Shown here: positions 1 through 64,000 of the stretch, piece after piece
Layout of the letters: each line of letters starts with the position of its first letter
Numbering within the stretch: the first letter of the stretch is position 1
DNA from: Mucilaginibacter arboris
Lineage (GTDB): Bacteria; Bacteroidota; Bacteroidia; Sphingobacteriales; Sphingobacteriaceae
DNA length: 64,000 bases
Assembly (NCBI RefSeq): GCF_009754915.1
Contig: NZ_WPIK01000008.1
Coordinates: forward strand, 62,001 to 126,000
Direction of reading: 5' to 3'
Program-made: the position numbers and the translations under genes
The notes under the pieces: generated by a model
The model's database searches: none
The model's input: only the letters and a program-made list of their open reading frames with translations
What the model was told of the DNA's origin: nothing

Positions 1-190
1 CTGTCGATACAATTGACGGCTTCATCGACACAAGGATAAAAATAACGCCTTATATTTACAATCTTGCCCAGTTATCATTAAAATATCTTTCCCTACTACT
101 GTTTTGTATATGTTTGATTTTCTGAAAAGTTTGTTTACCATTTCGGAAGCTGCTGATCGTAATGCTTTAAGAAACCAGGCTGCAAATAGT

Positions 191-3019
191 ATGAGAAGCT
201 TATGCGGCATAAACAGATATTGTTGTAGTGCTTTTTTTACCGTCTTATTTTTAGTATTAACAGGCAGCAAAGGTTTTGCACAATTATGTACCGGAAGTTT
301 AGGCGACCCGGTAATTAGCATCAACTTTGGCTCTGGTACGGCAACTCATGCCGGCGCATTGCCTTCTGGCGAAACGAGTTATACTTACAGTTCGGCTGAT
401 TTCCCGACAGATGGTTCTTATACGATAGAAAACACAACTGCCGGAGCAGGGAATGTCTGGTGGTCAACCACAGATCATACCGGCAATATAGGCGGTTATA
501 TGATGGTGGTAAACGCAAGTGTATCCAAAACCGATTACTTTTATAAAAGCCCAGTTGGTGGTTTATGCCCCGGTACAACTTATGAATTTGCTGCATGGGT
601 TGTAAATTTATTACGCTCACGGGATATTAGTCCGCCTGATATTACTTTTACCATATCAACTACCAGTGGAACGGTTTTAGGAACTTACGATACCGGAACT
701 ATTCCGTTAACATCAAGCGGCGCAACCTGGAAGCAGTACGGACTTTATTTTACTACTCCGGCGAACGTTTCTGATGTAGTTATCCAAATGACCAATAACA
801 GTGCGGGCGGCGCACCGGCCAATGATCTGGCTTTGGATGATATTACCTTTCGCCCTTGCGGCCCAACCATGGTTGCAAGTTTTAACTCATCCAGTGCGGT
901 AACTACGCAAACCACTTGTGCAGGTTCAAACCAAACTTTTACTTTAAGTTCGGCAGTTTCTACCGGTTATACCAATCCTGCTTATCAATGGCAGGTAAAT
1001 TCGGGAAACGGCTGGACGAATATTACCGGTGCCACAGCAACAACTTATACGGTCACTTCGCCAACAACTGCCGGAACATATCAATACCGTTTGGTAAGTG
1101 CAGAAGCTGCAAATATTGGCTCTACTTCTTGCCAGGTGGCCTCAAACCTGCTTACTTTAACGGTAACTGCTGTCCCGGTGGCTGCTTTTACCGTTGCTGC
1201 CAATACTTGTTTGGGCGATGCTACTGTTTTTACAGATAATTCTATCTCAAACGGGCTAACCATAACTTCCTGGCTTTGGGATTTTGGCGACGGACAAACT
1301 TCAACCCAACAAAACCCAACGCACGCTTATACCAGTGCCGGAAATTTTACAGTAATCTTAACCGTTAGCGCTGGTAGCAGTAGTTGTACGGCAACGCCTG
1401 TTACAAAAACCATTCATATCGGTGCAAAACCAGTTGCAAGTTTTACGGCTTCCACACCAAATTGCGCCGGGCAAGCAGTTACTTTTTCCGATCAATCCAC
1501 CACTTCGGAAGGAACCATTACGCAATGGGTTTGGAATTTTGGCGATCAATCAGCCAGTCAGACGTTAACTACCAATGCTTCTTTTACCCATACTTTTTTG
1601 GCAGCAGGAACTTATACGGTTACTTTGCAGGTTACAACTAATGCAGGCTGCGTAAATACTTCAACCCAAACTATCGTAATCCATCCTTTACCTGTTGCTG
1701 ATTTTTCTTTGCCTGATGTTTGTTTATCAGATGCTTATGCAAAATTTACCGATAAAAGCAGCATTGCAGATAATACCCAGTCCGGCTTTATTTATTTATG
1801 GAACTTTGGCGATCAAAATGCTACTGCCGCAAATCCCAATACTTCTACCGTTCAAAATCCTCAGCATAAATACACTCAAACCGGTAATTACATCGTTACT
1901 TTAACGGTAACTTCTGCAAGTGGCTGTGTTTCGGCGGTCAAATCTCAAACTTTTACGGTTAACGGCGCTATTCCGGTTGCTTCTTTTACAGCCGAAAATA
2001 ACGGAAGTTTATGCAGCAGCGACAGCGTGGTTTTTGATAATACCTCTACCATTGATTTTGGAAACATTACCAAAGTTGTTTTTTACTACGATTATACCAA
2101 TGCCCCAAATGACAGTACTGTTTTTTACAGAAGCTTGAACCAAATACCCTCCAACAACAAGTTTTCTCATTTCTACGGATTGTTCAATTCGCCAGCTTCC
2201 AAATCTTATGATGTAAAAATGATTGTTTACTCCGGTGCAACTTGCTTTAGTTCTGTTGATCGTACCATCACTATTAATGCAAACCCGATAGTTACTTTAT
2301 CAACTATAGCAAGTATTTGTCAGGAAGCTTCTGCCGTACAAATCACCCAAAACTTAAACGGATTTACCGGGACAGGAACATTTACCGGAACAGGTGTTTC
2401 TTCCACCGGTTTATTTAATCCGGCAACAGCAGGCGTTGGTACGTTTACCATTAGTTATTTGTTTACGGCCACCAGCGGATGCACGTATTCGTCTTCTCAG
2501 CAAGTTGCGGTTTATAGAACGCCAGCGGTTACACTTCCTGCTAATGTTTATGTTTTGGAAGGAGGGCAGTCCGCGGTAAAAGTAACCGTAACCGGCGATA
2601 GCCTAACTTATAAATGGACGCCTTCAACCGGTTTAAGCGCTGATAATATTATAAACCCGGTTATCAGTCCAACTGCCGACACACAATATACCCTGACTGT
2701 AACTTCTGCACAAGGCTGTTCTGCAAGTGCACAGGTTGAAGTACATGTTTTAAAAGCGCCGGTTGTGCCCAATGCTTTTACGCCAAACAACGACGGAATA
2801 AACGATACCTGGAACATTAAATATTTAGACAGTTACCCGAATTGTACCGTAGAAATTTATAACAGGTATGGCGTAAAGTTATTTTACTCTGTTGGTTATC
2901 CGGTCCCCTGGGACGGAACATTTAACGGGGCACCATTGCCGGTTGGCGTTTACTATTATATCATCAACCCAAAAAGTGGCAGAAGTGCTGTTTCGGGAAG
3001 TTTAACGATTATCAGATAG
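191..3019 (+). CDS. Secreted multi-PKD surface protein with type B gliding-motility (T9SS) C-terminal domain
   Basis: A cell-surface protein expected to leave by Sec and then the type IX secretion system. The N-terminus has a hydrophobic run (FFTVLFLVLTG) ending in GFAQ, a signal peptide. A beta-rich domain follows (about residues 35-225, ending LALDDITF), then an Ig-like stretch and three PKD repeats with WDFGDG or WNFGDQ cores (about residues 330-590). The last 85 or so residues begin VPNAFTPNNDGINDTWN, the gliding-motility-associated type B sorting domain. An upstream in-frame ATG at 104 exists, but it overlaps TATGTTTG (109-116), a match to the Bacteroidota -7 promoter box, so I prefer 191. 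The C-terminal 600 residues closely match the protein at 54972. Unlike that paralogue, no PorP/SprF gene follows. Ligand unknown. Confidence 0.88.
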   Translation: MRSLCGINRYCCSAFFTVLFLVLTGSKGFAQLCTGSLGDPVISINFGSGTATHAGALPSGETSYTYSSADFPTDGSYTIENTTAGAGNVWWSTTDHTGNIGGYMMVVNASVSKTDYFYKSPVGGLCPGTTYEFAAWVVNLLRSRDISPPDITFTISTTSGTVLGTYDTGTIPLTSSGATWKQYGLYFTTPANVSDVVIQMTNNSAGGAPANDLALDDITFRPCGPTMVASFNSSSAVTTQTTCAGSNQTFTLSSAVSTGYTNPAYQWQVNSGNGWTNITGATATTYTVTSPTTAGTYQYRLVSAEAANIGSTSCQVASNLLTLTVTAVPVAAFTVAANTCLGDATVFTDNSISNGLTITSWLWDFGDGQTSTQQNPTHAYTSAGNFTVILTVSAGSSSCTATPVTKTIHIGAKPVASFTASTPNCAGQAVTFSDQSTTSEGTITQWVWNFGDQSASQTLTTNASFTHTFLAAGTYTVTLQVTTNAGCVNTSTQTIVIHPLPVADFSLPDVCLSDAYAKFTDKSSIADNTQSGFIYLWNFGDQNATAANPNTSTVQNPQHKYTQTGNYIVTLTVTSASGCVSAVKSQTFTVNGAIPVASFTAENNGSLCSSDSVVFDNTSTIDFGNITKVVFYYDYTNAPNDSTVFYRSLNQIPSNNKFSHFYGLFNSPASKSYDVKMIVYSGATCFSSVDRTITINANPIVTLSTIASICQEASAVQITQNLNGFTGTGTFTGTGVSSTGLFNPATAGVGTFTISYLFTATSGCTYSSSQQVAVYRTPAVTLPANVYVLEGGQSAVKVTVTGDSLTYKWTPSTGLSADNIINPVISPTADTQYTLTVTSAQGCSASAQVEVHVLKAPVVPNAFTPNNDGINDTWNIKYLDSYPNCTVEIYNRYGVKLFYSVGYPVPWDGTFNGAPLPVGVYYYIINPKSGRSAVSGSLTIIR

Positions 3020-3093
3020 AAACATTGAGATTGACCCGGATCAGGAACGTTGTTTTTACACTGTTAAATTTATGTTAAATGTTTAAACTTCTA

Positions 3094-3124
3094 TTGCCTT
3101 AGTGTATTTTTCACACTACATTTG
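3094..3124 (+). promoter_or_regulatory. Bacteroidota-type promoter, TTG-N20-TACATTTG
   Basis: TTG at 3094-3096 and TACATTTG at 3117-3124 are 20 bases apart and match the -33 and -7 elements (TAnnTTTG) known for the phylum's primary sigma factor. Transcription would start near 3130, just ahead of a terminator hairpin. Confidence 0.6.
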
Positions 3125-3129
3125 TGCTC

Positions 3130-3195
3130 TTCATATTTAGGTTTATAATTGGTTAAAAGGATCTCATTCTCCCCGTTTGAGGTCCTTTTTGTTTT
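3130..3195 (+). ncRNA. Candidate short RNA (about 65 nt) with its own promoter and terminator
   Basis: A consensus promoter ends at 3124 and a hairpin terminator lies at 3155-3189, so a transcript of about 65 nt is predicted. It has no convincing reading frame. The terminator loop is C-rich (TTCTCCCCGTT). It could be a free small RNA or an attenuated leader of the pirin gene 170 bases downstream. I cannot match it to a named RNA family. Confidence 0.4.
3155..3195 (+). terminator. Intrinsic terminator hairpin
   Basis: AAAAGGATCTCA (3155-3166) pairs with TGAGGTCCTTTT (3178-3189) over 12 pairs with one G-T wobble, followed by TGTTTT. It lies 135 bases after the stop of the upstream PKD gene, so it may serve that gene or the short candidate RNA. 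Confidence 0.7.
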
Positions 3196-3364
3196 ACGCT
3201 TTTTTAAAGTCATAACCAGCAACAGGACCGTTTTAAAAAATAATTATTGTTTAAACAATTACCGCCGATGCTTCTTTTATCAACATAAAATTTACGGCTT
3301 AAAAATTTGTTTTCCTTGCTGTCCAATTCTATCAACACAAGCAATCAAATTAATTATTAAAGTG

Positions 3365-4219
3365 ATGAGAACGATCAAAAAACTTCATAAAGCAGAATAC
3401 GAACCTATTGCAGATTTAATTACTTATCGCGTTTTACCTACGCGTTCTATAGATTACCTCGACCCTTTTTTGTTTTTAAACCATCACGGCCCGCAGGTTT
3501 ATCCGCCTTTTAACAGCGGTTTGCCTTTTGGCCCGCACCCGCACAGGGGCATGGAAACAGTAACTTTTATTTTAGAAGGCGATATCGCACACAAAGACAG
3601 CGGCGGGCACGAAAGTGTAATGACGGAAGGAGGCGTGCAATGGATGACAGCCGGCCGCGGTTTGATCCATGCTGAAGTTTCTTCGGAAGCATTTAAGAAG
3701 AGCGGCGGCCCGTTGGAGATTTTACAGTTGTGGATCAACCTTCCGGCAAGATCAAAAATGACCACGCCTTTTTATAAAGGTTTGCAAAAAGAAGACATTC
3801 CCAGTTTAACTTTAGATGAAGGCAAAGTTGTTGTAAATTTAATTTCCGGTGATTGGGAAGGACATAAAGCAGCTTTTGAATCTGGAATTGGCGTTCAACT
3901 CAATACCATTTTTTTTAAACCCGGAGGAAAACTTTCTATCCCTGTTCCGGCTGATCATCATATTTTCTTTTATGTGATTAAAGGAAAACTGACTGTAAAT
4001 GACACGGAAGTAGAAAAATTATATCTGGCAGAATTTAACAATGATGGCGACAGGATCAATATTTCTGCCGATGAAGACAGTATCCTGCTTTTCGGTCAGG
4101 CAAAACCATTGAACGAACCTGTAGTTTCTCAAGGGCCGTTTGTAATGAATACCGAAAAAGAAATTGAGGAAGCTTACTTGGATTACAGGCGCGGAAAGTT
4201 TGGAAACGGAAATTTTTAA
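3365..4219 (+). CDS. Pirin family protein
   Basis: A 284-residue bicupin of the pirin family; characterised bacterial members such as E. coli YhhW act as quercetin 2,3-dioxygenases, but the physiological role is usually unknown. The N-terminal cupin keeps the metal ligands His58, His60 (GPHPHRGMET), His102 and Glu104 (GLIHAE). The C-terminal cupin runs from about residue 165 to 275. The frame is open upstream to 3149, but family homology begins at MRTIKKL, so ATG 3365 is chosen. It is probably a single-gene unit; a 12-mer copy begins 19 bases after its stop. Cytoplasmic, no signal peptide. Confidence 0.9.
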   Translation: MRTIKKLHKAEYEPIADLITYRVLPTRSIDYLDPFLFLNHHGPQVYPPFNSGLPFGPHPHRGMETVTFILEGDIAHKDSGGHESVMTEGGVQWMTAGRGLIHAEVSSEAFKKSGGPLEILQLWINLPARSKMTTPFYKGLQKEDIPSLTLDEGKVVVNLISGDWEGHKAAFESGIGVQLNTIFFKPGGKLSIPVPADHHIFFYVIKGKLTVNDTEVEKLYLAEFNNDGDRINISADEDSILLFGQAKPLNEPVVSQGPFVMNTEKEIEEAYLDYRRGKFGNGNF

Positions 4220-4745
4220 GCTGAGAAAAAACACCGGTAAAAGAAGCATCAGGAAAAATGTTACTTAGAAGTTGTTTAAACTTTTTAAAGCCTTTCTTTT
4301 TGGGCCGATGCTTCTTTTATCACCTGAAAATGTTAGTCACTAATAGACCTATAAGGTTTTGAAAACCTTATAGGTCTATTAGTGATGTACCGGGTAAAAA
4401 TTGGTGTTTACATTTAATCGATCTAAAAACAATGGTTAACATTTTCAGGTGGTAAAAGAAGCATCAGGAAAAAAATCTTACGCAGAAGTTGTTTAAACTT
4501 TTTAAGGCCTTTCTTTTTGGGCGATGCTTCTTTTATCACCTGAAAATGTTAGTGTCGGGTTGTTGACGGATTTGAAAAATGCCAAACAAATGCCAACGCC
4601 AATTTTTACCCGGTAAAAGAAGCATGGGCACCATTAAACTTCAACTAAAATTTTAAACAATTTCTATATAAATGTTACACAAGTAAAAATTAATTCTTAA
4701 AAACATTATGCTTGAGGTAAAAGTTATTTATAAAATTGATAATCA
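4220..4745. repeat. Repeat-rich intergenic region with five 12-mer copies and a long palindrome
   Basis: No gene is visible in 526 bases. Exact copies of the 12-mer (TAAAAGAAGCAT or its reverse) lie at 4238, 4308, 4453, 4524 and 4614. Two near-identical segments of about 70 bases (4268-4337 and 4485-4553) each run GAAGTTGTTTAAAC, a T-rich tract, TTTCTTTTTGGGC, the 12-mer, then CACCTGAAAATGTTAG. They flank the palindrome at 4337-4385. The same composite unit recurs near 22.4 and 23.9 kb, so this is a dispersed repeat family rather than a local tandem repeat. Confidence 0.85.
4337..4385. repeat. Perfect 49-nt palindrome (hairpin), copy 1
   Basis: The arm at 4338-4360 (core GACCTATAAGGTTTT) is the exact reverse complement of 4362-4384 around a single G; one more pair closes the stem. 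A second copy at 23731-23783 differs at paired positions on both arms, so pairing is preserved. It could be a bidirectional terminator or a repeat tip. Similar palindromes occur in other Bacteroidota from memory; I could not check. Confidence 0.85.
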
Positions 4746-5390
4746 GTGAAAAAGGACGAAGAAGATAATGCCCGGGATAAGCTAAATGCTGATCTGTCGC
4801 CGGGCGGGGCAAGCAGGCGGAGCTTTATATCAAAAATTGCAGTTGCAGGAGCGGGCTTATCTTTAGCTCCGCTGATTACTGCCGCAGCAGAAAAAGAAGC
4901 AGAAAACGCAGCGATTGCACCCGTTGAAGTAAACAGCGTAACCTTAATGGTAAACGGACAAAAGCGTACTTTAAATTTAGATACCCGGGTAACGCTTTTA
5001 GATGCTTTACGCGAAAAACTGATGCTGACCGGTACCAAAAAAGGCTGCGACCATGGCCAGTGCGGCGCTTGTACCGTTTTAATGAACGGCACACGGATCA
5101 ATTCTTGTTTGATGCTTGCCGGAATGTGCCACGATGCAGAAATTACTACTGTTGAAGGTTTGGCCAACGGCGAAAAACTACATCCCATGCAGGAAGCTTT
5201 TATCAAGCACGATGCTTTTCAATGCGGCTATTGTACACCAGGCCAGATATGTTCTGCAGTTGGTTTGGTAAAAGAAGGGCACGCCAAAACTGATGCAGAA
5301 ATCCGGGAAGCCATGAGTGGAAATATTTGCCGTTGCGGTGCTTATCAGAACATTTTAAGTGCTATAAAAGAAGTACAACAAATCGCTTAA
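4746..5390 (+). CDS. paoA: Aldehyde oxidoreductase 2Fe-2S subunit, Tat-exported (PaoA-like)
   Basis: Iron-sulfur subunit of a periplasmic molybdenum aldehyde oxidoreductase; it passes electrons from the molybdenum site towards FAD. The start is GTG at 4746. A Tat signal shows twin arginines Arg24-Arg25 in SRRSFISK, then a hydrophobic segment ending near Ala48. The plant-type 2Fe-2S cluster uses Cys101, Cys106, Cys109 and Cys121; the second cluster uses Cys160, Cys163, Cys195 and Cys197 (CRCG). Length 214 fits E. coli PaoA (YagT). It is first in a tight cluster with the FAD and Mo subunits, 18 bases before the next gene. True substrate not predictable; isoquinoline 1-oxidoreductase-like enzymes are related. 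Confidence 0.88.
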   Translation: MKKDEEDNARDKLNADLSPGGASRRSFISKIAVAGAGLSLAPLITAAAEKEAENAAIAPVEVNSVTLMVNGQKRTLNLDTRVTLLDALREKLMLTGTKKGCDHGQCGACTVLMNGTRINSCLMLAGMCHDAEITTVEGLANGEKLHPMQEAFIKHDAFQCGYCTPGQICSAVGLVKEGHAKTDAEIREAMSGNICRCGAYQNILSAIKEVQQIA

Positions 5391-5408
5391 ATCCGACTAA
5401 AATCAATT

Positions 5409-6392
5409 ATGGAACCATTTAAATTAGTTCGGGCACAAAATAATGCTGCTGCTATTGCTGCGGCTACCTCGAAAGAAACAAAATTTATTGCCGGCGGTAC
5501 CAACATAATCGATTTGATGAAGTTGTATATCGAAACGCCGAAGCAACTTGTTGACATCACTTCTTTAAATTTAAAGCAAGTTGAAACCCAGCAAGACGGA
5601 AGTGTAAAAATAGGCGCATTGGTAAAAAACAGTGATCTGGCTTATCATCCAATCATCACTAAAAACTATCCGTTTTTATCGGAAGCGTTGCTTTCCGGCG
5701 CATCTGCACAGTTACGTAATATGGCTTCTGTTGGCGGCAACTTATTACAACGCCCTCGCTGTTATTACTTTTACGATACAGCATTTCCCTGCAACAAAAG
5801 AGAACCAGGTTCGGGCTGTTCTGCCTTAACCGGTTTTAACCGTAACCACGCTGTTTTAGGTACTACCGAAAATTGTATAGCTACACATCCTTCTGATATG
5901 TGTGTGCCGATGGCTGCTTTAGGCGCAACCATCCAGGTGGAAGGGGCAAAAGGAACGCGGAACATTCCTTTTGATGAGTTTTACATCATCCCCGAAAAAA
6001 TCCCTCAGTACGAAACCATTTTAAAACCAGGCGAACTGATCACAGCAGTCATTTTACCGCATTTGCCTTTTGCTGCAAAATCTCATTATTTGAAAGTCCG
6101 CGACCGTGCTTCTTATGAATTTGCCTTAACATCTGCTGCAGTTGCGTTAGACATCTCCAACGGAAAAATTAATGCTTCGCGGATTGCTTTAGGTGGTGTA
6201 GCAACAAAACCATGGCGATCTGCAGCGGCAGAAAAAGTATTAAACGGCGCAGCAGCAAATGCACAAACCTATCGGGCAGCAGCAGAAGCAGCTATGGCAG
6301 GCGCAAAACCACATAAATATAACGCATTTAAAATTGAGCTGGCAAAACGTACGATAGTTCGTGCTTTGGAAGCAGTAGGAGGAATGGTATGA
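5409..6392 (+). CDS. paoB: Aldehyde oxidoreductase FAD subunit with extra 4Fe-4S site (PaoB-like)
   Basis: FAD-binding subunit (327 residues) of the three-part molybdenum hydroxylase. The FAD-binding domain includes AGGTNIIDLMK (near residue 29) and SVGGNLLQRPRC (108-118). Between the two FAD lobes lies a cysteine-bearing insertion with Cys118, Cys128 (PCNKR), Cys137 (GSGC) and Cys156, the arrangement that carries an additional 4Fe-4S cluster in E. coli PaoB (YagS). The C-terminal CO-dehydrogenase flavoprotein domain covers about 215-320. Its stop overlaps the next start by four bases (ATGA), so translation is probably coupled. No signal peptide; it would be carried out by the Tat-tagged small subunit. 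Confidence 0.88.
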   Translation: MEPFKLVRAQNNAAAIAAATSKETKFIAGGTNIIDLMKLYIETPKQLVDITSLNLKQVETQQDGSVKIGALVKNSDLAYHPIITKNYPFLSEALLSGASAQLRNMASVGGNLLQRPRCYYFYDTAFPCNKREPGSGCSALTGFNRNHAVLGTTENCIATHPSDMCVPMAALGATIQVEGAKGTRNIPFDEFYIIPEKIPQYETILKPGELITAVILPHLPFAAKSHYLKVRDRASYEFALTSAAVALDISNGKINASRIALGGVATKPWRSAAAEKVLNGAAANAQTYRAAAEAAMAGAKPHKYNAFKIELAKRTIVRALEAVGGMV

Positions 6393-8710
6393 GCGATACA
6401 GTAGGAAAACCGATTGACCGTGTTGACGGACGACTGAAAGTAACCGGTGGTGCTAAATATTCAGCAGAATTTGATATCAAAAATATGCTTTATGGCGTTG
6501 CTGTTACCAGTAACGTAACCAAAGGCCGGATAAAAAATATCAATACCAGTATTGCAGAAAAATCACCGGGAGTAGTTGGGGTGATGACTTACAAAAATTC
6601 TATGCAGTTGCATTCGCCTTCAAGTTCTGATCCGGGCGGAGGAAAATTTGCAGAAAAAGACCTGATGCCATTGCAAAACGACCGTATATTTTATGACGGA
6701 CAAATTATTGCAGTGGTTATGGCAGAAACCTTTGAACAAGCCGAACATGCAGCTACCTTAGTAAAAGTAGATTACCAGACCGAAGATCCAATTTTTGATC
6801 TGGAAAAAAATATTGAAAAAGCTTATAAACCGGCATCAGCATCAACAGGATCAGAAACCCAGGTAAGCCGCGGTAATGCTGATGATGCTTTAAAAACGGC
6901 CTCTTTAAAAGTTGAGCAAACTTATACCACGCCGGTTTATCATCATAACGCAATGGAGCCACATGCAACAATAGCTTTATGGCAAGGCGAAACGGTAATG
7001 TTTTATGATTCTACTCAATCTGTTGCTGGTACAAAAAGTTTGATGTCTTCAATGCTTGGCGTGCCTAAAGAAAAAGTAAGGGTTATATCCTATTTTATTG
7101 GCGGCGGGTTTGGTTCTAAAGGATTTTCCTGGCCAAACACTGTATTAACAGCGATGGCCGCAAAACTGGTAAACCGTCCGGTTAAATTAGTGCTAAGCCG
7201 TCAGCAAATGTTTACTACGGCTGGCCGTCGTTCTCAAACCATTCAAAAGGTTTCTTTAGGTGCAGATCAGAGCGGAAAGCTTTCAGCTATTAAACACGAT
7301 AACACCGTAGAATCATCTTTTGTAGATGAATTTGTAGAAACAGCCGGTGTGGCTACTTCTATGATATACAGCAGCCCTAATGTAGATGTGAGCCATAAAT
7401 TAGTACGGTTAAATAAAGTAACGCCATGCCCGATGCGTGCGCCAGGCGAAGCACCCGGAATGTATGCACTGGAAGTAGCAATGGATGAACTGGCATATCA
7501 ATCTAAAATCGATCCTGTGCAGTTGCGTTTAGTTAATTATGCTGAAGAAGAGGAACAGAAACATAAAAAGTTCTCTTCAAAATATTTAAGGGATTGCTAT
7601 CAGAAAGGTGCAGATTTAATTGGCTGGAGCAAACGTAACCAGCAGCCAGCATCCATGAAAGAAGGTAAATATTTGGTAGGCTACGGAATGGCAACTGCAA
7701 CTTATCCCGCCAACCGAAGCGCTTCTTCTGCTAAAGCAGTATTATTTGCTGATGGACATGCAGAAATTATGTGTGCAACACAGGATATTGGTACAGGAAC
7801 TTATACCATAATGACGCAAACCGCAGCAGATGCTTTGGGTTTGCCGATAGAAAAAGTGATTGTTAAATTAGGCGACAGTGAATTTCCAAAAGGTGCAAAC
7901 TCTGGCGGTTCACAGGTAACTGCGAGTGTTGGGCCGGCAATTCGTGCTGCTTCTTTAGGTGCCATCAGCAAATTGGTAACAATGGCTGTTGCTGATCCAA
8001 AATCTCCTCTGCATGGACAAAAGGAAGTGGATGTTACTTCTCAAAATGGCCGTATTTTTCTCGCTGCCAAACCAGATCAGGGCGAAAGCTATACGCAAAT
8101 CCTATCCAGAAATAACTTGCAAAAGATAGAAGCACAAGCCATTACAAAAGTTTCCACCCGCCAGCAAACAGAAGCCAATCCGGCAGCAGGAGGAACTCCT
8201 GAAAAGGAGATTGAAGATGAAAGCAAAACAAACCAGGCAGTTCAGCTGGATGAAAAATTAGACCGTAAACCTTTCTCTTTCCATTCTTTTGGTGCCCATT
8301 TTGTAAAAGTTTTGGTTGATCCGGATCTGGGAACGGTGCGTGTTGATAAAGCAGTTGCGGTAATGGACATAGGTACCGTTATGAACGAAAAGACTGCTAA
8401 AAACCAAATTATGGGCGGAATGATTTTTGGAATAGGCATGGCGTTGATGGAAGAAACTAATTATGATCCTAACCGTGGCCGCCCGGTTACAAAGGACCTG
8501 GCCAATTATCTTGTTCCGGTTAATGCCGATATGCCCGATTTCCAGGTTGAGTTTATTAATAAAGCAGATAACATAATTTCTCCAATTGGTGCAAGAGGCA
8601 TTGGCGAAATTGGAATTACCGGAATTACTGCTGCCGTTAATAACGCTATTTACCATGCAACCGGAAAACGGATCCGCGAATTACCAGTTACACCAGATAA
8701 ACTTTTATAG
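6389..8710 (+). CDS. paoC: Aldehyde oxidoreductase molybdenum-binding subunit (PaoC-like)
   Basis: Large catalytic subunit (773 residues) that binds the molybdopterin cofactor and oxidises the substrate by hydroxylation. The N-terminal a/b hammerhead domain starts at residue 1 without a signal peptide. Cofactor motifs seen are GGGFGSKG (about 238-245), Arg350 in CPMRAPGEAPG, GTGTYT, and the C-terminal GARGIGEIG with the expected catalytic Glu740. Residues about 595-620 are an acidic low-complexity insertion (ANPAAGGTPEKEIEDESK). It overlaps the FAD gene by four bases. Four bases after the stop begins a hairpin of two inverted 12-mers, which may separate the structural genes from the maturation genes. 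Confidence 0.9.
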   Translation: MSDTVGKPIDRVDGRLKVTGGAKYSAEFDIKNMLYGVAVTSNVTKGRIKNINTSIAEKSPGVVGVMTYKNSMQLHSPSSSDPGGGKFAEKDLMPLQNDRIFYDGQIIAVVMAETFEQAEHAATLVKVDYQTEDPIFDLEKNIEKAYKPASASTGSETQVSRGNADDALKTASLKVEQTYTTPVYHHNAMEPHATIALWQGETVMFYDSTQSVAGTKSLMSSMLGVPKEKVRVISYFIGGGFGSKGFSWPNTVLTAMAAKLVNRPVKLVLSRQQMFTTAGRRSQTIQKVSLGADQSGKLSAIKHDNTVESSFVDEFVETAGVATSMIYSSPNVDVSHKLVRLNKVTPCPMRAPGEAPGMYALEVAMDELAYQSKIDPVQLRLVNYAEEEEQKHKKFSSKYLRDCYQKGADLIGWSKRNQQPASMKEGKYLVGYGMATATYPANRSASSAKAVLFADGHAEIMCATQDIGTGTYTIMTQTAADALGLPIEKVIVKLGDSEFPKGANSGGSQVTASVGPAIRAASLGAISKLVTMAVADPKSPLHGQKEVDVTSQNGRIFLAAKPDQGESYTQILSRNNLQKIEAQAITKVSTRQQTEANPAAGGTPEKEIEDESKTNQAVQLDEKLDRKPFSFHSFGAHFVKVLVDPDLGTVRVDKAVAVMDIGTVMNEKTAKNQIMGGMIFGIGMALMEETNYDPNRGRPVTKDLANYLVPVNADMPDFQVEFINKADNIISPIGARGIGEIGITGITAAVNNAIYHATGKRIRELPVTPDKLL

Positions 8711-8713
8711 TCG

Positions 8714-8761
8714 TAAAAGAAGCATCCGCTAAAATAATACATTTGGCGGATGCTTCGTTTA
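8714..8761. terminator. Hairpin made of two inverted 12-mer copies
   Basis: TAAAAGAAGCATCCGC (8714-8729) pairs with GCGGATGCTTCGTTTA (8746-8761), 15 of 16 positions, with a 16-base loop. It starts four bases after the paoC stop and lies before the XdhC-like gene. It lacks a clean T-tract on the plus strand, so it may be a weak terminator or mRNA-stabilising hairpin. Confidence 0.6.
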
Positions 8762-8787
8762 TCACCTAAAAATCTTCGACTTAAATT

Positions 8788-9939
8788 ATGTCCGAACTTC
8801 AACGTTTGTTAACTGCTTACGACCGACAACGTATTACCGGAAACCCTTGTGCTTTGGCTACGGTTACCGAAGTGGAAGGTTCATCCTACCGCAGGCCGGG
8901 AGCGAGAATGCTGGTTACGGATGACGGACAACTTACAGGAAGCATCAGCGGAGGTTGTTTGGAAGGAGATGCTTTGAGAAGGGCAAGACGTGTTATGCTT
9001 ACCGGAAAAAGTGAAATTATTGTTTACGATAGTACCGATATTGAAGAAGATTTACAGCATGGCGCACAGTTAGGATGCGAAGGCACCATTCATATTTTGC
9101 TGGAACCTGTTGATTATGCTGATCCAAATAATCCTGTGGAATTGTTACGAAGAACTTCCCGTCAGGATGCCCCGGTTGTTCTGGTAACTATTTTATCTGC
9201 TAAAAACAGTATTAATAATTTAACTGGCAGACGTGTTTTAGTTGCAAATGCTGATAAGCAGCGAATTACATTAACAGAAGATTCAGCAGCAGATGCCCAA
9301 ATTTTTAACGATGCTTTGGGCGTTTTAAGTTCCGGACAATCACTAACACAAAACTATCGGATTAATGAAGGAACAGTCCGGCTGTTTCTTGAACTTATTC
9401 TTCCTGCCCCGCAGCTAACAGTTTACGGTGTCGGCAACGATGCGCAGCCTTTAGTTCGGCTGGCAGTTGGATTAGGTTGGCGTGTTCATGTGGTTGATGG
9501 CCGTTCTCCGCAAGCAACTGTTCAGCGTTTTCCGGAAGCAGAATCTGTACAGGTAGTAAAATTAGCAGATTTAGAAAAGCTGAATTTCTATCCGGGTTAC
9601 GCAGTTTTGATGAGCCACAATTATCATTATGATTTTGCCGTGCTGCAACAATTAGTTTCTTTTAATCCTGTAAATTATATTGGGATATTAGGTCCGCGTA
9701 AAAAAACAGACCGTTTGTTAAATGATCTGGCAAAAGCAGGAGTTTTGATAAATGAAAATGAAAACGAACGTTTATATGGACCGGTTGGATTAAACATCGG
9801 TGCAGAAACAGCCGAGGAAATAGCAGTGGCCATTATGGCCGAACTATTGGCGGTAAGGCATCAGGCAAAAGCAGGTTTTTTACGGGAGTTAGATGGCCCA
9901 ATCCATAACCGTAACTTTATTGCCGCTACCGAAAATTGA
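8788..9939 (+). CDS. XdhC/CoxI family molybdenum hydroxylase maturation factor (PaoD-like)
   Basis: Binds molybdenum cofactor, promotes its sulfuration and inserts it into the apo-enzyme; E. coli PaoD does this for PaoABC. The N-terminal XdhC_CoxI domain carries ATVTEVEGSSYRRPGARM and SISGGCLEGD (about residues 23-62). The C-terminal XdhC_C Rossmann domain begins LTVYGVGNDAQPLVRLA (about 211) and includes YIGILGPRKK (about 300). Length 383 is normal. It follows the oxidoreductase genes by 77 bases and its stop overlaps the next gene, which fits a cofactor-delivery role for the upstream enzyme. Confidence 0.88.
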   Translation: MSELQRLLTAYDRQRITGNPCALATVTEVEGSSYRRPGARMLVTDDGQLTGSISGGCLEGDALRRARRVMLTGKSEIIVYDSTDIEEDLQHGAQLGCEGTIHILLEPVDYADPNNPVELLRRTSRQDAPVVLVTILSAKNSINNLTGRRVLVANADKQRITLTEDSAADAQIFNDALGVLSSGQSLTQNYRINEGTVRLFLELILPAPQLTVYGVGNDAQPLVRLAVGLGWRVHVVDGRSPQATVQRFPEAESVQVVKLADLEKLNFYPGYAVLMSHNYHYDFAVLQQLVSFNPVNYIGILGPRKKTDRLLNDLAKAGVLINENENERLYGPVGLNIGAETAEEIAVAIMAELLAVRHQAKAGFLRELDGPIHNRNFIAATEN

Positions 9940-10577
9940 GCACTTCACCAACAATTTCTCCTACTAATGTAGCCATTATTATTTTGGCTGGCGGTTCATC
10001 TTCCCGTTTAGGAAAACCAAAACAATTGCTTCAATATCAGCAGAAAACATTAATAAAACATGCGGTAAAAACAGCATTGCAAACTACGGCTAAACCAGTA
10101 ATTGTAGTTACCGGTTTTTTGAATGAAGAATTAGTTGTTGAGCTGGAAAATGAACGGGTTCAACTCATTCATAATCCTGACTGGCAGGAAGGTATGGGTT
10201 CTTCTATCCGTACCGGAATTAATGCATTGGGCAAATTTGAAACTGTAACTGAAATTGATGCCGCTTTAATGATGTTGTGCGACCAGCCGCTAATTACCAC
10301 CGAGCATTTAAACTGTTTAATTACTCAATTTTATGCTGATAAAAGAAGTATGGTTGTAGCAACAGCTTACGCAGAAACGAAAGGAGCACCGGCTGTTTTT
10401 GATAAAACCTTGTTTCCTGTACTTGAGGTTTTATCCGGAGACAAGGGCGCACAATGGCTCTTTAAAAATTATGAAAAGGAGTTAAAAGTAGTTGCTTTTG
10501 AAAGTGCTGCAATTGATGTAGATACCGAAGAAGATTATTTGCGGTTAATCAAGTTATCAGGAAATAACAACCCATAA
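9936..10577 (+). CDS. MocA/MobA-like molybdenum cofactor nucleotidyltransferase
   Basis: Predicted to attach CMP to molybdopterin, giving the dinucleotide cofactor used by PaoC-type enzymes (E. coli MocA). The nucleotide-binding signature AIIILAGGSSSRLGKPKQLL is near residues 13-32, DAALMMLCDQP gives the metal-binding segment near 107-117, and GDKGAQWLFK is close to the C-terminus. The only in-frame start available is TTG at 9936, giving a four-base overlap (TTGA) with the XdhC-like stop; this supports coupled translation. Cytidylyl rather than guanylyl specificity is inferred from context. A 12-mer variant lies inside the gene at 10340 (encoding DKRSM). Confidence 0.87.
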   Translation: MSTSPTISPTNVAIIILAGGSSSRLGKPKQLLQYQQKTLIKHAVKTALQTTAKPVIVVTGFLNEELVVELENERVQLIHNPDWQEGMGSSIRTGINALGKFETVTEIDAALMMLCDQPLITTEHLNCLITQFYADKRSMVVATAYAETKGAPAVFDKTLFPVLEVLSGDKGAQWLFKNYEKELKVVAFESAAIDVDTEEDYLRLIKLSGNNNP

Positions 10578-10595
10578 AAATACCTTTTGAATAAC

Positions 10596-10997
10596 TTAAT
10601 GAATGTTGGTTCCAGGCATATTTAAGTTAGCATCAGAGACAGATAAAACACTATCTACCACAAAATTACTTACGCCACGCCAAGGTAAAATACCAATATA
10701 TTCTTTGTAATGCAGTTGTACAATTTTTCCTCCGGCTGTTTCCAGCTGGTTTGCAATCCGTGCATCAGTAACAGAAAACATAAATTCGTTAGATGAAATC
10801 GAGCCTTGTGTTCCTCCCCGGATCCCGGTTTGTATTAAACGGCCTTCATTAGTTTTAAAGATGTAGCCTTTTTTAACAATATAATTTAACTCGCCGGCTT
10901 TAACACCTTCGCCAAAAACAAAGAAATAACGGTAATAAAGAAATCCTGCTACCGCCAGAATTACAATCAGGGAAATAATGGTTACTGTGCGTCTCAT
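10596..10997 (-). CDS. Conserved small membrane-anchored protein of Bacteroidota
   Basis: 133 residues with one N-terminal membrane segment (VTIISLIVILAVAGFLYYRY) and a beta-rich soluble part with GVKAGELNYIVKKGYIFKTNEGRL. Relatives occur across Bacteroidota and are often labelled 6-phosphogluconate dehydrogenase in databases, but nothing of that enzyme (NADP fold, catalytic Lys) is present here, so the label should not be used. The soluble part is probably periplasmic. It converges with the MocA-like gene 18 bases away. Function unknown. Confidence 0.75.
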   Translation of the reverse strand: MRRTVTIISLIVILAVAGFLYYRYFFVFGEGVKAGELNYIVKKGYIFKTNEGRLIQTGIRGGTQGSISSNEFMFSVTDARIANQLETAGGKIVQLHYKEYIGILPWRGVSNFVVDSVLSVSDANLNMPGTNIH

Positions 10998-11072
10998 AAC
11001 ATTTTATTTAAAATTCAGGTGTAAAAGAAGTACCTGCATTTAATATAGCTGTTTAAACCTGATTATGTTTGA

Positions 11073-12812
11073 TTAAAAACTTAAAATTACTGCACAACTT
11101 GCAGCTACCGTTATTGTTAAACCCTGTTGAAGGTTTGTTTCCGGATATTGAATATTGGTAAGCAAATCTGTAAAAGTGTAATTTCCGGGTGCTGCTACGT
11201 TAAACAAATTCAATAAATCATCTGTAAATTTAACCTGTAAGGTTACTTCGTTTCGGTTAAAGTTGGCGATAATTAATAAACGGTCATCATTTTTATAACG
11301 AAGAAAAGGATATACTTTGTTATTAAAACCGCGTTCCTGATCATTTAAATACAGCAGATCATAAAATGCTCCGTTACTGATTGCTTTATGATTAGCCGTG
11401 ATTTTTAATAAAATATTATAAAAATTCCTGAGGCTTTTTTGGCTGTTAGAAAGTTTTGCACCGTCCATTTTACCATTGTTCAGCCATTTCTGGTGTTCTG
11501 GTACGCCACAGTAATCGAAAATAGAAGTACGGCCGTCACTGGAAGAAAAACCTGTTGTACCTTCGGCTTGTTCGCCAACTTCCTGTCCAAAGTAAACCAT
11601 CACAGGTCCTTGTGAAAGTGTTGCAAGTGTAACCATTGCCGGAAGTGCCAAACAGGCATTACCAGCAAATTCTTTGGAAGCAATACGGATTTCATCATGG
11701 TTTTCCAGAAAGCGCAGCATGTGTTCTGTAAAACCATTGTGCTGGTGCTGCCACTGGTCGCGTATTTCATATACGTTTGCTTCGTATTCGTTGCGGACCA
11801 GCTTTTTCAGCGTATCGTATAAACCTACTTTATCATACAGATAATCAAACCTGCCTTCAAAAATGTATTTGCTGTAAGCTTGCGGGTTGTAAGCTTCTGC
11901 AATAAATAATACTTCCGGATATACTTCTTTTACCTGTGCAATTACCCAGTTCCAAAATTCAACCGGAACCATTTCGACCATATCACAACGAAAACCATCA
12001 ATTCCTTTTGCAGACCAGAAAAGCAGTATATCCCGCAGCTTAAACCACAAAGGCGGAATTGGGCTGAAATGAGTTTGGCCGCCATTTACATAATCAACGC
12101 CATAATTTAGTTTGACCGTTTCGTACCAATCGTTTTTTGAAGGTGCTTCGTAAAAAACATCATTTCCGGTTGCTTTTGCCGGATATTCCTTAAAATCGCG
12201 GTCTTTTAAACTGTTTTTAAATTCATCGCCGCCAGGGTTTATATCTCCCGGAACCCAAAACTTTTTGCCGGGCAGGTAATAGAAATCGTTTGAAGGACTA
12301 AAAGCTTTGGTGGTATCATCATCCTGGCCTATATCTCTTACACCTTCTGGTTTTGTATCAGATTGATAAGTCCGGGCCACATGGTTCGGAACAAAATCAA
12401 TAATCACTTTCATTCCGTTTGCATGGGTACGTTCAATCAACGCTTCAAACTCCTGCATCCGTTCTCTTACATCAACTGCCAGATCAGGGTCCACATCGTA
12501 ATAATCCTTGATAGCATAAGGAGAACCGGCACGGCCTTTTACCACATCCGGATCATCCGGTTTGATGCCGTAATACGAATAATCCGTCATGGTTGCATGT
12601 TCCAGGACACCAGTAAACCAAATATGCGAGAAGCACATCTTTTTTAGTTCTTGTAAGGCAAGGTCATTAATATCGTTAAACTTTCCGCAGCCGTTTTCTT
12701 CTATCGACCCATAATATTTGTTGGTTGTGTTTTGGTTGCCAAACAATCGTACAAACAATTGATAGATTAGTAGTTTATGTTCGGTTTGGTTATTTGTAGT
12801 TGATAGATTCAT
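11073..12812 (-). CDS. GH13 alpha-amylase family glycoside hydrolase
   Basis: Hydrolyses or transfers alpha-glucans. All four GH13 regions are present: I IIDFVPNHV, II GFRCDMVE with nucleophile Asp277, III FIAEAYNP with acid/base Glu306, and IV FLENHDEIR with Asp373. A beta-sandwich C-domain closes the 579 residues. No signal peptide is seen, so the enzyme is probably cytoplasmic. It is last in the operon pgmB - GH65 phosphorylase - GH13, 63 bases after the phosphorylase stop, which suggests it trims maltodextrin-like substrates for the phosphorylase. The exact GH13 subfamily and product cannot be read from the sequence. A TAAAAACAGCAT variant lies in the gap at 12848. Confidence 0.9.
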   Translation of the reverse strand: MNLSTTNNQTEHKLLIYQLFVRLFGNQNTTNKYYGSIEENGCGKFNDINDLALQELKKMCFSHIWFTGVLEHATMTDYSYYGIKPDDPDVVKGRAGSPYAIKDYYDVDPDLAVDVRERMQEFEALIERTHANGMKVIIDFVPNHVARTYQSDTKPEGVRDIGQDDDTTKAFSPSNDFYYLPGKKFWVPGDINPGGDEFKNSLKDRDFKEYPAKATGNDVFYEAPSKNDWYETVKLNYGVDYVNGGQTHFSPIPPLWFKLRDILLFWSAKGIDGFRCDMVEMVPVEFWNWVIAQVKEVYPEVLFIAEAYNPQAYSKYIFEGRFDYLYDKVGLYDTLKKLVRNEYEANVYEIRDQWQHQHNGFTEHMLRFLENHDEIRIASKEFAGNACLALPAMVTLATLSQGPVMVYFGQEVGEQAEGTTGFSSSDGRTSIFDYCGVPEHQKWLNNGKMDGAKLSNSQKSLRNFYNILLKITANHKAISNGAFYDLLYLNDQERGFNNKVYPFLRYKNDDRLLIIANFNRNEVTLQVKFTDDLLNLFNVAAPGNYTFTDLLTNIQYPETNLQQGLTITVAASCAVILSF

Positions 12813-12875
12813 TCTTAAACATATAAGCTGTGCTGATTTTTATGCCATAAAAACAGCATGTGGACTAATTTAAAT

Positions 12876-15188
12876 TCAAGGTTTACTGACAATAACTTGT
12901 TGCATAGCCAAAATGTTCTGTTCGTGCCCATAAACAAAAACTTTAATTTGGTTATTGGATTTATTGCTGATTTGTACTTTACCCGCACTTACTTTAATAT
13001 CTAACAAGGCATTCCTGAAGTTGATGTGAAACGAAAAGCTTTGCCATTTTTCCGGTAAAAACGGATTGAAATTTAACTGACCGTTTTTTACACGCATGCC
13101 GCCAAAACCTTCTACAACAGCCATCCATGTTCCTGCCATAGAAGTAATGTGGCAACCATCGCAGGTATCATTATTATAATTGTCTAAATCAAGGCGTGCA
13201 GTACGCAAATAAAATTCATAAGCACGTGCTTCATCACCTAATTTTGCTGCTAAAATAGCATGCACGCATGGCGAAAGAGAAGATTCGTGAACGGTGCGGG
13301 CCTCATAAAAATCAAAATTTCTGCGGATGGTTTCCAAGTCATACTTGTCCTGAAAGAAGTAAATGCCTTGTAAAACATCAGCTTGTTTAATGTAGCAGGA
13401 GCGAAGGATGCGGTCCCAGCTCCATTTCTGGTTTATCGGGCGTTCGCCTTCCGGCAGGTCTTTCACCAGAATTTGTTCTTTATCCAGGTAATTGTCCTGC
13501 TGCATAAAAACCTGATGCTTTTCGTCGAAAGGAAAATACAACTGATCAGCAATTTTATTAAATAAAGCTGTTTCTTCTTTTTGGCTGAATTTGATTTTTG
13601 ATAAAATTTCTTCTAATCTCTCCGGATTTAGTTTCTTAACAATTTCTATGGCCTCTACAGCATATTTCAAACACCAGGCGGCAATCGTATTGGTGTACCA
13701 ATTATTGTTGATGTTGTTTTCGTATTCGTTCGGACCGGTTACGCCAAGCATAACATATTGCTGTCGCACTTCCGACCAGTTAACCCGCTGCGCCCAAAAC
13801 CGTGCAATGCCAATTAAAACTTCCAGTCCGTGAGAAGCAAGATAAGCTTCATCGCCAGTATAATTGATGTAGTTAAAAACAGCATAAGCAATGGCACCGT
13901 TACGATGGATTTCCTCAAAAGTAATTTCCCATTCGTTATGGCATTCCTCGCCGTTCATGGTAACCATCGGATATAATGCCGCACCATCTTTAAACCCTAA
14001 TTTTGCTGCATTTTCTATTGCTTTCTGTAATTGGTCGTAACGATAAACCAACAGGTTTCGGGCAACTTCCTGCCCGGCAGTAGCCAGATAAAAAGGAATA
14101 CAATAAGCTTCTGTATCCCAATAAGTTGAACCGCCGTACTTCTCGCCCGTAAAACCTTTTGGGCCGATGTTTAAACGGGCATCTTTACCGGTGTAGGTTT
14201 GTTCAAGCTGGAAAATATTAAAACGGATGGCTTGTTGCGCTGCTGCATCACCTTCAATCTGAATATCGTTCATTTGCCATTTTTCTGCCCAGGCTGCTGC
14301 CTGTTCTTTCAGCATTTGCTCAAAACCTTTTTGGCTGACGCGTTCTAAAGTTTCGGCGGTTAGTTTTTGTAATTCTTCTTTCGGGTGATTAAGAGAAGAT
14401 AAATTGGCCGCGTATTTATAAAGAGTTAAGGTTGATGCTTCTTTTACCGGTGTTTTTATTTGGATGCCGGTAAATTTTTCGCGCTCAATTTGTGTTGATT
14501 CAAATTCAATTGCCTGATTATCTAAGGAAAGTGAAAATTGCATTCCCGTACAAACTACAAATTCGGTTTTCTTGGTTTTCATTTCTACAAAGCTGCCATT
14601 TTTGTAAAAACCGTGTCCCGTTTCATCCCAGAATTTCTCGTCGTAATTAGAATCCTGATTTTTTACATCGCCATTAATAAAAGGCGTTAAACTGATTTCT
14701 CCTGAAAAATTTAATGGTGTTATGGCATATCGTACAGCTCCGCATTCATCATCTACCAGGCTGCAAAAACGTGTTGTCTTAACTTTAACTTCTTTTCCTG
14801 AAGCTGTTTTAGCCTGAAAACTTCGTTCTAAATATCCCTGCTGCATGTTCAGTTCCCGGCTAAATGCTGATACTTCACATTTGTCAAGGTCTAAAATTTC
14901 ATCTTCCAGTTTAATCTCTATTCCGGCCCATTCCGCTGCGTTTAAAACTTTGGCAAAATATTCCGGATAACCGTTTTTCCACCAGCCTACACGTGTTTTA
15001 TCTGGATAGTAAACGCCTGCAACATAGTTTCCCTGTAAAGTTTTTCCGGTATAAGTTTCTTCAAAATTAGCACGCTGGCCCATTCGTCCGTTTCCTAAGC
15101 TGAATATGCTTTCAGAAAGTTCGTGGTTATCGGCATTAAAACCTTCTTCAATAATTTTCCATTCGTGTATCTGTAAATATTTCTTCAT
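12876..15188 (-). CDS. GH65 disaccharide phosphorylase (maltose phosphorylase-like)
   Basis: Phosphorolyses an alpha-linked disaccharide to glucose and beta-glucose 1-phosphate. The 770 residues show the GH65 layout: N-terminal beta-sandwich, (alpha/alpha)6 barrel with YWDTEAYCIPFYL and the catalytic Glu488 in TGPNEYEN, matching Glu487 of the Lactobacillus brevis maltose phosphorylase, then VHESSLSPCVH and the C-terminal beta domain. The phosphate-binding region GMAGTW is conserved (as SMAGTWMAVV). The adjacent pgmB gene, seven bases upstream, consumes its beta-Glc1P. Maltose, trehalose and kojibiose phosphorylases share this fold, so substrate is uncertain; maltose is likeliest with the amylase next door. 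Its start codon lies within a 12-mer copy. Confidence 0.9.
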   Translation of the reverse strand: MKKYLQIHEWKIIEEGFNADNHELSESIFSLGNGRMGQRANFEETYTGKTLQGNYVAGVYYPDKTRVGWWKNGYPEYFAKVLNAAEWAGIEIKLEDEILDLDKCEVSAFSRELNMQQGYLERSFQAKTASGKEVKVKTTRFCSLVDDECGAVRYAITPLNFSGEISLTPFINGDVKNQDSNYDEKFWDETGHGFYKNGSFVEMKTKKTEFVVCTGMQFSLSLDNQAIEFESTQIEREKFTGIQIKTPVKEASTLTLYKYAANLSSLNHPKEELQKLTAETLERVSQKGFEQMLKEQAAAWAEKWQMNDIQIEGDAAAQQAIRFNIFQLEQTYTGKDARLNIGPKGFTGEKYGGSTYWDTEAYCIPFYLATAGQEVARNLLVYRYDQLQKAIENAAKLGFKDGAALYPMVTMNGEECHNEWEITFEEIHRNGAIAYAVFNYINYTGDEAYLASHGLEVLIGIARFWAQRVNWSEVRQQYVMLGVTGPNEYENNINNNWYTNTIAAWCLKYAVEAIEIVKKLNPERLEEILSKIKFSQKEETALFNKIADQLYFPFDEKHQVFMQQDNYLDKEQILVKDLPEGERPINQKWSWDRILRSCYIKQADVLQGIYFFQDKYDLETIRRNFDFYEARTVHESSLSPCVHAILAAKLGDEARAYEFYLRTARLDLDNYNNDTCDGCHITSMAGTWMAVVEGFGGMRVKNGQLNFNPFLPEKWQSFSFHINFRNALLDIKVSAGKVQISNKSNNQIKVFVYGHEQNILAMQQVIVSKP

Positions 15189-15195
15189 GCTTCTT

Positions 15196-15843
15196 TTATA
15201 AGCTGTTTAATTTGTCGATGTTCATTTTGTCCAGGCCGGAAACTACAAGATCAGCTTTGTTTAAAATTTCTCCCGAACCAATTCCAATTACTTTCATTCC
15301 GCCTGCCAAAGCTGCTTCTACACCGGCAATTGCATCTTCAAAAACCACACAGTTTGCAGGTTCAATTTTTAGTGCTTCGGCTCCTTTTAAAAAAACTTCC
15401 GGGTCTGGTTTTGCGGTAGCAACATGGTTTCCATCAACAATCGCATCAAAAAATGGTATCAGCCCTGTTTTCTCTAAAATAGTCCCTGCATTTTTACTTG
15501 CCGAACCCAATGCTGTTTTTATGCCCGCATTTTTTACCTGCTGCAAAAATTCCCTTGCGCCTGGCAAAACTTCGTCTGGTTTCATCTTGCTGATCATTTC
15601 TGTGTACCACTCGTTTTTCCGGGTAGCCAATTCCTGCTTTTCAGCTTCTGTTTTGGTTTGATGGCCGATTTCAAGAACAATTTCCAAAGAACGCATCCGG
15701 CTTACGCCTTTTAATCTTTCATTATCATGCAAGGTAAAGTTTATACCGAGTTCATCGGCTAAACGTTTCCAGGATTTGAAGTGATAAACGGCCGTGTCTA
15801 CAATTACACCGTCTAAATCAAAAATACAAGCTTTAACATTCAT
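15196..15843 (-). CDS. pgmB: Beta-phosphoglucomutase (HAD superfamily)
   Basis: Converts beta-glucose 1-phosphate to glucose 6-phosphate, feeding glycolysis with the product of the GH65 phosphorylase. The HAD nucleophile and acid/base are Asp9 and Asp11 in CIFDLDGVIVD; the cap holds ERLKGVSRMRSLEIVL; motif II GSASKN, and motif III/IV KPDPEVF and VVFEDAIAGVEAA follow. Length 215 is normal for the family. It is first in a three-gene operon. The start ATG overlaps an exact 12-mer (15842-15853), the same as for the downstream phosphorylase gene, so the repeat supplies part of both initiation regions. Confidence 0.92.
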   Translation of the reverse strand: MNVKACIFDLDGVIVDTAVYHFKSWKRLADELGINFTLHDNERLKGVSRMRSLEIVLEIGHQTKTEAEKQELATRKNEWYTEMISKMKPDEVLPGAREFLQQVKNAGIKTALGSASKNAGTILEKTGLIPFFDAIVDGNHVATAKPDPEVFLKGAEALKIEPANCVVFEDAIAGVEAALAGGMKVIGIGSGEILNKADLVVSGLDKMNIDKLNSL

Positions 15844-15881
15844 GCTTCTTTTATGGGATAAAAAAATGGAAAGGATCTGTA

Positions 15882-15924
15882 TAAAAAACCCGGGTACATC
15901 GCTTGTTTGCGCTGCATCCGGGTG
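15882..15924 (-). terminator. Intrinsic terminator for the two hypothetical genes upstream
   Basis: On the minus strand ACCCGGATGCAGCGC pairs imperfectly with GCGATGTACCCGGGT around AAACA-type loop, followed by TTTTTTATA. It lies just after the 108-residue gene and before pgmB, so it separates two transcription units. Confidence 0.7.
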
Positions 15925-15950
15925 AGTAATTTAAAACACGAATATTGTTT

Positions 15951-16277
15951 TTACAGGTTTTTATTAACCTGATAATGGTGCAGCTTTGCCAGCACGGTTG
16001 GCGCCTGATTTTCAGAATAAGTGCCGTAAGCACTTACTAATGAACCTTTTATATTAAATTTGGGGGAAGAAATGGCATAAAGAATAGACATATCTGAAGG
16101 GTTGGTTGCACCTTCAAAACGATGAAATTCATCAATTTCAAATTCATCCGCAGTCATTTTAATTTTTTTCTCTCTGTCTTCTAATGCATCGTTTTCATCA
16201 TCAATATTAAAATCTTCTGTATAGCCTCGTTCAACAATATCTTTCAGGGCATCTAATAATGTATCGTAATTTTTCAT
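15951..16277 (-). CDS. Small conserved Bacteroidota protein, function unknown
   Basis: 108 residues, acidic, no signal peptide or membrane segment. It begins MKNYDTLLDALKDIVERGYTEDFNI and has a central FEIDEFHRFEG and SDMSILYAISS. Similar short proteins in Bacteroidota are commonly named phosphoribosylpyrophosphate synthetase, but no PRPP-binding loop or ATP site is present, so I treat it as unknown. It probably forms a two-gene unit with the gene 38 bases upstream and ends at a clear terminator. Confidence 0.7.
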   Translation of the reverse strand: MKNYDTLLDALKDIVERGYTEDFNIDDENDALEDREKKIKMTADEFEIDEFHRFEGATNPSDMSILYAISSPKFNIKGSLVSAYGTYSENQAPTVLAKLHHYQVNKNL

Positions 16278-16315
16278 GGTTTTAGTTGGTTAAGGTTAAT
16301 TTGTTGCAATAATTT

Positions 16316-16957
16316 TTACAATAATAAATTATTATCATTGATTTCATCGCGGCCTGACTTGAAATGGAAGTCAATTTCTTTATCAATCGCATCTTTTAAA
16401 GCATCATCTTTTGATTTAATGTAAGCTTTATTGGCTTCCTGATTTTTTTTTAGGAGGTCTAAAACCCGGTCTTTTGCATGTTTAATTTCTTCTGCCGATT
16501 CTTTAATTGGCTTAACAGAATAAACCGTTAGCGAAAAATAACCGCTGTGGTCGGTTAAATAAACTTCTTCTTTCGGATAAATAGTGGTGTATTTAAGTGC
16601 ATTGATTGTTCCCGTATACGGAACTGTATAAATAGCGTAATATAATTTAATATAATCGGTTACACTCCTCAAACTTGCTATTGAATTTTCGCCCATAATA
16701 TCGCCGGCAACGCTTTTTTCAAATTCATATTCCTGGTTTTGAACGCTGATGTCAGGCACTTTGACCTCAAAATCGCTAAAGCCCCACTGTCCTGATAAAT
16801 CATCAAAAATATCTTTTTTAATTTTATTCAGATTACCGTCTTCCAGGCTGTTAGATAACCTTAAAGCTTTGATCATTTCCGGAAGTTCTTGCACAATTGC
16901 AGTATATTTTTCTTCTAAGCGATGTTCAAAGAGTGTGAATTTTGGTATGCTCATCAT
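16316..16957 (-). CDS. Hypothetical protein
   Basis: 213 residues with no signal peptide, membrane segment or recognised domain. The N-terminal third is helical (EEKYTAIVQELPEMIKAL), the middle is beta-rich with YFSLTVYSVK, and the C-terminal third is a charged helix (KESAEEIKHAKDRVLDLLKK), possibly coiled coil. It starts at MMSIPKF; either methionine could initiate. Divergent from the NDH-2 gene across 237-290 bases, and upstream of the 108-residue gene in the same direction. I do not recognise it. Confidence 0.6.
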   Translation of the reverse strand: MMSIPKFTLFEHRLEEKYTAIVQELPEMIKALRLSNSLEDGNLNKIKKDIFDDLSGQWGFSDFEVKVPDISVQNQEYEFEKSVAGDIMGENSIASLRSVTDYIKLYYAIYTVPYTGTINALKYTTIYPKEEVYLTDHSGYFSLTVYSVKPIKESAEEIKHAKDRVLDLLKKNQEANKAYIKSKDDALKDAIDKEIDFHFKSGRDEINDNNLLL

Positions 16958-17248
16958 TTTACAGTTTAAACTGAATTTCTTATTGTAAACAGTTGATTTA
17001 GCTTTTTAACCCTTTTAGTATTATTATGTTTTAGATTGATTTTTTTATTTCTTTATGCCGCACAAAATATTTTTATTGCTTTTGCAACTGTTAATATTAA
17101 AAACATCTGGCTTAAAGATAAGTTTACACTAATTAGTTAGCACCGGCACTAAAAATTACCCGGTAAAAGAAGCATTGGTGCTGATCGGGGTAAATTGATC
17201 TGCTTAAGAGAAAGTGCTATAAAGCCGGCAACTATTAAATCAGAAACT

Positions 17249-18550
17249 ATGCGCTTAAATGAATTTACAAAACATCCTAAAATAGTAATCATTGGTGGTG
17301 GCTTTGGCGGTATCCAATTAGCCAAAACTTTAAAGCATTTAGATGGAGAGGTGCTTTTGATAGACAGGCATAATTATCATACGTTTCAGCCACTGTTGTA
17401 TCAGGTTGCTACAGGAAGCATCCAGGCAGAATCTATTTCATTTCCCCTGCGCAAAATTTTTCATAACCAGGATAACTTGACTGTTATTTATGCTAATGTA
17501 AAAAGCATTGATTCTGCAAACAATACGATAATTACAAGTGACGGTAATGTTTGTTATGATTATCTGGTACTGGCTACCGGTTCTAACACAAATTTTTTCG
17601 GTAACCAGCAGATTGAGCATTATACCATGCCCATGAAAAATGTTACAGAAGCTTTAAACCTCCGCAGTTTAATGCTGCAAAACCTGGAAGCCGCTTTTTT
17701 GGAAGAAGACCCCGATAAAAAACAGGCGTTATTAAATTTTGTGATTGTTGGGGGCGGGCCAACAGGTGTAGAATTATCAGGTTCCCTGGCTGAATTTAGA
17801 AACCATGTTTTGGCGAAAGATTTCCCGGAACACAAAAAAGAAACCATGAAAGTTTACCTGATAGAAGGTAAAACAGAATTGCTTGCAGCTATGTCTGAAG
17901 AAGCTTCTGTACATGCGAAAAAAAACCTGACCGAATTAGGCGTAGAGATTAGCAACGATGTGCATGTAAAAAGTTACGACGGTGAGTTGTTAACGATTGA
18001 TGATGGCCGTACCATCCGTACTAAAAACGTAATATGGGCAGCAGGCGTAAAAGGCGAACTGCCGGAAGGGTTTTCTCCGGGTGCGGTAACAAAAGGTAAC
18101 CGGGTACAAGTAGATACCACGAACCGGGTACATGGTTATGAAAATATTTTTGCCATTGGCGATGCGGCTGCCATGATTACCCTGGACACACCGCAAGGAC
18201 ACCCCGGGGTTGCGCCGGTTGCCATGCAGCAGGGAAAGCATTTAGGGGAAAATCTGATCAGGATAATTAAAGGGGAGCCAACAAAGCCCTTTGTTTATAA
18301 CGATAAAGGTTCGTTGGCAACTATTGGCAGGAACAAAGCCGTTGCAGATTTAGGTAAAATACATTTACATGGTTTTATTGCCTGGCTTATCTGGATATTC
18401 GTCCACCTGATGTCGTTAGTAGGTTTTACCAACCGATTGATTGTGTTTTTAAGCTGGGCTTCCAGCTATCTTACTTATAATGGCGGTAACAGGTTAATTA
18501 TCAGGCGTTTTAATACTAAGGAAATGAAACTTGAAGTAGATAGTGATTAA
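17249..18550 (+). CDS. ndh: Type II NADH dehydrogenase (NDH-2), FAD-dependent
   Basis: Single-subunit, non-proton-pumping NADH:quinone oxidoreductase at the inner face of the membrane. The FAD fold is KIVIIGGGFGGIQLAK near residue 10, the NAD-binding fold is VIVGGGPTGVELSG (about 160-173), and IFAIGDAAA marks the second FAD contact. The C-terminal 60 residues hold a hydrophobic stretch (FIAWLIWIFVHLMSLVGF) that would anchor the protein. The frame is open upstream to 17195, but homology starts at MRLNEFTKHPK, so 17249 is chosen (433 residues). Monocistronic; an exact 12-mer lies upstream at 17164. Confidence 0.9.
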   Translation: MRLNEFTKHPKIVIIGGGFGGIQLAKTLKHLDGEVLLIDRHNYHTFQPLLYQVATGSIQAESISFPLRKIFHNQDNLTVIYANVKSIDSANNTIITSDGNVCYDYLVLATGSNTNFFGNQQIEHYTMPMKNVTEALNLRSLMLQNLEAAFLEEDPDKKQALLNFVIVGGGPTGVELSGSLAEFRNHVLAKDFPEHKKETMKVYLIEGKTELLAAMSEEASVHAKKNLTELGVEISNDVHVKSYDGELLTIDDGRTIRTKNVIWAAGVKGELPEGFSPGAVTKGNRVQVDTTNRVHGYENIFAIGDAAAMITLDTPQGHPGVAPVAMQQGKHLGENLIRIIKGEPTKPFVYNDKGSLATIGRNKAVADLGKIHLHGFIAWLIWIFVHLMSLVGFTNRLIVFLSWASSYLTYNGGNRLIIRRFNTKEMKLEVDSD

Positions 18551-18577
18551 TCAGGTTCTAATTGATGATTTGCTGGT

Positions 18578-21094
18578 TTACTTATCTTTATCAGGTGCTT
18601 CTTTTACCGGCAATTTTTCTGTTTCTTTTTCCGGTGGATAATGCAAATGGAGATTACGCTGCGGAAAAGGTATTTCTATTCCTTCCACATCAAAAGTTTG
18701 GTAAATATCATTTAATACCCTGCTTTTTAGTTCTGCCGATTTACCTAAATCTGCAACCCAAAACAGTATTTGAAAATCAACGGCATTATCACTAAAATTT
18801 TGGATCAACACTGCTGGTCCCGGATCTTTCATCACATCTTCGCGCTTGGTAATTAATTGATAAAGCAGCTTTCGTACCTTGTTTAATTCTGATCCGTAAG
18901 CCACGCGTATAACTAATTCTACACGGCGGTTATTGTTGCTTAACGTCCAGTTTACCAAATGCTGTGAGAGCAAATCGCCATTCGGAACAATAATTTCTGA
19001 ACCATCTCCGGTAGCAATTTTACTGGCGCGGATACCCATTTCTTTTATCGTTCCGGAATGGCCTCCAACTTCAATTACATCACCAATTTGTACGGGTTTT
19101 TCAAAAGCTAAGATCACTCCTGAAACTAAGTTGTTTACAATGGTTTGCAAGCCAAAACCAATGCCTACGCTTAAAGCACCAATAATAATATTGATTTTTT
19201 CTACCGGAATACTGGATGCAATAATGGCCAGTAAAAAGCCTACACCAAATATGGTAAGCTTAACCAGCAGGATAGAAGAGCTGAGTTTGTTTTTACGCGT
19301 GGTGGTAACTGCATGCTGATCGGCAAATTCAAAAAAGTAGGTGATAATTTTAGATAAGGCAGAAGCAATCCAGATAATGATCACAAAAACCAACACATTG
19401 CCAAAGGTAAATTTAGTATCGCCAATGGTATGGTACTGGGTAAGCAACGTGGTAGAAAAATCAACCAGAAAATCAATGATGTTAAAATTTTCTGCCATCC
19501 ATATCAGCCAAAAAATACCTGTAATAAATGTTACGATATTTTGTAACCGGCTTTGCAGGGTTTTATAATCAAAGTAAGAAGGTTCGTTATCGCTTGATTT
19601 ATCTCCTTCCAGATGCAAAAATATTGCTTCCATAATCACCCTGACAAACACATACAAACTTATTGCTTGCCACAGGCCTGATAAAGCAGTAACACCAAGC
19701 AGTTTTGCTATACTAAAACGGCCAGCCAGGTTTAGTAATAATGATGCAACCTGCATCGCCATAAAAATCCTTAAAAAAAGAAAATACCTGGCCGGAAGTA
19801 CCAAATCTGTTTTTTTAAGTGATTTTAAAAAAGAAATACAGCCCACAAGACAAATAATACTTAGCAGAAAAATGGCAATCCGGTCTGTATAACAAACTTT
19901 TATAAACAGGTTGCTGATATCATAAAAAATTGTTAACCCAACAATTAGCAGCCAGTAGCGGAACAAGCTTTTAGGCCACAGGGTACGCAATAAAATGCCC
20001 GTAGAAATTAACAGAATGAACATTACTGCTTCTACAAAAATTACCGGCGGATGATCATAAAAGAAAGTGGTAATTACACAGGAAACAACAAGCGACGAAA
20101 GGAACGGATGTTTTGGAACAAAATCTGCCTGGTTAAAAATTTCTCCGGCTTCTATATTGTTTTTCCTGATTTTTTTAAGGCTGCGGATTACCCAATAAAA
20201 AAAGGCTGCTAAAAGAAGTATGCCATACAGATGAATATCATAATTGCTGATGGCAAAGTAAAGAAGCAGCCTTTTGTTCATCTTCAGGGTTTCCTGCCAG
20301 GCATAGCTTAAACTGTTTAGATATTCCGAAGGTTTAGATTGCCAGAGGTAAGGATACTCTTTGCTGATTGCTTTTTCTGCAAACTTGTCCAGGATCTCGT
20401 TGATCTGGTTTTTATAGTCTGCAATTTTGATGTAATTCTGTACTACACGGTTTTGCAGCAGGCCAATATTTAAAAGTTTTTGCCTGCTGATGCCTTGCAG
20501 TTTATTAAACTTTGTATTGAGAACGGTCCATTGTTCTAAATACTGTTTTTGCAGTGCATTTTCTGAAGGGATGTAATTTAAAGAAGAATCGCTCTTAAAT
20601 TCCTGGATGCGGCTTTGGATTTTTATTAAACGTGCATTTCTTTCCGAAAGCTTTTCCTGCCAGTCGTCCAGGCGGTCTTCAATATGGGTTAATATATCCC
20701 TGACCGCATATAAATAACGCAGCGTGCTGGACTTATCATTATTGTTTACTGTTTCTTTAACAATTTTAATTCCGCGTTCCAGGCGCGGCAGTCCGTTGCT
20801 AATTTCCAGCGTATCAATTCCTTTTGCTAAGGCACTATTAATTTCATTAAAAGCAGCGGTGTAATACTCAATCTTATCTAAAAGGTGATTGATGGAGGTA
20901 TCAGACTTTTTTGCTTTATGAAGCAGCGAATCCCGGTATTTTAAAGCAAACTTTAACGAGTCACTTTGAACAGTAAGCGTTTTTTTTTGCTTTTGAGCGA
21001 TTGAAGCCTCTGCAAAAAAGAAAGAAAAGGCAATCAGCAACAATAAGGTTACCTTTGCTTTGCTTATTTTAATGTTATAAAAACAGTATGGCAT
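18578..21094 (-). CDS. MscS family mechanosensitive channel, large
   Basis: A large MscS-type channel or osmotic safety valve of the inner membrane. After a signal peptide (ending FFFAEASIAQ) come about 250 periplasmic residues with helical, coiled-coil character, then eight or more membrane segments, and the MscS core: pore helix IIIGALSVGIGFGLQTIVNNLVSG followed by the beta domain KPVQIGDVIEVGG and IIVPNGDLLSQHLVNWT. Length 838 is in the range of the MscK/YbiO-like subgroup. The open frame reaches 21133, but ATG 21094 begins the signal peptide. Three 12-mer relatives lie within the gene (18595, 20210, 21078). Confidence 0.88.
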   Translation of the reverse strand: MPYCFYNIKISKAKVTLLLLIAFSFFFAEASIAQKQKKTLTVQSDSLKFALKYRDSLLHKAKKSDTSINHLLDKIEYYTAAFNEINSALAKGIDTLEISNGLPRLERGIKIVKETVNNNDKSSTLRYLYAVRDILTHIEDRLDDWQEKLSERNARLIKIQSRIQEFKSDSSLNYIPSENALQKQYLEQWTVLNTKFNKLQGISRQKLLNIGLLQNRVVQNYIKIADYKNQINEILDKFAEKAISKEYPYLWQSKPSEYLNSLSYAWQETLKMNKRLLLYFAISNYDIHLYGILLLAAFFYWVIRSLKKIRKNNIEAGEIFNQADFVPKHPFLSSLVVSCVITTFFYDHPPVIFVEAVMFILLISTGILLRTLWPKSLFRYWLLIVGLTIFYDISNLFIKVCYTDRIAIFLLSIICLVGCISFLKSLKKTDLVLPARYFLFLRIFMAMQVASLLLNLAGRFSIAKLLGVTALSGLWQAISLYVFVRVIMEAIFLHLEGDKSSDNEPSYFDYKTLQSRLQNIVTFITGIFWLIWMAENFNIIDFLVDFSTTLLTQYHTIGDTKFTFGNVLVFVIIIWIASALSKIITYFFEFADQHAVTTTRKNKLSSSILLVKLTIFGVGFLLAIIASSIPVEKINIIIGALSVGIGFGLQTIVNNLVSGVILAFEKPVQIGDVIEVGGHSGTIKEMGIRASKIATGDGSEIIVPNGDLLSQHLVNWTLSNNNRRVELVIRVAYGSELNKVRKLLYQLITKREDVMKDPGPAVLIQNFSDNAVDFQILFWVADLGKSAELKSRVLNDIYQTFDVEGIEIPFPQRNLHLHYPPEKETEKLPVKEAPDKDK

Positions 21095-21150
21095 TTTATC
21101 AAATTTGGGCGGGTAAGTTTTATCCCCGCGCAAATTTAAAATAAGAGAAC

Positions 21151-21600
21151 TTAGGACCGGCGTTTAAAACCTTCAAACTCCATCATTTTTCTTTTTTCTG
21201 CTTCGGGGATAGGAATTGATTTATACGCGTTATAATCATAATGGATACAAACGGTTTGGCCAGTTGTACAAACCTGTTCTTCGCCTGTTTCTGTCAATTT
21301 TACAATTACGTATTCCATATCAAAACTACTGTTGCCAATTCTGGAAGTGCGCACATAGCAAAAAATCTGGTCGTAAAGCTTTAACGGTTTCAAATAATTG
21401 ATTTCAGATTTTCCCAAAATAATATTGGTTTCGTTCCAGTTCCACTGAATAATTTGCTGCCAGTAATTGGTCCTTGCAATTTCAAAATAAGTTAAGTAAA
21501 CAGCATTGTTCACATGCCCGAAGCCATCTAAATCAGAAAATCGGATGTAAATAGGGGTTTTAAACTTGTAATTTTGGAGTATTCCTGTCATTTTTGTCAA
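21151..21600 (-). CDS. Acyl-CoA thioesterase, 4HBT/YbgC-like hotdog fold
   Basis: Hydrolyses acyl-CoA thioesters; the physiological substrate is unknown. RFSDLDGFGHVNNAVYLTYFE (about residues 20-40) holds the catalytic aspartate of 4-hydroxybenzoyl-CoA-type thioesterases, and the long helix plus beta-sheet complete a single hotdog domain in about 149 residues. ATG 21591 is an equally good start. It lies 57 bases upstream of the mechanosensitive channel start and may be cotranscribed with it. Confidence 0.85.
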   Translation of the reverse strand: MTKMTGILQNYKFKTPIYIRFSDLDGFGHVNNAVYLTYFEIARTNYWQQIIQWNWNETNIILGKSEINYLKPLKLYDQIFCYVRTSRIGNSSFDMEYVIVKLTETGEEQVCTTGQTVCIHYDYNAYKSIPIPEAEKRKMMEFEGFKRRS

Positions 21601-21725
21601 TATGTCTTATTAAAAATAATATTAACGCCATTGTGTCATGCAATAAACGTTTTTTTGCTGCTGGTATATAGTTTGAATAATAGGTTTTCAGAAGTTAAAT
21701 AAACAAAAAATTAATAGATAAAGCG

Positions 21726-22166
21726 ATGACACTTGTAAAATTTAATCCTGCAAAAAACACAGCATCCGTTAACCCATGGTTTACTGATGTATTTGAATCA
21801 GTTTTTAATGATTCTGTTTTAACTGATCGTTTAGTTTCCCGCGTACCGGCAGTTAACATTGCAGAAAGCGATGCCGACTTTCAGATAGAATTAGCTGTAC
21901 CGGGATTGAAAAAAGAAGATTTTAAGATCAGCGTTGATAAAAATATTTTAAGTATATCTGCTGAAAAGAAAAATGAAAATAACCAGGAAGGTAAAAAATT
22001 CAGCAAACGCGAGTTCAGCTATACTTCTTTTGTAAGAAGTTTTACTTTGCCTGATACCATTGATCATGCAAAAATTGATGCTGCTTATGTGGATGGCATC
22101 CTGAAACTGACAATTGCTAAAAAAGAAGAAGCAAAAGTACAGTCAAGAGAAATTGCTGTACAGTAA
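21726..22166 (+). CDS. Hsp20 family small heat shock protein
   Basis: Holdase chaperone of 146 residues. The alpha-crystallin domain runs from PAVNIAESDADFQIELAVPG (about residue 42) to VDGILKLTIAKKE (about 125), including the VPGLKKEDFKISV strand pair and the conserved A-x-x-x-n-G-I-L motif. The C-terminal tail is short, without a clear IxI motif (REIAVQ). Monocistronic with its own terminator 50 bases downstream. Confidence 0.93.
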   Translation: MTLVKFNPAKNTASVNPWFTDVFESVFNDSVLTDRLVSRVPAVNIAESDADFQIELAVPGLKKEDFKISVDKNILSISAEKKNENNQEGKKFSKREFSYTSFVRSFTLPDTIDHAKIDAAYVDGILKLTIAKKEEAKVQSREIAVQ

Positions 22167-22216
22167 TCAGAAAATAAAATACGTTTTTTTAGTTGGTTGA
22201 TAGTTAAGTTTGATGA

Positions 22217-22253
22217 AAGGGTTTGCTTTTAAAAAAAGCAGGCCCTTTTTTTT
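22217..22253 (+). terminator. Intrinsic terminator of the Hsp20 gene
   Basis: AAGGGTTTGCTTT pairs with AAAGCAGGCCCTT (two wobble pairs) around an A-rich loop, followed by a run of eight or more T. Confidence 0.85.
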
Positions 22254-23159
22254 ATTGCCACTATAGTTAAGGGCTTGTTTAATCTTATTTAACCTGTTTT
22301 TTACTTCTTTTATCGGGCAAAAATCTTTGAATCCTGCAATTATTTATCAAAAGATAATTTAAACACAAACTTTTTAATGATAAAAGAAGCATTGTGATTT
22401 TTTATGTTATAAATTTAAACAGGCCCTAAGTTTAATATTGAACTTGTTTAAACTTTTTTTTCTGGCCCTCTTTTTTTTGGGTTGATGCTTCTTTTATCGC
22501 TTAAAAATATTAACCGCTGGTTTTTAATTTCTGTAGTTGATGTTTCTTTTATCACCTCAAAAATGTTAGGGCCTGTTTAAATTTTGTCCTTTTGTTTTGA
22601 TGCCCCTTTTATGCCATGATTTTTTAAATGTTTTGTGGTTTTGTGGTTTTGGCTAAAGCCTGTTGCCGCTTATCCTTTGTCCACGGCCTGAAGGCCGTGG
22701 CAACGGCCAATTAGAACATGGCCCGGGCGTCCTGTCCGCACAGGGCAATCCAGCATTGGTAAACAAAGGTTGTCGTAAAAACACACTTTAAAATTGCCAC
22801 GGCCTAAAGGCCGTGGGTTGGTAGAAACACAGGGAGCGGCTTTAGCCAAAAAAAGAAGCATACAAAAAATTGCGGAATAAATTTTAAACAGGCCTTAATG
22901 CTCAGGTTTTGATTTTTAGGCTGATGCTTCTTTTATCACCTAAAAATGTTGGTCGTTGTTTTTTTGATTATTCAAATGCAGGAAAACACCAATTTTTATC
23001 CGGTAAAAGAAGCATGGGCACGGTCCTGAACCTATCGAAGGGCCTTGTAACTATTTAAACGAAGCCTAAAAGTTTAAACAACTTAATTATAAGTTAATGT
23101 TAAAAAATTAAACATAAAAAAAATAATGCTGTTGTTACAGAAACCAACATTTCAACAAA
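22254..23159. repeat. Gene-free, repeat-rich stretch
   Basis: About 900 bases without a supported gene. It contains exact 12-mers at 22381, 22485, 22924 and 23004, degraded copies at 22540, 22600 and 22849, two copies of the GTTTAAAC/T-rich/12-mer composite unit (22441-22513 and about 22885-22950), the MITE-like element at 22647-22851, and CCTGAACCTATCGAAGGGCC near 23025. A 63-codon minus-strand frame inside the MITE is not credible as a gene. The final 100 bases are AT-rich leader to the lipoprotein gene. Confidence 0.8.
22647..22851. mobile_element. MITE-like or REP-type element with terminal inverted repeats (205 bp)
   Basis: TTTTGGCTAAAGCC (22647-22660) is the exact inverse of GGCTTTAGCCAAAA (22838-22851). 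Inside are two near-identical palindromes, CCACGGCCTGAAGGCCGTGG (22681-22700) and CCACGGCCTAAAGGCCGTGG (22797-22816). The element is visibly richer in G and C than its surroundings and codes for nothing plausible. It may be mobilised in trans by a transposase elsewhere; none is in the window. Confidence 0.7.
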
Positions 23160-23567
23160 ATGAAAAAATCGAATTTAATTATGCTTGCTATTGCTGCATC
23201 GTGCAGCTTTGTGGCCTGCAACTCTAACAAAAGCACGAGTAGCACATCAGATTCTTCTGCAACAACATCTACCGGAAGTTCTACAGATACAAGTGCCGCC
23301 AGCTCTGGCAGCAGTACAAACGGAACAGGTTCCGGAGCCGGAACGGGTACAACTACCGGCGGAAGCGGAACTAACACTGGCGGGACCAGTACCGGAACAG
23401 GTGCCGGTGCCGGAAATGGATCTGGTAACGGAGCAAACGGAACCGGGACAAACGGAACCGGGACAAATGGAACTGGGAACGGTTCTACAGGGACAGGAAC
23501 AAACGGAACTGGAACCGGTACCGGATCAGGGACGGGCAGCGGATCTGGTTCAGGAACAAGGCCATAA
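23160..23567 (+). CDS. Low-complexity Gly/Thr/Ser-rich lipoprotein
   Basis: 135 residues: signal peptide MKKSNLIMLAIAASCSFVAC with a lipobox ending at Cys20, then a Ser/Thr-rich segment and about 90 residues built almost only from Gly, Thr, Ser, Asn and Ala. Short tandem DNA repeats occur, for example a 15-base unit GGAACCGGGACAAAC repeated around 23436-23480, so length variation between strains is likely. No folded domain is present. It would be membrane-anchored, probably surface or periplasmic and perhaps a flexible spacer or O-glycosylated. A strong hairpin terminator follows 24 bases later. Confidence 0.75.
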   Translation: MKKSNLIMLAIAASCSFVACNSNKSTSSTSDSSATTSTGSSTDTSAASSGSSTNGTGSGAGTGTTTGGSGTNTGGTSTGTGAGAGNGSGNGANGTGTNGTGTNGTGNGSTGTGTNGTGTGTGSGTGSGSGSGTRP

Positions 23568-23590
23568 TTATCTGGCTTTTAGCAAAAATA

Positions 23591-23621
23591 AAAAGGTTAC
23601 CTCAAAAGGGTAACCTTTTTG
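23591..23621. terminator. Strong bidirectional intrinsic terminator
   Basis: AAAAGGTTACC (23591-23601) pairs perfectly with GGTAACCTTTT (23609-23619) around a seven-base loop, with T-rich flanks on both strands. Confidence 0.9.
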
Positions 23622-23730
23622 ATATTTAGGTTGTTTAAACTTTTGGGTACCAATTTAAATTTGATCCTCCGGCATGCTTGGGTTTGATGCCCATGCTTCT
23701 TTTACCGGGTAAAAATTGGTGTTTACATTT

Positions 23731-23783
23731 AATCACTAATTGACCTATAAGGTTTTGAAAACCTTATAGGTCAATTAGTGATT
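23731..23783. repeat. Perfect 53-nt palindrome (hairpin), copy 2
   Basis: The arm 23734-23756 is the exact reverse complement of 23758-23780 around one G, extended by three further pairs. Compared with copy 1 (4337-4385), one position differs in the left arm (A to T) and its partner differs in the right arm (T to A), a compensatory pair. Confidence 0.85.
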
Positions 23784-23855
23784 GGTTAATATTTTTAGCT
23801 GATAAAAGAAGCATCGCCCCTAAAAACAAAACCTAACGACAACATTTTTAGGCGA

Positions 23856-23867
23856 TAAAAGAAGCAT
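23856..23867 (+). repeat. Dispersed 12-mer TAAAAGAAGCAT: reference copy and full list
   Basis: Exact copies on the plus strand start at 4238, 4453, 4614, 8714, 17164, 22381, 23004, 23803, 23856, 24728, 28040, 32532 and 54043. Exact copies on the minus strand (read as ATGCTTCTTTTA) start at 1575, 3268, 4308, 4524, 14435, 15187, 15842, 22485, 22924, 23693, 27964, 41608, 46000, 46752, 48574, 55840 and 62693. TAAAAGAAGTAT copies: 10340, 20210, 24401, 31164, 42875, 53140 and, reversed, 33963, 38914, 40823, 49622, 50178. TAAAAACAG(C/T)AT copies: 9201, 10066, 12848, 13874, 21078, 41932, 43964, 47997, 54962 and, reversed, 54623. Other near matches: 8750, 11022, 18595, 22540, 22849, 49412, 61649. Counted by eye; a few may be missed. 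Confidence 0.9.
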
Positions 23868-23945
23868 CGGCCCCAAAAAAAGAAGGCCAGAAAAAAAGTT
23901 TAAACAACTTCATTATACTGTTTGATTAATTGAATTTGAAAAAAA

Positions 23946-24707
23946 TCAGAATAACAAATCAAAATTGTACTTCAACTGCCGGTAAACGGCCCGGACAAAA
24001 GCGATGGCGTAATTTTCACTTTGTGTCCAGTTGCTGCGGCTCATAGTGCTTGGTTCATTTGCTGGGTTTATTTGTTTAAATAAACCTTTGTAATCATCAT
24101 AAAATAAAGCTTTGCCTTTGTTTTTGATGAAAGAAACGCACATTTTATATTCGGTTTTATCGCCTTTTAAACCCTCGGCATAACGGCCGAACTTGTTGAA
24201 AAACGAACTGCGCCGTACATGAGGATGGTCGCTGTAATAATAAATTTTTTTATAGTTGGTAAACCAGGGCTTGATCAGCATTTCAGAAAATCCTTTTTTA
24301 TAGGGTTTTAAGTAAGGATATTTAAGGTAAGCATAGAACCTGACCAAATCTAATTTTGGATCTTCCTTCAAAAACTGCATGGCATCCAAAAAATGTTCGG
24401 TAAAAGAAGTATCAGGCTCAAAATCTTCCTGGATATATAAGGTATAAGGTGTTTTTACTGCATCCTGGCCTTTGTTGATGTTGTTGCCCAAACCTTTGTT
24501 TTCGGGAGAAGTAATTAGATCGAAGTTAAACTTTTGCTGTAGTTTTTTTACAGCTTTTAAGTGCTCCGGCTTGCTTCCGTCATCAGAAATAACGGTCCCG
24601 CCAAAAGTACATTCCTGATTTTTAAAAGTATTCAGCAAATGTTCGAGCGAACGGCTGCGGTTATAGTGTGTAACCAGCAAAGTAACCTGCGGAAAATGAT
24701 AAGCCAT
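23946..24707 (-). CDS. Family 2-like glycosyltransferase
   Basis: 253 residues with a GT-A nucleotide-sugar fold: VTLLVTHYNRSRSLEHLLNTF at the N-terminus, VISDDGSKPEH for the donor site, and YTLYIQEDFEP, where QED stands in place of the usual DxD. No membrane segment. It is the third of three consecutive glycosyltransferase genes and is a clear paralogue of the gene just upstream (about half the residues identical by eye, including GLGNNINKGQDAV and YYYSDHPH-RRSSFF). Probably builds a surface glycan; sugar unknown. Confidence 0.82.
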   Translation of the reverse strand: MAYHFPQVTLLVTHYNRSRSLEHLLNTFKNQECTFGGTVISDDGSKPEHLKAVKKLQQKFNFDLITSPENKGLGNNINKGQDAVKTPYTLYIQEDFEPDTSFTEHFLDAMQFLKEDPKLDLVRFYAYLKYPYLKPYKKGFSEMLIKPWFTNYKKIYYYSDHPHVRRSSFFNKFGRYAEGLKGDKTEYKMCVSFIKNKGKALFYDDYKGLFKQINPANEPSTMSRSNWTQSENYAIAFVRAVYRQLKYNFDLLF

Positions 24708-24738
24708 CGATATAAATTTTTAGGGGATAAAAGAAGCA

Positions 24739-25524
24739 TCAGTTTTGGGCAAGAAATAAATCCAAATGGCCTTTTAAAAGCTTGATCTTGAGATAAAAAG
24801 ACCGGATAACCAAAGTTAAAATGTTCTTGTTTTGCCGCCAGCTGCTGCGCTTCATGGTACTGGGTTCTGCCGTTGTATTGCGCTGATCAAAAAGTGTGTT
24901 GAAATCATTATAAAACAGTCCTTTGCCTTTATGTTTTAAAAACGAAATAGCCATTTTGTATTCGGTTAAATCACCCTTGATACCTTCCGGGTAACGCCCG
25001 AATTTTGTGAAAAAGGAACTGCGCCGCAAATGAGGATGATCGCTGTAATAATAAAACTTTAAGTGATTGATGGTACGGCGACTAAAAATCATTTCGGAAA
25101 ATCCATGCCGATAAGGTTTTAAGTAAGGATAAGAAAAGTAAGCGTAAAACCTGACAATATCCAGCGTTTTATTGCTTTGCATCAGTTCGAGTGCATTTTT
25201 AAAATGAGTGCCGAAACCTGCAATCGGTACAAAATCTTCCTGAACGTACAAAGTGTAAGGCTTGCTTACTGCATCCTGCCCTTTATTAATATTGTTCCCC
25301 AAACCTCTGTTATGTTCAGCACAAATCAACTTAAAACCATACTGTTTTTGCAGCTCTTTTATTTTGTTTTGATGCTCCGGCAGGCTGGCGTCGTCCGAAA
25401 CAATAATTTCTCCGAAAGTACATTCCTGTTCTTTAAAAGCCTGCAACAGCCTTTCTAAAGACTGGCTTCTGTTGTAATGTGTAATCAGTAAAGAAACTTC
25501 TTTAAAAGAATGTGTGCCAGCCAT
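24739..25524 (-). CDS. Family 2-like glycosyltransferase (paralogue)
   Basis: 261 residues, the same architecture as the downstream gene: VSLLITHYNRSQSLERLL, VSDDASLPEH, LYVQEDFVP and the shared FYYYSDHPHLRRSSFF block near residue 160. The two genes almost certainly arose by tandem duplication and have since diverged at both ends. The stop codon overlaps an exact 12-mer copy at 24728-24739. Operon with the GT2 gene 12 bases upstream. Confidence 0.82.
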   Translation of the reverse strand: MAGTHSFKEVSLLITHYNRSQSLERLLQAFKEQECTFGEIIVSDDASLPEHQNKIKELQKQYGFKLICAEHNRGLGNNINKGQDAVSKPYTLYVQEDFVPIAGFGTHFKNALELMQSNKTLDIVRFYAYFSYPYLKPYRHGFSEMIFSRRTINHLKFYYYSDHPHLRRSSFFTKFGRYPEGIKGDLTEYKMAISFLKHKGKGLFYNDFNTLFDQRNTTAEPSTMKRSSWRQNKNILTLVIRSFYLKIKLLKGHLDLFLAQN

Positions 25525-25536
25525 TTAAATTAATTT

Positions 25537-26430
25537 TTATACAACCGATGGTTTGCTTTTGCCTGTTAAATATTCTGATAAAGCTTTTAAATGAAGTTTA
25601 AACCTGTTTTTAAAAGCTTTGAATATTCCGCCATCATATAATAATCTTCTTGGCGATGTAAAAACCCTTGCTTTGGCGTGCGTTACTAATTTTAAACGGC
25701 CTTTTGTTTTTAAGTGCTGGGCCATTCTGCCATCTTCGGCTTCTTCTACAAAATAATCGCTGCCGTTTGCATTGTCAAATTTTCTGCTTTTCTCAACATT
25801 AAAACCATTGGGATTGCGCCCGGCTTCGGTTATAAAACCCATATTAAAACCAAGCATATTCAGGTATTCGCGATTTTTTCTTCTGATCCGGACCAGCAAA
25901 CCGGTAACCAATTCATAAAAAAATAAATCCAACCTGTTTTTCCCCTCGGGCGGAAGGAAAGAATAGCGGCCATAAACACCTGTAATACTTTTATCTTCTG
26001 CCATTGGTTTTACCATGAGGTCGATCCAGTTTGGCGGATAAAAAGTATCACAATCGGCACATAAATGATATTTTCCACGCGCCTTGTCTAAACCCATTTG
26101 TCTTGCGTAAGGTGTTCCCTGTTTTTGTTGGAAATAGTTTCTGATGCCCAGTTCTTCCAGTACATTTTGTGTGCCATCTGTAGAGTTATTGTTGATCACG
26201 ATAATTTCTACCTTGAAAGAAGTATGGTTTGCTGCGATGGAAGATAAGGCACGAAAGATATTGTTTTCCTCGTTCCATGCAGGAATAACGACAGAGACAT
26301 CAGGTTTCTCAGCAGAAAACTTTTTAATGCGGCTTTTTAAATCAAAAAGTTCAGCCTTGTTCAAATCAGCAAACTTTTTCTCTTTATAAAGATGAGGATT
26401 GATCCAGGAAGGAAGTTTAAACAGGTGCAT
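25537..26430 (-). CDS. Glycosyltransferase family 2
   Basis: 297 residues. The GT2 catalytic domain begins PDVSVVIPAWNEENNIFRAL (about residue 39), with VIINNNSTDGT-type donor loop (IVINNNSTDGTQNV) and HLCADCDTFYPPNW supplying the DxD metal site. EEAEDGRMAQHLKTKG is an ED-type acceptor motif near 235. No membrane segments. First gene of a three-gene glycosyltransferase operon, divergent from the flippase gene, so together they suggest assembly and export of an exopolysaccharide or surface glycan. Confidence 0.87.
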   Translation of the reverse strand: MHLFKLPSWINPHLYKEKKFADLNKAELFDLKSRIKKFSAEKPDVSVVIPAWNEENNIFRALSSIAANHTSFKVEIIVINNNSTDGTQNVLEELGIRNYFQQKQGTPYARQMGLDKARGKYHLCADCDTFYPPNWIDLMVKPMAEDKSITGVYGRYSFLPPEGKNRLDLFFYELVTGLLVRIRRKNREYLNMLGFNMGFITEAGRNPNGFNVEKSRKFDNANGSDYFVEEAEDGRMAQHLKTKGRLKLVTHAKARVFTSPRRLLYDGGIFKAFKNRFKLHLKALSEYLTGKSKPSVV

Positions 26431-26584
26431 TCAAAATAAATTCTTGCTAACGTACTTGTATCATTAAATTTAACAGAACAGTCTGGTCCGTAACTATAAA
26501 AATTAAGCTTCGTTTAACCCTTATAGCTGTTGTTTGTACGTGTAAAATACAAGCAGGGTTGCTATTGTTACCTTTTGAAAAAAT

Positions 26585-27931
26585 ATGCTTATTAGAAAGT
26601 TCTGGTCCAGGTTTAATAATATTTACTTTTTATCCCTGGCCGGGAATGGTATTATATCCATTTTGGGTATGCTTACTTATGCCGTATTATCGCGTTCCTT
26701 ATCGTTGGAAGGATTAGGCGTTTGGGTTTTTTTTGCTGCCGTTGTTGGCCTGCTTGATACCATACGTTCCGGGTTTATTGTTACTGCCTTTATTAAATTT
26801 TATTCCGGCACTACCCATCTGCGCGCTGCCGAAGTTTGCGGTTCTACGTGGTATATTGCTATTGTTCTTACTTTACTGGTTGTAATTGTTAATATACCGG
26901 CTTCGTTTATCATCAACTATACGAATAATGCAGGATTAATTTTATCTGTTAAATGGTTCAGCGTGTATTTTATAGTTACTTTACCTGTTTTTATAGCTGG
27001 TTGCTTGCTGCAGGCACAACAGTCTTTCGGAGCGTTATTATATCTTCGCTTTATTAATCAGGGTTTATTCATTGTTTTTATTGTTTTGCTGATTGTCCTG
27101 AAACTGGCTAATATCAATACCATTATTTATAGCTTTTTATCAGCTCAATTTATAACCAGTATTATTTGTTTTGCAAAAGGCTGGACTAACATTAACACCT
27201 TTTCTAAAAGAACGAAGAATTGTATTGCAGAACTTTTTCATTTTGGAAAATATAGCGTAGGCACAACTTTAAGCGCTAATCTGTTTCGTAGTTCTGATAC
27301 TTTCATCATCAACTTTATGCTTGGCCCGGCTGCTTTGGCTATTTATAACCTCGGACAAAAGCTAATGGAACTGGTAGAAATACCATTAAGAAGTTACGCA
27401 GCCGTTGGAATGCCAATTATGTCTGTTGCGTTCAATCAAAATAATAGGGGCGGCGTAATTTATATTATGAAAAAATATACCGGAATGCTTACGCTTGTGC
27501 TGGTTCCGCTTGCTATAGCTTCTTACTTTTTGGCTGATTATGCTGTTTTGTTTATCGGCGGAAAACAATATGCAGGTACAGAAGCTGCCAATGTTTTCCG
27601 GATATTTATCACTTTTGCTTTGTTATATCCGGCTGATCGTTTTCTTGCTTTAACTTTAGATGTTATCCATCAGCCGCAGGTTAACTTTATTAAAGTTTTA
27701 GTGATGCTTGCCATTAACATCATTACCGATTTTGTTGGGATTTATATCTTCAAAAATATTTATGGCGTGGCTATCGCTACTGTTTTTCCGGTACTTACCG
27801 GCGTTTTGGTTGGTTACTGGTATTTGAAAAAATACCTGAAGTTTGATTTTAAAGATATTTATGTTCTGGGCTACCGGGAACTTGAGATATTAGCCAAAGC
27901 AACCATAAAAAAGCTGAAACTTGTAATGTGA
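26585..27931 (+). CDS. Polysaccharide flippase (Wzx/oligosaccharide transporter, MOP superfamily)
   Basis: 448 residues with about 12 membrane segments, starting FYFLSLAGNGIISILGMLTYAVLSRSLSLEGLGVW, the typical opening of polysaccharide biosynthesis transporters; conserved LGPAALAIYNLGQKLMELVEIPLRSYAAVGMPIMS lies near residue 245. It would flip lipid-linked glycans across the inner membrane. Divergent from the three glycosyltransferase genes. The 3' end faces the sigma/anti-sigma-like unit across a hairpin of two inverted 12-mers. Confidence 0.85.
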   Translation: MLIRKFWSRFNNIYFLSLAGNGIISILGMLTYAVLSRSLSLEGLGVWVFFAAVVGLLDTIRSGFIVTAFIKFYSGTTHLRAAEVCGSTWYIAIVLTLLVVIVNIPASFIINYTNNAGLILSVKWFSVYFIVTLPVFIAGCLLQAQQSFGALLYLRFINQGLFIVFIVLLIVLKLANINTIIYSFLSAQFITSIICFAKGWTNINTFSKRTKNCIAELFHFGKYSVGTTLSANLFRSSDTFIINFMLGPAALAIYNLGQKLMELVEIPLRSYAAVGMPIMSVAFNQNNRGGVIYIMKKYTGMLTLVLVPLAIASYFLADYAVLFIGGKQYAGTEAANVFRIFITFALLYPADRFLALTLDVIHQPQVNFIKVLVMLAINIITDFVGIYIFKNIYGVAIATVFPVLTGVLVGYWYLKKYLKFDFKDIYVLGYRELEILAKATIKKLKLVM

Positions 27932-27961
27932 TCGATTGTGATAACATCAGCAGGTTTATCG

Positions 27962-28053
27962 CAATGCTTCTTTTATCGGCATAAAATCTTCATTGCCCAA
28001 AATTGCTTATGCTGCTTTCTCTCACATAAAAACATGCCGTAAAAGAAGCATTG
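27962..28053. terminator. Long-loop inverted pair of 12-mers between convergent genes
   Basis: CAATGCTTCTTTTATCGGCAT (27962-27982, one bulged T) pairs with ATGCCGTAAAAGAAGCATTG (28034-28053) across a 51-base loop. It sits between convergent stops at 27931 and 28065 and is followed by TTTTTTG on the plus strand, so it probably ends transcription from at least one side. Confidence 0.6.
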
Positions 28054-28064
28054 TTTTTTGGAGA

Positions 28065-28658
28065 TCAATCCCTGAACTGTCCTTTTAAACGTTCCAACCG
28101 GTTAATAATCTCGCTGATCTTTTCCTGCTCGGTTTTAATAATCCGTTCCCTCCAGTAAAAGGTAACAAATAATATCCATCCTAAAAAAAAAGTATAAGCG
28201 GTTATTTCAAAAAACAGGGAAGCCGGTTTAAGCACTTCAACCAAAAACATCCCTAAACCAACACTTAATAAAATGGTGTAAACGTAGTACATTTTGCCAT
28301 ACATGCGTGTGCGGCTGGTTTGGTAAAGCTTCAACTTTTCTAAATAAACGTTTACTTCTGTTGTAGGGTCGTGCGAAGCAAGCAGCTTGTAATCGCGGAA
28401 CATCAGGATGGCATAAATCAGGATGGTACTCATGATGATAAAAATACCGGCATAAGTAAGCCAGGAATTGAACAGGAAAAACAGGAACAGCACGATCATC
28501 AAAATGAATGTGGCGGCCATAATCAGGATGCTCCATAATAATTTACGGTTTAATGCTGAAGTACCTTTTTTTACCTGTTTTAATAAAATATCTACCGGCA
28601 CTTGCTCTGCCTGGGGTTGTGTAATCCATAGCGAGCTTAATTCCTCAAAGTTTTTCAT
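28065..28658 (-). CDS. Four-helix membrane protein cotranscribed with ECF sigma factor
   Basis: 197 residues. The N-terminus (MKNFEELSSLWITQPQAEQ) is cytoplasmic-looking; four membrane segments follow in two pairs (about 42-62, 66-88, 123-143, 148-166), and a charged C-terminal helix (EQEKISEIINRLERLKGQ). The start overlaps the sigma factor stop region by 14 bases, so the two are translationally linked and this protein may control the sigma factor. It lacks the zinc-binding HxxxCxxC motif of ordinary anti-sigma factors, so the regulatory role is inference from position only. Confidence 0.75.
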   Translation of the reverse strand: MKNFEELSSLWITQPQAEQVPVDILLKQVKKGTSALNRKLLWSILIMAATFILMIVLFLFFLFNSWLTYAGIFIIMSTILIYAILMFRDYKLLASHDPTTEVNVYLEKLKLYQTSRTRMYGKMYYVYTILLSVGLGMFLVEVLKPASLFFEITAYTFFLGWILFVTFYWRERIIKTEQEKISEIINRLERLKGQFRD

Positions 28659-29142
28659 AATGGTTGTACAGCTCGGTTAATTTATGTTTAATGCGATGGA
28701 TTTTCACCCTGAGGTTTCCTTCGGAGATGCCAGAAATTTCTGCAATCTCGGGGTATGGCACTTCGTCTAATACCATCGTTATCAATATTCTTTCAGATTC
28801 CTCCAGTTTGGAGATACATTGGTAAAGCAAATCAACCTCTTCTTTCTTTTCTGATATTTCTTCTTTTTCGTTCTCAACAATAAACGGTGTCAGCTCGTCT
28901 TTAGCCTGCCGTTTTTCCGATCTTAAGTAAGTTAAACAAGTATTTACAGCGATGCGATAAATCCAGGTAGAGATCATGGACTGGTTGCGGAACTTATCCA
29001 GGTTCTGCCAAACCTTTAAAAATGTTTCCTGCAATAAATCATTTGCTGCTGCGCTGTCCGCAGTGTACGAGTAACATAAACGGTAAATGCGTTTGGAGTT
29101 GGCCTCAAAAATTTCCCTGAAAGCACTATCTTTCGTTTTCAA
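28645..29142 (-). CDS. ECF-type RNA polymerase sigma-70 factor
   Basis: 165 residues with sigma region 2 (YRLCYSYTADSAAANDLLQETFLKVWQNLDKF, about 19-50, plus STWIYRIAVNTCLTYLR) and region 4 (LVLDEVPYPEIAEISGISEGNLRVKIHRIKHKL, about 120-155). It directs RNA polymerase to a small regulon, unknown here. The linker carries an acidic insert (ENEKEEISEKKEEVD). It overlaps the downstream membrane protein gene and may also be autoregulated from the 45-base gap upstream, though I see no sure promoter. Confidence 0.9.
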   Translation of the reverse strand: MKTKDSAFREIFEANSKRIYRLCYSYTADSAAANDLLQETFLKVWQNLDKFRNQSMISTWIYRIAVNTCLTYLRSEKRQAKDELTPFIVENEKEEISEKKEEVDLLYQCISKLEESERILITMVLDEVPYPEIAEISGISEGNLRVKIHRIKHKLTELYNHYEKL

Positions 29143-29187
29143 CAGAGTAAAGCGTGTTTCTTTTCAGATTAAATTAAGCACTATTTG

Positions 29188-29712
29188 TTACAGCTTGAAC
29201 GATTTCTTTTCGAACCAATAAATTTCGCTTTCGGCTTGCATCAGCATTTCCTCGTATAAAATACCGTAATCATGCTGTAAATCATCATGCAGTTTTTGCA
29301 AAGCAGCTTTTGCTTTTTCTACTGATCGGTAAAAAACATTTCGAAGTGGTTTATAATGCGAATGATAATCGACATAATTAATGTAACTGCTGCAAAAATG
29401 AAGGAGCAGTTCTGTTTTAACAATATCAGAACCTGTATAACGAATGTGGTTGTTCATTTCTAATGATATCTTCCTTAATTCTTTCACTATCAAATAGCTT
29501 TTGCCTTTTAGCTTACCGAATTGCAGGTCCATTTCTGCTTTATATTCCTTTACAAAAGCATCAGGGTCATCCGCTTTAAACAACAAATAGGAAAGCAATT
29601 CTTTGTTTTCTTTTTTAAAACGTACCAAACGTAAACAAAGGGTTGCTATTTCCTGGCTGCTTAAATGCTGCAGCTCTTTTTTAATTTCGGATGAAGGGTA
29701 AACAAGACTCAT
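29188..29712 (-). CDS. Conserved hypothetical protein
   Basis: 174 residues, helical throughout, no signal peptide or membrane segment. Starts MSLVYPSSEIKKELQHLSSQEIATLCLRLVRFKKENKELLSYLLF and ends with an alpha-helical region rich in aromatic residues (YGILYEEMLMQAESEIYWFEKKSF). I recall related unnamed proteins in Bacteroidota but no function. It lies 45 bases upstream of the sigma factor in the same direction and is divergent from the symporter gene. Confidence 0.65.
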   Translation of the reverse strand: MSLVYPSSEIKKELQHLSSQEIATLCLRLVRFKKENKELLSYLLFKADDPDAFVKEYKAEMDLQFGKLKGKSYLIVKELRKISLEMNNHIRYTGSDIVKTELLLHFCSSYINYVDYHSHYKPLRNVFYRSVEKAKAALQKLHDDLQHDYGILYEEMLMQAESEIYWFEKKSFKL

Positions 29713-29775
29713 TAGGGCAAATATATTTGAGCAAAATGGTAATTTATTGTAGTTTTAGATTTTTAGCAAAATTGA

Positions 29776-31149
29776 ATGGCAAAAAACAGACTTACTTTAT
29801 ACATTTTTTTAGCATTGATCGGTGGAATTTTAGCAGGATATTTTTATAATGTTAGAACAATCAGTTCCTATAACAATAAGATTTATCAGGCAGAAACACA
29901 AATAAAATCTATTCAACTGCAAATGCTTGCTTTGAAAGATACAAGTTCATCAGCTTATCAAAATCTTAAAACCCGAAAAGCTGCACAAAACAACATCCGT
30001 AAAGAAAGCGACACGGTCCGTGAAAGCAAGCTGGAATATTTTACAATGTTAAGTGATATTTTTCTTCGGCTGATCAAGATGATTGTTGCGCCGCTGGTTT
30101 TTTCGACATTGGTAGTTGGCGTAGCTAAAGTAGGAGATATTAAAGCTGTTGGCCGAATTGGCGGTAAGACAATGCTTTGGTTTATCAGTGCAACGCTGGT
30201 TTCTTTATTGTTGGGAATGGTTCTGGTAAACTTTTTTCAGCCCGGAAAATCCATGCATTTAGCTTTACCGGATGAACATTTGCAATCGGGCATACAAAAA
30301 ACAGCTTTATCGTTAAAAGATTTTTTAGCCCACGTTTTTCCAAAAAGTTTTGTAGAAGCAATGGCGAATAATGAAATATTACAGATTGTTGTCTTCTCGC
30401 TGTTTTTTGGTGTAGCAACAGCAGCCATTGGAGAGAAGGGCGCGATAATAATTAAAGCAATGGATGCCATTGCACATATTATACTTAAAATAACCTCCTA
30501 TGTAATGATGGTAGCGCCATTAGCGGTTTTTGGCGCGATGACGGCTATTGTTGCAAAACAGGGTTTAAGTGTAATTGCTACTTATGCTGTTTTTATCAGT
30601 GAATTTTATTTTGCGCTCATTATTTTATGGTTGGTGTTGGTACTGGCAGGTTTCGTCGTTTTAAAAAAACGTGTTTTTACTTTGGTAAATTATTTAAAAG
30701 ATGCCATGCTCATTGCTTTCAGCACTTCTACCAGCGAAGCCGCTTATCCGCGCACTTTAATTGAATTGGAACGGTTTGGCTGTAAAGATAAAATTGTAAG
30801 TTTTGTACTGCCTTTAGGTTATTCTTTTAACCTGGATGGTTCCATGATGTACATGACGTTTGCATCGCTTTTCCTGGCGCAATCCTACAACATTCATTTA
30901 TCTTTTCAGCAGCAATTATCCATGCTTTTGGTATTGATGCTTACAAGTAAAGGTGTTGCAGGAGTTCCGCGTGCGTCATTGGTTGTAATTGCCGGAACAA
31001 TAGCCAGCTTTAATATTCCGGAAGCTGGTTTGGCTTTATTAATTGGTATTGACCCGCTGCTGGATATGGGACGCTCTGCTACAAATGTTTTGGGCAACGC
31101 AATGGCAACTGCAGTAGTTAGTAAATGGGAGGGAGAACTGGAAGGTTAA
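29776..31149 (+). CDS. Dicarboxylate/amino acid:cation symporter (DAACS family)
   Basis: 457 residues. Imports C4-dicarboxylates or glutamate/aspartate with Na+ or H+. Core features: FLRLIKMIVAPLVFSTLVVGVAKVGD, serine-rich hairpin STSTSEAAYPRTL, LPLGYSFNLDGSMMYMT and the C-terminal GIDPLLDMGRSATNVLGNA. An unusual 50-residue hydrophilic, helical segment (about 22-75; NKIYQAETQIKSIQLQMLAL) is inserted after the first membrane helix, likely periplasmic and coiled-coil. A 12-mer variant begins 15 bases after the stop. Confidence 0.9.
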   Translation: MAKNRLTLYIFLALIGGILAGYFYNVRTISSYNNKIYQAETQIKSIQLQMLALKDTSSSAYQNLKTRKAAQNNIRKESDTVRESKLEYFTMLSDIFLRLIKMIVAPLVFSTLVVGVAKVGDIKAVGRIGGKTMLWFISATLVSLLLGMVLVNFFQPGKSMHLALPDEHLQSGIQKTALSLKDFLAHVFPKSFVEAMANNEILQIVVFSLFFGVATAAIGEKGAIIIKAMDAIAHIILKITSYVMMVAPLAVFGAMTAIVAKQGLSVIATYAVFISEFYFALIILWLVLVLAGFVVLKKRVFTLVNYLKDAMLIAFSTSTSEAAYPRTLIELERFGCKDKIVSFVLPLGYSFNLDGSMMYMTFASLFLAQSYNIHLSFQQQLSMLLVLMLTSKGVAGVPRASLVVIAGTIASFNIPEAGLALLIGIDPLLDMGRSATNVLGNAMATAVVSKWEGELEG

Positions 31150-31227
31150 AGGTTTTTAGGTGATAAAAGAAGTATCAGCTTAAAATCTAAATTTGGTTTT
31201 AATTAACAATAGTTAAACTTTGATTTC

Positions 31228-32505
31228 GTGGATAAGCTCAAACCAATAATTTGGACTACAACTCAGAAAATTGTTTTTCGTTTTTTCCTGTTCTTTTTTT
31301 TCTTGTTTGTAATATTCACTCCAAACGGCGTATTACCATTTTCGTATCAAATTTCCAACCATTATATTCCATCTTTCAACAAGTTAATAATTTGGCTGGC
31401 CGTTCATCTTCTACAATTTAACAAACCAATTATAGTTAAACCGACCGGAAGCGGTGATACAACTTTAGATTATTTTAAAATGCTGTTTATAGCAGTATTT
31501 TCTTTAGTTGGTATGCTGGTTTGGAGTGCTTTAGATTTCAAACGAAATAGTTATCCAAAGTTGTATTATTGGCTAACCGTCATCGTTCGCTACTATGCTG
31601 GCATCACGATGATTACATACGGATGCATGAAAATTATCAAGCTACAATTTCCTTCAGCTTCTTTATACCAGTTAATAATACCTTACGGAGATTTTCCACC
31701 GATGGGTTTGGCGTGGAGTTTTATGGGTTATTCAACCGGTTACAACTACTTCACCGGAATAGCAGAATTTACTTGCGGTATATTGTTGTTTTTCCGTAAA
31801 ACGTCCAGGTTGGGAGCGGTACTTTTATTGGTTGTAGCCAGTAATATCATGGCTATAAATTATTGTTTTGATGTTCCTGTAAAGCTGCTTTCTACCATGT
31901 TGGTTGTAATGGCAATTTTTTTAATATCAAAAGATGCACAGCAATTTGTAAACTTTTTTCTGCTTAATAAAACTGCTGTACAATCCAGTCTTCCGCCTCA
32001 TCGTTTTAGCAAACGTTGGAAGAATTTGATTGTTGAGGGAATTAAATATGCGTTGGTTATTTACGTTGTAGGAAGTGATTTTTCATCAGCTTTAGAAATG
32101 AGAAGTGTTCGTGGTGATCTTGCTCCAAAACCATTTATGTATGGTATTTATAACGTAGAATATTTCATTCGAAACCATGATACAATTCCGCCACTTGCTA
32201 CCGATACCACCCGCTGGAAAAAATTAATCATACAAGATAAAGATTATGCTATGATCCAATTTTCAAACGATAGTTTACGTAATTTCAATTATAACAACGA
32301 TATCATCAAACGTAAGCTTGAGTTTGTACAGCAAAATTTGGCTGTTGGAAATTCAATTATCAGTTACACCCTTTCTGATTCCGACCGATTAATTTTAAAA
32401 GGCAAATGGAAACGTGATTCGGTCTTGATCGTACTTCGAAAATACGATGAAAACAATTTTTTACTTAAAAAGATAGGTTTTCGCTGGATAAGAGATCCCA
32501 AATGA
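31228..32505 (+). CDS. DoxX-like membrane protein, uncharacterised
   Basis: 425 residues, start GTG 31228. Six to eight membrane segments in the first 270 residues include VIVRYYAGITMITYGCMKIIKLQFP and YFTGIAEFTCGILLFFRKTSRLGAVLLLVVASNIMAINYCFD, an arrangement of the DoxX/DoxD kind. The C-terminal 150 residues are a soluble beta-rich domain (FSNDSLRNFNYNNDIIKRK...), probably periplasmic. Function unknown; similar fusion proteins occur in Bacteroidota. Follows the symporter by 78 bases. Confidence 0.65.
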   Translation: MDKLKPIIWTTTQKIVFRFFLFFFFLFVIFTPNGVLPFSYQISNHYIPSFNKLIIWLAVHLLQFNKPIIVKPTGSGDTTLDYFKMLFIAVFSLVGMLVWSALDFKRNSYPKLYYWLTVIVRYYAGITMITYGCMKIIKLQFPSASLYQLIIPYGDFPPMGLAWSFMGYSTGYNYFTGIAEFTCGILLFFRKTSRLGAVLLLVVASNIMAINYCFDVPVKLLSTMLVVMAIFLISKDAQQFVNFFLLNKTAVQSSLPPHRFSKRWKNLIVEGIKYALVIYVVGSDFSSALEMRSVRGDLAPKPFMYGIYNVEYFIRNHDTIPPLATDTTRWKKLIIQDKDYAMIQFSNDSLRNFNYNNDIIKRKLEFVQQNLAVGNSIISYTLSDSDRLILKGKWKRDSVLIVLRKYDENNFLLKKIGFRWIRDPK

Positions 32506-32617
32506 AGCGTAGATTATATTATTTATATCGATAAAAGAAGCATCTCTAAAATCAATATTTTGGATAGTGGTTTTTTAAAGCGAATTTTGAACAGAAAAAT
32601 AAAAATCTGTAATTAAA

Positions 32618-33121
32618 ATGTCTTCCCGTTATAAAAAAATCTTTCTGGCTTTTAGTATAGTTGTTCCGTTTATGTTGTACTGCGTTTATTATTATGGTAT
32701 GATGATCAGCAACGCGCCGTACAAGTTTACTGAATTTGAATTTATCGACTTTAAATATGGCGAAGGCAATAACCTGAATAATACTTACAACTCTAAAACC
32801 GGCAGGTACCAGTACGTAAACAACCATGATTCTTTAGTGGTAAAAACAGTACATCTTAACAAAGATGATTTGCTTTACCTGCATCATAAAGCTGCTGAAT
32901 TAGGTTTTTGGAACTTCCCGAAAGAAGTAACCAATGTTGAAAACGATCCCCGGTTTAAAAATTCACCGCATTATTTTTTTGCTTTTCATTACCAGCGCAA
33001 AACCAAAGAAGTTATGTTTGACGAGGCCTTTAATGGCGATGTACGGTTAAAAGATGCAGCTATGCGCTTAGCTAAAGAAATTGAAGGTCGTCTGGCGGAT
33101 GCAGAAGACCGGGAAAAATAG
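32618..33121 (+). CDS. Hypothetical single-span membrane protein
   Basis: 167 residues with one N-terminal membrane helix (KIFLAFSIVVPFMLYCVYYYGMM) and a soluble domain of about 130 residues, including YQYVNNHDSLVVKTVHLNKDDLLYLHHKAAELGFWNFP. This resembles the cytoplasm-facing or periplasmic DUF of several small Bacteroidota proteins, but I cannot name it. 70 bases upstream of rplU; a TATATTTG promoter box (33157) separates it from the ribosomal genes. A 12-mer copy at 32532 lies just before it. Confidence 0.65.
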   Translation: MSSRYKKIFLAFSIVVPFMLYCVYYYGMMISNAPYKFTEFEFIDFKYGEGNNLNNTYNSKTGRYQYVNNHDSLVVKTVHLNKDDLLYLHHKAAELGFWNFPKEVTNVENDPRFKNSPHYFFAFHYQRKTKEVMFDEAFNGDVRLKDAAMRLAKEIEGRLADAEDREK

Positions 33122-33156
33122 TTTGAAGGGCTGTTTTTATTAACAAAAAAAGATAC

Positions 33157-33164
33157 TATATTTG
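33157..33164 (+). promoter_or_regulatory. Probable -7 promoter box for rplU-rpmA
   Basis: TATATTTG matches TAnnTTTG exactly, 28 bases before the rplU start. A good TTG was not found 20 bases upstream (CTGTTTTT instead), so the -33 element is weak. Confidence 0.5.
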
Positions 33165-33192
33165 CGCCTCATTTAAAAAATATTATTTAACA

Positions 33193-33501
33193 ATGTACGC
33201 AATAGTAAGTATAGCCGGACAGCAATTTAAAGTTGCTAAAGACCAGAAGCTTTTTGTACACCGTTTACAAGGAGAAGAAGGCGCTAGTATTGAATTTGAC
33301 CAGGTATTGTTAGCAGAAAACGAAGGTAAATTTTCTATCGGAAACGGTTTGGAAAATGCACGTGTTTCTGCTAAAATCGTGTCTCATTTAAAAGGTGATA
33401 AAGTAATCGTTTTCAAAAAGAAACGCCGTAAAGGTTACAAAAAGAAAAACGGCCACCGTCAGCAATTCACTAAAATCGAGATCACCGGAATCACTTTATA
33501 A
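33193..33501 (+). CDS. rplU: Large ribosomal subunit protein bL21
   Basis: 102 residues: MYAIVSIAGQQFKVAKDQKLFVHRL to the C-terminal KKKRRKGYKKKNGHRQQFTKIEITGI, the bL21 signature. Binds 23S rRNA in the 50S subunit. Followed by rpmA 50 bases later, the usual order. Confidence 0.97.
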   Translation: MYAIVSIAGQQFKVAKDQKLFVHRLQGEEGASIEFDQVLLAENEGKFSIGNGLENARVSAKIVSHLKGDKVIVFKKKRRKGYKKKNGHRQQFTKIEITGITL

Positions 33502-33551
33502 TTGATTTTTAAATTCTGAACTGATTTCAGTTCATCAAAAATTAAAAGAAA

Positions 33552-33962
33552 ATGGCACACAAAAAAGGCGCGGGTAGTTCCAGAAACGGCCGCGAATCGC
33601 ATAGCAAACGTTTAGGTATTAAAATATTTGGCGGTCAGCCTGCATTGGCTGGTAACATCATCGTTCGCCAGCGTGGTACTCCGCACAATCCGGATAAAAA
33701 TGTAGGTATTGGTAAAGACCATACTTTATTTGCAATGGTTGACGGATATGTAGTGTTCAGAAAGAAAGCAGATAACCGTTCTTACGTTTCTGTTATTCCG
33801 TTTGAAACTGCTGATGTAGCACAACAAGTAACACCAGAACCAATTGCATTAACTGAAACTGTAGATGTTCATCCAACTGTAGTAACACCAGAAGGAAATT
33901 TGGTTGACGAAGCAATTGCTGCTACAGAAACTGAAGGCGAAGGAGAAGCTGTTTCGGCTTAA
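33552..33962 (+). CDS. rpmA: Large ribosomal subunit protein bL27 with long C-terminal extension
   Basis: bL27 sits near the peptidyl-transferase centre. [22 protein letters not shown] begins without the cleavable extension seen in Firmicutes. The conserved domain ends near residue 86 ([15 protein letters not shown]). About 50 further residues, acidic and rich in Thr, Val, Glu and Ala ([20 protein letters not shown]), extend it to 136, against a usual 85-90. No frameshift is involved; the same frame continues to the stop and a terminator follows. Confidence 0.93.
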
Positions 33963-33981
33963 TACTTCTTTTATCATATTA

Positions 33982-34021
33982 AAAAGCCCTAACTTGAGAA
34001 ATTGAGTTGGGGCTTTTTGGG
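33982..34021 (+). terminator. Intrinsic terminator of the rplU-rpmA operon
   Basis: AAAAAGCCCTAACTT pairs with GAGTTGGGGCTTTTT around an eight-base loop and is followed by GGGTTTT; a 12-mer variant (33963) lies between it and the stop codon. Confidence 0.85.
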
Positions 34022-34035
34022 TTTTAAAAATTTTG

Positions 34036-34368
34036 TTAATGAACGAATAAATAATATAGTATTGGTAAGTAAGTTAGCATAGTTAGAAAGACATAAAAAT
34101 TTCGAAAACTTTTATTGAAAACTGCTAACAATAGATTAATTAGCGAATACGCTAGAGATAAAGCTAATGCAAAAAATCCTAAAATAGCCTTCATCTCTCC
34201 ATAACTAATGCTTTTCTTATTTGTGTCTGTAATAACTATGTAGTAGAAAAACAACCACATCGTTAAGTAAGCTACAAATATTAATATAGCTAAAGGATGC
34301 TTCTTAATTTGAGGTATGAGATTTTTTTTAAACATAAAGAACTGTAATATAAATATAAACAACCACAC
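34036..34368 (-). CDS. Hypothetical small membrane protein
   Basis: 110 residues with four predicted membrane segments (LFIFILQFFMF, LAILIFVAYLTMWLFFYYIVI, ILGFFALALSLAYSLINLLLAVF, FLTMLTYLPILYYLFV). Unusually AT-rich for the window, rich in Phe, Leu, Tyr and Lys. No recognised domain. It lies between a ribosomal operon and the toxin-antitoxin pair, possibly acquired with the latter. Confidence 0.5.
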   Translation of the reverse strand: MWLFIFILQFFMFKKNLIPQIKKHPLAILIFVAYLTMWLFFYYIVITDTNKKSISYGEMKAILGFFALALSLAYSLINLLLAVFNKSFRNFYVFLTMLTYLPILYYLFVH

Positions 34369-34454
34369 GGTAATTATCTCTCATACCATAATTCAGTAAA
34401 CTCAAATAACTTCACATAGGCGAAAGCATACCTTTAAACTTTACTTCGCTTTTT

Positions 34455-34494
34455 AAATTTAGAAAGCAATTCCTAAATTTGAATATTAAGTTTG
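34455..34494 (+). promoter_or_regulatory. Palindrome and -7 box upstream of the DUF433 gene
   Basis: AAATTTAG (34455-34462) and CTAAATTT (34473-34480) form an inverted repeat with a 10-base spacer, and TAAGTTTG (34487-34494) matches the -7 box seven bases before the TTG start. An operator for autoregulation by the antitoxin is a plausible reading; the RNA would have almost no leader. Confidence 0.4.
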
Positions 34495-34500
34495 TAAAAT

Positions 34501-34722
34501 TTGGAAAAGCAAATCATTAATATCGATCCTGAAATTTTAGGAGGAACACCCGTTTTTTCAGGAACCCGTGTTCCTATTAAAAACCTCTTTGATTACCTGG
34601 AAACTGGAGAATCCATTGATTACTTTTTAGATGACTTTGAAGGTGTGCAACGTGAACAAGTAATAAAAGTGCTTGAAATGTCACATAAACTGATCGAAAC
34701 TTCGTCGAGTATTTTTGTATGA
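34501..34722 (+). CDS. DUF433 antitoxin-like protein
   Basis: 73 residues. DPEILGGTPVFSGTRVPIKNLFDYLETGESIDYFLDDF and VQREQVIKVLEM are typical of DUF433, a winged helix-like family found as antitoxin beside PIN-like toxins. The start is TTG at 34501; no ATG lies nearby in frame before the conserved region. Its stop overlaps the toxin start (ATGA), so the pair is coupled. Confidence 0.82.
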   Translation: MEKQIINIDPEILGGTPVFSGTRVPIKNLFDYLETGESIDYFLDDFEGVQREQVIKVLEMSHKLIETSSSIFV

Positions 34723-35042
34723 AAATTTTACTTGATGAATGTGTTACTAAACATTTAAAACCTCATTTGAATGAATATGAAATTTTTACTGTTAGAGAGA
34801 TGCAGTGGAGTGGTATCAAAAATGGTAAGTTGATGAGTTTATGTGTTGAAAATAACTTTGATATTTTGCTAACTATTGATAAAAACCTTCAATATCAGCA
34901 GAACCTGGACAAGTATCCCCTAACAATAGTTGTTTTAAATTCTTTTACAAGTAAGGCAGAAGAATTGATAACATTTTTACCATCTTTTAGAAGACAAGTT
35001 GCGGGTTTTCAAAAGCATAAAGCTTATCTTATAAATAGATAA
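34719..35042 (+). CDS. DUF5615 PIN-like toxin
   Basis: 107 residues: MKILLDECVTKHLKPHL carries the first acidic cluster, and FDILLTIDKNLQYQQNL the second, a layout of the DUF5615/Mut7-C-like PIN superfamily. Expected to be an RNase toxin neutralised by the DUF433 partner overlapped upstream. Immediately after its stop lies the duplicated end of the polyprenyl synthase gene. Confidence 0.82.
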   Translation: MKILLDECVTKHLKPHLNEYEIFTVREMQWSGIKNGKLMSLCVENNFDILLTIDKNLQYQQNLDKYPLTIVVLNSFTSKAEELITFLPSFRRQVAGFQKHKAYLINR

Positions 35043-35048
35043 AAATCT

Positions 35049-35255
35049 CTAATTCTCCCGCACCAGCAGCATATCCTCAAACTCAAACAAAGCGTTTTTT
35101 CGCACTTCATCCAAAGGCAAATCCTTCAAACTTTGCAAAGCCCTTTGTGCGTACCAATTCATTTCCTGTTCTGATTATTCCCTGATTTCCAATTGATCAA
35201 ACAGGTTTCTAACTGCGGATACTTTTTTTACCGTATCAAAATTGGTAAGCTTGGT
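35049..35255 (-). pseudogene. Duplicated, decayed 3' end of the polyprenyl synthase gene
   Basis: The stretch from the stop codon CTA (35049) reads nearly the same as 35975-36177, the last 65 or so codons of the polyprenyl synthase gene, with scattered substitutions. One change makes a nonsense codon: REKSEQE in the intact gene is RE-stop-SEQE here. Similarity fades after about 35250. There is no start or upstream part, so it is a fragment. It flanks toxin module 2 on the left while the intact gene flanks it on the right. Confidence 0.85.
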
Positions 35256-35294
35256 ATAACTCTATCTTCTTCATAATATTAATTATATTTGGAT

Positions 35295-35522
35295 ATGAAA
35301 ACATTAACACTAAACGTACCTGACAGCTTTGAAATTGATGAACACGAAGCCACTATGATATTAGCCGCAAAACTTTACGAACGCGGCGAGCTTTCTTCGG
35401 GCCAGGCAGCAGAACTTGCTGGAATAAGCAAAAGAACATTTATTGAAACTTTAGGTAACTATGGTGTTTCAATTTTTAATTATCCTGCTTCAGATTTGGC
35501 TAACGATGTAAAAAATGCCTAA
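35295..35522 (+). CDS. UPF0175 family antitoxin-like protein
   Basis: 75 residues from ATG 35295 (TTG 35289 also open). TLNVPDSFEIDEHEATMILAAKLYERGELSSGQAAELAGISKRTFIETLGNYGVSIFNY is the UPF0175 family, which pairs with DUF3368 PIN-domain proteins. The GQAAELAGISKRTF segment is a helix-turn-helix. Overlaps the toxin gene start by eight bases. Confidence 0.87.
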   Translation: MKTLTLNVPDSFEIDEHEATMILAAKLYERGELSSGQAAELAGISKRTFIETLGNYGVSIFNYPASDLANDVKNA

Positions 35523-35971
35523 AATTATAATTGCTGACACCAGTTGTTTTATCATTTTAACTAACATCAACAAACTTGATCTGCTGCACCAAACGTATGG
35601 ACAAATTTTAACTACCCCAGAGGTGGCTGATGAATACGGAATAATTTTACCAGAATGGGTACAAATTATATCAGTATCAGATAAAAATAAACAGCAGCAT
35701 TTAGAGTTGCAATTAGATAAAGGAGAATCAAGTGCAATCGCGTTAGCATTAGAAAACACTGATGCAAATATTATTTTGGATGATTACAAAGCAAGAAAGA
35801 TAGCAATGCAATTAAAGCTTGATGTAACAGGAACTATTGGTGTAATTATCAAAGCAAAAACTTAAAGGTATAATTTCTTCAATAAAACCTTTATTAGAAA
35901 GCATTGATCAAACAAATTTCCATTTATCTGAATACGTGAAAAATCAAGCTTTAAAAGAAGCAAACGAATAA
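35515..35971 (+). pseudogene. DUF3368 PIN-domain toxin, frameshifted near the 3' end
   Basis: The open frame 35515-35865 codes for 116 residues: KIIIADTSCFIILTNI (Asp of the PIN fold), GESSAIALALE and NIILDDYKARKIA are the DUF3368 marks. It ends AKT-stop after an A5 run (35856-35860). With one A removed the frame continues LKGIISSIKPLLE, then NFHLSEYVKNQALKEANE to a stop at 35969-35971, the normal family C-terminus. So one extra base has truncated about 35 residues. Either a true mutation or a read error in the A-run. The catalytic core survives, so a truncated protein may still be active. Confidence 0.8.
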
Positions 35972-35974
35972 TCT

Positions 35975-36949
35975 CTAATTCTCCCGCACCAACAGCATAT
36001 CTGCAAACTCAAACAAAGCGTTTTTTCGCACTTCATCCAAAGGCAAATCCTTTAAACTCTGCAAAGCTTTCTGCGCATACCAATTCATTTCCTGTTCTGA
36101 TTTTTCCCTGATCTCTAATTGATCGAACAGGTTTCTTACAGCCGATACTTTTTTTAACGCATCAAAATCCTCAAGCTGCAACCAATAGTTTAGTTCTTTA
36201 AGTTGTTCTTTATTAGCTGTTTCTAATGCTTTAATCAATAAATAAGTTTTTTTGTTGGAGATGATATCGCCGCCAACCTGTTTGCCAAATTTCTCCGGAT
36301 CACCGTAAACATCTAAAATATCATCCTGTAATTGGAACGCGATACCCAGATCTTCCCCAAAAGCATAAATTAAATCAGCATCTTGTTTTCTGGCTCCGGC
36401 AATTAAAGCGCCGATTTTTAAAGCACCGCCTAATACCACAGCTGTTTTTAAACGGATCATGTTGATATAAGCATTGATCTTCACGTCAGGTTGCTGTTCA
36501 AAGTTCATATCGATCTGCTGGCCTTCGCAAACGGCAATAGCGGTATCGTTAAAAATTTCTAAAACCGGGCGTAAAACGTTTTCATTTACCTGCATCATTA
36601 GCTTGTAGCCTTCTACAAGCATGGCATCGCCGGAAAGAATACCTACACTCGAATTCCATTTTTCATGTACGGTTGTTTTTCCTCTGCGCAATGGTGCATT
36701 ATCCATAATATCATCATGCATCAAGGTGAAATTATGGAAAACCTCAATGGCAATTGCCGGATTAATAGCTTGGTAAATATCTCCGCCAAAAGCATCACAA
36801 CCCATTAAAAGCAGGGCAGGGCGAAGCCGTTTTCCGCCCAAATTCATCATATACTGCATCGGCTCGTATAACTCTGCCGGTTCATCAGGATATTTTCTGG
36901 CATCAATTGCCTCAATAATTATATTTTGTAGCTGCTGGATAGAATACAT
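35975..36949 (-). CDS. Polyprenyl diphosphate synthase
   Basis: 324 residues of the trans-isoprenyl diphosphate synthase family. The first aspartate-rich motif is DDIMD at 79-83, followed by RRGKTTVH; the second is DDILD at 209-213 in FQLQDDILDVYGDPEKFGKQVGGDI. Phe74, five residues before the first motif, hints at a short or medium product (farnesyl or geranylgeranyl), but this is only a rule of thumb. Supplies quinone or carotenoid side chains. RNase R lies 17 bases downstream in the same direction as its upstream neighbour, suggesting an operon with rnr. Confidence 0.88.
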   Translation of the reverse strand: MYSIQQLQNIIIEAIDARKYPDEPAELYEPMQYMMNLGGKRLRPALLLMGCDAFGGDIYQAINPAIAIEVFHNFTLMHDDIMDNAPLRRGKTTVHEKWNSSVGILSGDAMLVEGYKLMMQVNENVLRPVLEIFNDTAIAVCEGQQIDMNFEQQPDVKINAYINMIRLKTAVVLGGALKIGALIAGARKQDADLIYAFGEDLGIAFQLQDDILDVYGDPEKFGKQVGGDIISNKKTYLLIKALETANKEQLKELNYWLQLEDFDALKKVSAVRNLFDQLEIREKSEQEMNWYAQKALQSLKDLPLDEVRKNALFEFADMLLVREN

Positions 36950-36966
36950 AAATTTTAATACGGCTG

Positions 36967-39105
36967 TTATTCCTGAACGAGTGAAAAATCGATCTGCTTC
37001 TTGGTTAAATCCACACTTTTTACCTTGATTTTTACCTCGTCTCCCAACTGGTAAATTTTCTTTTTTCGCTGGCCAATAATCGCATAATTTTTCTCGTCTA
37101 ACGTATAAAAATCATCAGTAATGTCACGCAGCCTGATCATGCCTTCACACTTGTTTTCTTCAATTTCAACATACATTCCCCATTCGGTAACGCCAGAAAT
37201 TATGCCGGTAAAAACAGTACCGATCTGGTTTTGCAAATATTCAGCCTGTTTATATTTAACGGAAGCGCGCTCGGCATCAGCTGCTTTTTTCTCCATCTGG
37301 GAGGCATGAACACTCATTTTTTCATAAGTTTCCACATCTACTGATTTGCCTTTCGCTAAATAATGTTCTAATAAACGATGCACCATTACATCGGGATAAC
37401 GGCGGATTGGCGAGGTAAAGTGCGTATAAAAATCAAAAGCCAAACCGTAATGACTCGTTTTTTTAGTGGTATAAACCGCTTTGGCCATAGAACGGATGGC
37501 CAATTGCGTTAACACGTTCTGCTCTTTTTTCCCTTCTACATCAGCCATTAAATGATTGAGCGAACGTGCAATTTCTTTATCAGAATTAGTATTGATCTTA
37601 TAACCAAAACGCAAAGCAAACTGTGCAAAAGAAAGCAGGTTATCCTCTTTCGGCGAATCGTGCGAACGGTAAACAAAGGTTAGTTTGCTTTTGCCTTTGC
37701 CTTTTTTCCCGATAAATTCTGCAACCCTTCGGTTAGCGAGCAGCATAAAATCTTCGATCAACTTATGCGCGTCTTTTCGTTCTTTAGTGTAAACCCCTAA
37801 CGGTTTTCCGTTTTCATCCAGCTTAAATTTAACTTCTGTAGTTTCAAAGCTAATTGCGCCGTTTTTAAACTTCCGGTCACGTAATTTGTACGCCAAATCG
37901 TTTAGTAAAAGAATTTCCTTTACATAATCACCTTCTTTGTTTTCGATAATTTCCTGTACATCTTCATAAGCAAACCGCCGATCAGAATAAATAACCGTTT
38001 TTCCAAACCATTCGGTTACAATTTGTGCATCGGCATCCATTTCAAATACGGCCGAAAAACACAATTTTTCTTCTTTAGGCCGAAGGGAACAAAGGCCATT
38101 GGATAATCTTTCCGGAAGCATCGGAATTACACGGTCAACCAGATAAACAGAAGTTCCGCGTTCAAAAGCTTCGTGATCTAAAGGCGTACCAGGCAAAACA
38201 TAATGCGAAACATCAGCAATGTGAACGCCAATTTCATAATTTCCATTTTCCAGGAAACGGAAAGAAATGGCATCATCAAAATCTTTCGCATCAACAGGAT
38301 CAATCGTAAAAGTAGTTATTGAACGAAAATCGCGTCGTTTCTGAATTTCTTCTTCCGAAATCTCCTCACTAATTTCTTCTGCTTCCTGTTCAACTTCTGC
38401 AGGAAATGATAATGGAAAACCATATTCTGCCAAGATAGCGTTCATTTCCGTATTGTTCTCGCCCTGTTTGCCGAGAATAGTTTTGATGCGGCCAATCGGA
38501 TTTTTAGCTTCTTTTGGCCAGTCGGTAATTTCAGCAATTGCTTTGATACCGTTTTTAGCACCGTTTAATTCGGAAATTGGGATGAAAATATCATGCTGCA
38601 TTTTCCGGTCATCCGGAATAAAAAAAGCAAAACGTTCGGATAGTTTTACAATTCCTGAGAACTCCATTTTAGCACGCTGGATGATCTCAATTACTTCGCC
38701 TTCTTTGTGCTTGCCTCTGGATTTTCCATAAACATACACCTTTACACGATCGCCGTTTAAAGCATTGCGCAGTTTGCGCGGTGCCACAAAAATGTCTGTT
38801 TCCGCTTCATCGTCTGTAACGATAAAAGCTGAGCCATCTGCTGTTAAATCTACTTTTCCTTCAACAAAAGTTTTAAGTTCAATAAGTTGAAAGTTGCCGC
38901 GAGATACTTCTTTTAGCACCTGTTTTTCTGCTTCTTCTTTCAGGATTTCCAGGATGGTTTCTCTTGATTCCGGGTCGCTGATATTTAGCTTCGCTGATAC
39001 CTGTTTGTAATTATATGTTTGGTTGCCATTATTCTCAAAAACCTGAAGTACTAACTGTGTAAGTACTTGTTTTACCGAATGGCTTGTTTTATTTCTTGAT
39101 GCCAT
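36967..39105 (-). CDS. rnr: Ribonuclease R
   Basis: 3'-5' exoribonuclease, 712 residues. Order: N-terminal helix-turn-helix-like domain (VLTQLVLQVFENNGNQTYNYKQVSAKL), two cold-shock OB domains, RNB catalytic domain with TIDPVDAKDFDDAISFRFL (the metal-binding aspartates) and SHYGLAFDFYTHFTSPIRRYPDVMVHRLL, and a C-terminal S1 domain (GTVFTGIISGVTEWGMYVEIEENKCEGMIRL). The tail after S1 is short, unlike the long basic tail of E. coli. Degrades structured RNA. A 12-mer variant lies inside (38914, encoding LKEVS). Confidence 0.94.
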   Translation of the reverse strand: MASRNKTSHSVKQVLTQLVLQVFENNGNQTYNYKQVSAKLNISDPESRETILEILKEEAEKQVLKEVSRGNFQLIELKTFVEGKVDLTADGSAFIVTDDEAETDIFVAPRKLRNALNGDRVKVYVYGKSRGKHKEGEVIEIIQRAKMEFSGIVKLSERFAFFIPDDRKMQHDIFIPISELNGAKNGIKAIAEITDWPKEAKNPIGRIKTILGKQGENNTEMNAILAEYGFPLSFPAEVEQEAEEISEEISEEEIQKRRDFRSITTFTIDPVDAKDFDDAISFRFLENGNYEIGVHIADVSHYVLPGTPLDHEAFERGTSVYLVDRVIPMLPERLSNGLCSLRPKEEKLCFSAVFEMDADAQIVTEWFGKTVIYSDRRFAYEDVQEIIENKEGDYVKEILLLNDLAYKLRDRKFKNGAISFETTEVKFKLDENGKPLGVYTKERKDAHKLIEDFMLLANRRVAEFIGKKGKGKSKLTFVYRSHDSPKEDNLLSFAQFALRFGYKINTNSDKEIARSLNHLMADVEGKKEQNVLTQLAIRSMAKAVYTTKKTSHYGLAFDFYTHFTSPIRRYPDVMVHRLLEHYLAKGKSVDVETYEKMSVHASQMEKKAADAERASVKYKQAEYLQNQIGTVFTGIISGVTEWGMYVEIEENKCEGMIRLRDITDDFYTLDEKNYAIIGQRKKKIYQLGDEVKIKVKSVDLTKKQIDFSLVQE

Positions 39106-39149
39106 AATTTACTGTAAAGATACAAGGATTTAGCTTGATAAAGTGTTTG

Positions 39150-40898
39150 CTAAATTTGCGTTTCCCCGAGAGAAAAACCTGAACCTGGTATCGAAGCAAT
39201 CAATTTCTTTGTATAAGCTTCCTTAGGGTGATGATAAATTTGATCGGGATCGCCCTTTTCTACTATTTCGCCTTTGTTCATCACCATCATCCTATCCGCA
39301 ATATGTTTTACTACCGAAAGATCGTGCGAAATGAAAATGTAAGTGAGGTTAAACTCCCGCTGCAATTCTTTCAGTAAATTTAAAACCTGCGCCTGCACAG
39401 AAACATCAAGCGCAGAAACAGATTCATCACAAATTAAAAATTCAGGCTGCAAAGCTAATGCACGGGCAATAACAATGCGCTGCCGCTGTCCGCCCGAAAA
39501 TTCATGCGGATAACGGTTAAAATGTTCCGGCAATAAATTTACACGGTCCAGCAGTTCTAAAACTTTCTTTTTTCGCTGCTGCGGATTGCCGTACAACTGG
39601 TGCACTTCCATTGGTTCTAAAATTGCATTTCCAACGGTTAGTTTTGGGTTGAGCGAAGAGTAAGGGTCCTGGAAAATTAGCTGCATTTTTTTGCGCAGCC
39701 GGCGCATTTCATTGGCTGGAAGAGATAAAATTTCCTGGCCTTTAAATATAATTTTACCTGATGTAGGTTCAATTAATCGAAGGATACTTCGTCCAAGCGT
39801 TGTTTTTCCGCAACCAGATTCGCCAACTAAACCGAGTGTTTCTCCCGGAAAAACCTTAAAACTGATATTGTTTACCGCTTTTACAACTTCTGATGGCCGT
39901 TGCAGAAATCCTTTTTTTATAGGGAACCAGGTATTCAGATTTTTAATTTGAAGTAAGGGTTCCTGCTCGTAAAGCTTCTTATGACGCTGCTTTTTTTCAT
40001 CCTCTGTTAAAGCATAGCGTTCGCGGATTTCCTGAATAGTTAAATTAGAAGACTGGATTTCTCCCTGCTGATCTACCTTTAAAAAGTCGCTGATCACGGG
40101 TAACTTATATAACTGAACTTGTGGAGAAGGACGGCAGGCAAGTAAACCTTTGGTGTAAGGATGTTGCGGGTTTAAAAAAATAGTTTCTGTTGCAGCTTGT
40201 TCTACAATTCTGCCTTTGTACATCACCAGTACTTCATCTGCAATTTCCCTAATTACGCCCAGATCGTGCGAAATAAAAATCAGGCTGCTGTTACGCTCAT
40301 TTTTTATCCGTAAAAGAAGCTCTAAAATTGATTTCTGTACGGTTACATCCAGCGCTGTTGTGGGTTCATCAGCAATTAAAATTTCGGGATTGCAGCTTAA
40401 CGCCATGGCAATCATTACACGCTGTTTTTGTCCCCCGGAAATCTGATGCGGATAACTATCGAAAATGGCTTCCGGCCGTGGTAACTGTACTTCTTTAAAT
40501 AAGCTTATCGTTTTGCTTTTAGCTTCTTTTTTTGAGGCTTTTAAATGTAATTGTATAGCTTCTGCAACCTGGTAGCCGCAAGTTAAAACCGGATTGAGCG
40601 AAGTCATTGGTTCCTGGAAAATCATACCCATCCGGTTACCGCGGTAGGAACGCATTTCTGCTTCCGGTAGTTCTAATAACTCTTTGTTGTTTAAGGAGAT
40701 ATTTCCGCTTATCTCTGCCCTTTCTTCATCTAACAAACGCATAATGGCAAGCGATGTAACTGATTTTCCGGAGCCGGATTCGCCCACAATCCCAAGCACT
40801 TTTCCCGGTTCCAGTTTAAAGGATACTTCTTTTACCGCATAAAAATCTTTGTTCCCGGTTTTAAAACTTACTTGTAACCGATCAACTTTTAAACTCAT
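39150..40898 (-). CDS. Fused dual-ATPase ABC transporter subunit (DppD-DppF-like)
   Basis: 582 residues carrying two complete ATPases: Walker A GESGSGKSVTSL, signature ISGGQKQRVMIA, then a linker and a second Walker A GESGCGKTTLGR with FSGGQRQRIVIA. This arrangement is the oligopeptide/dipeptide (GsiA/YejF-type) energy module. Each half carries the peptide-transporter C-terminal motif (NPQHPYTKGLLACRPS and HPKEAYTKKLIASIPG). No permease or binding protein is next to it, so partners lie elsewhere. Start four bases from the downstream exonuclease gene's stop, so probably same operon. Confidence 0.9.
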   Translation of the reverse strand: MSLKVDRLQVSFKTGNKDFYAVKEVSFKLEPGKVLGIVGESGSGKSVTSLAIMRLLDEERAEISGNISLNNKELLELPEAEMRSYRGNRMGMIFQEPMTSLNPVLTCGYQVAEAIQLHLKASKKEAKSKTISLFKEVQLPRPEAIFDSYPHQISGGQKQRVMIAMALSCNPEILIADEPTTALDVTVQKSILELLLRIKNERNSSLIFISHDLGVIREIADEVLVMYKGRIVEQAATETIFLNPQHPYTKGLLACRPSPQVQLYKLPVISDFLKVDQQGEIQSSNLTIQEIRERYALTEDEKKQRHKKLYEQEPLLQIKNLNTWFPIKKGFLQRPSEVVKAVNNISFKVFPGETLGLVGESGCGKTTLGRSILRLIEPTSGKIIFKGQEILSLPANEMRRLRKKMQLIFQDPYSSLNPKLTVGNAILEPMEVHQLYGNPQQRKKKVLELLDRVNLLPEHFNRYPHEFSGGQRQRIVIARALALQPEFLICDESVSALDVSVQAQVLNLLKELQREFNLTYIFISHDLSVVKHIADRMMVMNKGEIVEKGDPDQIYHHPKEAYTKKLIASIPGSGFSLGETQI

Positions 40899-40901
40899 CC
40901 G

Positions 40902-41609
40902 TTAATCAATATAAGTAATGTTTTCTTCCGAAATCAGTTCTTCACCACGAAATCTTTTAATCAATTGTGCTGTGGTAATTACGTCTTTCTGGCAGTAGGT
41001 TTTAATGCGCTGCTGGTCGTTTTCTTCCCAGTAAACACGGTCAACTTCGCTGCCGTCAATGTCGTCTTTAGGTGTTGGGATATTGAAAATGGCGGCTAAT
41101 AAACTTAAAGAAGTATAGTTTTTATGATCGCCGAATTTCCAAAGTTCCATCGTATCCAGATGGTTTACTTCCCAGGGCTTTTTGCCGAAAGTTTGTAATT
41201 GGGGCGGAATAATGATGTTGTTGATCAGCATCCTTCTGCATAAATAAGGAAAATCAAATTCTTTGCCGTTATGGGCGCATAAAATTTTATTTGTCGGCTG
41301 TCGGCTTAACATCGTGGCAAAGCCTTCCAGTAATTCGTTTTCTTCTTCGCAGCAATAGGATTTAATACGAAAGGAAATACCTTCTGCAGAAGTAAAAACA
41401 CCGGCAGAAATACAAACAACCTTTCCAAATTCTGCCCAGATCCCGGCACGTTCGTAAAAATCTTCAGCCAAAAGCTCTTTGCGCTGATAAGCGGTTTTCT
41501 GTTCCCACAAATCCTGCAAATGCTTTGGCACGTCACCGTATTTACGATACTGTGGAACGGTTTCAATATCGATTAGGAGCAGGTTTTGTAGGTCGAGCTG
41601 TTCGAGCAT
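40902..41609 (-). CDS. Predicted 3'-5' exonuclease (DEDD, Pol B exonuclease-like)
   Basis: 235 residues. LLLIDIETVPQYRKYGDVP carries the first DxE, ILCAHNGKEFDFPYLCRRM the second motif (NGKEFDFP), and the third is YCQKDVITTAQL; together they form a DEDD exonuclease of the predicted 3'-5' exonuclease related to the PolB domain. The role in DNA or RNA processing is not known. The start ATG overlaps an exact 12-mer (41608-41619). Confidence 0.8.
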   Translation of the reverse strand: MLEQLDLQNLLLIDIETVPQYRKYGDVPKHLQDLWEQKTAYQRKELLAEDFYERAGIWAEFGKVVCISAGVFTSAEGISFRIKSYCCEEENELLEGFATMLSRQPTNKILCAHNGKEFDFPYLCRRMLINNIIIPPQLQTFGKKPWEVNHLDTMELWKFGDHKNYTSLSLLAAIFNIPTPKDDIDGSEVDRVYWEENDQQRIKTYCQKDVITTAQLIKRFRGEELISEENITYID

Positions 41610-41644
41610 GCTTCTTTTATAATACTTTTTTTAGTAACCCTGGC

Positions 41645-42907
41645 TTACCGGAAACTATTGCCTTTTGTTGTATTAATTAACTGATAGCCTACCAACTCTT
41701 CGTACCGGCTGCCAGTCCTCCTAAAATAAACCAGGAACTGATAATCATTTTCGGTTTCAAAATGGCTGCCGTCTATCGATGTCTGGTCAATTTCCTGGTT
41801 TTGCTTCAACACGTAATGATAATCATAAATGCCCTGTTTTAAATATAAATCGGTATAAAAATTACCTCTGGAAGCATCGTAATTCATTTTGCTGCTTTCA
41901 TCCAAACGCCAGTCGTTAAATTTTCCGGTGATAAAAACAGCATCGTTTAAATTTGGCGGACTATAATTAAGATTGAAGTAAACATGGGCATAATCTGCAT
42001 CTGTCCGAGGATCGCGGCCATCTGTATTCAGGATAAAAAACTTGCCATCGTTATCGTACTGAAAGGTATAAGCAGTTTGGGTTAAAGGTTTGTCGTTCAT
42101 CAGCATAACCGTATTTGCTGTATCCCTGTAAATTCTGTTGATATGTTCTCCTCCGGCTAATAAAGTGCGCAAATCAAACCTTCTGAATTCATTTCCTCCA
42201 GCAAAATCGTTGGTCTGGAAATCGTTAAACTGCAAAATACCGCCTTGTACAAATTGCGGGTTTGTGTTTATCGTACTTACATCATTCCTTCCGTTTTGCA
42301 GGATTATGGTTCTGATTTCGGCATAAGGGTTTTGGACCGATAAGGCAGAAATATTTACACTAAAATTTATTTTCTGATTAGCACTGCGGTTAACTACATT
42401 ATTGGAAGGAATAATGCCTGCAGCCAGGCCGGCTTTATTATCAACTACATAAAAACGGCGGGTTAAAATTGGTTCAGAAGGATTTCCTTCGGGATAAACT
42501 TTTAATAAATAATTGCCGGAAAGTTTAGGAATGATGTTGTAATTGGGCAGCTTAAGCTGGTAATGCGTATATTTTTGTTTAGTGTTGAAGGAATAGCGGT
42601 AATCCATAATCCGGTCTTCTGTAAAACTTTGCAGGTATTCGGAAGGCGAGAGGCCCGACGGTCTCCAGTCAGCATCGCAATGTTCGATAGTATAATTGTA
42701 TGTTTTTGTGCCGCCATTTAAATCATCAAAACCTAAAAGCAAAACATCATTGGTATGCAAACCAATGATGGGGAAAGAGCTTTCCTGCGTACTGTTGTAC
42801 AGTTGTACCGTTTTGATGTTGGATTGATAAACCTCGTTCTGATACTTAATTTGTGCTTGAAGGATTTTGCACGATAAAAGAAGTATCAGTAAGAGTTTAA
42901 ATTTCAT
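41645..42907 (-). CDS. Type IX secretion system plug protein (DUF5103)
   Basis: 420 residues from ATG 42907, which begins a lipid-free signal peptide MKFKLLLILLLSCKILQAQ. The DUF5103 domain covers the rest: YNYTIEHCDADWRPSGLSPSEYLQSF and FITGKFNDWRLDESSKMNYD...GIYDYHYVLK, the latter like carbohydrate-binding module folds. In Flavobacterium this family was found as a periplasmic Plug protein closing the SprA translocon. Fits the type B cargo and PorP/SprF genes in this window. The upstream gene overlaps its start by 11 bases. The 12-mer variant at 42875 lies in the signal peptide. Confidence 0.82.
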   Translation of the reverse strand: MKFKLLLILLLSCKILQAQIKYQNEVYQSNIKTVQLYNSTQESSFPIIGLHTNDVLLLGFDDLNGGTKTYNYTIEHCDADWRPSGLSPSEYLQSFTEDRIMDYRYSFNTKQKYTHYQLKLPNYNIIPKLSGNYLLKVYPEGNPSEPILTRRFYVVDNKAGLAAGIIPSNNVVNRSANQKINFSVNISALSVQNPYAEIRTIILQNGRNDVSTINTNPQFVQGGILQFNDFQTNDFAGGNEFRRFDLRTLLAGGEHINRIYRDTANTVMLMNDKPLTQTAYTFQYDNDGKFFILNTDGRDPRTDADYAHVYFNLNYSPPNLNDAVFITGKFNDWRLDESSKMNYDASRGNFYTDLYLKQGIYDYHYVLKQNQEIDQTSIDGSHFETENDYQFLVYFRRTGSRYEELVGYQLINTTKGNSFR

Positions 42908-43682
42908 TTGTGTTAACTGATTGTGATTCCTGCTCAACACTGTAATAAGAAATATTGAGATTAATAATCCGGTTGAAAGGAATAATAAAGAAATCACCTA
43001 TAATAAAACGCTGATGTTCTTTTTTATTTTCGTTTGAAGCATTCACTTGTAGCAGGTCATCTTTAATATAATGCCAGCGAACATCTTTTAAATAAATACG
43101 GTCAATACCAGTACTGCTTGACAAAATATAATCATCCAAAAATCCAGAATATAAAATTGTTCCTTCATCAGAAGATACTAAAGCTTCAACAATAACAAAG
43201 TCAATATTATTAGTCCTACCAGGAACATTTGGAAAATCAAGAAGTTCTCCACTAAATAAATAATGCCATTCATTTTGAAAACGTAGAATTTTATATTTTC
43301 TATCTAATTTGTAATTTCTGATAATAATTTTAACCAACAAGCCCCCAAAAGCACCAGTCAAAGAAGCAATAACAGAATAAAGCAAAACAGATTTGTAGTT
43401 TGTTAAAACATTCTGCGTAACTTTACTAATTTCACTACTATTATTTGTACCGCTAATTAATATTCCGATTGAAGTTGTATCCGGATTAAGTACAAGTGGT
43501 GATAGTATGATATAACAAAGAAGATGAACGATGATGCTTGTTAAAAGCGTGGGAAATATAAGGCTGACAAGATTTTCCTTAAAATACTGTTCGGAAAACT
43601 CTCCCGAATAGAACATTCTTCTGAACAAAAAACCTGGAACTAAAAAAACTAATAATACTAATGTTGGAAGAGCAATGTTCAT
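42897..43682 (-). CDS. Hypothetical membrane protein
   Basis: 261 residues with three predicted membrane segments (IALPTLVLLVFLVPGFLFRRMF, LVSLIFPTLLTSIIVHLLCYIIL, SVLLYSVIASLTGAFGGLLVKII) and a C-terminal cytoplasmic domain (FQNEWHYLFSGELLDFP... WHYIKDDLLQVN). The pattern resembles DUF6338-type proteins, but I am not sure. Its start overlaps the stop of the small upstream gene (ATGA), and its stop overlaps the plug gene start. More AT-rich than its neighbours; a recent arrival is possible. Confidence 0.6.
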   Translation of the reverse strand: MNIALPTLVLLVFLVPGFLFRRMFYSGEFSEQYFKENLVSLIFPTLLTSIIVHLLCYIILSPLVLNPDTTSIGILISGTNNSSEISKVTQNVLTNYKSVLLYSVIASLTGAFGGLLVKIIIRNYKLDRKYKILRFQNEWHYLFSGELLDFPNVPGRTNNIDFVIVEALVSSDEGTILYSGFLDDYILSSSTGIDRIYLKDVRWHYIKDDLLQVNASNENKKEHQRFIIGDFFIIPFNRIINLNISYYSVEQESQSVNTNEI

Positions 43683-43879
43683 TTACCATTAGTAGAGAAC
43701 GAGCCAATGCGTACTACTTTTATGGCACCATTTTTAGAAGTCCCGGTTAAAGAATGAGCATTATTATTGGAACGTTCATCATAAACAGCTTCTAAGATAT
43801 CTGCAAGCCGTCCTTCTTTTGCCAGTTTTGTAAATTTATCGCTTATTACTTTAGGTGCTGTGTTGAATGAAAAAGCCAT
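43679..43879 (-). CDS. Hypothetical small protein
   Basis: 66 residues from ATG 43879 (an upstream in-frame ATG at 43912 would add 11 residues). MAFSFNTAPKVISDKFTKLAKEGRLADILEAVYDERSNNN has an amphipathic helix, followed by a Ser/Thr/Gly-rich tail. No recognised domain. It overlaps the membrane protein gene by four bases, so the two probably act together, as in some small two-gene defence or immunity modules, but nothing else supports that. Confidence 0.5.
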   Translation of the reverse strand: MAFSFNTAPKVISDKFTKLAKEGRLADILEAVYDERSNNNAHSLTGTSKNGAIKVVRIGSFSTNGK

Positions 43880-43974
43880 AATTTTGATTTCTTGTTTAAA
43901 ATTAAAAAACAATTCTGTAATAAAAAATACTACAGAACTATTTGTTCAATGTTTTTTTGCCGGTAAAAACAGTA

Positions 43975-45900
43975 TTAGTTTTCTTCCATTTCCAGGATCT
44001 GGTCGGCCAGAACTTCCCATTTCTCTTGCTGCTGTTTCAGTTCCTGCTGTTTTTGCTTCAGGTTTTTGTTGACTTCCTGCAATCGGTTTTGCTGTTTGTA
44101 TATCTTTTCGTCGCTCAATTCGGCTTCCAGTTGCTTAACTGTTTTTTCAAGTTCAGCAATTTTCTGCTCCATGCCGGTTAAATCCTGATTTAGTTTTTTA
44201 AGCTGTTTAGATTTATCTTCCGTTGGTTGTTTAACGGTAACCGTTTCTTTTTTTACTTCTTTTTTAGGCTGAGGTGCGGCTGGTGCAGATTTAGCTTCCA
44301 GTTTCCGTTTTGCCTGCCAGATTTCGTATTCAGCATAAGTCCCCGGGTAAACTTTAATCTGATGGTCTTCGATAAACCAGATTTTGTTGGCTATATTATC
44401 CAGGAAATACCTGTCGTGCGAAACTGCAATTACAGTTCCTTCATACTGCTGTAAGGCCTGGATCAGAATATTTACAGATTGAATATCCAGGTGATTGGTT
44501 GGCTCATCCAGAATCAAAAAGTTGGCATCTGCAGTTAAGGCTTTGGCTAATGCTACGCGAGATTTTTCTCCTCCGGAAAGCACTTTGATTTTTTTAAAAA
44601 CATCATCACCGGTAAACAAAAACGAACCTAAAATAGAGCGCAGTTCCGTTTCGTTATGTTTTGGTGCGAAGGCTTGTAATTCCTGTAAAATTTCGCTTTC
44701 CAGATGCAGAGCTTCCAATTGGTGCTGTGCAAAAAAGGTTTGTGTAACGTTATAACCAGTTTCACTTTTGCCTTCAAAATCATTATCAGCTCCGGCAATA
44801 ATACGAAGGACCGTAGATTTACCGCGGCCGTTTGCACCGATTAAAGCAATTTTATCACCTTTTTCGATAATGGCATGAGCATCTTCAACAATATCAATAG
44901 TTGGATATTTTTTGGTGAGGTGTTCAATGTTAATAACATGCCGGCCAGATTGTTTAGAAAAGCGGAAGCTGAAGTTTACAGATGGATTGTCATCATCCAC
45001 ATCTTCAACCCGTTCCAGATTATCTAAAGCCTTGATACGCGATTGCGCCATTTTTGCTTTGGAAGCTTTGGCGCGAAAACGTTCGATCAAACGTTCTTCC
45101 TGTTTGATTTTTTGCTGCTGGTTTTTAAATTCATTGCGTTGGATTTCGCCGCGCATCTCTTTTTCTTCTACATAAAAAGAGTAGTTGCCGGGATAAACGT
45201 TCAGTTTTCCTTTTCGGGATTCGACCGTTTTGTTGATCACTTTATCCAAAAACCACCTGTCGTGCGATACAATCACTACAGCGCCTTCAAAAGCTTTCAA
45301 ATAATCTTCCAGCCATTGGATAGAAGGTAAATCCAGGTGATTGGTTGGCTCATCCAGCAGTAAAATATCAGGTGCTTGTAACAGAATTTTAGCAAGCATT
45401 ACACGCATACGCCATCCCCCGGAAAAAGTGCTCAGTTTTCGCTCTGTATCAGCATCACTAAAACCAAGTCCTGCTAAAATTTCGTGTGCTTTGTATTCAA
45501 TATTATAGCCATCCAAAGCTTCAAACTCGCTTTGTTTATCGCTTAATTTATGTAAAATATCTTCGGAATAATCGCTTTCCAGTTTTTTCAGTAAATCTTC
45601 AATCTCATCATGCAACTGGTTCTGGCGCTCAAATGCTTCCATCGCAACATGCAGAATGCTTTTATCAGAAGCATAAGAAAGCAAATCCTGGTTTAAGTAA
45701 CCGATTGTAAGTTCCTTAGATTTTGAAATAGTTCCGGAAGTAGCTTTTAAATCGCCAACAATCAGTTTTAGTAAAGTTGTTTTTCCGGTTCCGTTAGCAC
45801 CAATCAAACCAATTTTTTCACCAGGTTTAATGTGCCAGTTGGCTTCATCATATAATGCCCTGGAACCGATTTCGTAAGTTAAATCATTAATTGCAATCAT
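43975..45900 (-). CDS. ABC-F family ATPase (ribosome-associated)
   Basis: 641 residues with two ABC domains: GANGTGKTTLLK with LSTFSGGWRMRVML, and GANGRGKSTVLRI with VLSGGEKSRVALAKAL; DEPTNHLD occurs in both. A charged inter-domain linker (about 245-300; RLIERFRAKASKAKMAQSRIKAL) and a C-terminal coiled coil (about 540-640; rich in Lys, Glu, Gln) resemble Uup. No membrane domain. These proteins act on the ribosome or DNA. ATG 45900 is preferred over 45909. Single-gene unit; terminal stop lies beside a TAAAAACAGTAT copy. Confidence 0.9.
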   Translation of the reverse strand: MIAINDLTYEIGSRALYDEANWHIKPGEKIGLIGANGTGKTTLLKLIVGDLKATSGTISKSKELTIGYLNQDLLSYASDKSILHVAMEAFERQNQLHDEIEDLLKKLESDYSEDILHKLSDKQSEFEALDGYNIEYKAHEILAGLGFSDADTERKLSTFSGGWRMRVMLAKILLQAPDILLLDEPTNHLDLPSIQWLEDYLKAFEGAVVIVSHDRWFLDKVINKTVESRKGKLNVYPGNYSFYVEEKEMRGEIQRNEFKNQQQKIKQEERLIERFRAKASKAKMAQSRIKALDNLERVEDVDDDNPSVNFSFRFSKQSGRHVINIEHLTKKYPTIDIVEDAHAIIEKGDKIALIGANGRGKSTVLRIIAGADNDFEGKSETGYNVTQTFFAQHQLEALHLESEILQELQAFAPKHNETELRSILGSFLFTGDDVFKKIKVLSGGEKSRVALAKALTADANFLILDEPTNHLDIQSVNILIQALQQYEGTVIAVSHDRYFLDNIANKIWFIEDHQIKVYPGTYAEYEIWQAKRKLEAKSAPAAPQPKKEVKKETVTVKQPTEDKSKQLKKLNQDLTGMEQKIAELEKTVKQLEAELSDEKIYKQQNRLQEVNKNLKQKQQELKQQQEKWEVLADQILEMEEN

Positions 45901-46094
45901 TGGGCGCAAAGGTACGTTTTATCAGTCATATTTACGTTTTTTAAGCTGGATAGGTACAGGAATATTACCAAAAGCAAACAGTTTTTACAACTCTTGCCAA
46001 TGCTTCTTTTACCGGGTAAAAATTGTATTTATAAATTTGCGATAAACTAAGGCTTATATTTCTTGTTCAGGTTTAAAAGCCGCTTAAGCATTGC

Positions 46095-46640
46095 ATGGAT
46101 CAGAAACAAATTGATTTTTTACTGTACGTTTTAAAATGCCTGATTGGTGCCGCAATTGGTTTTTTTATCTACCGTGCGTTTCCCGAAGGTGGTGCCTGGA
46201 CTTTAGTTTCCATTCTTTTAGTGCTTTCTCCCGAAGGAAAAGATGCGATTAATTTAGCGGAAGTACGCATTAAAGCCAATTTAGTAGGCGCGGGAACAGG
46301 TTTACTTTTGTTTTTCCTGCATCCACCAGCTTTTTTCATGATCTGTTTGGGAGTGATAATTGTACTGGTTGTTTGCGAATTGCTGAAACTACAGGTTGCT
46401 GCACGTTCGGCGCTTGCTTCGGTAGTTATTATTTGTATCCATGAAAGCGGAAAATATTTTTGGCAGATTGCCGTAGAAAGGGCTGGCGGCGTGGTTGGCG
46501 GTTGCTTAATTGCACTGCTGATTACTTATATTGTTCATTATAAATCCTTGATCCACAATGTACGGGAGCGAAAAGCGCGGATTTCATGGCGCAGAAACCA
46601 GTTTAAAAAACAGCAAGAAGAATCGGAACCGCAGGTTTGA
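46095..46640 (+). CDS. FUSC/ArAE-type inner membrane protein, short
   Basis: 181 residues with four or five membrane segments; IGAAIGFFIYRAFPEGGAWTLVSILLVLSPEG is like the aromatic acid exporter (ArAE/FUSC) family, but it is a half-length version with a basic tail (RERKARISWRRNQFKKQQ). Substrate unknown. Preceded by an exact 12-mer (46000) and followed by a dispersed inverted repeat. Confidence 0.7.
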   Translation: MDQKQIDFLLYVLKCLIGAAIGFFIYRAFPEGGAWTLVSILLVLSPEGKDAINLAEVRIKANLVGAGTGLLLFFLHPPAFFMICLGVIIVLVVCELLKLQVAARSALASVVIICIHESGKYFWQIAVERAGGVVGGCLIALLITYIVHYKSLIHNVRERKARISWRRNQFKKQQEESEPQV

Positions 46641-46678
46641 GAAGGTTACAGGGATTAATTTAGTGAAATCCAAAGTCT

Positions 46679-46751
46679 GTCATCCTGAATTTATTTCAGG
46701 GTTTCTCTGGACAGTTATATAGTGGGATGCCTAAACAAGTTCGGCATGACA
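46679..46751. repeat. Inverted intergenic repeat (TGTCATCCTGAA type)
   Basis: TGTCATCCTGAATTTATTTC (46679 on) is complementary with few mismatches to the segment ending TTCGGCATGACA (46751). This resembles the widespread Bacteroidota intergenic repeat built on GTCATCCTGAAC...TTCAGCATGAC. A 12-mer copy follows directly. Confidence 0.7.
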
Positions 46752-46760
46752 ATGCTTCTT

Positions 46761-47939
46761 TTAAGGCGTATAATCTACCGGGACCAGTTCTGCCAGTTTA
46801 TCGTTTGCCCAATCGCCTTCATACAATGTACTTTCCGGCGAAACTACAACGCCATTCAAATCAAACAAAGCATATTTATTAAATAAAGTAACAATACTTA
46901 CTGCATAACTTCCCATATCTAATGGCCGGTAAACATTGTCTTTATTGTTGGCGTCGTATTTTTTGGTATAAACCACGTACAAATTATCCGGAAAAGTAAG
47001 TGCAAATAAACCCGGCCGATCGGTTTTTCTCAACACATCTTCTACTTTTAGCGGTTCTTTAAACAGGGTTTCGATATATCGCGGCTGCTGCGCCATTTGG
47101 TTCCAGTAATTAACAGAATCTCGGTTATTGCTTTTATTAAACTGATTGTATTTTTGCTTGAGCAACTCTTCCGGAGGCCGTTTCGGATTAGGTTTACGCA
47201 GCAAATGATACATCACGAAACCCTGTCCCTGCAAATCCTCATGTAAAACCGACCGTAAAAAGTGCATACTCGAACCGTAATAAGCTTCCTGCCTTTTCAG
47301 TTGCCAGTTTTGCAGTTGCGATTTATTTCCTTTCAGTTCCTCAAACAAAACCTGTCCACGATACCTGATTTCATTTTTAAGTTTATTGCTTTCAAAATGA
47401 TTAACCAGAAAACGTACACGGTAGCCTAAAGCCCTGTTTTCAACTACTAAAAATTCATCGGTTGAAGCTTCTAAAGTTTCGGTGTTTTTATGATAGATGA
47501 GATTAACAGCATGCGGATTAATGACCTTGCACAACTTGGAATTAGCCGAAGTACCGATAAAATCTTTTACAAATTGCGCATAATTTCTTTTCCAGTTGGC
47601 ATTGGTGGTGATAATCACTTCCTTCATTTGTATCGGGTGCGGGACCAGTTCGATCACCAATTGCTGTGGTTTATCGCCAACCAGCACACTTTGCGAATAA
47701 TTTTCGTAGCCGAGAATAGAAACCACCAGATTGTATTGTCCGGGTTTTACATTGTTTAGAGTGAAAGTTCCGTCTTCGGCAGTAACCGTTCCGAAGGTAG
47801 CATTGCTTAAAAACACACTTGCTTTTCCCAGCGGCGCTTTGGTATCAATGGCTGTTACTTTACCGGTAATGGTTCCGGCTTGTGCAAATAAAATTGTAGG
47901 TAACGAAATAATCAGCCAGAAACAAAAGAAGAAACGCAT
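46761..47939 (-). CDS. Carboxypeptidase-like regulatory domain protein, secreted
   Basis: 392 residues. Signal peptide MRFFFCFWLIISLPTILFAQ, then a CarboxypepD_reg-like (CNA-B type) beta-sandwich at about 22-105 (GTITGKVTAIDTKAPLGKASVFLSN... GQYNLVVSILGYENYSQSVLV), as found at the N-terminus of SusC-like receptors. The remaining 280 residues contain no TonB-dependent barrel, so it is a stand-alone protein. Periplasmic or outer-membrane-facing; function unknown. Confidence 0.78.
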   Translation of the reverse strand: MRFFFCFWLIISLPTILFAQAGTITGKVTAIDTKAPLGKASVFLSNATFGTVTAEDGTFTLNNVKPGQYNLVVSILGYENYSQSVLVGDKPQQLVIELVPHPIQMKEVIITTNANWKRNYAQFVKDFIGTSANSKLCKVINPHAVNLIYHKNTETLEASTDEFLVVENRALGYRVRFLVNHFESNKLKNEIRYRGQVLFEELKGNKSQLQNWQLKRQEAYYGSSMHFLRSVLHEDLQGQGFVMYHLLRKPNPKRPPEELLKQKYNQFNKSNNRDSVNYWNQMAQQPRYIETLFKEPLKVEDVLRKTDRPGLFALTFPDNLYVVYTKKYDANNKDNVYRPLDMGSYAVSIVTLFNKYALFDLNGVVVSPESTLYEGDWANDKLAELVPVDYTP

Positions 47940-48049
47940 GGCTAAAAGTAGCAGATTTTTGGTCGATTAATTTTGCTGACATTAATTTTTAACCGATAAA
48001 AACAGTATGTAACTAAAGTTTTTCAAAACGAGGAACAAAGGTGCACCGC

Positions 48050-48090
48050 AAATAAAAGTCCCTGCCTTTTTTCAAAGCAGGGACTTCCCT
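48050..48090 (-). terminator. Intrinsic terminator of candidate RNA A
   Basis: Ten perfect pairs (48056-48065 with 48077-48086) and a T-rich tail on the minus strand. Confidence 0.85.
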
Positions 48091-48160
48091 AAACAAAACA
48101 TTAACCTTTTTATTCCTAAAACCACTTACTTTTACGATGGCCTGGCTAACAGGGTTACGT
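48050..48160 (-). ncRNA. Candidate small RNA or conserved 3' element, copy A
   Basis: Read on the minus strand it begins GTAACCCTG, contains AAGTAAGTGGTTTTAGGAAT and GGTTAATGTTTTGTTTAGGG, and ends in a perfect terminator: AAGTCCCTGC pairs with GCAGGGACTT, followed by TTATTTG. A second copy sits at 50430-50537. It lies 30-140 bases after the glyoxalase-like gene stop, so it may be that gene's 3' end, but the repeated layout suggests a separate RNA. Confidence 0.4.
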
Positions 48161-48191
48161 TTATTTTTATTGATTTAGCAGAAAAAATATT

Positions 48192-48569
48192 TCAGGCTGC
48201 ATTTTCGTTTGCTTCAAATATTCCAAAAACGTTTTGGTCTAAATCTAAAAAGTAACCTTGCCAGCATCTTTTCGGAATGGCAAATTTCTCTAAAGCAACT
48301 TGTCCGCCGTTTTCAATAATTTTTTCTGCCGTTTGATCAAAGTTCTCCACCTGAATAGAACAAGTAAAAGCATTTGTACCAGATCCGGCCGGAGGTGTTT
48401 TGACCGGACGTTGTAAAAGCCCGCCGTTAATGCCGCCCGTTTCTATCCGATAATAAGGAATAGGTACATATTCTTCTTTGATAAAATTCCAACTAAAAAC
48501 ATTTTGGTAAAACTTAATTTCCCTTTCAATTTCTGAAGATTGGATTTCAAAATAACCAATTGTATTCAT
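48192..48569 (-). CDS. VOC superfamily (glyoxalase/bleomycin-resistance-like) protein
   Basis: 125 residues: IGYFEIQSSEIEREIKFYQNVFSWNF and the symmetrical second half AFTCSIQVENFDQTAEKIIENGGQV form the paired beta-alpha-beta-beta-beta modules. Metal ligands are not obvious (a His is missing at the first position), so enzymatic role is uncertain. An exact 12-mer lies five bases upstream of its start (48574). Confidence 0.85.
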   Translation of the reverse strand: MNTIGYFEIQSSEIEREIKFYQNVFSWNFIKEEYVPIPYYRIETGGINGGLLQRPVKTPPAGSGTNAFTCSIQVENFDQTAEKIIENGGQVALEKFAIPKRCWQGYFLDLDQNVFGIFEANENAA

Positions 48570-48636
48570 TATGATGCTTCTTTTATCAGGTTAAAATTGG
48601 ATATTAATTTAATGGTAAAGTTACAATTGTAAATTT

Positions 48637-49413
48637 TTATTCATAAACTTTTTGTTCGTCTGTAAAATACGTTTTCGATCCATTCAGATCCATCCGATTA
48701 ATTGTAAAATCGGTTGGTGTTTTAGGATTAGCAGTATGAACTTTCAGGAAACTTCTAATTTCACCGGAAATGGTATCAGGTGCAATTTTAGTGATCTGGT
48801 CAATGGCATCAGCTAAAACAGTTTTTGTTGAATGGATAATATCCTTAATTTTTTCGTCAGGGATTTTTGAAGCTTTGGAACGGGGTGCAACTTTTGCTGC
48901 CCAAAGTATTTCATCGGCATAAGCATTTCCTATGCCCCTTACAACTTCCTGGTCTTTTAATATTTTTTTAATGTTTGCACTTGCAGATTTTGCAAGAACA
49001 GGTTTTAAATAATCAAAGTTAAAATCTTTATCCAAAGCATCCGGCACTTTACTTTCAACCGGATTTAAAATTGGTTTTGCCTGTGCCATGTAATCCGTAA
49101 CTGCAAATCCTGATAAATCTTCAAACAAAATTTCAAATACCTGATGTTTTATATTTTGCTCTGTTAGCAAATGTATTTCGCCATTCAGCATTAAATGAAT
49201 GCCTAATTGTATATCATTACTAAAGTTTAGAAGCAATTCTTTTCCGTTTCTTTTAACGCTTTTTAAAGTTTTACCATTGATGTTTTTATAAAAGTCATCA
49301 ACAGGCGCATTTAATTTTTTCTCTCTGTAAATGGTTATTTTGTTAACTGTTTTTTTAGCAAACAACTTATTCAGGTTTTTGCTGATTACTTCGAGGTCTG
49401 GTAGTTCTGGCAT
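48637..49413 (-). CDS. Fpg/Nei family DNA glycosylase, without zinc finger
   Basis: 258 residues. The N-terminus PELPDLEVISKNL keeps the catalytic Pro and Glu; the helix-two-turn-helix includes EVVRGIGNAYADEILWAAKVAPRSKAS. The C-terminal four-cysteine zinc finger is absent; instead the protein ends FTINRMDLNGSKTYFTDEQKVYE, as in zincless-finger Nei enzymes such as NEIL1. Base-excision repair of oxidised bases is expected. The start ATG overlaps a degenerate 12-mer (49412). Confidence 0.85.
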   Translation of the reverse strand: MPELPDLEVISKNLNKLFAKKTVNKITIYREKKLNAPVDDFYKNINGKTLKSVKRNGKELLLNFSNDIQLGIHLMLNGEIHLLTEQNIKHQVFEILFEDLSGFAVTDYMAQAKPILNPVESKVPDALDKDFNFDYLKPVLAKSASANIKKILKDQEVVRGIGNAYADEILWAAKVAPRSKASKIPDEKIKDIIHSTKTVLADAIDQITKIAPDTISGEIRSFLKVHTANPKTPTDFTINRMDLNGSKTYFTDEQKVYE

Positions 49414-49509
49414 ACTTTTTTTATGGTTACAATTTTATAAGCTGGTGTAATAGTAAACATCCAAATAAAATTATTGTTAAAGTTTTCATTTTTCTGCCAC
49501 AGTTTTAGA

Positions 49510-49650
49510 TTATGAATGAAAAGAATGTTGGTTGCCATCCCAAATGCTTAAATCTTCATCCAATACTTTGACTGATGTTTTGAATTTAGAATCGTAGGAA
49601 TTGATATGGATAAAACCGGATATACTTCTTTTATGAGGTAAAATATGAGT
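49510..49650 (-). pseudogene. Possible decayed coding fragment
   Basis: The minus strand reads HINSYDSKFKTSVKVLDEDL and SIWDGNQHSFHS to a TAA at 49510-49512, which looks like a real protein C-terminus in composition, but the upstream frame is closed by a stop near 49672 and no start exists. A 12-mer variant is embedded (49622). Not matched to any family I know. The rest of the gap 49414-49711 is featureless. Confidence 0.25.
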
Positions 49651-49711
49651 TTCTTTAAAAAAAGTTTGAAATTATTCAACAATAAGCGGATTGCAAGTCC
49701 GACTAATAACA

Positions 49712-50137
49712 CTATTTCGACGGCTCTTTTTGATAAACGGCAAGAAAAAACATGGGCTTATCTTTGGTATCAAAAGATTCTGGATAACTGGTTCCCGCAA
49801 GGTTGTAACAAACCGTTAACTGTCCGTTTTCAAGTTTGTAAATTGCAGTAAAGTGCTTTCCTTTATTTACGCCGTCCCGTCCGTAAATATCCATCTTATT
49901 ATCGCTCAGCTTTACCACTCCTTTATCCACCGATTCGGCAGTCACGATATAAGTACTGTCGTTCAACACAAGCCGTTGTTTTTCAAATGCTTCTTTTGGT
50001 AGCTCATTTCCGCCGAATTGCTGTTTTACCGGAATCCAGGTTCCATTTAACGTGCTCTGTTTGGTTGTTGTGTTTTTTACGCTGTTATCATAACCAATAC
50101 CAAAAGTAAAAAATAGTAAAATTGATAGCAGTTTCAT
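49712..50137 (-). CDS. TIGR03067-like secreted lipocalin-type protein
   Basis: 141 residues: a short hydrophobic N-terminus (MKLLSILLFFTFGIGYD) acting as a signal peptide, then LNGTWIPVKQQFGGNELPKEAFEKQRLVLNDSTYIV and GVNKGKHFTAIYKLENGQLTVCYNL, the pattern of the TIGR03067 domain. Small beta-barrel; function not known. Monocistronic. Confidence 0.75.
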   Translation of the reverse strand: MKLLSILLFFTFGIGYDNSVKNTTTKQSTLNGTWIPVKQQFGGNELPKEAFEKQRLVLNDSTYIVTAESVDKGVVKLSDNKMDIYGRDGVNKGKHFTAIYKLENGQLTVCYNLAGTSYPESFDTKDKPMFFLAVYQKEPSK

Positions 50138-50429
50138 ATTCTAATGAGTTTTTTTGTGATTATTCGATCAGTTTACAATACTTCTTTTACCACATAAAAA
50201 TATAGTTTTTTGGTTAAAAACAGTTTGAAATTTTTGATTGAAAAGTGCGGTTATAATTTGGTTGAAGTATAAGATTAAAAATCCTTGAGTTAAAAATAGG
50301 ATTACAAATTTGGCCTGGTGAGAATCTCTTTATTTACTTGATTAAGTAACTCTAAATTTTTGTTTTGATTACATCCCAAGTGATTAAATAATTAACAAAA
50401 TTATGCCTTGAATTAATTTTTCCTCACAA

Positions 50430-50462
50430 CAAAAAAATCCCCACCTTTTCAGGCAGGGATTT
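50430..50462 (-). terminator. Intrinsic terminator of candidate RNA B / permease operon
   Basis: 11 pairs (50436-50446 with 50451-50461) with a GAAA loop, followed by T7 on the minus strand. Confidence 0.85.
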
Positions 50463-50537
50463 AACTAAAACAGAACATTAACCAATTAATTCTAAAACCA
50501 CTTACTTCTACGGTAAGAATTGATGCAGGGTTACAAG
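50430..50537 (-). ncRNA. Candidate small RNA or conserved 3' element, copy B
   Basis: Minus-strand order matches copy A: GTAACCCTGC, AGAAGTAAGTGGTTTTAGAA, GGTTAATGTTCTGTTTTAGT, then a hairpin terminator (AATCCCTGCCT with AGGTGGGGATT, two wobbles, loop GAAA) and a T run. A -7-like box TATTTTTG lies just upstream on the minus strand (about 50553). It follows the ABC permease stop. Confidence 0.4.
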
Positions 50538-50564
50538 TTTTTTAAGTAAAACAAAAATATTTTA

Positions 50565-53123
50565 TCAAACTTCAGATCGTAATACTTCCAGCGGTGGTTT
50601 GTTTAAAATGCCGCGGCTGTTAAAAAGGCCGATAAAAACAGTAATCAGCGCCACTACAAAAAACAGGATGAGAACCGGCAGCAGCGGCGGCGAAAAAGGT
50701 GTATCAAAAGAATATTTAGCCAAAGCCCAGCTTCCCGGAACGGAAATTAAAATTCCGGTTAAGGCAGCAATGGCACCGAGAAAAAAATATTCCAGTCCGG
50801 TAATAATCAGGATTTGCCTTTTGCTTGCGCCTAATGTTCGTAACAAAACGCTTTCCTGAATACGTTGGTATTTACTGATCAGTACAGAAGCAACCAGCAC
50901 AATTAAACCGGTAACAATACTAAAACCAGCCATAAAACGGATAACGAAACTGATTTTCCCTAAAATATCATCCAATAGTTTTAGCACTAAAGCCAGATCA
51001 ATAACAGAAATATTTGGAAATTGCCGCACAATTGCCTGCTGGTATTTCGCAGAAGCCGAAGCTGACGGAACATGCGTAGTAAACACAAAATATTGCGGTG
51101 CCTGTTCTAAAACGCCTTTTGGAAAAAGTACCAGGAAATTAGTTTGGATTCGGTTCCAATTCACTTTTCGGAAACTTGTAATTTTGGTTTCCATGTTTAC
51201 GCCTTGCACGTTAAACAACATTTTATCACCAATTTTTAAATGATTGTGATCGGCAAATTTTTCTTCAACAGAAATCGGTACAACTTCATTTGCACCTGCT
51301 TTGCCAATCCAATTTCCGGCTGTAATTTTCTCGGAAGAAACCAACGTATCACGATAAGTAACGCGGTACTCGCGACTAAAAACCTGACGGGGAATGTGTA
51401 AAGAAGTATCTTTTTTATAAACAGCACCGGTTTTTCCGTTTAACTCTTCCAAGCGGATCGTTACAATCGGCACCATTCCAAACACAGGCAAATGCTGCGA
51501 TTTGGTTAAATTAACTACTTGCTGCTGCTGGTTGGTTTGGATATCAAACAAAATCAAATTAGGCTGATTTCCTCCGGAAGAGAGATTAATCCGGCTCAAT
51601 AAAATCGACTGGATAAAAAATAAAGTGCTGATAAAAGCAGTACCCAAACCAATAGAAACCAACAAAATAATAGTTTGATTATTTGGACGGTACAAGTTTG
51701 CAAATCCTTGCCGGAACAAATAACTCCAGGAAAAAGGCAGGAATTTTTTGATCAGCCACATGATTAGTGTTGCTACTCCTGTCAAAACAAAAAACGCCAG
51801 CAACACAAAACCTGTAAATGCAACGGCTTGTTTGATGTTGTTTAGTTGTAAATAAGTGAACGCCAGAATAAAAGCCAGTATCAGTAAATAAACCAGCCAT
51901 TTCAGCGGATCGCGTTTAGCAGTTGCTTCTTCAAAAGACAAACGCAAAGTATTGAGCGGAGAAATATTTCGTATCGAAACCAAAGGCAGCAAAGCAAAAA
52001 GCAAGGAAATAACCACGCCTAACAAAATTCCGGTCCCGATAGAAGCCCAGGAAATATCAACCGTAATAGCAATCGGCAGAAAATCTTTAAAAGCTACAGG
52101 AAGCAATTGCTGAACAATGGTTCCTAAAGCAGCGCCAATAACAGAACCGATAAAACCAATAACAACAATCTGGATAAGATAGATTAAAAAAGCTTCTGAA
52201 GATTTTACGCCTAAACAACGCATAATGGCAATTGCCTGTAGCTTTTCGCGCACGTAAATGTGGATAGAACTTGCCACGCCGATGCAACCTAACAGCAAAG
52301 CAACAAAACCAACCAAAGCCAGAAAACGGGTAAGATCTTCAAAAGAACGCGAAGTCTGTTCTTTTTGGGAAGCAACGGTTTGCAGGTTTAAATCTTCTTT
52401 ATCCAGCCGAGGTTCTATTTTATTGGTCAGTTTTTCAATATTTTCCTGCCGGTCGTACTTAATGTAATAACTGTAACTAATGCGGCTGCCGCGTTGCATT
52501 AAACCGGTTTGCTGCAAATAAACAAGCGGCATGTAAACCACAGGCGCAACGGAAGCAGATAAACTGGTTTGTCCGGGCGCTTTATCTAAAATTCCGGCAA
52601 TGGCAAAAGTTACGTTGCCGATTTTTAAAGAATCGCCGGGATGCGCGTTAAATTGCAGCATCAGGTTGCGGTCGGCAAGCACTTGTTTATTTTTTCGGAA
52701 AGTTGCTGCTGCTGAAACCGGCGTGGTTTCTATCGAACCATAATAAGGAAAAGCACCTTCCAAAGCGCGGACTTCTACCAAACGTGTTCCCTGGTTTTTG
52801 GTGAACTGAACCATCGAAACAAAGCTGCGTTGGGTTGATTTGCGGTCGCCAAGCGAATCAATTAAAGTTTGTATCTGCGGAGAAACAGGTTTATTGCCTG
52901 AAATAACCATATCGGCACCAACCAATTCTGCTGCCTGCTGGTCAATATCTTGCCTCAGATTAAAACCAAAAGAATAAATGGCGACTAAGGAAGCAATTCC
53001 CAAAACAATAGAAGAAATAAAAAGAAACAGGCGTGAACGATTTTTGCGGCTGTCGCGCCAGGCCATTTGGAACAGCCAGCCAAAATTGATCGGCCTTTTA
53101 TAATTAACAGGTTCGTTATTCAT
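50565..53123 (-). CDS. ABC transporter permease, FtsX/MacB type (YbbP-like)
   Basis: 852 residues with about ten membrane segments in the YbbP arrangement: N-terminal helix (LFLFISSIVLGIASLVAIYSFG), a large periplasmic domain, two FtsX blocks (VGFVALLLGCIGVASSIHIYVREKLQAIAIMRCLG and MAGFSIVTGLIVLVASVLISKYQRIQESVLLRTLG) and further helices between them. Works with the ATPase gene 28 bases upstream. With the esterase gene this is the E. coli tesA-ybbA-ybbP neighbourhood. Probably moves or extracts lipids; substrate unproven. Confidence 0.88.
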   Translation of the reverse strand: MNNEPVNYKRPINFGWLFQMAWRDSRKNRSRLFLFISSIVLGIASLVAIYSFGFNLRQDIDQQAAELVGADMVISGNKPVSPQIQTLIDSLGDRKSTQRSFVSMVQFTKNQGTRLVEVRALEGAFPYYGSIETTPVSAAATFRKNKQVLADRNLMLQFNAHPGDSLKIGNVTFAIAGILDKAPGQTSLSASVAPVVYMPLVYLQQTGLMQRGSRISYSYYIKYDRQENIEKLTNKIEPRLDKEDLNLQTVASQKEQTSRSFEDLTRFLALVGFVALLLGCIGVASSIHIYVREKLQAIAIMRCLGVKSSEAFLIYLIQIVVIGFIGSVIGAALGTIVQQLLPVAFKDFLPIAITVDISWASIGTGILLGVVISLLFALLPLVSIRNISPLNTLRLSFEEATAKRDPLKWLVYLLILAFILAFTYLQLNNIKQAVAFTGFVLLAFFVLTGVATLIMWLIKKFLPFSWSYLFRQGFANLYRPNNQTIILLVSIGLGTAFISTLFFIQSILLSRINLSSGGNQPNLILFDIQTNQQQQVVNLTKSQHLPVFGMVPIVTIRLEELNGKTGAVYKKDTSLHIPRQVFSREYRVTYRDTLVSSEKITAGNWIGKAGANEVVPISVEEKFADHNHLKIGDKMLFNVQGVNMETKITSFRKVNWNRIQTNFLVLFPKGVLEQAPQYFVFTTHVPSASASAKYQQAIVRQFPNISVIDLALVLKLLDDILGKISFVIRFMAGFSIVTGLIVLVASVLISKYQRIQESVLLRTLGASKRQILIITGLEYFFLGAIAALTGILISVPGSWALAKYSFDTPFSPPLLPVLILFFVVALITVFIGLFNSRGILNKPPLEVLRSEV

Positions 53124-53151
53124 TCAAAAAAAGTATCGGTAAAAGAAGTAT

Positions 53152-53841
53152 TTAAATGGCAACCGTTCTCTCGTCGGAAATTAAATTGCCGCCTTTGATG
53201 CGGATGATGCGCTGCGTTTTAGAAGCCAGTTCCATATCGTGTGTTACCAGAATTAAGGTTGTGCCGTTTTCGCGGTTCAGATCGAACAAAAGTTTCACCA
53301 TTTTTTCGCTGGTTTCGGCATCGAGGTTTCCCGTTGGTTCATCAGCAAATAATATTTTAGGGTCATTGGAAAAAGCGCGCGCAAGTGAAACACGCTGCTG
53401 CTCGCCGCCGGAAAGCTGTGCCGGGTAGTGATGGCTACGGTTTGCCAACCCAACTTTATCCAACAAATCCATAGAACGTGTTCGTGTGTTTTTTTCTCCG
53501 CGCAACTCTAACGGGACCATCACGTTTTCCAAAGCTGTTAAAGTTGGCAGCAACTGGAAATTCTGGAAGATAAAACCAACATACTGGTTACGGATTTGCG
53601 CGCGTTCATCTTCGCTTAAATTATCCAAACGGATTTGATTTAATTCTACCAAACCGGAAGTGGAACGATCCAAACCGGCACAAAGTCCGAGTAAAGTTGT
53701 TTTTCCGCTTCCCGAAGGGCCAACAATGGAAAAAGTAGAGCCTTCTTCAACAGAAAAATTAATATTGTTTAAAACGGTTAAAGTATTACCTGCACTTTTG
53801 TATGTTTTGGTGAGGTTTTCTATTTTGAGGATATTGTTCAA
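53152..53841 (-). CDS. ABC transporter ATP-binding protein (YbbA/LolD-like)
   Basis: 229 residues: Walker A GPSGSGKTTLLG, Q-loop FIFQNFQLLPTLTALENV, signature LSGGEQQRVSLARA, Walker B ILFADEPTGNLD and H-loop LILVTHD. The Q-loop and ENV motif are typical of the LolD/MacB class that serve FtsX-like permeases. First gene of the pair with the permease. Divergent from the esterase gene. Confidence 0.92.
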   Translation of the reverse strand: MNNILKIENLTKTYKSAGNTLTVLNNINFSVEEGSTFSIVGPSGSGKTTLLGLCAGLDRSTSGLVELNQIRLDNLSEDERAQIRNQYVGFIFQNFQLLPTLTALENVMVPLELRGEKNTRTRSMDLLDKVGLANRSHHYPAQLSGGEQQRVSLARAFSNDPKILFADEPTGNLDAETSEKMVKLLFDLNRENGTTLILVTHDMELASKTQRIIRIKGGNLISDERTVAI

Positions 53842-53942
53842 ACTGCTAAAAATATTAAATGAGTCGAAATATACGTTTAAAGCTAAACTTAAATGTCAGC
53901 ACTATGTTTAAGAATTCATTTCAGTAAAATTGTTACGCCTTT

Positions 53943-54623
53943 ATGCAAAAAGTTTTCCCTTTCCTGTCCCTGATTTTAATTTTTATTTTCTGCGGATGCG
54001 GAAATAACGCCAGGCAAAATACCAATACAGAAAAAGATACGGTAAAAGAAGCATCAGCTAAAAGCCAGCAACAAAAAAACATCCTGTTTTTTGGCAATAG
54101 TTTAACGGCTGGTTATGGTTTGGATGATCCTGACCAGGCTTTTCCTGCCATCATCCAACAAAATATTGATTCGCTGAAACTTCCTTATAAAGTAATTAAC
54201 GGAGGTTTAAGCGGAGAAACAAGTTCCGACGGTAAAAACAGGATCAACTGGCTGCTGAAACAACCTGTAAATATTTTTGTGCTGGAATTAGGTGCGAATG
54301 ACGGTTTGAGAGGGATTCCGGTTGCAGAAACCGAAGTGAATTTGCAGTCGATCATCGATCAGGTAAAAACAAAATATCCAAACGTAAAAATGATTTTGAC
54401 CGGAATGCAAGTTCCGCCAAATATGGGAGGGAAATATGCAGATGATTTTAAAAAGATATTTCCGCGCTTAGCAAAAAAGAACAATATGCAATTAGTGCCT
54501 TTTTTACTTGAAAATGTTGCAGGGATCCGGGAATTAAACCAGCGTGATGGCATCCATCCAACAGCAAAAGGCGCTAAAATTGTGGCACAAAACGTTTGGG
54601 TGGTTTTGAAAGGAATGCTGTAA
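53943..54623 (+). CDS. SGNH-type arylesterase/lysophospholipase, lipoprotein (TesA-like)
   Basis: 226 residues. The signal peptide MQKVFPFLSLILIFIFCGC has a lipobox-like cysteine, so it is likely anchored at the periplasmic face. Catalytic blocks: FFGNSLTAGYG (Ser53), NGGLSGETSSDG, ELGANDGLRG and DGIHPTAKG (Asp, His). Related to E. coli TesA, a thioesterase and lysophospholipase. An exact 12-mer lies inside (54043, coding VKEAS in the linker), and TAAAAACAGCAT overlaps the stop codon. Divergent from its usual neighbours ybbA-ybbP. Confidence 0.9.
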   Translation: MQKVFPFLSLILIFIFCGCGNNARQNTNTEKDTVKEASAKSQQQKNILFFGNSLTAGYGLDDPDQAFPAIIQQNIDSLKLPYKVINGGLSGETSSDGKNRINWLLKQPVNIFVLELGANDGLRGIPVAETEVNLQSIIDQVKTKYPNVKMILTGMQVPPNMGGKYADDFKKIFPRLAKKNNMQLVPFLLENVAGIRELNQRDGIHPTAKGAKIVAQNVWVVLKGML

Positions 54624-54971
54624 TGCTGTTTTTACCGGATGTTTTTTTATTTTCCCCCTCAACGCTAATATTTCTTCATTCAAAAAATAACCAATAGATT
54701 TTATTTGAAATTGTCTTTAAGGGCAAAAAGATTATCGATATAATTTAATGAAAATTTCAAATGTTAAAATTTGAAATTTTGTAGATTAAACTGATTTTAT
54801 GTTAGTAGATTAGGAAGTTTTTTTGGATAAAAAAGCTTTTTATAAAGGAAAAATATCAGCGAACAGATGATCATGACCTTTTGATTTTTTCTTTTTATAC
54901 GCCGGAAAAAAATATAGGTTACTATAAATACTAAAAATTGTGAACACCATAATTAGGTTGATAAAAACAGC
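54624..54971. other. Intergenic stretch with AT-rich hairpin
   Basis: 348 bases without a gene. AAAATTTCAAAT (54751-54762) pairs perfectly with ATTTGAAATTTT (54769-54780). A 12-mer variant overlaps the esterase stop (54623) and another (54962) supplies the ATG of the next gene. No clear promoter was identified. Confidence 0.6.
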
Positions 54972-57900
54972 ATGACAAAAAAAATTACGCTCCGTATTTT
55001 TTCTTTGTGTTTACTGCTGTTTTTTGCCTGTCCGGTTTTTTCGCAAACCAATAAAGGCACCGAATTTTGGACGGCGTATATGGATAACGTAAGAGGTGTT
55101 GTAGGAAACAATACCTGCCAGATGAGTTTATACCTTACTTCTGATGTAAGCACTTCGGGCACGATAACTGTTGCTGATGGAAGTTATTCACAAGGGTTTA
55201 CCGTCACAGCCAATCAGGTTACCACCGTTACCATGCCTCAATCAGCATTTTTGGCTACCGAGGGACAATTTCTAAAAGGTATTCATATCACTGCTGCTGA
55301 TCCGATCGTGGTTTATGCACATATTTATGCTTCGGCAGTTTCTGGTGCAACGCTCCTTTTACCGGTAAGTACTTTAGCTAAAGATTATTATTCCATCAAT
55401 TATACGCAAAGATCGAACGAAGGAAATTCCTATTCCAGTTTTGCTGTTGTTGCTACCGAAGATACAACTACCGTAGAAATTACGCCTACAGCAACCTTAA
55501 ACAGCGGCAGGCCAGCAGGAACGCCTTTTACCATAACCTTACAAAAAGGAGAATTATATCAGGGGCTGTCGTTAACAGATTTAACCGGAACACGCATCCG
55601 TTCTGTTAGTTCCGGTACAAATGTTTGTAAAAAAATTGCTGTATTTTCTGGCAGCAGCAAAATTTATATTGGTACGCCAAATATGTCGGCAGATAACCTT
55701 TTTCAACAAGTTTATCCAACAGCTTCGTGGGGCAGAAATTACATCACGGCACCTTTAAGTAACCGGCCTTATGATACTTACCGCATTGTAATCAGCGATC
55801 CAACTACTCAGGTTACTTTAAACGGTTCGGTTTTAAGCAATGCTTCTTTTACCAATGGTTTTTATTACGAATTTAACAGTACTGTTCCAAATGTTATCAG
55901 CGCTGATAAACCTGTACAGGTAGTACAATATGCGGTTACTCAGGGAAATTCTTTAAGCGGGGTAAATGTTAAAGGAGATGTTGGAGACCCGGAGATGATC
56001 TATCTTAACCCGATTGAGCAAAGTGTAAATAATGTTACGCTTTACTCGCCTACAGCTTATAAGATTCTTCAGAGTTATATAAACGTAATTATTGCTGCTT
56101 CGGCTGCATCGAGTTTTACGCTTGATGGGACTGCTCCAACTGGTGGGTTTAAAACAGTTCCCGGAAATTCTTCCTATTCTTACGGACAGTTTGCAGTTTC
56201 TTCCGGTACGCATAATATTCAGGCTTCTACTGGTTTTAATGCTATTGCTTATGGTTTTGGCAATGCAGAATCTTATGGTTATTCTGCCGGGACCAATCTC
56301 AAAAACCTGAACGAATTTGTCCAGATCAAAAATAGTGCGGGCGATACTTTGGCCAGCGCGTGTGTTGGCCAGGATGTAAAACTGGAAGTAACGTTGCCGT
56401 ACCAAACAACGAGATTGATCTGGAGGCCTCAAAATTCAGTAGATTCTTTTGCTGTTGATAATCCTGTGTTAACTGCGCAAACTGTAAAAGACAATAAAAC
56501 TTTATATACTTATGCTTATCCTAAAGCTGTAGCTTATTCAAAAGCAGGGACTTACGATGTTAAGGTTAAAGCTTTTAATGCGATTGCAGATGCCTGCGGA
56601 TCCTATGAAGATATCGATCTCAGCTTTACCGTTTATGATAATCCTGTTGCTGCCTTTACTGCAAAAGCACAAACTTGTCAATCCGATAGTTTAACTTTTA
56701 CAGATAAAAGTATGCCTACCGGAGCAATCATTAAAAACTGGGCCTGGAACTTTGGTGATGGCGGTACTTCAACTTCACAAAACCCAACACATGTTTATAA
56801 TAAGGCCGGAGATTTTATTGCAACTTTACTGGTTACTAATTCTAATGGTTGTACCTCAGCGTTAGATTCTCAAAAAGTGCATATTTATGCCAAACCTGTT
56901 TCTAAATTCAGCGTTTCCAATCCTGATTGTGCAACGAAAACAATTACTTTTACCGATCAGTCAACTTCCGCAGAAGGAAATATTGTACAGTGGAACTGGG
57001 ATTTTGGAGATGGAACAACACAAACATTAACTGCCAAAACACCTTTTCAGCATATTTTTAAAGCTGCAGGAAACTACAAAGTACAATTAATAACCATTTC
57101 TGATTTAGGCTGCCGCAGTGATGCTTTGATTATTCCTGTTGTAATTCATCCTTTGCCTGTTCCCAATTTTACTTTGCCCGAAATTTGTATTTCTGATGCT
57201 TACGCAGATTTTACCGATAAAAGCAGCATTGCTGATCATACAGAATCTGGTTTTACTTACTCATGGAATTTTGGCGATCCTGCTGCAAATGCTGCTAACC
57301 CTAATACTTCAACTCAAAAAAATCCTCAGCATAAGTATATGGCTGCCGCAGATTACCAGGTTAAATTAACCGTTACTTCTCAGGATGGCTGTTCTGCTGA
57401 TACAACTTTCAAATTCACCGTAAACGGAGCAGTTCCTAAAGCTGATTTTACTGTGCTAAACCCTGCTTCGCTTTGCAGTAAACAAGCTGTTTTATTTCGG
57501 AATACTTCTACGCTTGATTTTGGAAACCTGACCAAGATCGTTATGTATTATGATTTCACTAATCATCCTGATCAATCTGAAACAGATGATGATCCGGCAG
57601 CGGATAAGTTATATAGTCATCAATATCCTGTTTTTAATACGCCTGCAACCGTTAATTATACTGTTTTAATGCGTACTTATTCTGGTTTAACTTGCGTTGA
57701 CGAAAAAATGCAGGTAATAACCCTGAAGGCAAACCCGGAAGTAGCGTTAGCGCTTCCGTCTCGGACTTGCCTGGAAGTAATGCCATTTCAAGTTGCAGCA
57801 ACCGAACTTCATGGTTATCAGGGAACGGGTACTTTCTCCGGAAAAGGTATAAGTTCGAGCGGTTTGTTTAATCCTGCTGCTGCCGGTGTTGGAACGCAAA

Positions 57901-58475
57901 GTATCAGTTATATGTTTACTGCCGACAATGGCTGCGCCGATACGGTAACCAAACAAATTACGGTTAACCCAACACCTACAGTAAATGCAGGCAAAGATAT
58001 TTTCCTGTTAGAAGGAGCGGGAGGTGTTACCTTAAACCCAATTGTTTCCGGTACAAACCTTACCTTTAAGTGGACACCGTCTGCCGGTTTAAGCCATGAT
58101 AATATTTTGCGTCCGGTTGCCAGTCCGCTCGTTAACACCACTTACAAGCTTACCGTAACCTCTGCAGATAGTTGTACAAATGCCGATGAAATAACTGTTT
58201 CGGTATTGAAAGCACCGGTAATCCCGAATACCTTCACCCCTAATAATGATGGCATAAATGATATCTGGAATATTAAATATTTAGATAGTTACCCGGATGT
58301 AATAGTGGAAGTATTTAACCGTTATGGGGAAAGGATTTACTATTCAAAAGGATATGCTGTACCTTGGGATGGCCGTTATAAAGGAACTGAATTGCCGGTA
58401 GGTACATACTATTATATTATTAATCCAGGCTTAGGAAGAAGTACAATAGCGGGCCCGATAACAATCATCAGATAA
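54972..58475 (+). CDS. Secreted IgGFc-binding/PKD protein with type B T9SS C-terminal domain
   Basis: 1167 residues. Signal peptide MTKKITLRIFSLCLLLFFACPVFSQ. Residues about 28-330 form an IgGFc-binding-type N-terminal domain (NKGTEFWTAYMDN, PVSTLAKDYYSINYTQRSNEGNSYSSFAVVATED). PKD repeats with NFGDGGTSTSQNPTHVY, DFGDGTTQ and NFGDP follow, then a spacer and the gliding-motility C-terminal domain from VIPNTFTPNNDGINDIWN. The C-terminal half is closely similar to the protein at 191. The PorP/SprF gene begins three bases after the stop, the usual partner in type B secretion. The start ATG overlaps a TAAAAACAGCAT copy. Confidence 0.9.
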   Translation: MTKKITLRIFSLCLLLFFACPVFSQTNKGTEFWTAYMDNVRGVVGNNTCQMSLYLTSDVSTSGTITVADGSYSQGFTVTANQVTTVTMPQSAFLATEGQFLKGIHITAADPIVVYAHIYASAVSGATLLLPVSTLAKDYYSINYTQRSNEGNSYSSFAVVATEDTTTVEITPTATLNSGRPAGTPFTITLQKGELYQGLSLTDLTGTRIRSVSSGTNVCKKIAVFSGSSKIYIGTPNMSADNLFQQVYPTASWGRNYITAPLSNRPYDTYRIVISDPTTQVTLNGSVLSNASFTNGFYYEFNSTVPNVISADKPVQVVQYAVTQGNSLSGVNVKGDVGDPEMIYLNPIEQSVNNVTLYSPTAYKILQSYINVIIAASAASSFTLDGTAPTGGFKTVPGNSSYSYGQFAVSSGTHNIQASTGFNAIAYGFGNAESYGYSAGTNLKNLNEFVQIKNSAGDTLASACVGQDVKLEVTLPYQTTRLIWRPQNSVDSFAVDNPVLTAQTVKDNKTLYTYAYPKAVAYSKAGTYDVKVKAFNAIADACGSYEDIDLSFTVYDNPVAAFTAKAQTCQSDSLTFTDKSMPTGAIIKNWAWNFGDGGTSTSQNPTHVYNKAGDFIATLLVTNSNGCTSALDSQKVHIYAKPVSKFSVSNPDCATKTITFTDQSTSAEGNIVQWNWDFGDGTTQTLTAKTPFQHIFKAAGNYKVQLITISDLGCRSDALIIPVVIHPLPVPNFTLPEICISDAYADFTDKSSIADHTESGFTYSWNFGDPAANAANPNTSTQKNPQHKYMAAADYQVKLTVTSQDGCSADTTFKFTVNGAVPKADFTVLNPASLCSKQAVLFRNTSTLDFGNLTKIVMYYDFTNHPDQSETDDDPAADKLYSHQYPVFNTPATVNYTVLMRTYSGLTCVDEKMQVITLKANPEVALALPSRTCLEVMPFQVAATELHGYQGTGTFSGKGISSSGLFNPAAAGVGTQSISYMFTADNGCADTVTKQITVNPTPTVNAGKDIFLLEGAGGVTLNPIVSGTNLTFKWTPSAGLSHDNILRPVASPLVNTTYKLTVTSADSCTNADEITVSVLKAPVIPNTFTPNNDGINDIWNIKYLDSYPDVIVEVFNRYGERIYYSKGYAVPWDGRYKGTELPVGTYYYIINPGLGRSTIAGPITIIR

Positions 58476-58478
58476 ACA

Positions 58479-59489
58479 ATGAGGAAATATATTTTTACTT
58501 TTTTGGTTTTACTTGGTATAATTGGTGCCCATGCCCAACAAAGGCCGCAGTACACGCAGTATATTTTTAACAATTATCTGATTAACCCTGCTATAACCGG
58601 AATAGAAAATTATACCGATATTAAAGCAGGGTACCGGAACCAATGGACAGGTTTAGACGGAGCGCCGGTAACCATGTATTTTACTTTACAAACGCCGCTG
58701 GGCAGTAAATTTATACAAGGCGATGCCATGAGCCAGCCAGGAAACGGAGAAGACCCGATGAGCCGTTCTTATGTACAGGATTATAGGGCTGCTGCACCGC
58801 ATCATGGTATCGGTTTTACCGTAGTTTCTGATAAAGCAGGGCCAATTACCCAAAGCAATTATGATATTACTTATGCTTATCATTTAGGTATAACCAGTAA
58901 CTTAAATGTGGCAGTAGGGGTTGCAGCCGGACTGGCCAGTATCAACTTAAATACAAGTCAGATTACTTTAGAAAATGCGCTTGATCCGGCTATTGCCAAC
59001 GGTAATACCAATCAGCTAAAACCTGATTTAGGATTAGGTGTCTGGGCATATTCGTCCAGGTATTTTGTAGGTATTTCTGCCCAGCAGGTTTTACCGCAAA
59101 CCTTGTATTTCTCTTCCAACGCCGTTTACAATCAAAGTAAAACGGTGCCCCATTATTTTGTAACAGCAGGGTATAAGTTTTTTATAGCAGATGATATTTC
59201 ACTTTTGCCTTCGGTAATGTTTAAGTATGTAAACCCTGTTCCAACCACATTTGACATCAATTTAAAAATGGCTTTTTCAGATAGGTTCTGGATTGGAGGT
59301 TCTTATCGCAGAAATGATGCCATTGCAGCAATGGCTGGTATAAACGTAAGTAGCTTCCTGAATTTTGGTTATGCTTATGATTTTACCACATCCAACTTAA
59401 ACACCGTAAGCAACGGCACGCACGAAATTATTTTGGGCATTATGCTGGACAATGCTTATAAAGTAATTTGCCCGAGAAGGTTCTGGTAG
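58479..59489 (+). CDS. PorP/SprF family type IX secretion membrane protein
   Basis: 336 residues. Signal peptide MRKYIFTFLVLLGIIGAHAQQRPQYTQYIFNNYLINPAITG, with the QYTQYIFNNYLINPAITGIENY box typical of PorP/SprF, then a beta-barrel ending GHEIILGIMLDN-type (THEIILGIMLDN). An outer-membrane partner that helps its neighbour reach the surface. It follows the PKD gene by three bases and is certainly cotranscribed. Confidence 0.93.
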   Translation: MRKYIFTFLVLLGIIGAHAQQRPQYTQYIFNNYLINPAITGIENYTDIKAGYRNQWTGLDGAPVTMYFTLQTPLGSKFIQGDAMSQPGNGEDPMSRSYVQDYRAAAPHHGIGFTVVSDKAGPITQSNYDITYAYHLGITSNLNVAVGVAAGLASINLNTSQITLENALDPAIANGNTNQLKPDLGLGVWAYSSRYFVGISAQQVLPQTLYFSSNAVYNQSKTVPHYFVTAGYKFFIADDISLLPSVMFKYVNPVPTTFDINLKMAFSDRFWIGGSYRRNDAIAAMAGINVSSFLNFGYAYDFTTSNLNTVSNGTHEIILGIMLDNAYKVICPRRFW

Positions 59490-59497
59490 GAAGAGTG

Positions 59498-59645
59498 TTG
59501 TAAGTTATAAGTTTTACGTTATAAGTTGAACGCCGTTGTTACTTATAACTTACAACGTAAAACTTATAACTCGTTATCGCCGTTCTTACTTACAACTTAC
59601 AACTCACAACTCACAACTTATAACTTACAACTTATAACTTACAAC
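59498..59645. repeat. Hairpin and short degenerate tandem repeats between convergent genes
   Basis: GTTATAAGTTTTACGTT (59504-59520) pairs perfectly with AACGTAAAACTTATAAC (59554-59570). The rest (59580-59645) is made of degenerate ACTTACAACTTATA/ACTCACAACT units that reach the rpoN stop codon. It probably ends transcription from both sides and is likely to vary in length between strains. Confidence 0.7.
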
Positions 59646-61117
59646 TCTTTTCTCAACCTTGCTACCGGGATATTCAATTGCTCCCGGTATTTAGCAACGG
59701 TACGGCGGGCAATGTTGTAACCGGCATCTTTTAAAATATCAGTTAGTTTTTCATCGGCAAGCGGGTGCAGTTTGTCTTCTTTGGCAATATTTTCTTCCAG
59801 GATTTTCTTTACTTCTTTGTTAGAGACCTCTTCGCCGCTTTCGGTTTGTATCGCTTCTGAGAAGAAAGATTTAAGCAGGTAAGTGCCATGTTCTGTTTGT
59901 ACATACTTGGAATTGGCTACGCGGGAAACGGTAGAAATGTCCATGCCGATTTTATCGGCAATATCTTTTAAAATCATTGGGCGAAGGTTTTTTTCGTCGC
60001 CGGTTAAAAAGAAATCGTACTGATAATGCATGATAGCGTTCATCGTTTTCAGCAATGTTTGCTGGCGCTGTTTGATAGCATCAATAAACCATTTGGCCGA
60101 ATCCAGCTTCTGCTTTACAAATTGGACAGCTTCTTTCAGTTTTTTATCTCTTTGCGCGGCTTTGTCGTAATGCTGGAACATATCCTGATAAGAACGGCTT
60201 ACACGCAATTCAGGTGCATTTTTAGCATTTAAAGTAAGGATCAGTACGCCATCGCTGTTACGGATATGAAAGTCAGGTATAACCTGCATTTGCTTCGTGT
60301 TTACCTCGCTGGAGTCTCCCGGTTTTGGGTTCAGTTTCAGGATTTCTGCAACAATCTCTTTCAGCTCATCATCGTGCAGGTTTAAGGATTTTTCGAGCTT
60401 CTCGTAATGTTTCCGGGTAAATTCATCCAGGTAATGTTCTACCACCTGGATTGCTTTTCTGATTACCGGAATATTGATATCTTTTCTCCGAAGCTGGATT
60501 AGCAAACATTCCTGTAAATCGCGCGCGCCAACACCAGCGGGATCAAAACTCTGGACCACCTTTAACATGTCTTCCACTTCCTCGTCTTCTGCCATCACAT
60601 TCTGGGAAAAGGCAAGGTCATCGGTAATAGACATAATTGGCCGTCGCAAATAACCATCATCATCCAAACTGCCAATAATTTGCTGGCAAATCCTAAAATC
60701 TTTATCCGATAAAGGGAGCAGGTCTAACTGGTTTTGCAGGTTATCAAAAAAAGAACTCTGTATAGCAATCGGCATTTCCTTGCGCTCTTCGTCATCATCG
60801 CCGTTCTGGTCGTACTTGCTGCCGTAATCATTCAAATTATCTTCCTGCAAATACTCGTCAATATTAAATTCGTCGAACTCCTCGCTGCCGCTTTCTTCTT
60901 TATTAAAGTTGTCATCATCCGGGTCCCGGTCGGGATATTCTTCCACGGGGTCTGCCATATTTGTCAAACTCAAATCCTCCAGCGCCGGGTTTTCCTCCAG
61001 TTCTTCTTTAATGCGGGCATCTAAAGAAACCGTAGGGACTTGGAGCAGTTTGATAAACTGTATTTGCTGTGGAGATAGCTTTTGAAGTAGTTTTTGTTGT
61101 AAGTTTTGTCTTAACAT
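59639..61117 (-). CDS. rpoN: RNA polymerase sigma-54 factor
   Basis: 492 residues from ATG 61117. Region I (MLRQNLQQKLLQKLSPQQIQFIKLLQ), an acidic region II, the core-binding and HTH domains, and the RpoN box RRTVAKYREQLN near the C-terminus. The open frame to 61138 overlaps TATTTTTG, a -7 box on the minus strand (61127-61134), so the shorter start is chosen. Directs transcription of genes that need enhancer-binding activators. Confidence 0.95.
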   Translation of the reverse strand: MLRQNLQQKLLQKLSPQQIQFIKLLQVPTVSLDARIKEELEENPALEDLSLTNMADPVEEYPDRDPDDDNFNKEESGSEEFDEFNIDEYLQEDNLNDYGSKYDQNGDDDEERKEMPIAIQSSFFDNLQNQLDLLPLSDKDFRICQQIIGSLDDDGYLRRPIMSITDDLAFSQNVMAEDEEVEDMLKVVQSFDPAGVGARDLQECLLIQLRRKDINIPVIRKAIQVVEHYLDEFTRKHYEKLEKSLNLHDDELKEIVAEILKLNPKPGDSSEVNTKQMQVIPDFHIRNSDGVLILTLNAKNAPELRVSRSYQDMFQHYDKAAQRDKKLKEAVQFVKQKLDSAKWFIDAIKQRQQTLLKTMNAIMHYQYDFFLTGDEKNLRPMILKDIADKIGMDISTVSRVANSKYVQTEHGTYLLKSFFSEAIQTESGEEVSNKEVKKILEENIAKEDKLHPLADEKLTDILKDAGYNIARRTVAKYREQLNIPVARLRKEL

Positions 61118-61252
61118 AAGAATGCCCAAAAATACCATTAAAATTAGGATACCTAAATCCTGGATAATATTTTATCGTAAAATCCTTGTTCTACGGGAAA
61201 TTTTATATTTTGTACCTAATTAACCGAATTAAAAATCAAAAAATTAAAACTT

Positions 61253-61648
61253 ATGGGATTTGTAAGTGAGTTTAAGGCATTTGCCTTAAAAGGCAATGTG
61301 ATCGACCTGGCAGTAGGTATTGTAATTGGAGCTGCCTTTGGCAGAATTGTTACTTCGTTAGTGGAAGATGTAATTACACCAGCCATTTTAACACCAGCTT
61401 TAAAAGCAGCTAAACTGGCTGATTTAAGTTTGTTGGTTATACCCGGAACTGCCATAAAATATGGTAATTTTTTATCGCAGGTTATTTCGTTTTTAGTAAT
61501 TGCAGTTGCTTTATTTATGGTGATAAAAGCCATCAACAAATTTCAAAGAAAGCAACCTGTTGCAGCGCCGGTTGAAGTTAAGGCAACTAAAGAAGAACTA
61601 TTGCTAACGGAGATTAGGGATTTGTTGGCCGCACAGAAAAACATGTGA
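61253..61648 (+). CDS. mscL: Large-conductance mechanosensitive channel MscL
   Basis: 131 residues: GFVSEFKAFALKGNVIDLAVGIVIGAAFGRIVTSLVEDVITPAI is the first transmembrane segment, and ISFLVIAVALFMVIKAINKF the second, with a shortened periplasmic loop and a charged C-terminal helix (TKEELLLTEIRDLLAAQ). A homopentameric emergency valve against osmotic downshock. A degenerate 12-mer follows the stop directly. Confidence 0.95.
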   Translation: MGFVSEFKAFALKGNVIDLAVGIVIGAAFGRIVTSLVEDVITPAILTPALKAAKLADLSLLVIPGTAIKYGNFLSQVISFLVIAVALFMVIKAINKFQRKQPVAAPVEVKATKEELLLTEIRDLLAAQKNM

Positions 61649-61827
61649 TAAAAAAAGCATTGATATGTTAACAGGCCTGCATGGGATTAGAAATCATAAG
61701 CTCGAAGTTCCGCGATCAACTGCATTCTAATTATTAATGAACATTGGATTAATCGAAGTAATGGTGTAAGTATTAGTTGAATTTATGGTAGATGGAAAGG
61801 CCTATTTTAAAAATTTTTATCTGACCT

Positions 61828-62721
61828 TTAAAACCCTTTTTCTGTTTTTCCTTCCGTTAAAACAATAAAATCCCCCAACTTACCCAGCTTCTCCCAATCC
61901 GGTTTCGCAAAATCTTCCGAAGCAAAAGCAGCAATATTTTTTACAGAAGCTTGAGGCAGATATTTTTTAAACTGTGCAACTGCGCCTAATTTTTCTTCAC
62001 TATGAAAACCACCGTTGATCTGAAAAACCATAAAACCGGGATGTGCTTTTAAAAAAGAAGCAACAGACCAGCCCATTGTTGCATCCCAAAGGTTTTGTGC
62101 CTGGTAAACTTGCATTCCGCCCATAGAACTGTGTCCGCCCATGATAGCTTCAAACTTAGTCAGATAAGCACCTGTTGCGGTGTCAATTGGGAGCGGAGGA
62201 AGATAAGATTTTCCAGTTGGTGTTAACTGATTTAAAGCATTTAAACCCATGCGGCTAACCATATTGGTATAACGGCCAGGTGCATTTGCGGCAATAACCG
62301 GCAGATGATTAGCTTTAGAAAACTCAATCACAGGACGATAATCCTGATAATTCGGCCAGCAACGCGCATCTGTTACAAAATTCTTTTCGCGGATTAATCC
62401 TGATAAATATTCGTTCAAAACGTTCTGGCAATCCGTTTCAAACATTTCCATAGATAAAGCAAGTTTCTGCGGATGTGCTTCGGCTAACTTTTTTAAAATG
62501 TTTGCTTCTAATAAATGCCCTACAGAATCGTTGTGTTCTTCACCATAAAAAACAGCATCTGTTTTACTTAATGCTTTTACCAATTCATCAACGGTAATGG
62601 TTTTTTGGGTAGCTGAATTATAGATTTTATAAAGTTTGGTATCTTGCGAATAACCGAAAACACTGATTATAAGTAGCGTAAGTAAAATAACAATGCTTCT
62701 TTTATCGGGTAAAAATCTCAT
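61828..62721 (-). CDS. ChaN-like lipoprotein/secreted protein
   Basis: 297 residues from ATG 62721. Signal peptide MRFLPDKRSIVILLTLLIISVFGYSQ. The ChaN-like domain has AVFYGEEHNDSVGHLLEANIL, LSMEMFETDCQNVLNEYLSG and VFQINGGFHSEEKLGAVA, which include the conserved His/Glu residues thought to bind haem or metal. Length and layout fit the family; the function is poorly known. An exact 12-mer lies in the signal peptide (62693, coding DKRSI). The open frame to 62763 is not needed. Confidence 0.82.
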   Translation of the reverse strand: MRFLPDKRSIVILLTLLIISVFGYSQDTKLYKIYNSATQKTITVDELVKALSKTDAVFYGEEHNDSVGHLLEANILKKLAEAHPQKLALSMEMFETDCQNVLNEYLSGLIREKNFVTDARCWPNYQDYRPVIEFSKANHLPVIAANAPGRYTNMVSRMGLNALNQLTPTGKSYLPPLPIDTATGAYLTKFEAIMGGHSSMGGMQVYQAQNLWDATMGWSVASFLKAHPGFMVFQINGGFHSEEKLGAVAQFKKYLPQASVKNIAAFASEDFAKPDWEKLGKLGDFIVLTEGKTEKGF

Positions 62722-62762
62722 TAAAAAAATAATAAACAGTAAAGAATAAAACCAATATAGCA

Positions 62763-62793
62763 TTGGAATTTTGAAAAAACAACTCTATATTTG
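62763..62793 (+). promoter_or_regulatory. Promoter of the rpmH-rnpA-yidD operon
   Basis: TTG (62763-62765), 20-base spacer, TATATTTG (62786-62793), an exact match to TTG-N20-TAnnTTTG. The start codon of rpmH follows 37 bases later. Confidence 0.7.
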
Positions 62794-62829
62794 CGCTCTT
62801 GTTTTAAAAGCGTATAATACCACAAAGAT

Positions 62830-62988
62830 ATGAAAAGAACGTTCCAGCCTTCACAGCGTAAGAGAAGAAATAAGCATGGTTTCCGCGAGCGGATGTCATC
62901 AGCAAATGGCAGAAGAGTTTTAGCTGCAAGAAGAGCTAAAGGCAGACATAAGTTATCTGTATCTTCAGAGCCTCGCCATAAAGCATAA
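62830..62988 (+). CDS. rpmH: Large ribosomal subunit protein bL34
   Basis: 52 residues: [20 protein letters not shown]...[21 protein letters not shown], the complete bL34 signature, with a short SSEPRHKA tail. Too short for a 60-codon cutoff but certain. First gene of the rpmH-rnpA-yidD cluster. Confidence 0.98.
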
Positions 62989-63070
62989 GCCACACTGCTT
63001 TTTCCTGTGATTTTTGCAGGAAATTCTGTTGACTGGTTTTGATTGAACAACAACCAGTTCTATTACTTTC

Positions 63071-63454
63071 ATGAATACTTTACAAAAAGAAGAACGGTTA
63101 TCCGGTATTAAACTTGTTTCAGGTTTGTACCAAAACAGTTCTTCTTTTTTATGTTATCCATATAAAATCAGTTGGCAGCTTAGTCCTGTTTTGCAAAGTT
63201 TTCCGGCCAAAGTGTTATTTTCTGTTTCTAAAAAAAAGTATAAAAGGGCAGTTGACCGCAATTTATTAAAACGGAGAATGCGCGAAAGCTACCGGCTGCA
63301 AAAGCAGGATTTTTTGTATCAGCATTTAGAAAGGCTTGAAAAGCAGCTTGTTTTTTCTGTAAGTTACATCGGCAAAGAAATTAACGATACTGTTTTTATG
63401 GCAAAAAAAATGCAGAAAGTATTGCAGCAATTAACAGAAAAAGTAAGTTCATGA
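63071..63454 (+). CDS. rnpA: Ribonuclease P protein component
   Basis: 127 residues. [20 protein letters not shown] carries the RNR motif for RNA binding. Assists the RNase P RNA to mature tRNA 5' ends. It follows rpmH by 82 bases and overlaps the next start by four bases (ATGA). Confidence 0.94.
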
Positions 63455-63693
63455 GTTGGGTCAGTCAAATTTTAAGAACTGCAATTAGCCGTTTTTTTAT
63501 TTTGCTGATCCGTTTATACCAAATTTTGCTTTCGCCGATATTGGGCGCTTCCTGTCGTTTTACGCCAACCTGTTCGCAGTACGGACTGGAAGCGATCCGG
63601 AAATACGGGCCATTTAAAGGCGGATGGTTAACCTTAAAACGAATTGGCCGATGTAATCCCTGGGGCGGCCACGGGCACGATCCTGTTCCATAA
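63451..63693 (+). CDS. yidD: Membrane protein insertion efficiency factor YidD
   Basis: 80 residues. [55 protein letters not shown] is the family signature, with an N-terminal hydrophobic segment for membrane association. It overlaps rnpA, the standard arrangement. Confidence 0.95.
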
Positions 63694-63698
63694 ATATC

Positions 63699-64000
63699 AT
63701 GAGTTTAATCCTGCAAATAGAAACTGCTACCACTTCCTGTTCGGTTGCTTTGGCAAAAGATGGAAAGGTACTTTCTTCGAGAACCATCAATCAAAGGAAC
63801 ATTCATGCGGAAGTAATTACTGTTTTTATCGGTGAGATTTTAGCAGAAAACGGAATCGGATTTCAGGAACTGAACGCTGTTGCTGTAAGTTCTGGTCCCG
63901 GTTCTTACACCGGTTTGCGCATTGGTGTTTCCACGGCAAAGGGTTTGTGTTTTTCGCTGGATAAACCACTAATTGCAGTAGAAACATTACAGGCAATGGC
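63699..64000 (+). CDS. tsaB: tRNA threonylcarbamoyladenosine biosynthesis protein TsaB (partial, runs off the window)
   Basis: The first 100 residues (MSLILQIETATTSCSVALAKDG, then VAVSSGPGSYTGLRIGVSTAKGL) match TsaB, a partner of TsaD in forming t6A37 in tRNAs. The ATG at 63699 follows the yidD stop by five bases. The gene continues past the window edge. Confidence 0.92.
   Translation, partial: MSLILQIETATTSCSVALAKDGKVLSSRTINQRNIHAEVITVFIGEILAENGIGFQELNAVAVSSGPGSYTGLRIGVSTAKGLCFSLDKPLIAVETLQAM

What the first reader, a model, noticed from the sequence alone, without database searches (positions are those of the whole stretch)
48050..50537. Two related RNA-like elements with terminators, 2.4 kb apart on the same strand
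Both minus-strand elements share GTAACCCTG, AGTAAGTGGTTTTAG, GGTTAATGTT and a final hairpin with different stem sequence but the same shape: stems AAGTCCCTGC/GCAGGGACTT and AATCCCTGCCT/AGGTGGGGATT. Conservation of a non-coding block in two places suggests a small RNA family or a shared 3' UTR module. They follow unrelated genes (glyoxalase-like; ABC permease).
Basis: seen in the sequence. Interest (0 to 1): 0.6.

Follow-up and report, generated by a model that had tools for sequence, protein, structure and literature searches.

The report
Twin stress-promoter small RNA genes
The two repeated blocks look like a pair of sister genes for a roughly 70-letter regulatory RNA, each with its own stress-type (ECF sigma) promoter and terminator, found so far in only one small genus of Sphingobacteriaceae and not in the RNA family catalogue.

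Summary
Two minus-strand blocks (E1 50535-50429, E2 48159-48051) share a non-coding core and end in intrinsic terminators. Best reading: two sibling small-RNA genes with ECF-sigma-type promoters, not a shared 3' UTR.

The shared 5' word GTAACC is probably promoter, not RNA. In all seven copies from three species, AAC and CGTA sit at one fixed distance, with 16 unconserved bases between: a -35/-10 pair. The same -35 box and spacing precede an ECF sigma gene in 18 of 18 orthologues and its divergent neighbour in 14 of 18. TGTAACC-N16-CGTANAAG is enriched family-wide (43 hits versus 12 for the control), and 25 of 27 hits read outside the genus sit just upstream of an ORF.

The predicted RNA is about 47 nt of conserved, unpaired sequence plus a terminator with compensatory changes. 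The core is 78-95% identical between species, against 43-61% at fourfold sites of adjacent genes.

The family was found only in one three-species genus; no match in Rfam, plasmids or viral contigs. E1 always follows an FtsX/MacB-type permease gene; E2 always precedes a CarboxypepD_reg gene; the genes between turn over. Which sigma drives them (the conserved ECF gene uses NGTC, not CGTA) and what they target is unproven.

The parts
50529..50535 (-). E1 -35 box TGTAACC
   Evidence: AAC invariant in 7 of 7 copies; same box before an ECF sigma gene in 18 of 18 orthologues, one of them CGTAACC and one TGTAACT
50513..50528 (-). E1 unconserved 16-nt promoter spacer of fixed length
   Evidence: length 16 in all 7 copies, sequence variable
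50509..50512 (-). E1 -10 box CGTA
   Evidence: invariant in 7 copies
50430..50503 (-). E1 predicted small RNA (start near 50502, inferred)
   Evidence: conserved core and terminator; start site inferred from distance to CGTA
50435..50462 (-). E1 intrinsic terminator hairpin, followed by T run
48153..48159 (-). E2 -35 box CGTAACC
48137..48152 (-). E2 unconserved 16-nt promoter spacer of fixed length
48133..48136 (-). E2 -10 box CGTA
48051..48127 (-). E2 predicted small RNA (start near 48126, inferred)
   Evidence: start inferred
48057..48086 (-). E2 intrinsic terminator hairpin (approximate ends)
   Evidence: not picked up by the simple terminator scan
50565..53123 (-). FtsX/MacB-type ABC permease gene, constant upstream neighbour of E1
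   Evidence: same in G002 and G027
46761..47939 (-). CarboxypepD_reg-domain gene, constant downstream neighbour of E2
   Evidence: same in G002 and G027
48192..50137 (-). Variable genes between the copies: 141-aa protein without a Pfam match, Fpg/Nei DNA glycosylase, glyoxalase-fold protein
   Evidence: different genes in this place in G002 and G027

Best explanation
E1 and E2 are two paralogous genes for one genus-specific small regulatory RNA. Each has an ECF-sigma-type promoter (A-tract, [TC]GTAACC, 16 nt, CGTA), a transcript of about 70 nt starting about 7 nt after CGTA, a conserved unpaired 5' part of about 47 nt (AGYGGUUUUAG...GGUUAAUGUUCUGUUUUAG), and a Rho-independent terminator. Likely mechanism: a stress (probably of the envelope) releases an ECF sigma factor from its anti-sigma; the sigma switches on both copies; the unpaired 5' part base-pairs with target mRNAs. 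Shown by sequence: conservation, synteny, promoter-like pair at fixed spacing, terminator with compensatory changes. Inferred: transcription, start site, the sigma involved, base-pairing, targets and the stress.
For: Seven copies in three species. Core 78-95% identical between species versus 43-61% at fourfold sites of neighbouring genes; 1-nt length changes argue against a conserved reading frame. AAC-N17-CGT in 7/7 copies, reached in 0 of 20000 column shuffles. The same -35 and spacing, GTAAC[CT]-N16-[N]GTC, lies 37-63 nt upstream of an ECF sigma gene in 18 of 18 orthologues and before its divergently placed ~120-aa membrane-protein gene in 14 of 18. TGTAACC-N16-CGTANAAG in 399 family genomes: 43 hits versus 12 for the reversed control; 25 of 27 read outside the genus are intergenic with an ORF start 5-195 nt downstream. 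A review lists AAC at -35, CGT at -10, anti-sigma co-transcription and autoregulation as ECF hallmarks (PMC8103513). In the terminator 4 of 12 pairs show changes on both sides.
Against: No expression data. The conserved ECF gene and its neighbour use NGTC at -10 without exception, while all E copies have CGTA, and no ECF gene with a conserved CGTA promoter was found, so the cognate sigma is not identified. Within the three genomes the bare pattern TGTAACC-N16-CGTM is no more frequent than its control (5 vs 4, 4 vs 4, 5 vs 5). The family-wide hits come from related genomes and are not independent. One copy (G002_E3) has a weaker -35 (CGAAACC). Targets were not sought.
Confidence: 0.78

Rival explanations
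1. E is a 3' UTR module: a conserved mRNA tail (or a small RNA cut out of it) with the operon's terminator, copied behind two genes; no promoter of its own.
For: E1 lies 30-60 nt after the permease stop codon with no other terminator in between in all three species; E2 lies close behind a stop codon in G000 and G027.
Against: E2's upstream gene differs in each species (glyoxalase, transposase-family gene, short ORF) while E2 stays; in G002 copies lie 108 and 277 nt behind the preceding ORF. The fixed 16-nt unconserved spacer between AAC and CGTA is explained by a promoter and not by a UTR.
Confidence: 0.12
2. E is a regulatory leader (attenuator) of the CarboxypepD_reg gene, folded by a GTAACC/GGTTAAT stem and ending in a conditional terminator.
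For: E2 ends about 105 nt before that gene in all three species; RNAalifold proposes the stem.
Against: E1 is followed by other genes; the proposed stem shows no pair with changes on both sides, and one copy breaks it; no alternative antiterminator is evident; a conserved TTACTTTTAGCCATG just at the gene start suggests a separate promoter (inference).
Confidence: 0.05
3. E is a DNA site: a recombination or attachment site that flanks exchangeable genes.
For: Gene content between the copies is different in each species, and G002 shows a duplicated block with a PD-(D/E)XK transposase-family gene next to E.
Against: No integrase was recognised among the inserted genes read; the element has the build of a transcription unit; the G002 duplication extends well beyond E on both sides, as expected for ordinary homologous recombination.
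Confidence: 0.05

Closest known systems
ECF (sigmaE)-dependent small RNAs: MicA and RybB of enterobacteria, FoxI and FoxJ of Fusobacterium (PMC11005410)
   Same: Short terminator-ended RNAs under an ECF-type promoter, more than one per regulon, conserved in place within a genus.
   Different: No sequence relation found; cognate sigma, stress and targets unknown here; host is a Bacteroidota member; the two copies are close paralogues 2.4 kb apart.
FopS family of paralogous small RNAs in Bacteroides (PMC11697453)
   Different: 12-15 copies per genome in the species counted there versus 2-3 here; promoters described there as canonical sigmaABfr or PM2; no Rfam match of E1/E2 at gathering score.
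Autoregulated ECF sigma/anti-sigma promoters
   Same: AAC at -35 and GT at -10 (PMC8103513); identical -35 and spacing to the promoter of a family-wide ECF gene.
   Different: The -10 box here is CGTA, there NGTC.

Membership tests
[quoted passage not shown]
   7 of 7 copies; spacing identical to that before a conserved ECF sigma gene
ECF-sigma-dependent promoter | Same -10 specificity as a known ECF sigma of the genome | tested here: inconclusive
   The conserved ECF gene has NGTC in 18 of 18 orthologues, E has CGTA; no ECF gene with conserved CGTA found; the CGTA class does occur family-wide before other genes
ECF-sigma-dependent promoter | Transcription depends on an ECF sigma factor | not testable with these tools
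   No expression data or mutants
Bacterial small RNA with intrinsic terminator | Non-coding, conserved, ends in a Rho-independent terminator | tested here: met
Bacterial small RNA with intrinsic terminator | Discrete transcript that base-pairs with target mRNAs | not testable with these tools
   No RNA data; no genome-wide target scan was run
Any described Rfam family | Reaches the curated gathering score | tested here: not met
   none; only matches far below gathering scores
FopS paralogous small RNAs | Shared R1 seed sequence or model match | tested here: inconclusive
   No match to any family, but whether the FopS model is in this copy of Rfam was not checked
3' UTR-derived small RNA | No promoter of its own, tied to the upstream gene | tested here: not met
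   Promoter-like pair in every copy; E2's upstream gene differs between species

The most novel reading that the evidence does not exclude
E1/E2 are the non-coding arm of an ECF envelope-stress regulon in Bacteroidota, working like MicA/RybB or FoxI/FoxJ but arisen independently within a single genus, while the promoter class itself (TGTAACC-N16-CGTA or NGTC) is shared by the whole family.
Probability: 0.45. Interest if true: 0.55.

Novelty: new member of a known kind. Interest (0 to 1): 0.42.

Why it matters
If right, it adds a new small-RNA family with a readable promoter to a phylum where few small RNAs are characterised, and a testable link between ECF sigma control and RNA regulation. The promoter patterns TGTAACC-N16-CGTANAAG and TGTAACC-N16-NGTC, supported across Sphingobacteriaceae here, can be used at once to predict ECF regulons in these genomes.

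Tried and rejected
Rfam at gathering and permissive thresholds: nothing. tRNA/tmRNA: none. Covariance model R1 over 400 genomes of the order: strong hits only in the genus; 36 other genomes had weak hits (E 4e-4 to 0.05). Those aligned (the best twelve) match mainly through the terminator and were taken as chance; the best one, in G456, lies in another gene context. CarboxypepD_reg orthologues in other genera: the two best, read upstream, have a different gene order and no element, and four scanned loci lacked the core words. Plasmids and viral contigs: none. GTAACC/GGTTAAT as an RNA helix: no covariation. Sigma-70 promoter scan: at shuffle level. Sigma-factor genes of the three genomes scanned for a CGTA promoter conserved across species: none. 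Bare promoter pattern counted in the three genomes: no excess over control. Paper searches for this promoter sequence in Bacteroidetes/Bacteroides: no hits. The likeness to Bacillus sigmaW/sigmaX consensus sequences is from memory; a paper search for it found nothing.

Full report
Observation. Both blocks are real and lie where stated. On the minus strand E1 runs from TGTAACC (50535) to the T run at 50429, and E2 from CGTAACC (48159) to 48051. They share GTAACCCTG, AGTAAGTGGTTTTAG and GGTTAATGTT, and each ends in its own terminator-like hairpin. They are the only copies in the 4.16-Mb host genome.

Distribution. The element is found in the two other held members of the genus and nowhere else searched: three copies in G002 and two in G027. 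Viral contigs and plasmids gave none. A covariance model over 400 genomes of the order gave scores above 100 bits only in the genus; the next best was 42 bits and looks like chance.

Position. In all three species one copy lies 30-60 nt after the stop codon of an FtsX/MacB-type ABC permease gene and another about 105 nt before a CarboxypepD_reg gene. Copies after the permease share a stem ending in TGGGGATT, and copies before the CarboxypepD_reg gene share GCAGGGA, so the duplication seems older than the species split. Between them the genes differ in each species. In G002 a block holding a PD-(D/E)XK transposase-family gene, an E copy and the start of the CarboxypepD_reg gene is duplicated at 82-88% identity.

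Selection. Orthologous permease and CarboxypepD_reg genes are only 43-61% identical at fourfold sites between the species, near saturation. The 60-nt core of E is 78-95% identical between species (88-95% among the copies behind the permease; the low end is E2 of this genome against G002). One-base length differences inside the core argue against a conserved reading frame.

Reading the anatomy. The conserved 5' words are not continuous with the core. GTAACC (AAC invariant) and CGTA (invariant) are separated by exactly 16 unconserved bases in all seven copies, with an A-tract before the first. Column shuffling of the alignment never gave AAC-N17-CGT in seven of seven rows (0 of 20000). AAC at -35 and CGT at -10 are stated hallmarks of ECF promoters, along with anti-sigma co-transcription and autoregulation (PMC8103513).

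Independent support for the promoter reading. An ECF sigma gene (Sigma70_r2 and r4 in Pfam), followed by a 162-aa protein with a likely membrane segment and no Pfam match that I take for its anti-sigma (inference), carries GTAAC[CT]-N16-[N]GTC 37-63 nt before its start in 18 of 18 orthologues from Sphingobacteriaceae and three other families. The divergent neighbour, a ~120-aa membrane-like protein gene, has the same box in 14 of 18. The exact class seen in E, TGTAACC-N16-CGTANAAG, has 43 hits in 399 family genomes against 12 for the reversed control. Of 27 hits read outside the genus, 25 are intergenic with an ORF start 5-195 nt downstream; ten genomes of one neighbouring genus share it before a 50-aa peptide gene. 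Within the three genomes alone the bare pattern is not above its control, so the support comes from position and orthology, not from counts there.

The open joint. The conserved ECF gene and its neighbour have NGTC at -10 without exception; E has CGTA in every copy. Either the same sigma tolerates both, or a second ECF sigma with the same -35 preference drives E. No ECF gene with a conserved CGTA promoter was found.

The RNA. If transcription starts about 7 nt after CGTA (inference), the transcript is about 70 nt: roughly 47 nt without predicted conserved structure, then the terminator, in which four of twelve pairs show changes on both sides. This is the build of many base-pairing small RNAs, including FopS of Bacteroides (PMC11697453), and the promoter type is that of sigmaE-dependent small RNAs such as FoxJ (PMC11005410).

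Rivals. A 3' UTR module explains E1's place but not E2's constancy behind changing genes, nor the fixed spacer. A leader with a GTAACC/GGTTAAT stem lacks covariation and does not fit E1. A recombination site would fit the gene turnover between copies but not the promoter-and-terminator build; recombination between copies is more likely a by-product.

Limits. No expression data, no identified sigma, no target search. Start site, stress and targets are inferred. The finding is a new, genus-level family of a known kind of thing.

Noticed in passing
window 1-64000, 62 sites, e.g. 4238, 4308, 4453, 22381, 48574, 49622, 50178: The 12-mer TAAAARMAGYAT (longer consensus about ATTTTTANCCGRTAAAAGAAGCAT) occurs 62 times where shuffles give 0.7. 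Density is about 1 per kb in loci of all three genus members and 0.014 per kb in loci of other genera; 24 of 62 lie inside ORFs of 120 aa or more, on both strands, often in inverted pairs 50-110 bp apart. It looks like a genus-specific dispersed signal, perhaps of DNA-uptake type.
   Followed up: partly
L160-L177 and L139 (orthologues of L138:1195-1773): A family-wide ECF sigma gene with GTAAC[CT]-N16-[N]GTC before its start in 18 of 18 orthologues, and the same box before the divergent ~120-aa membrane-like protein gene in 14 of 18.
   Followed up: partly
L208, L209, L211, L214, L218, L219, L221, L222, L224, L227: A conserved 50-aa membrane-like peptide (MEHKLN..K.D..NVFVEGNAN..QMARVF) in ten genomes of one genus, always 40-100 nt behind TGTAACC-N16-CGTA[GC]AAG.
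   Followed up: no
L039 about 6290-7730 and 13240-14870: Duplicated block in G002 (PD-(D/E)XK transposase-family gene, E copy, start of the CarboxypepD_reg gene) on either side of AraC- and SDR-type genes; the first CarboxypepD_reg start is a remnant.
   Followed up: partly
G000:C7:29302 and G000:C78:152652 (L131, L134) and their relatives L129, L130, L132, L133: Two RpoD-like 286-aa sigma factors per genome in all three species; in G000 one has TGTAACC-N16-CGTA about 270 nt before its start, not seen in the relatives.
   Followed up: no
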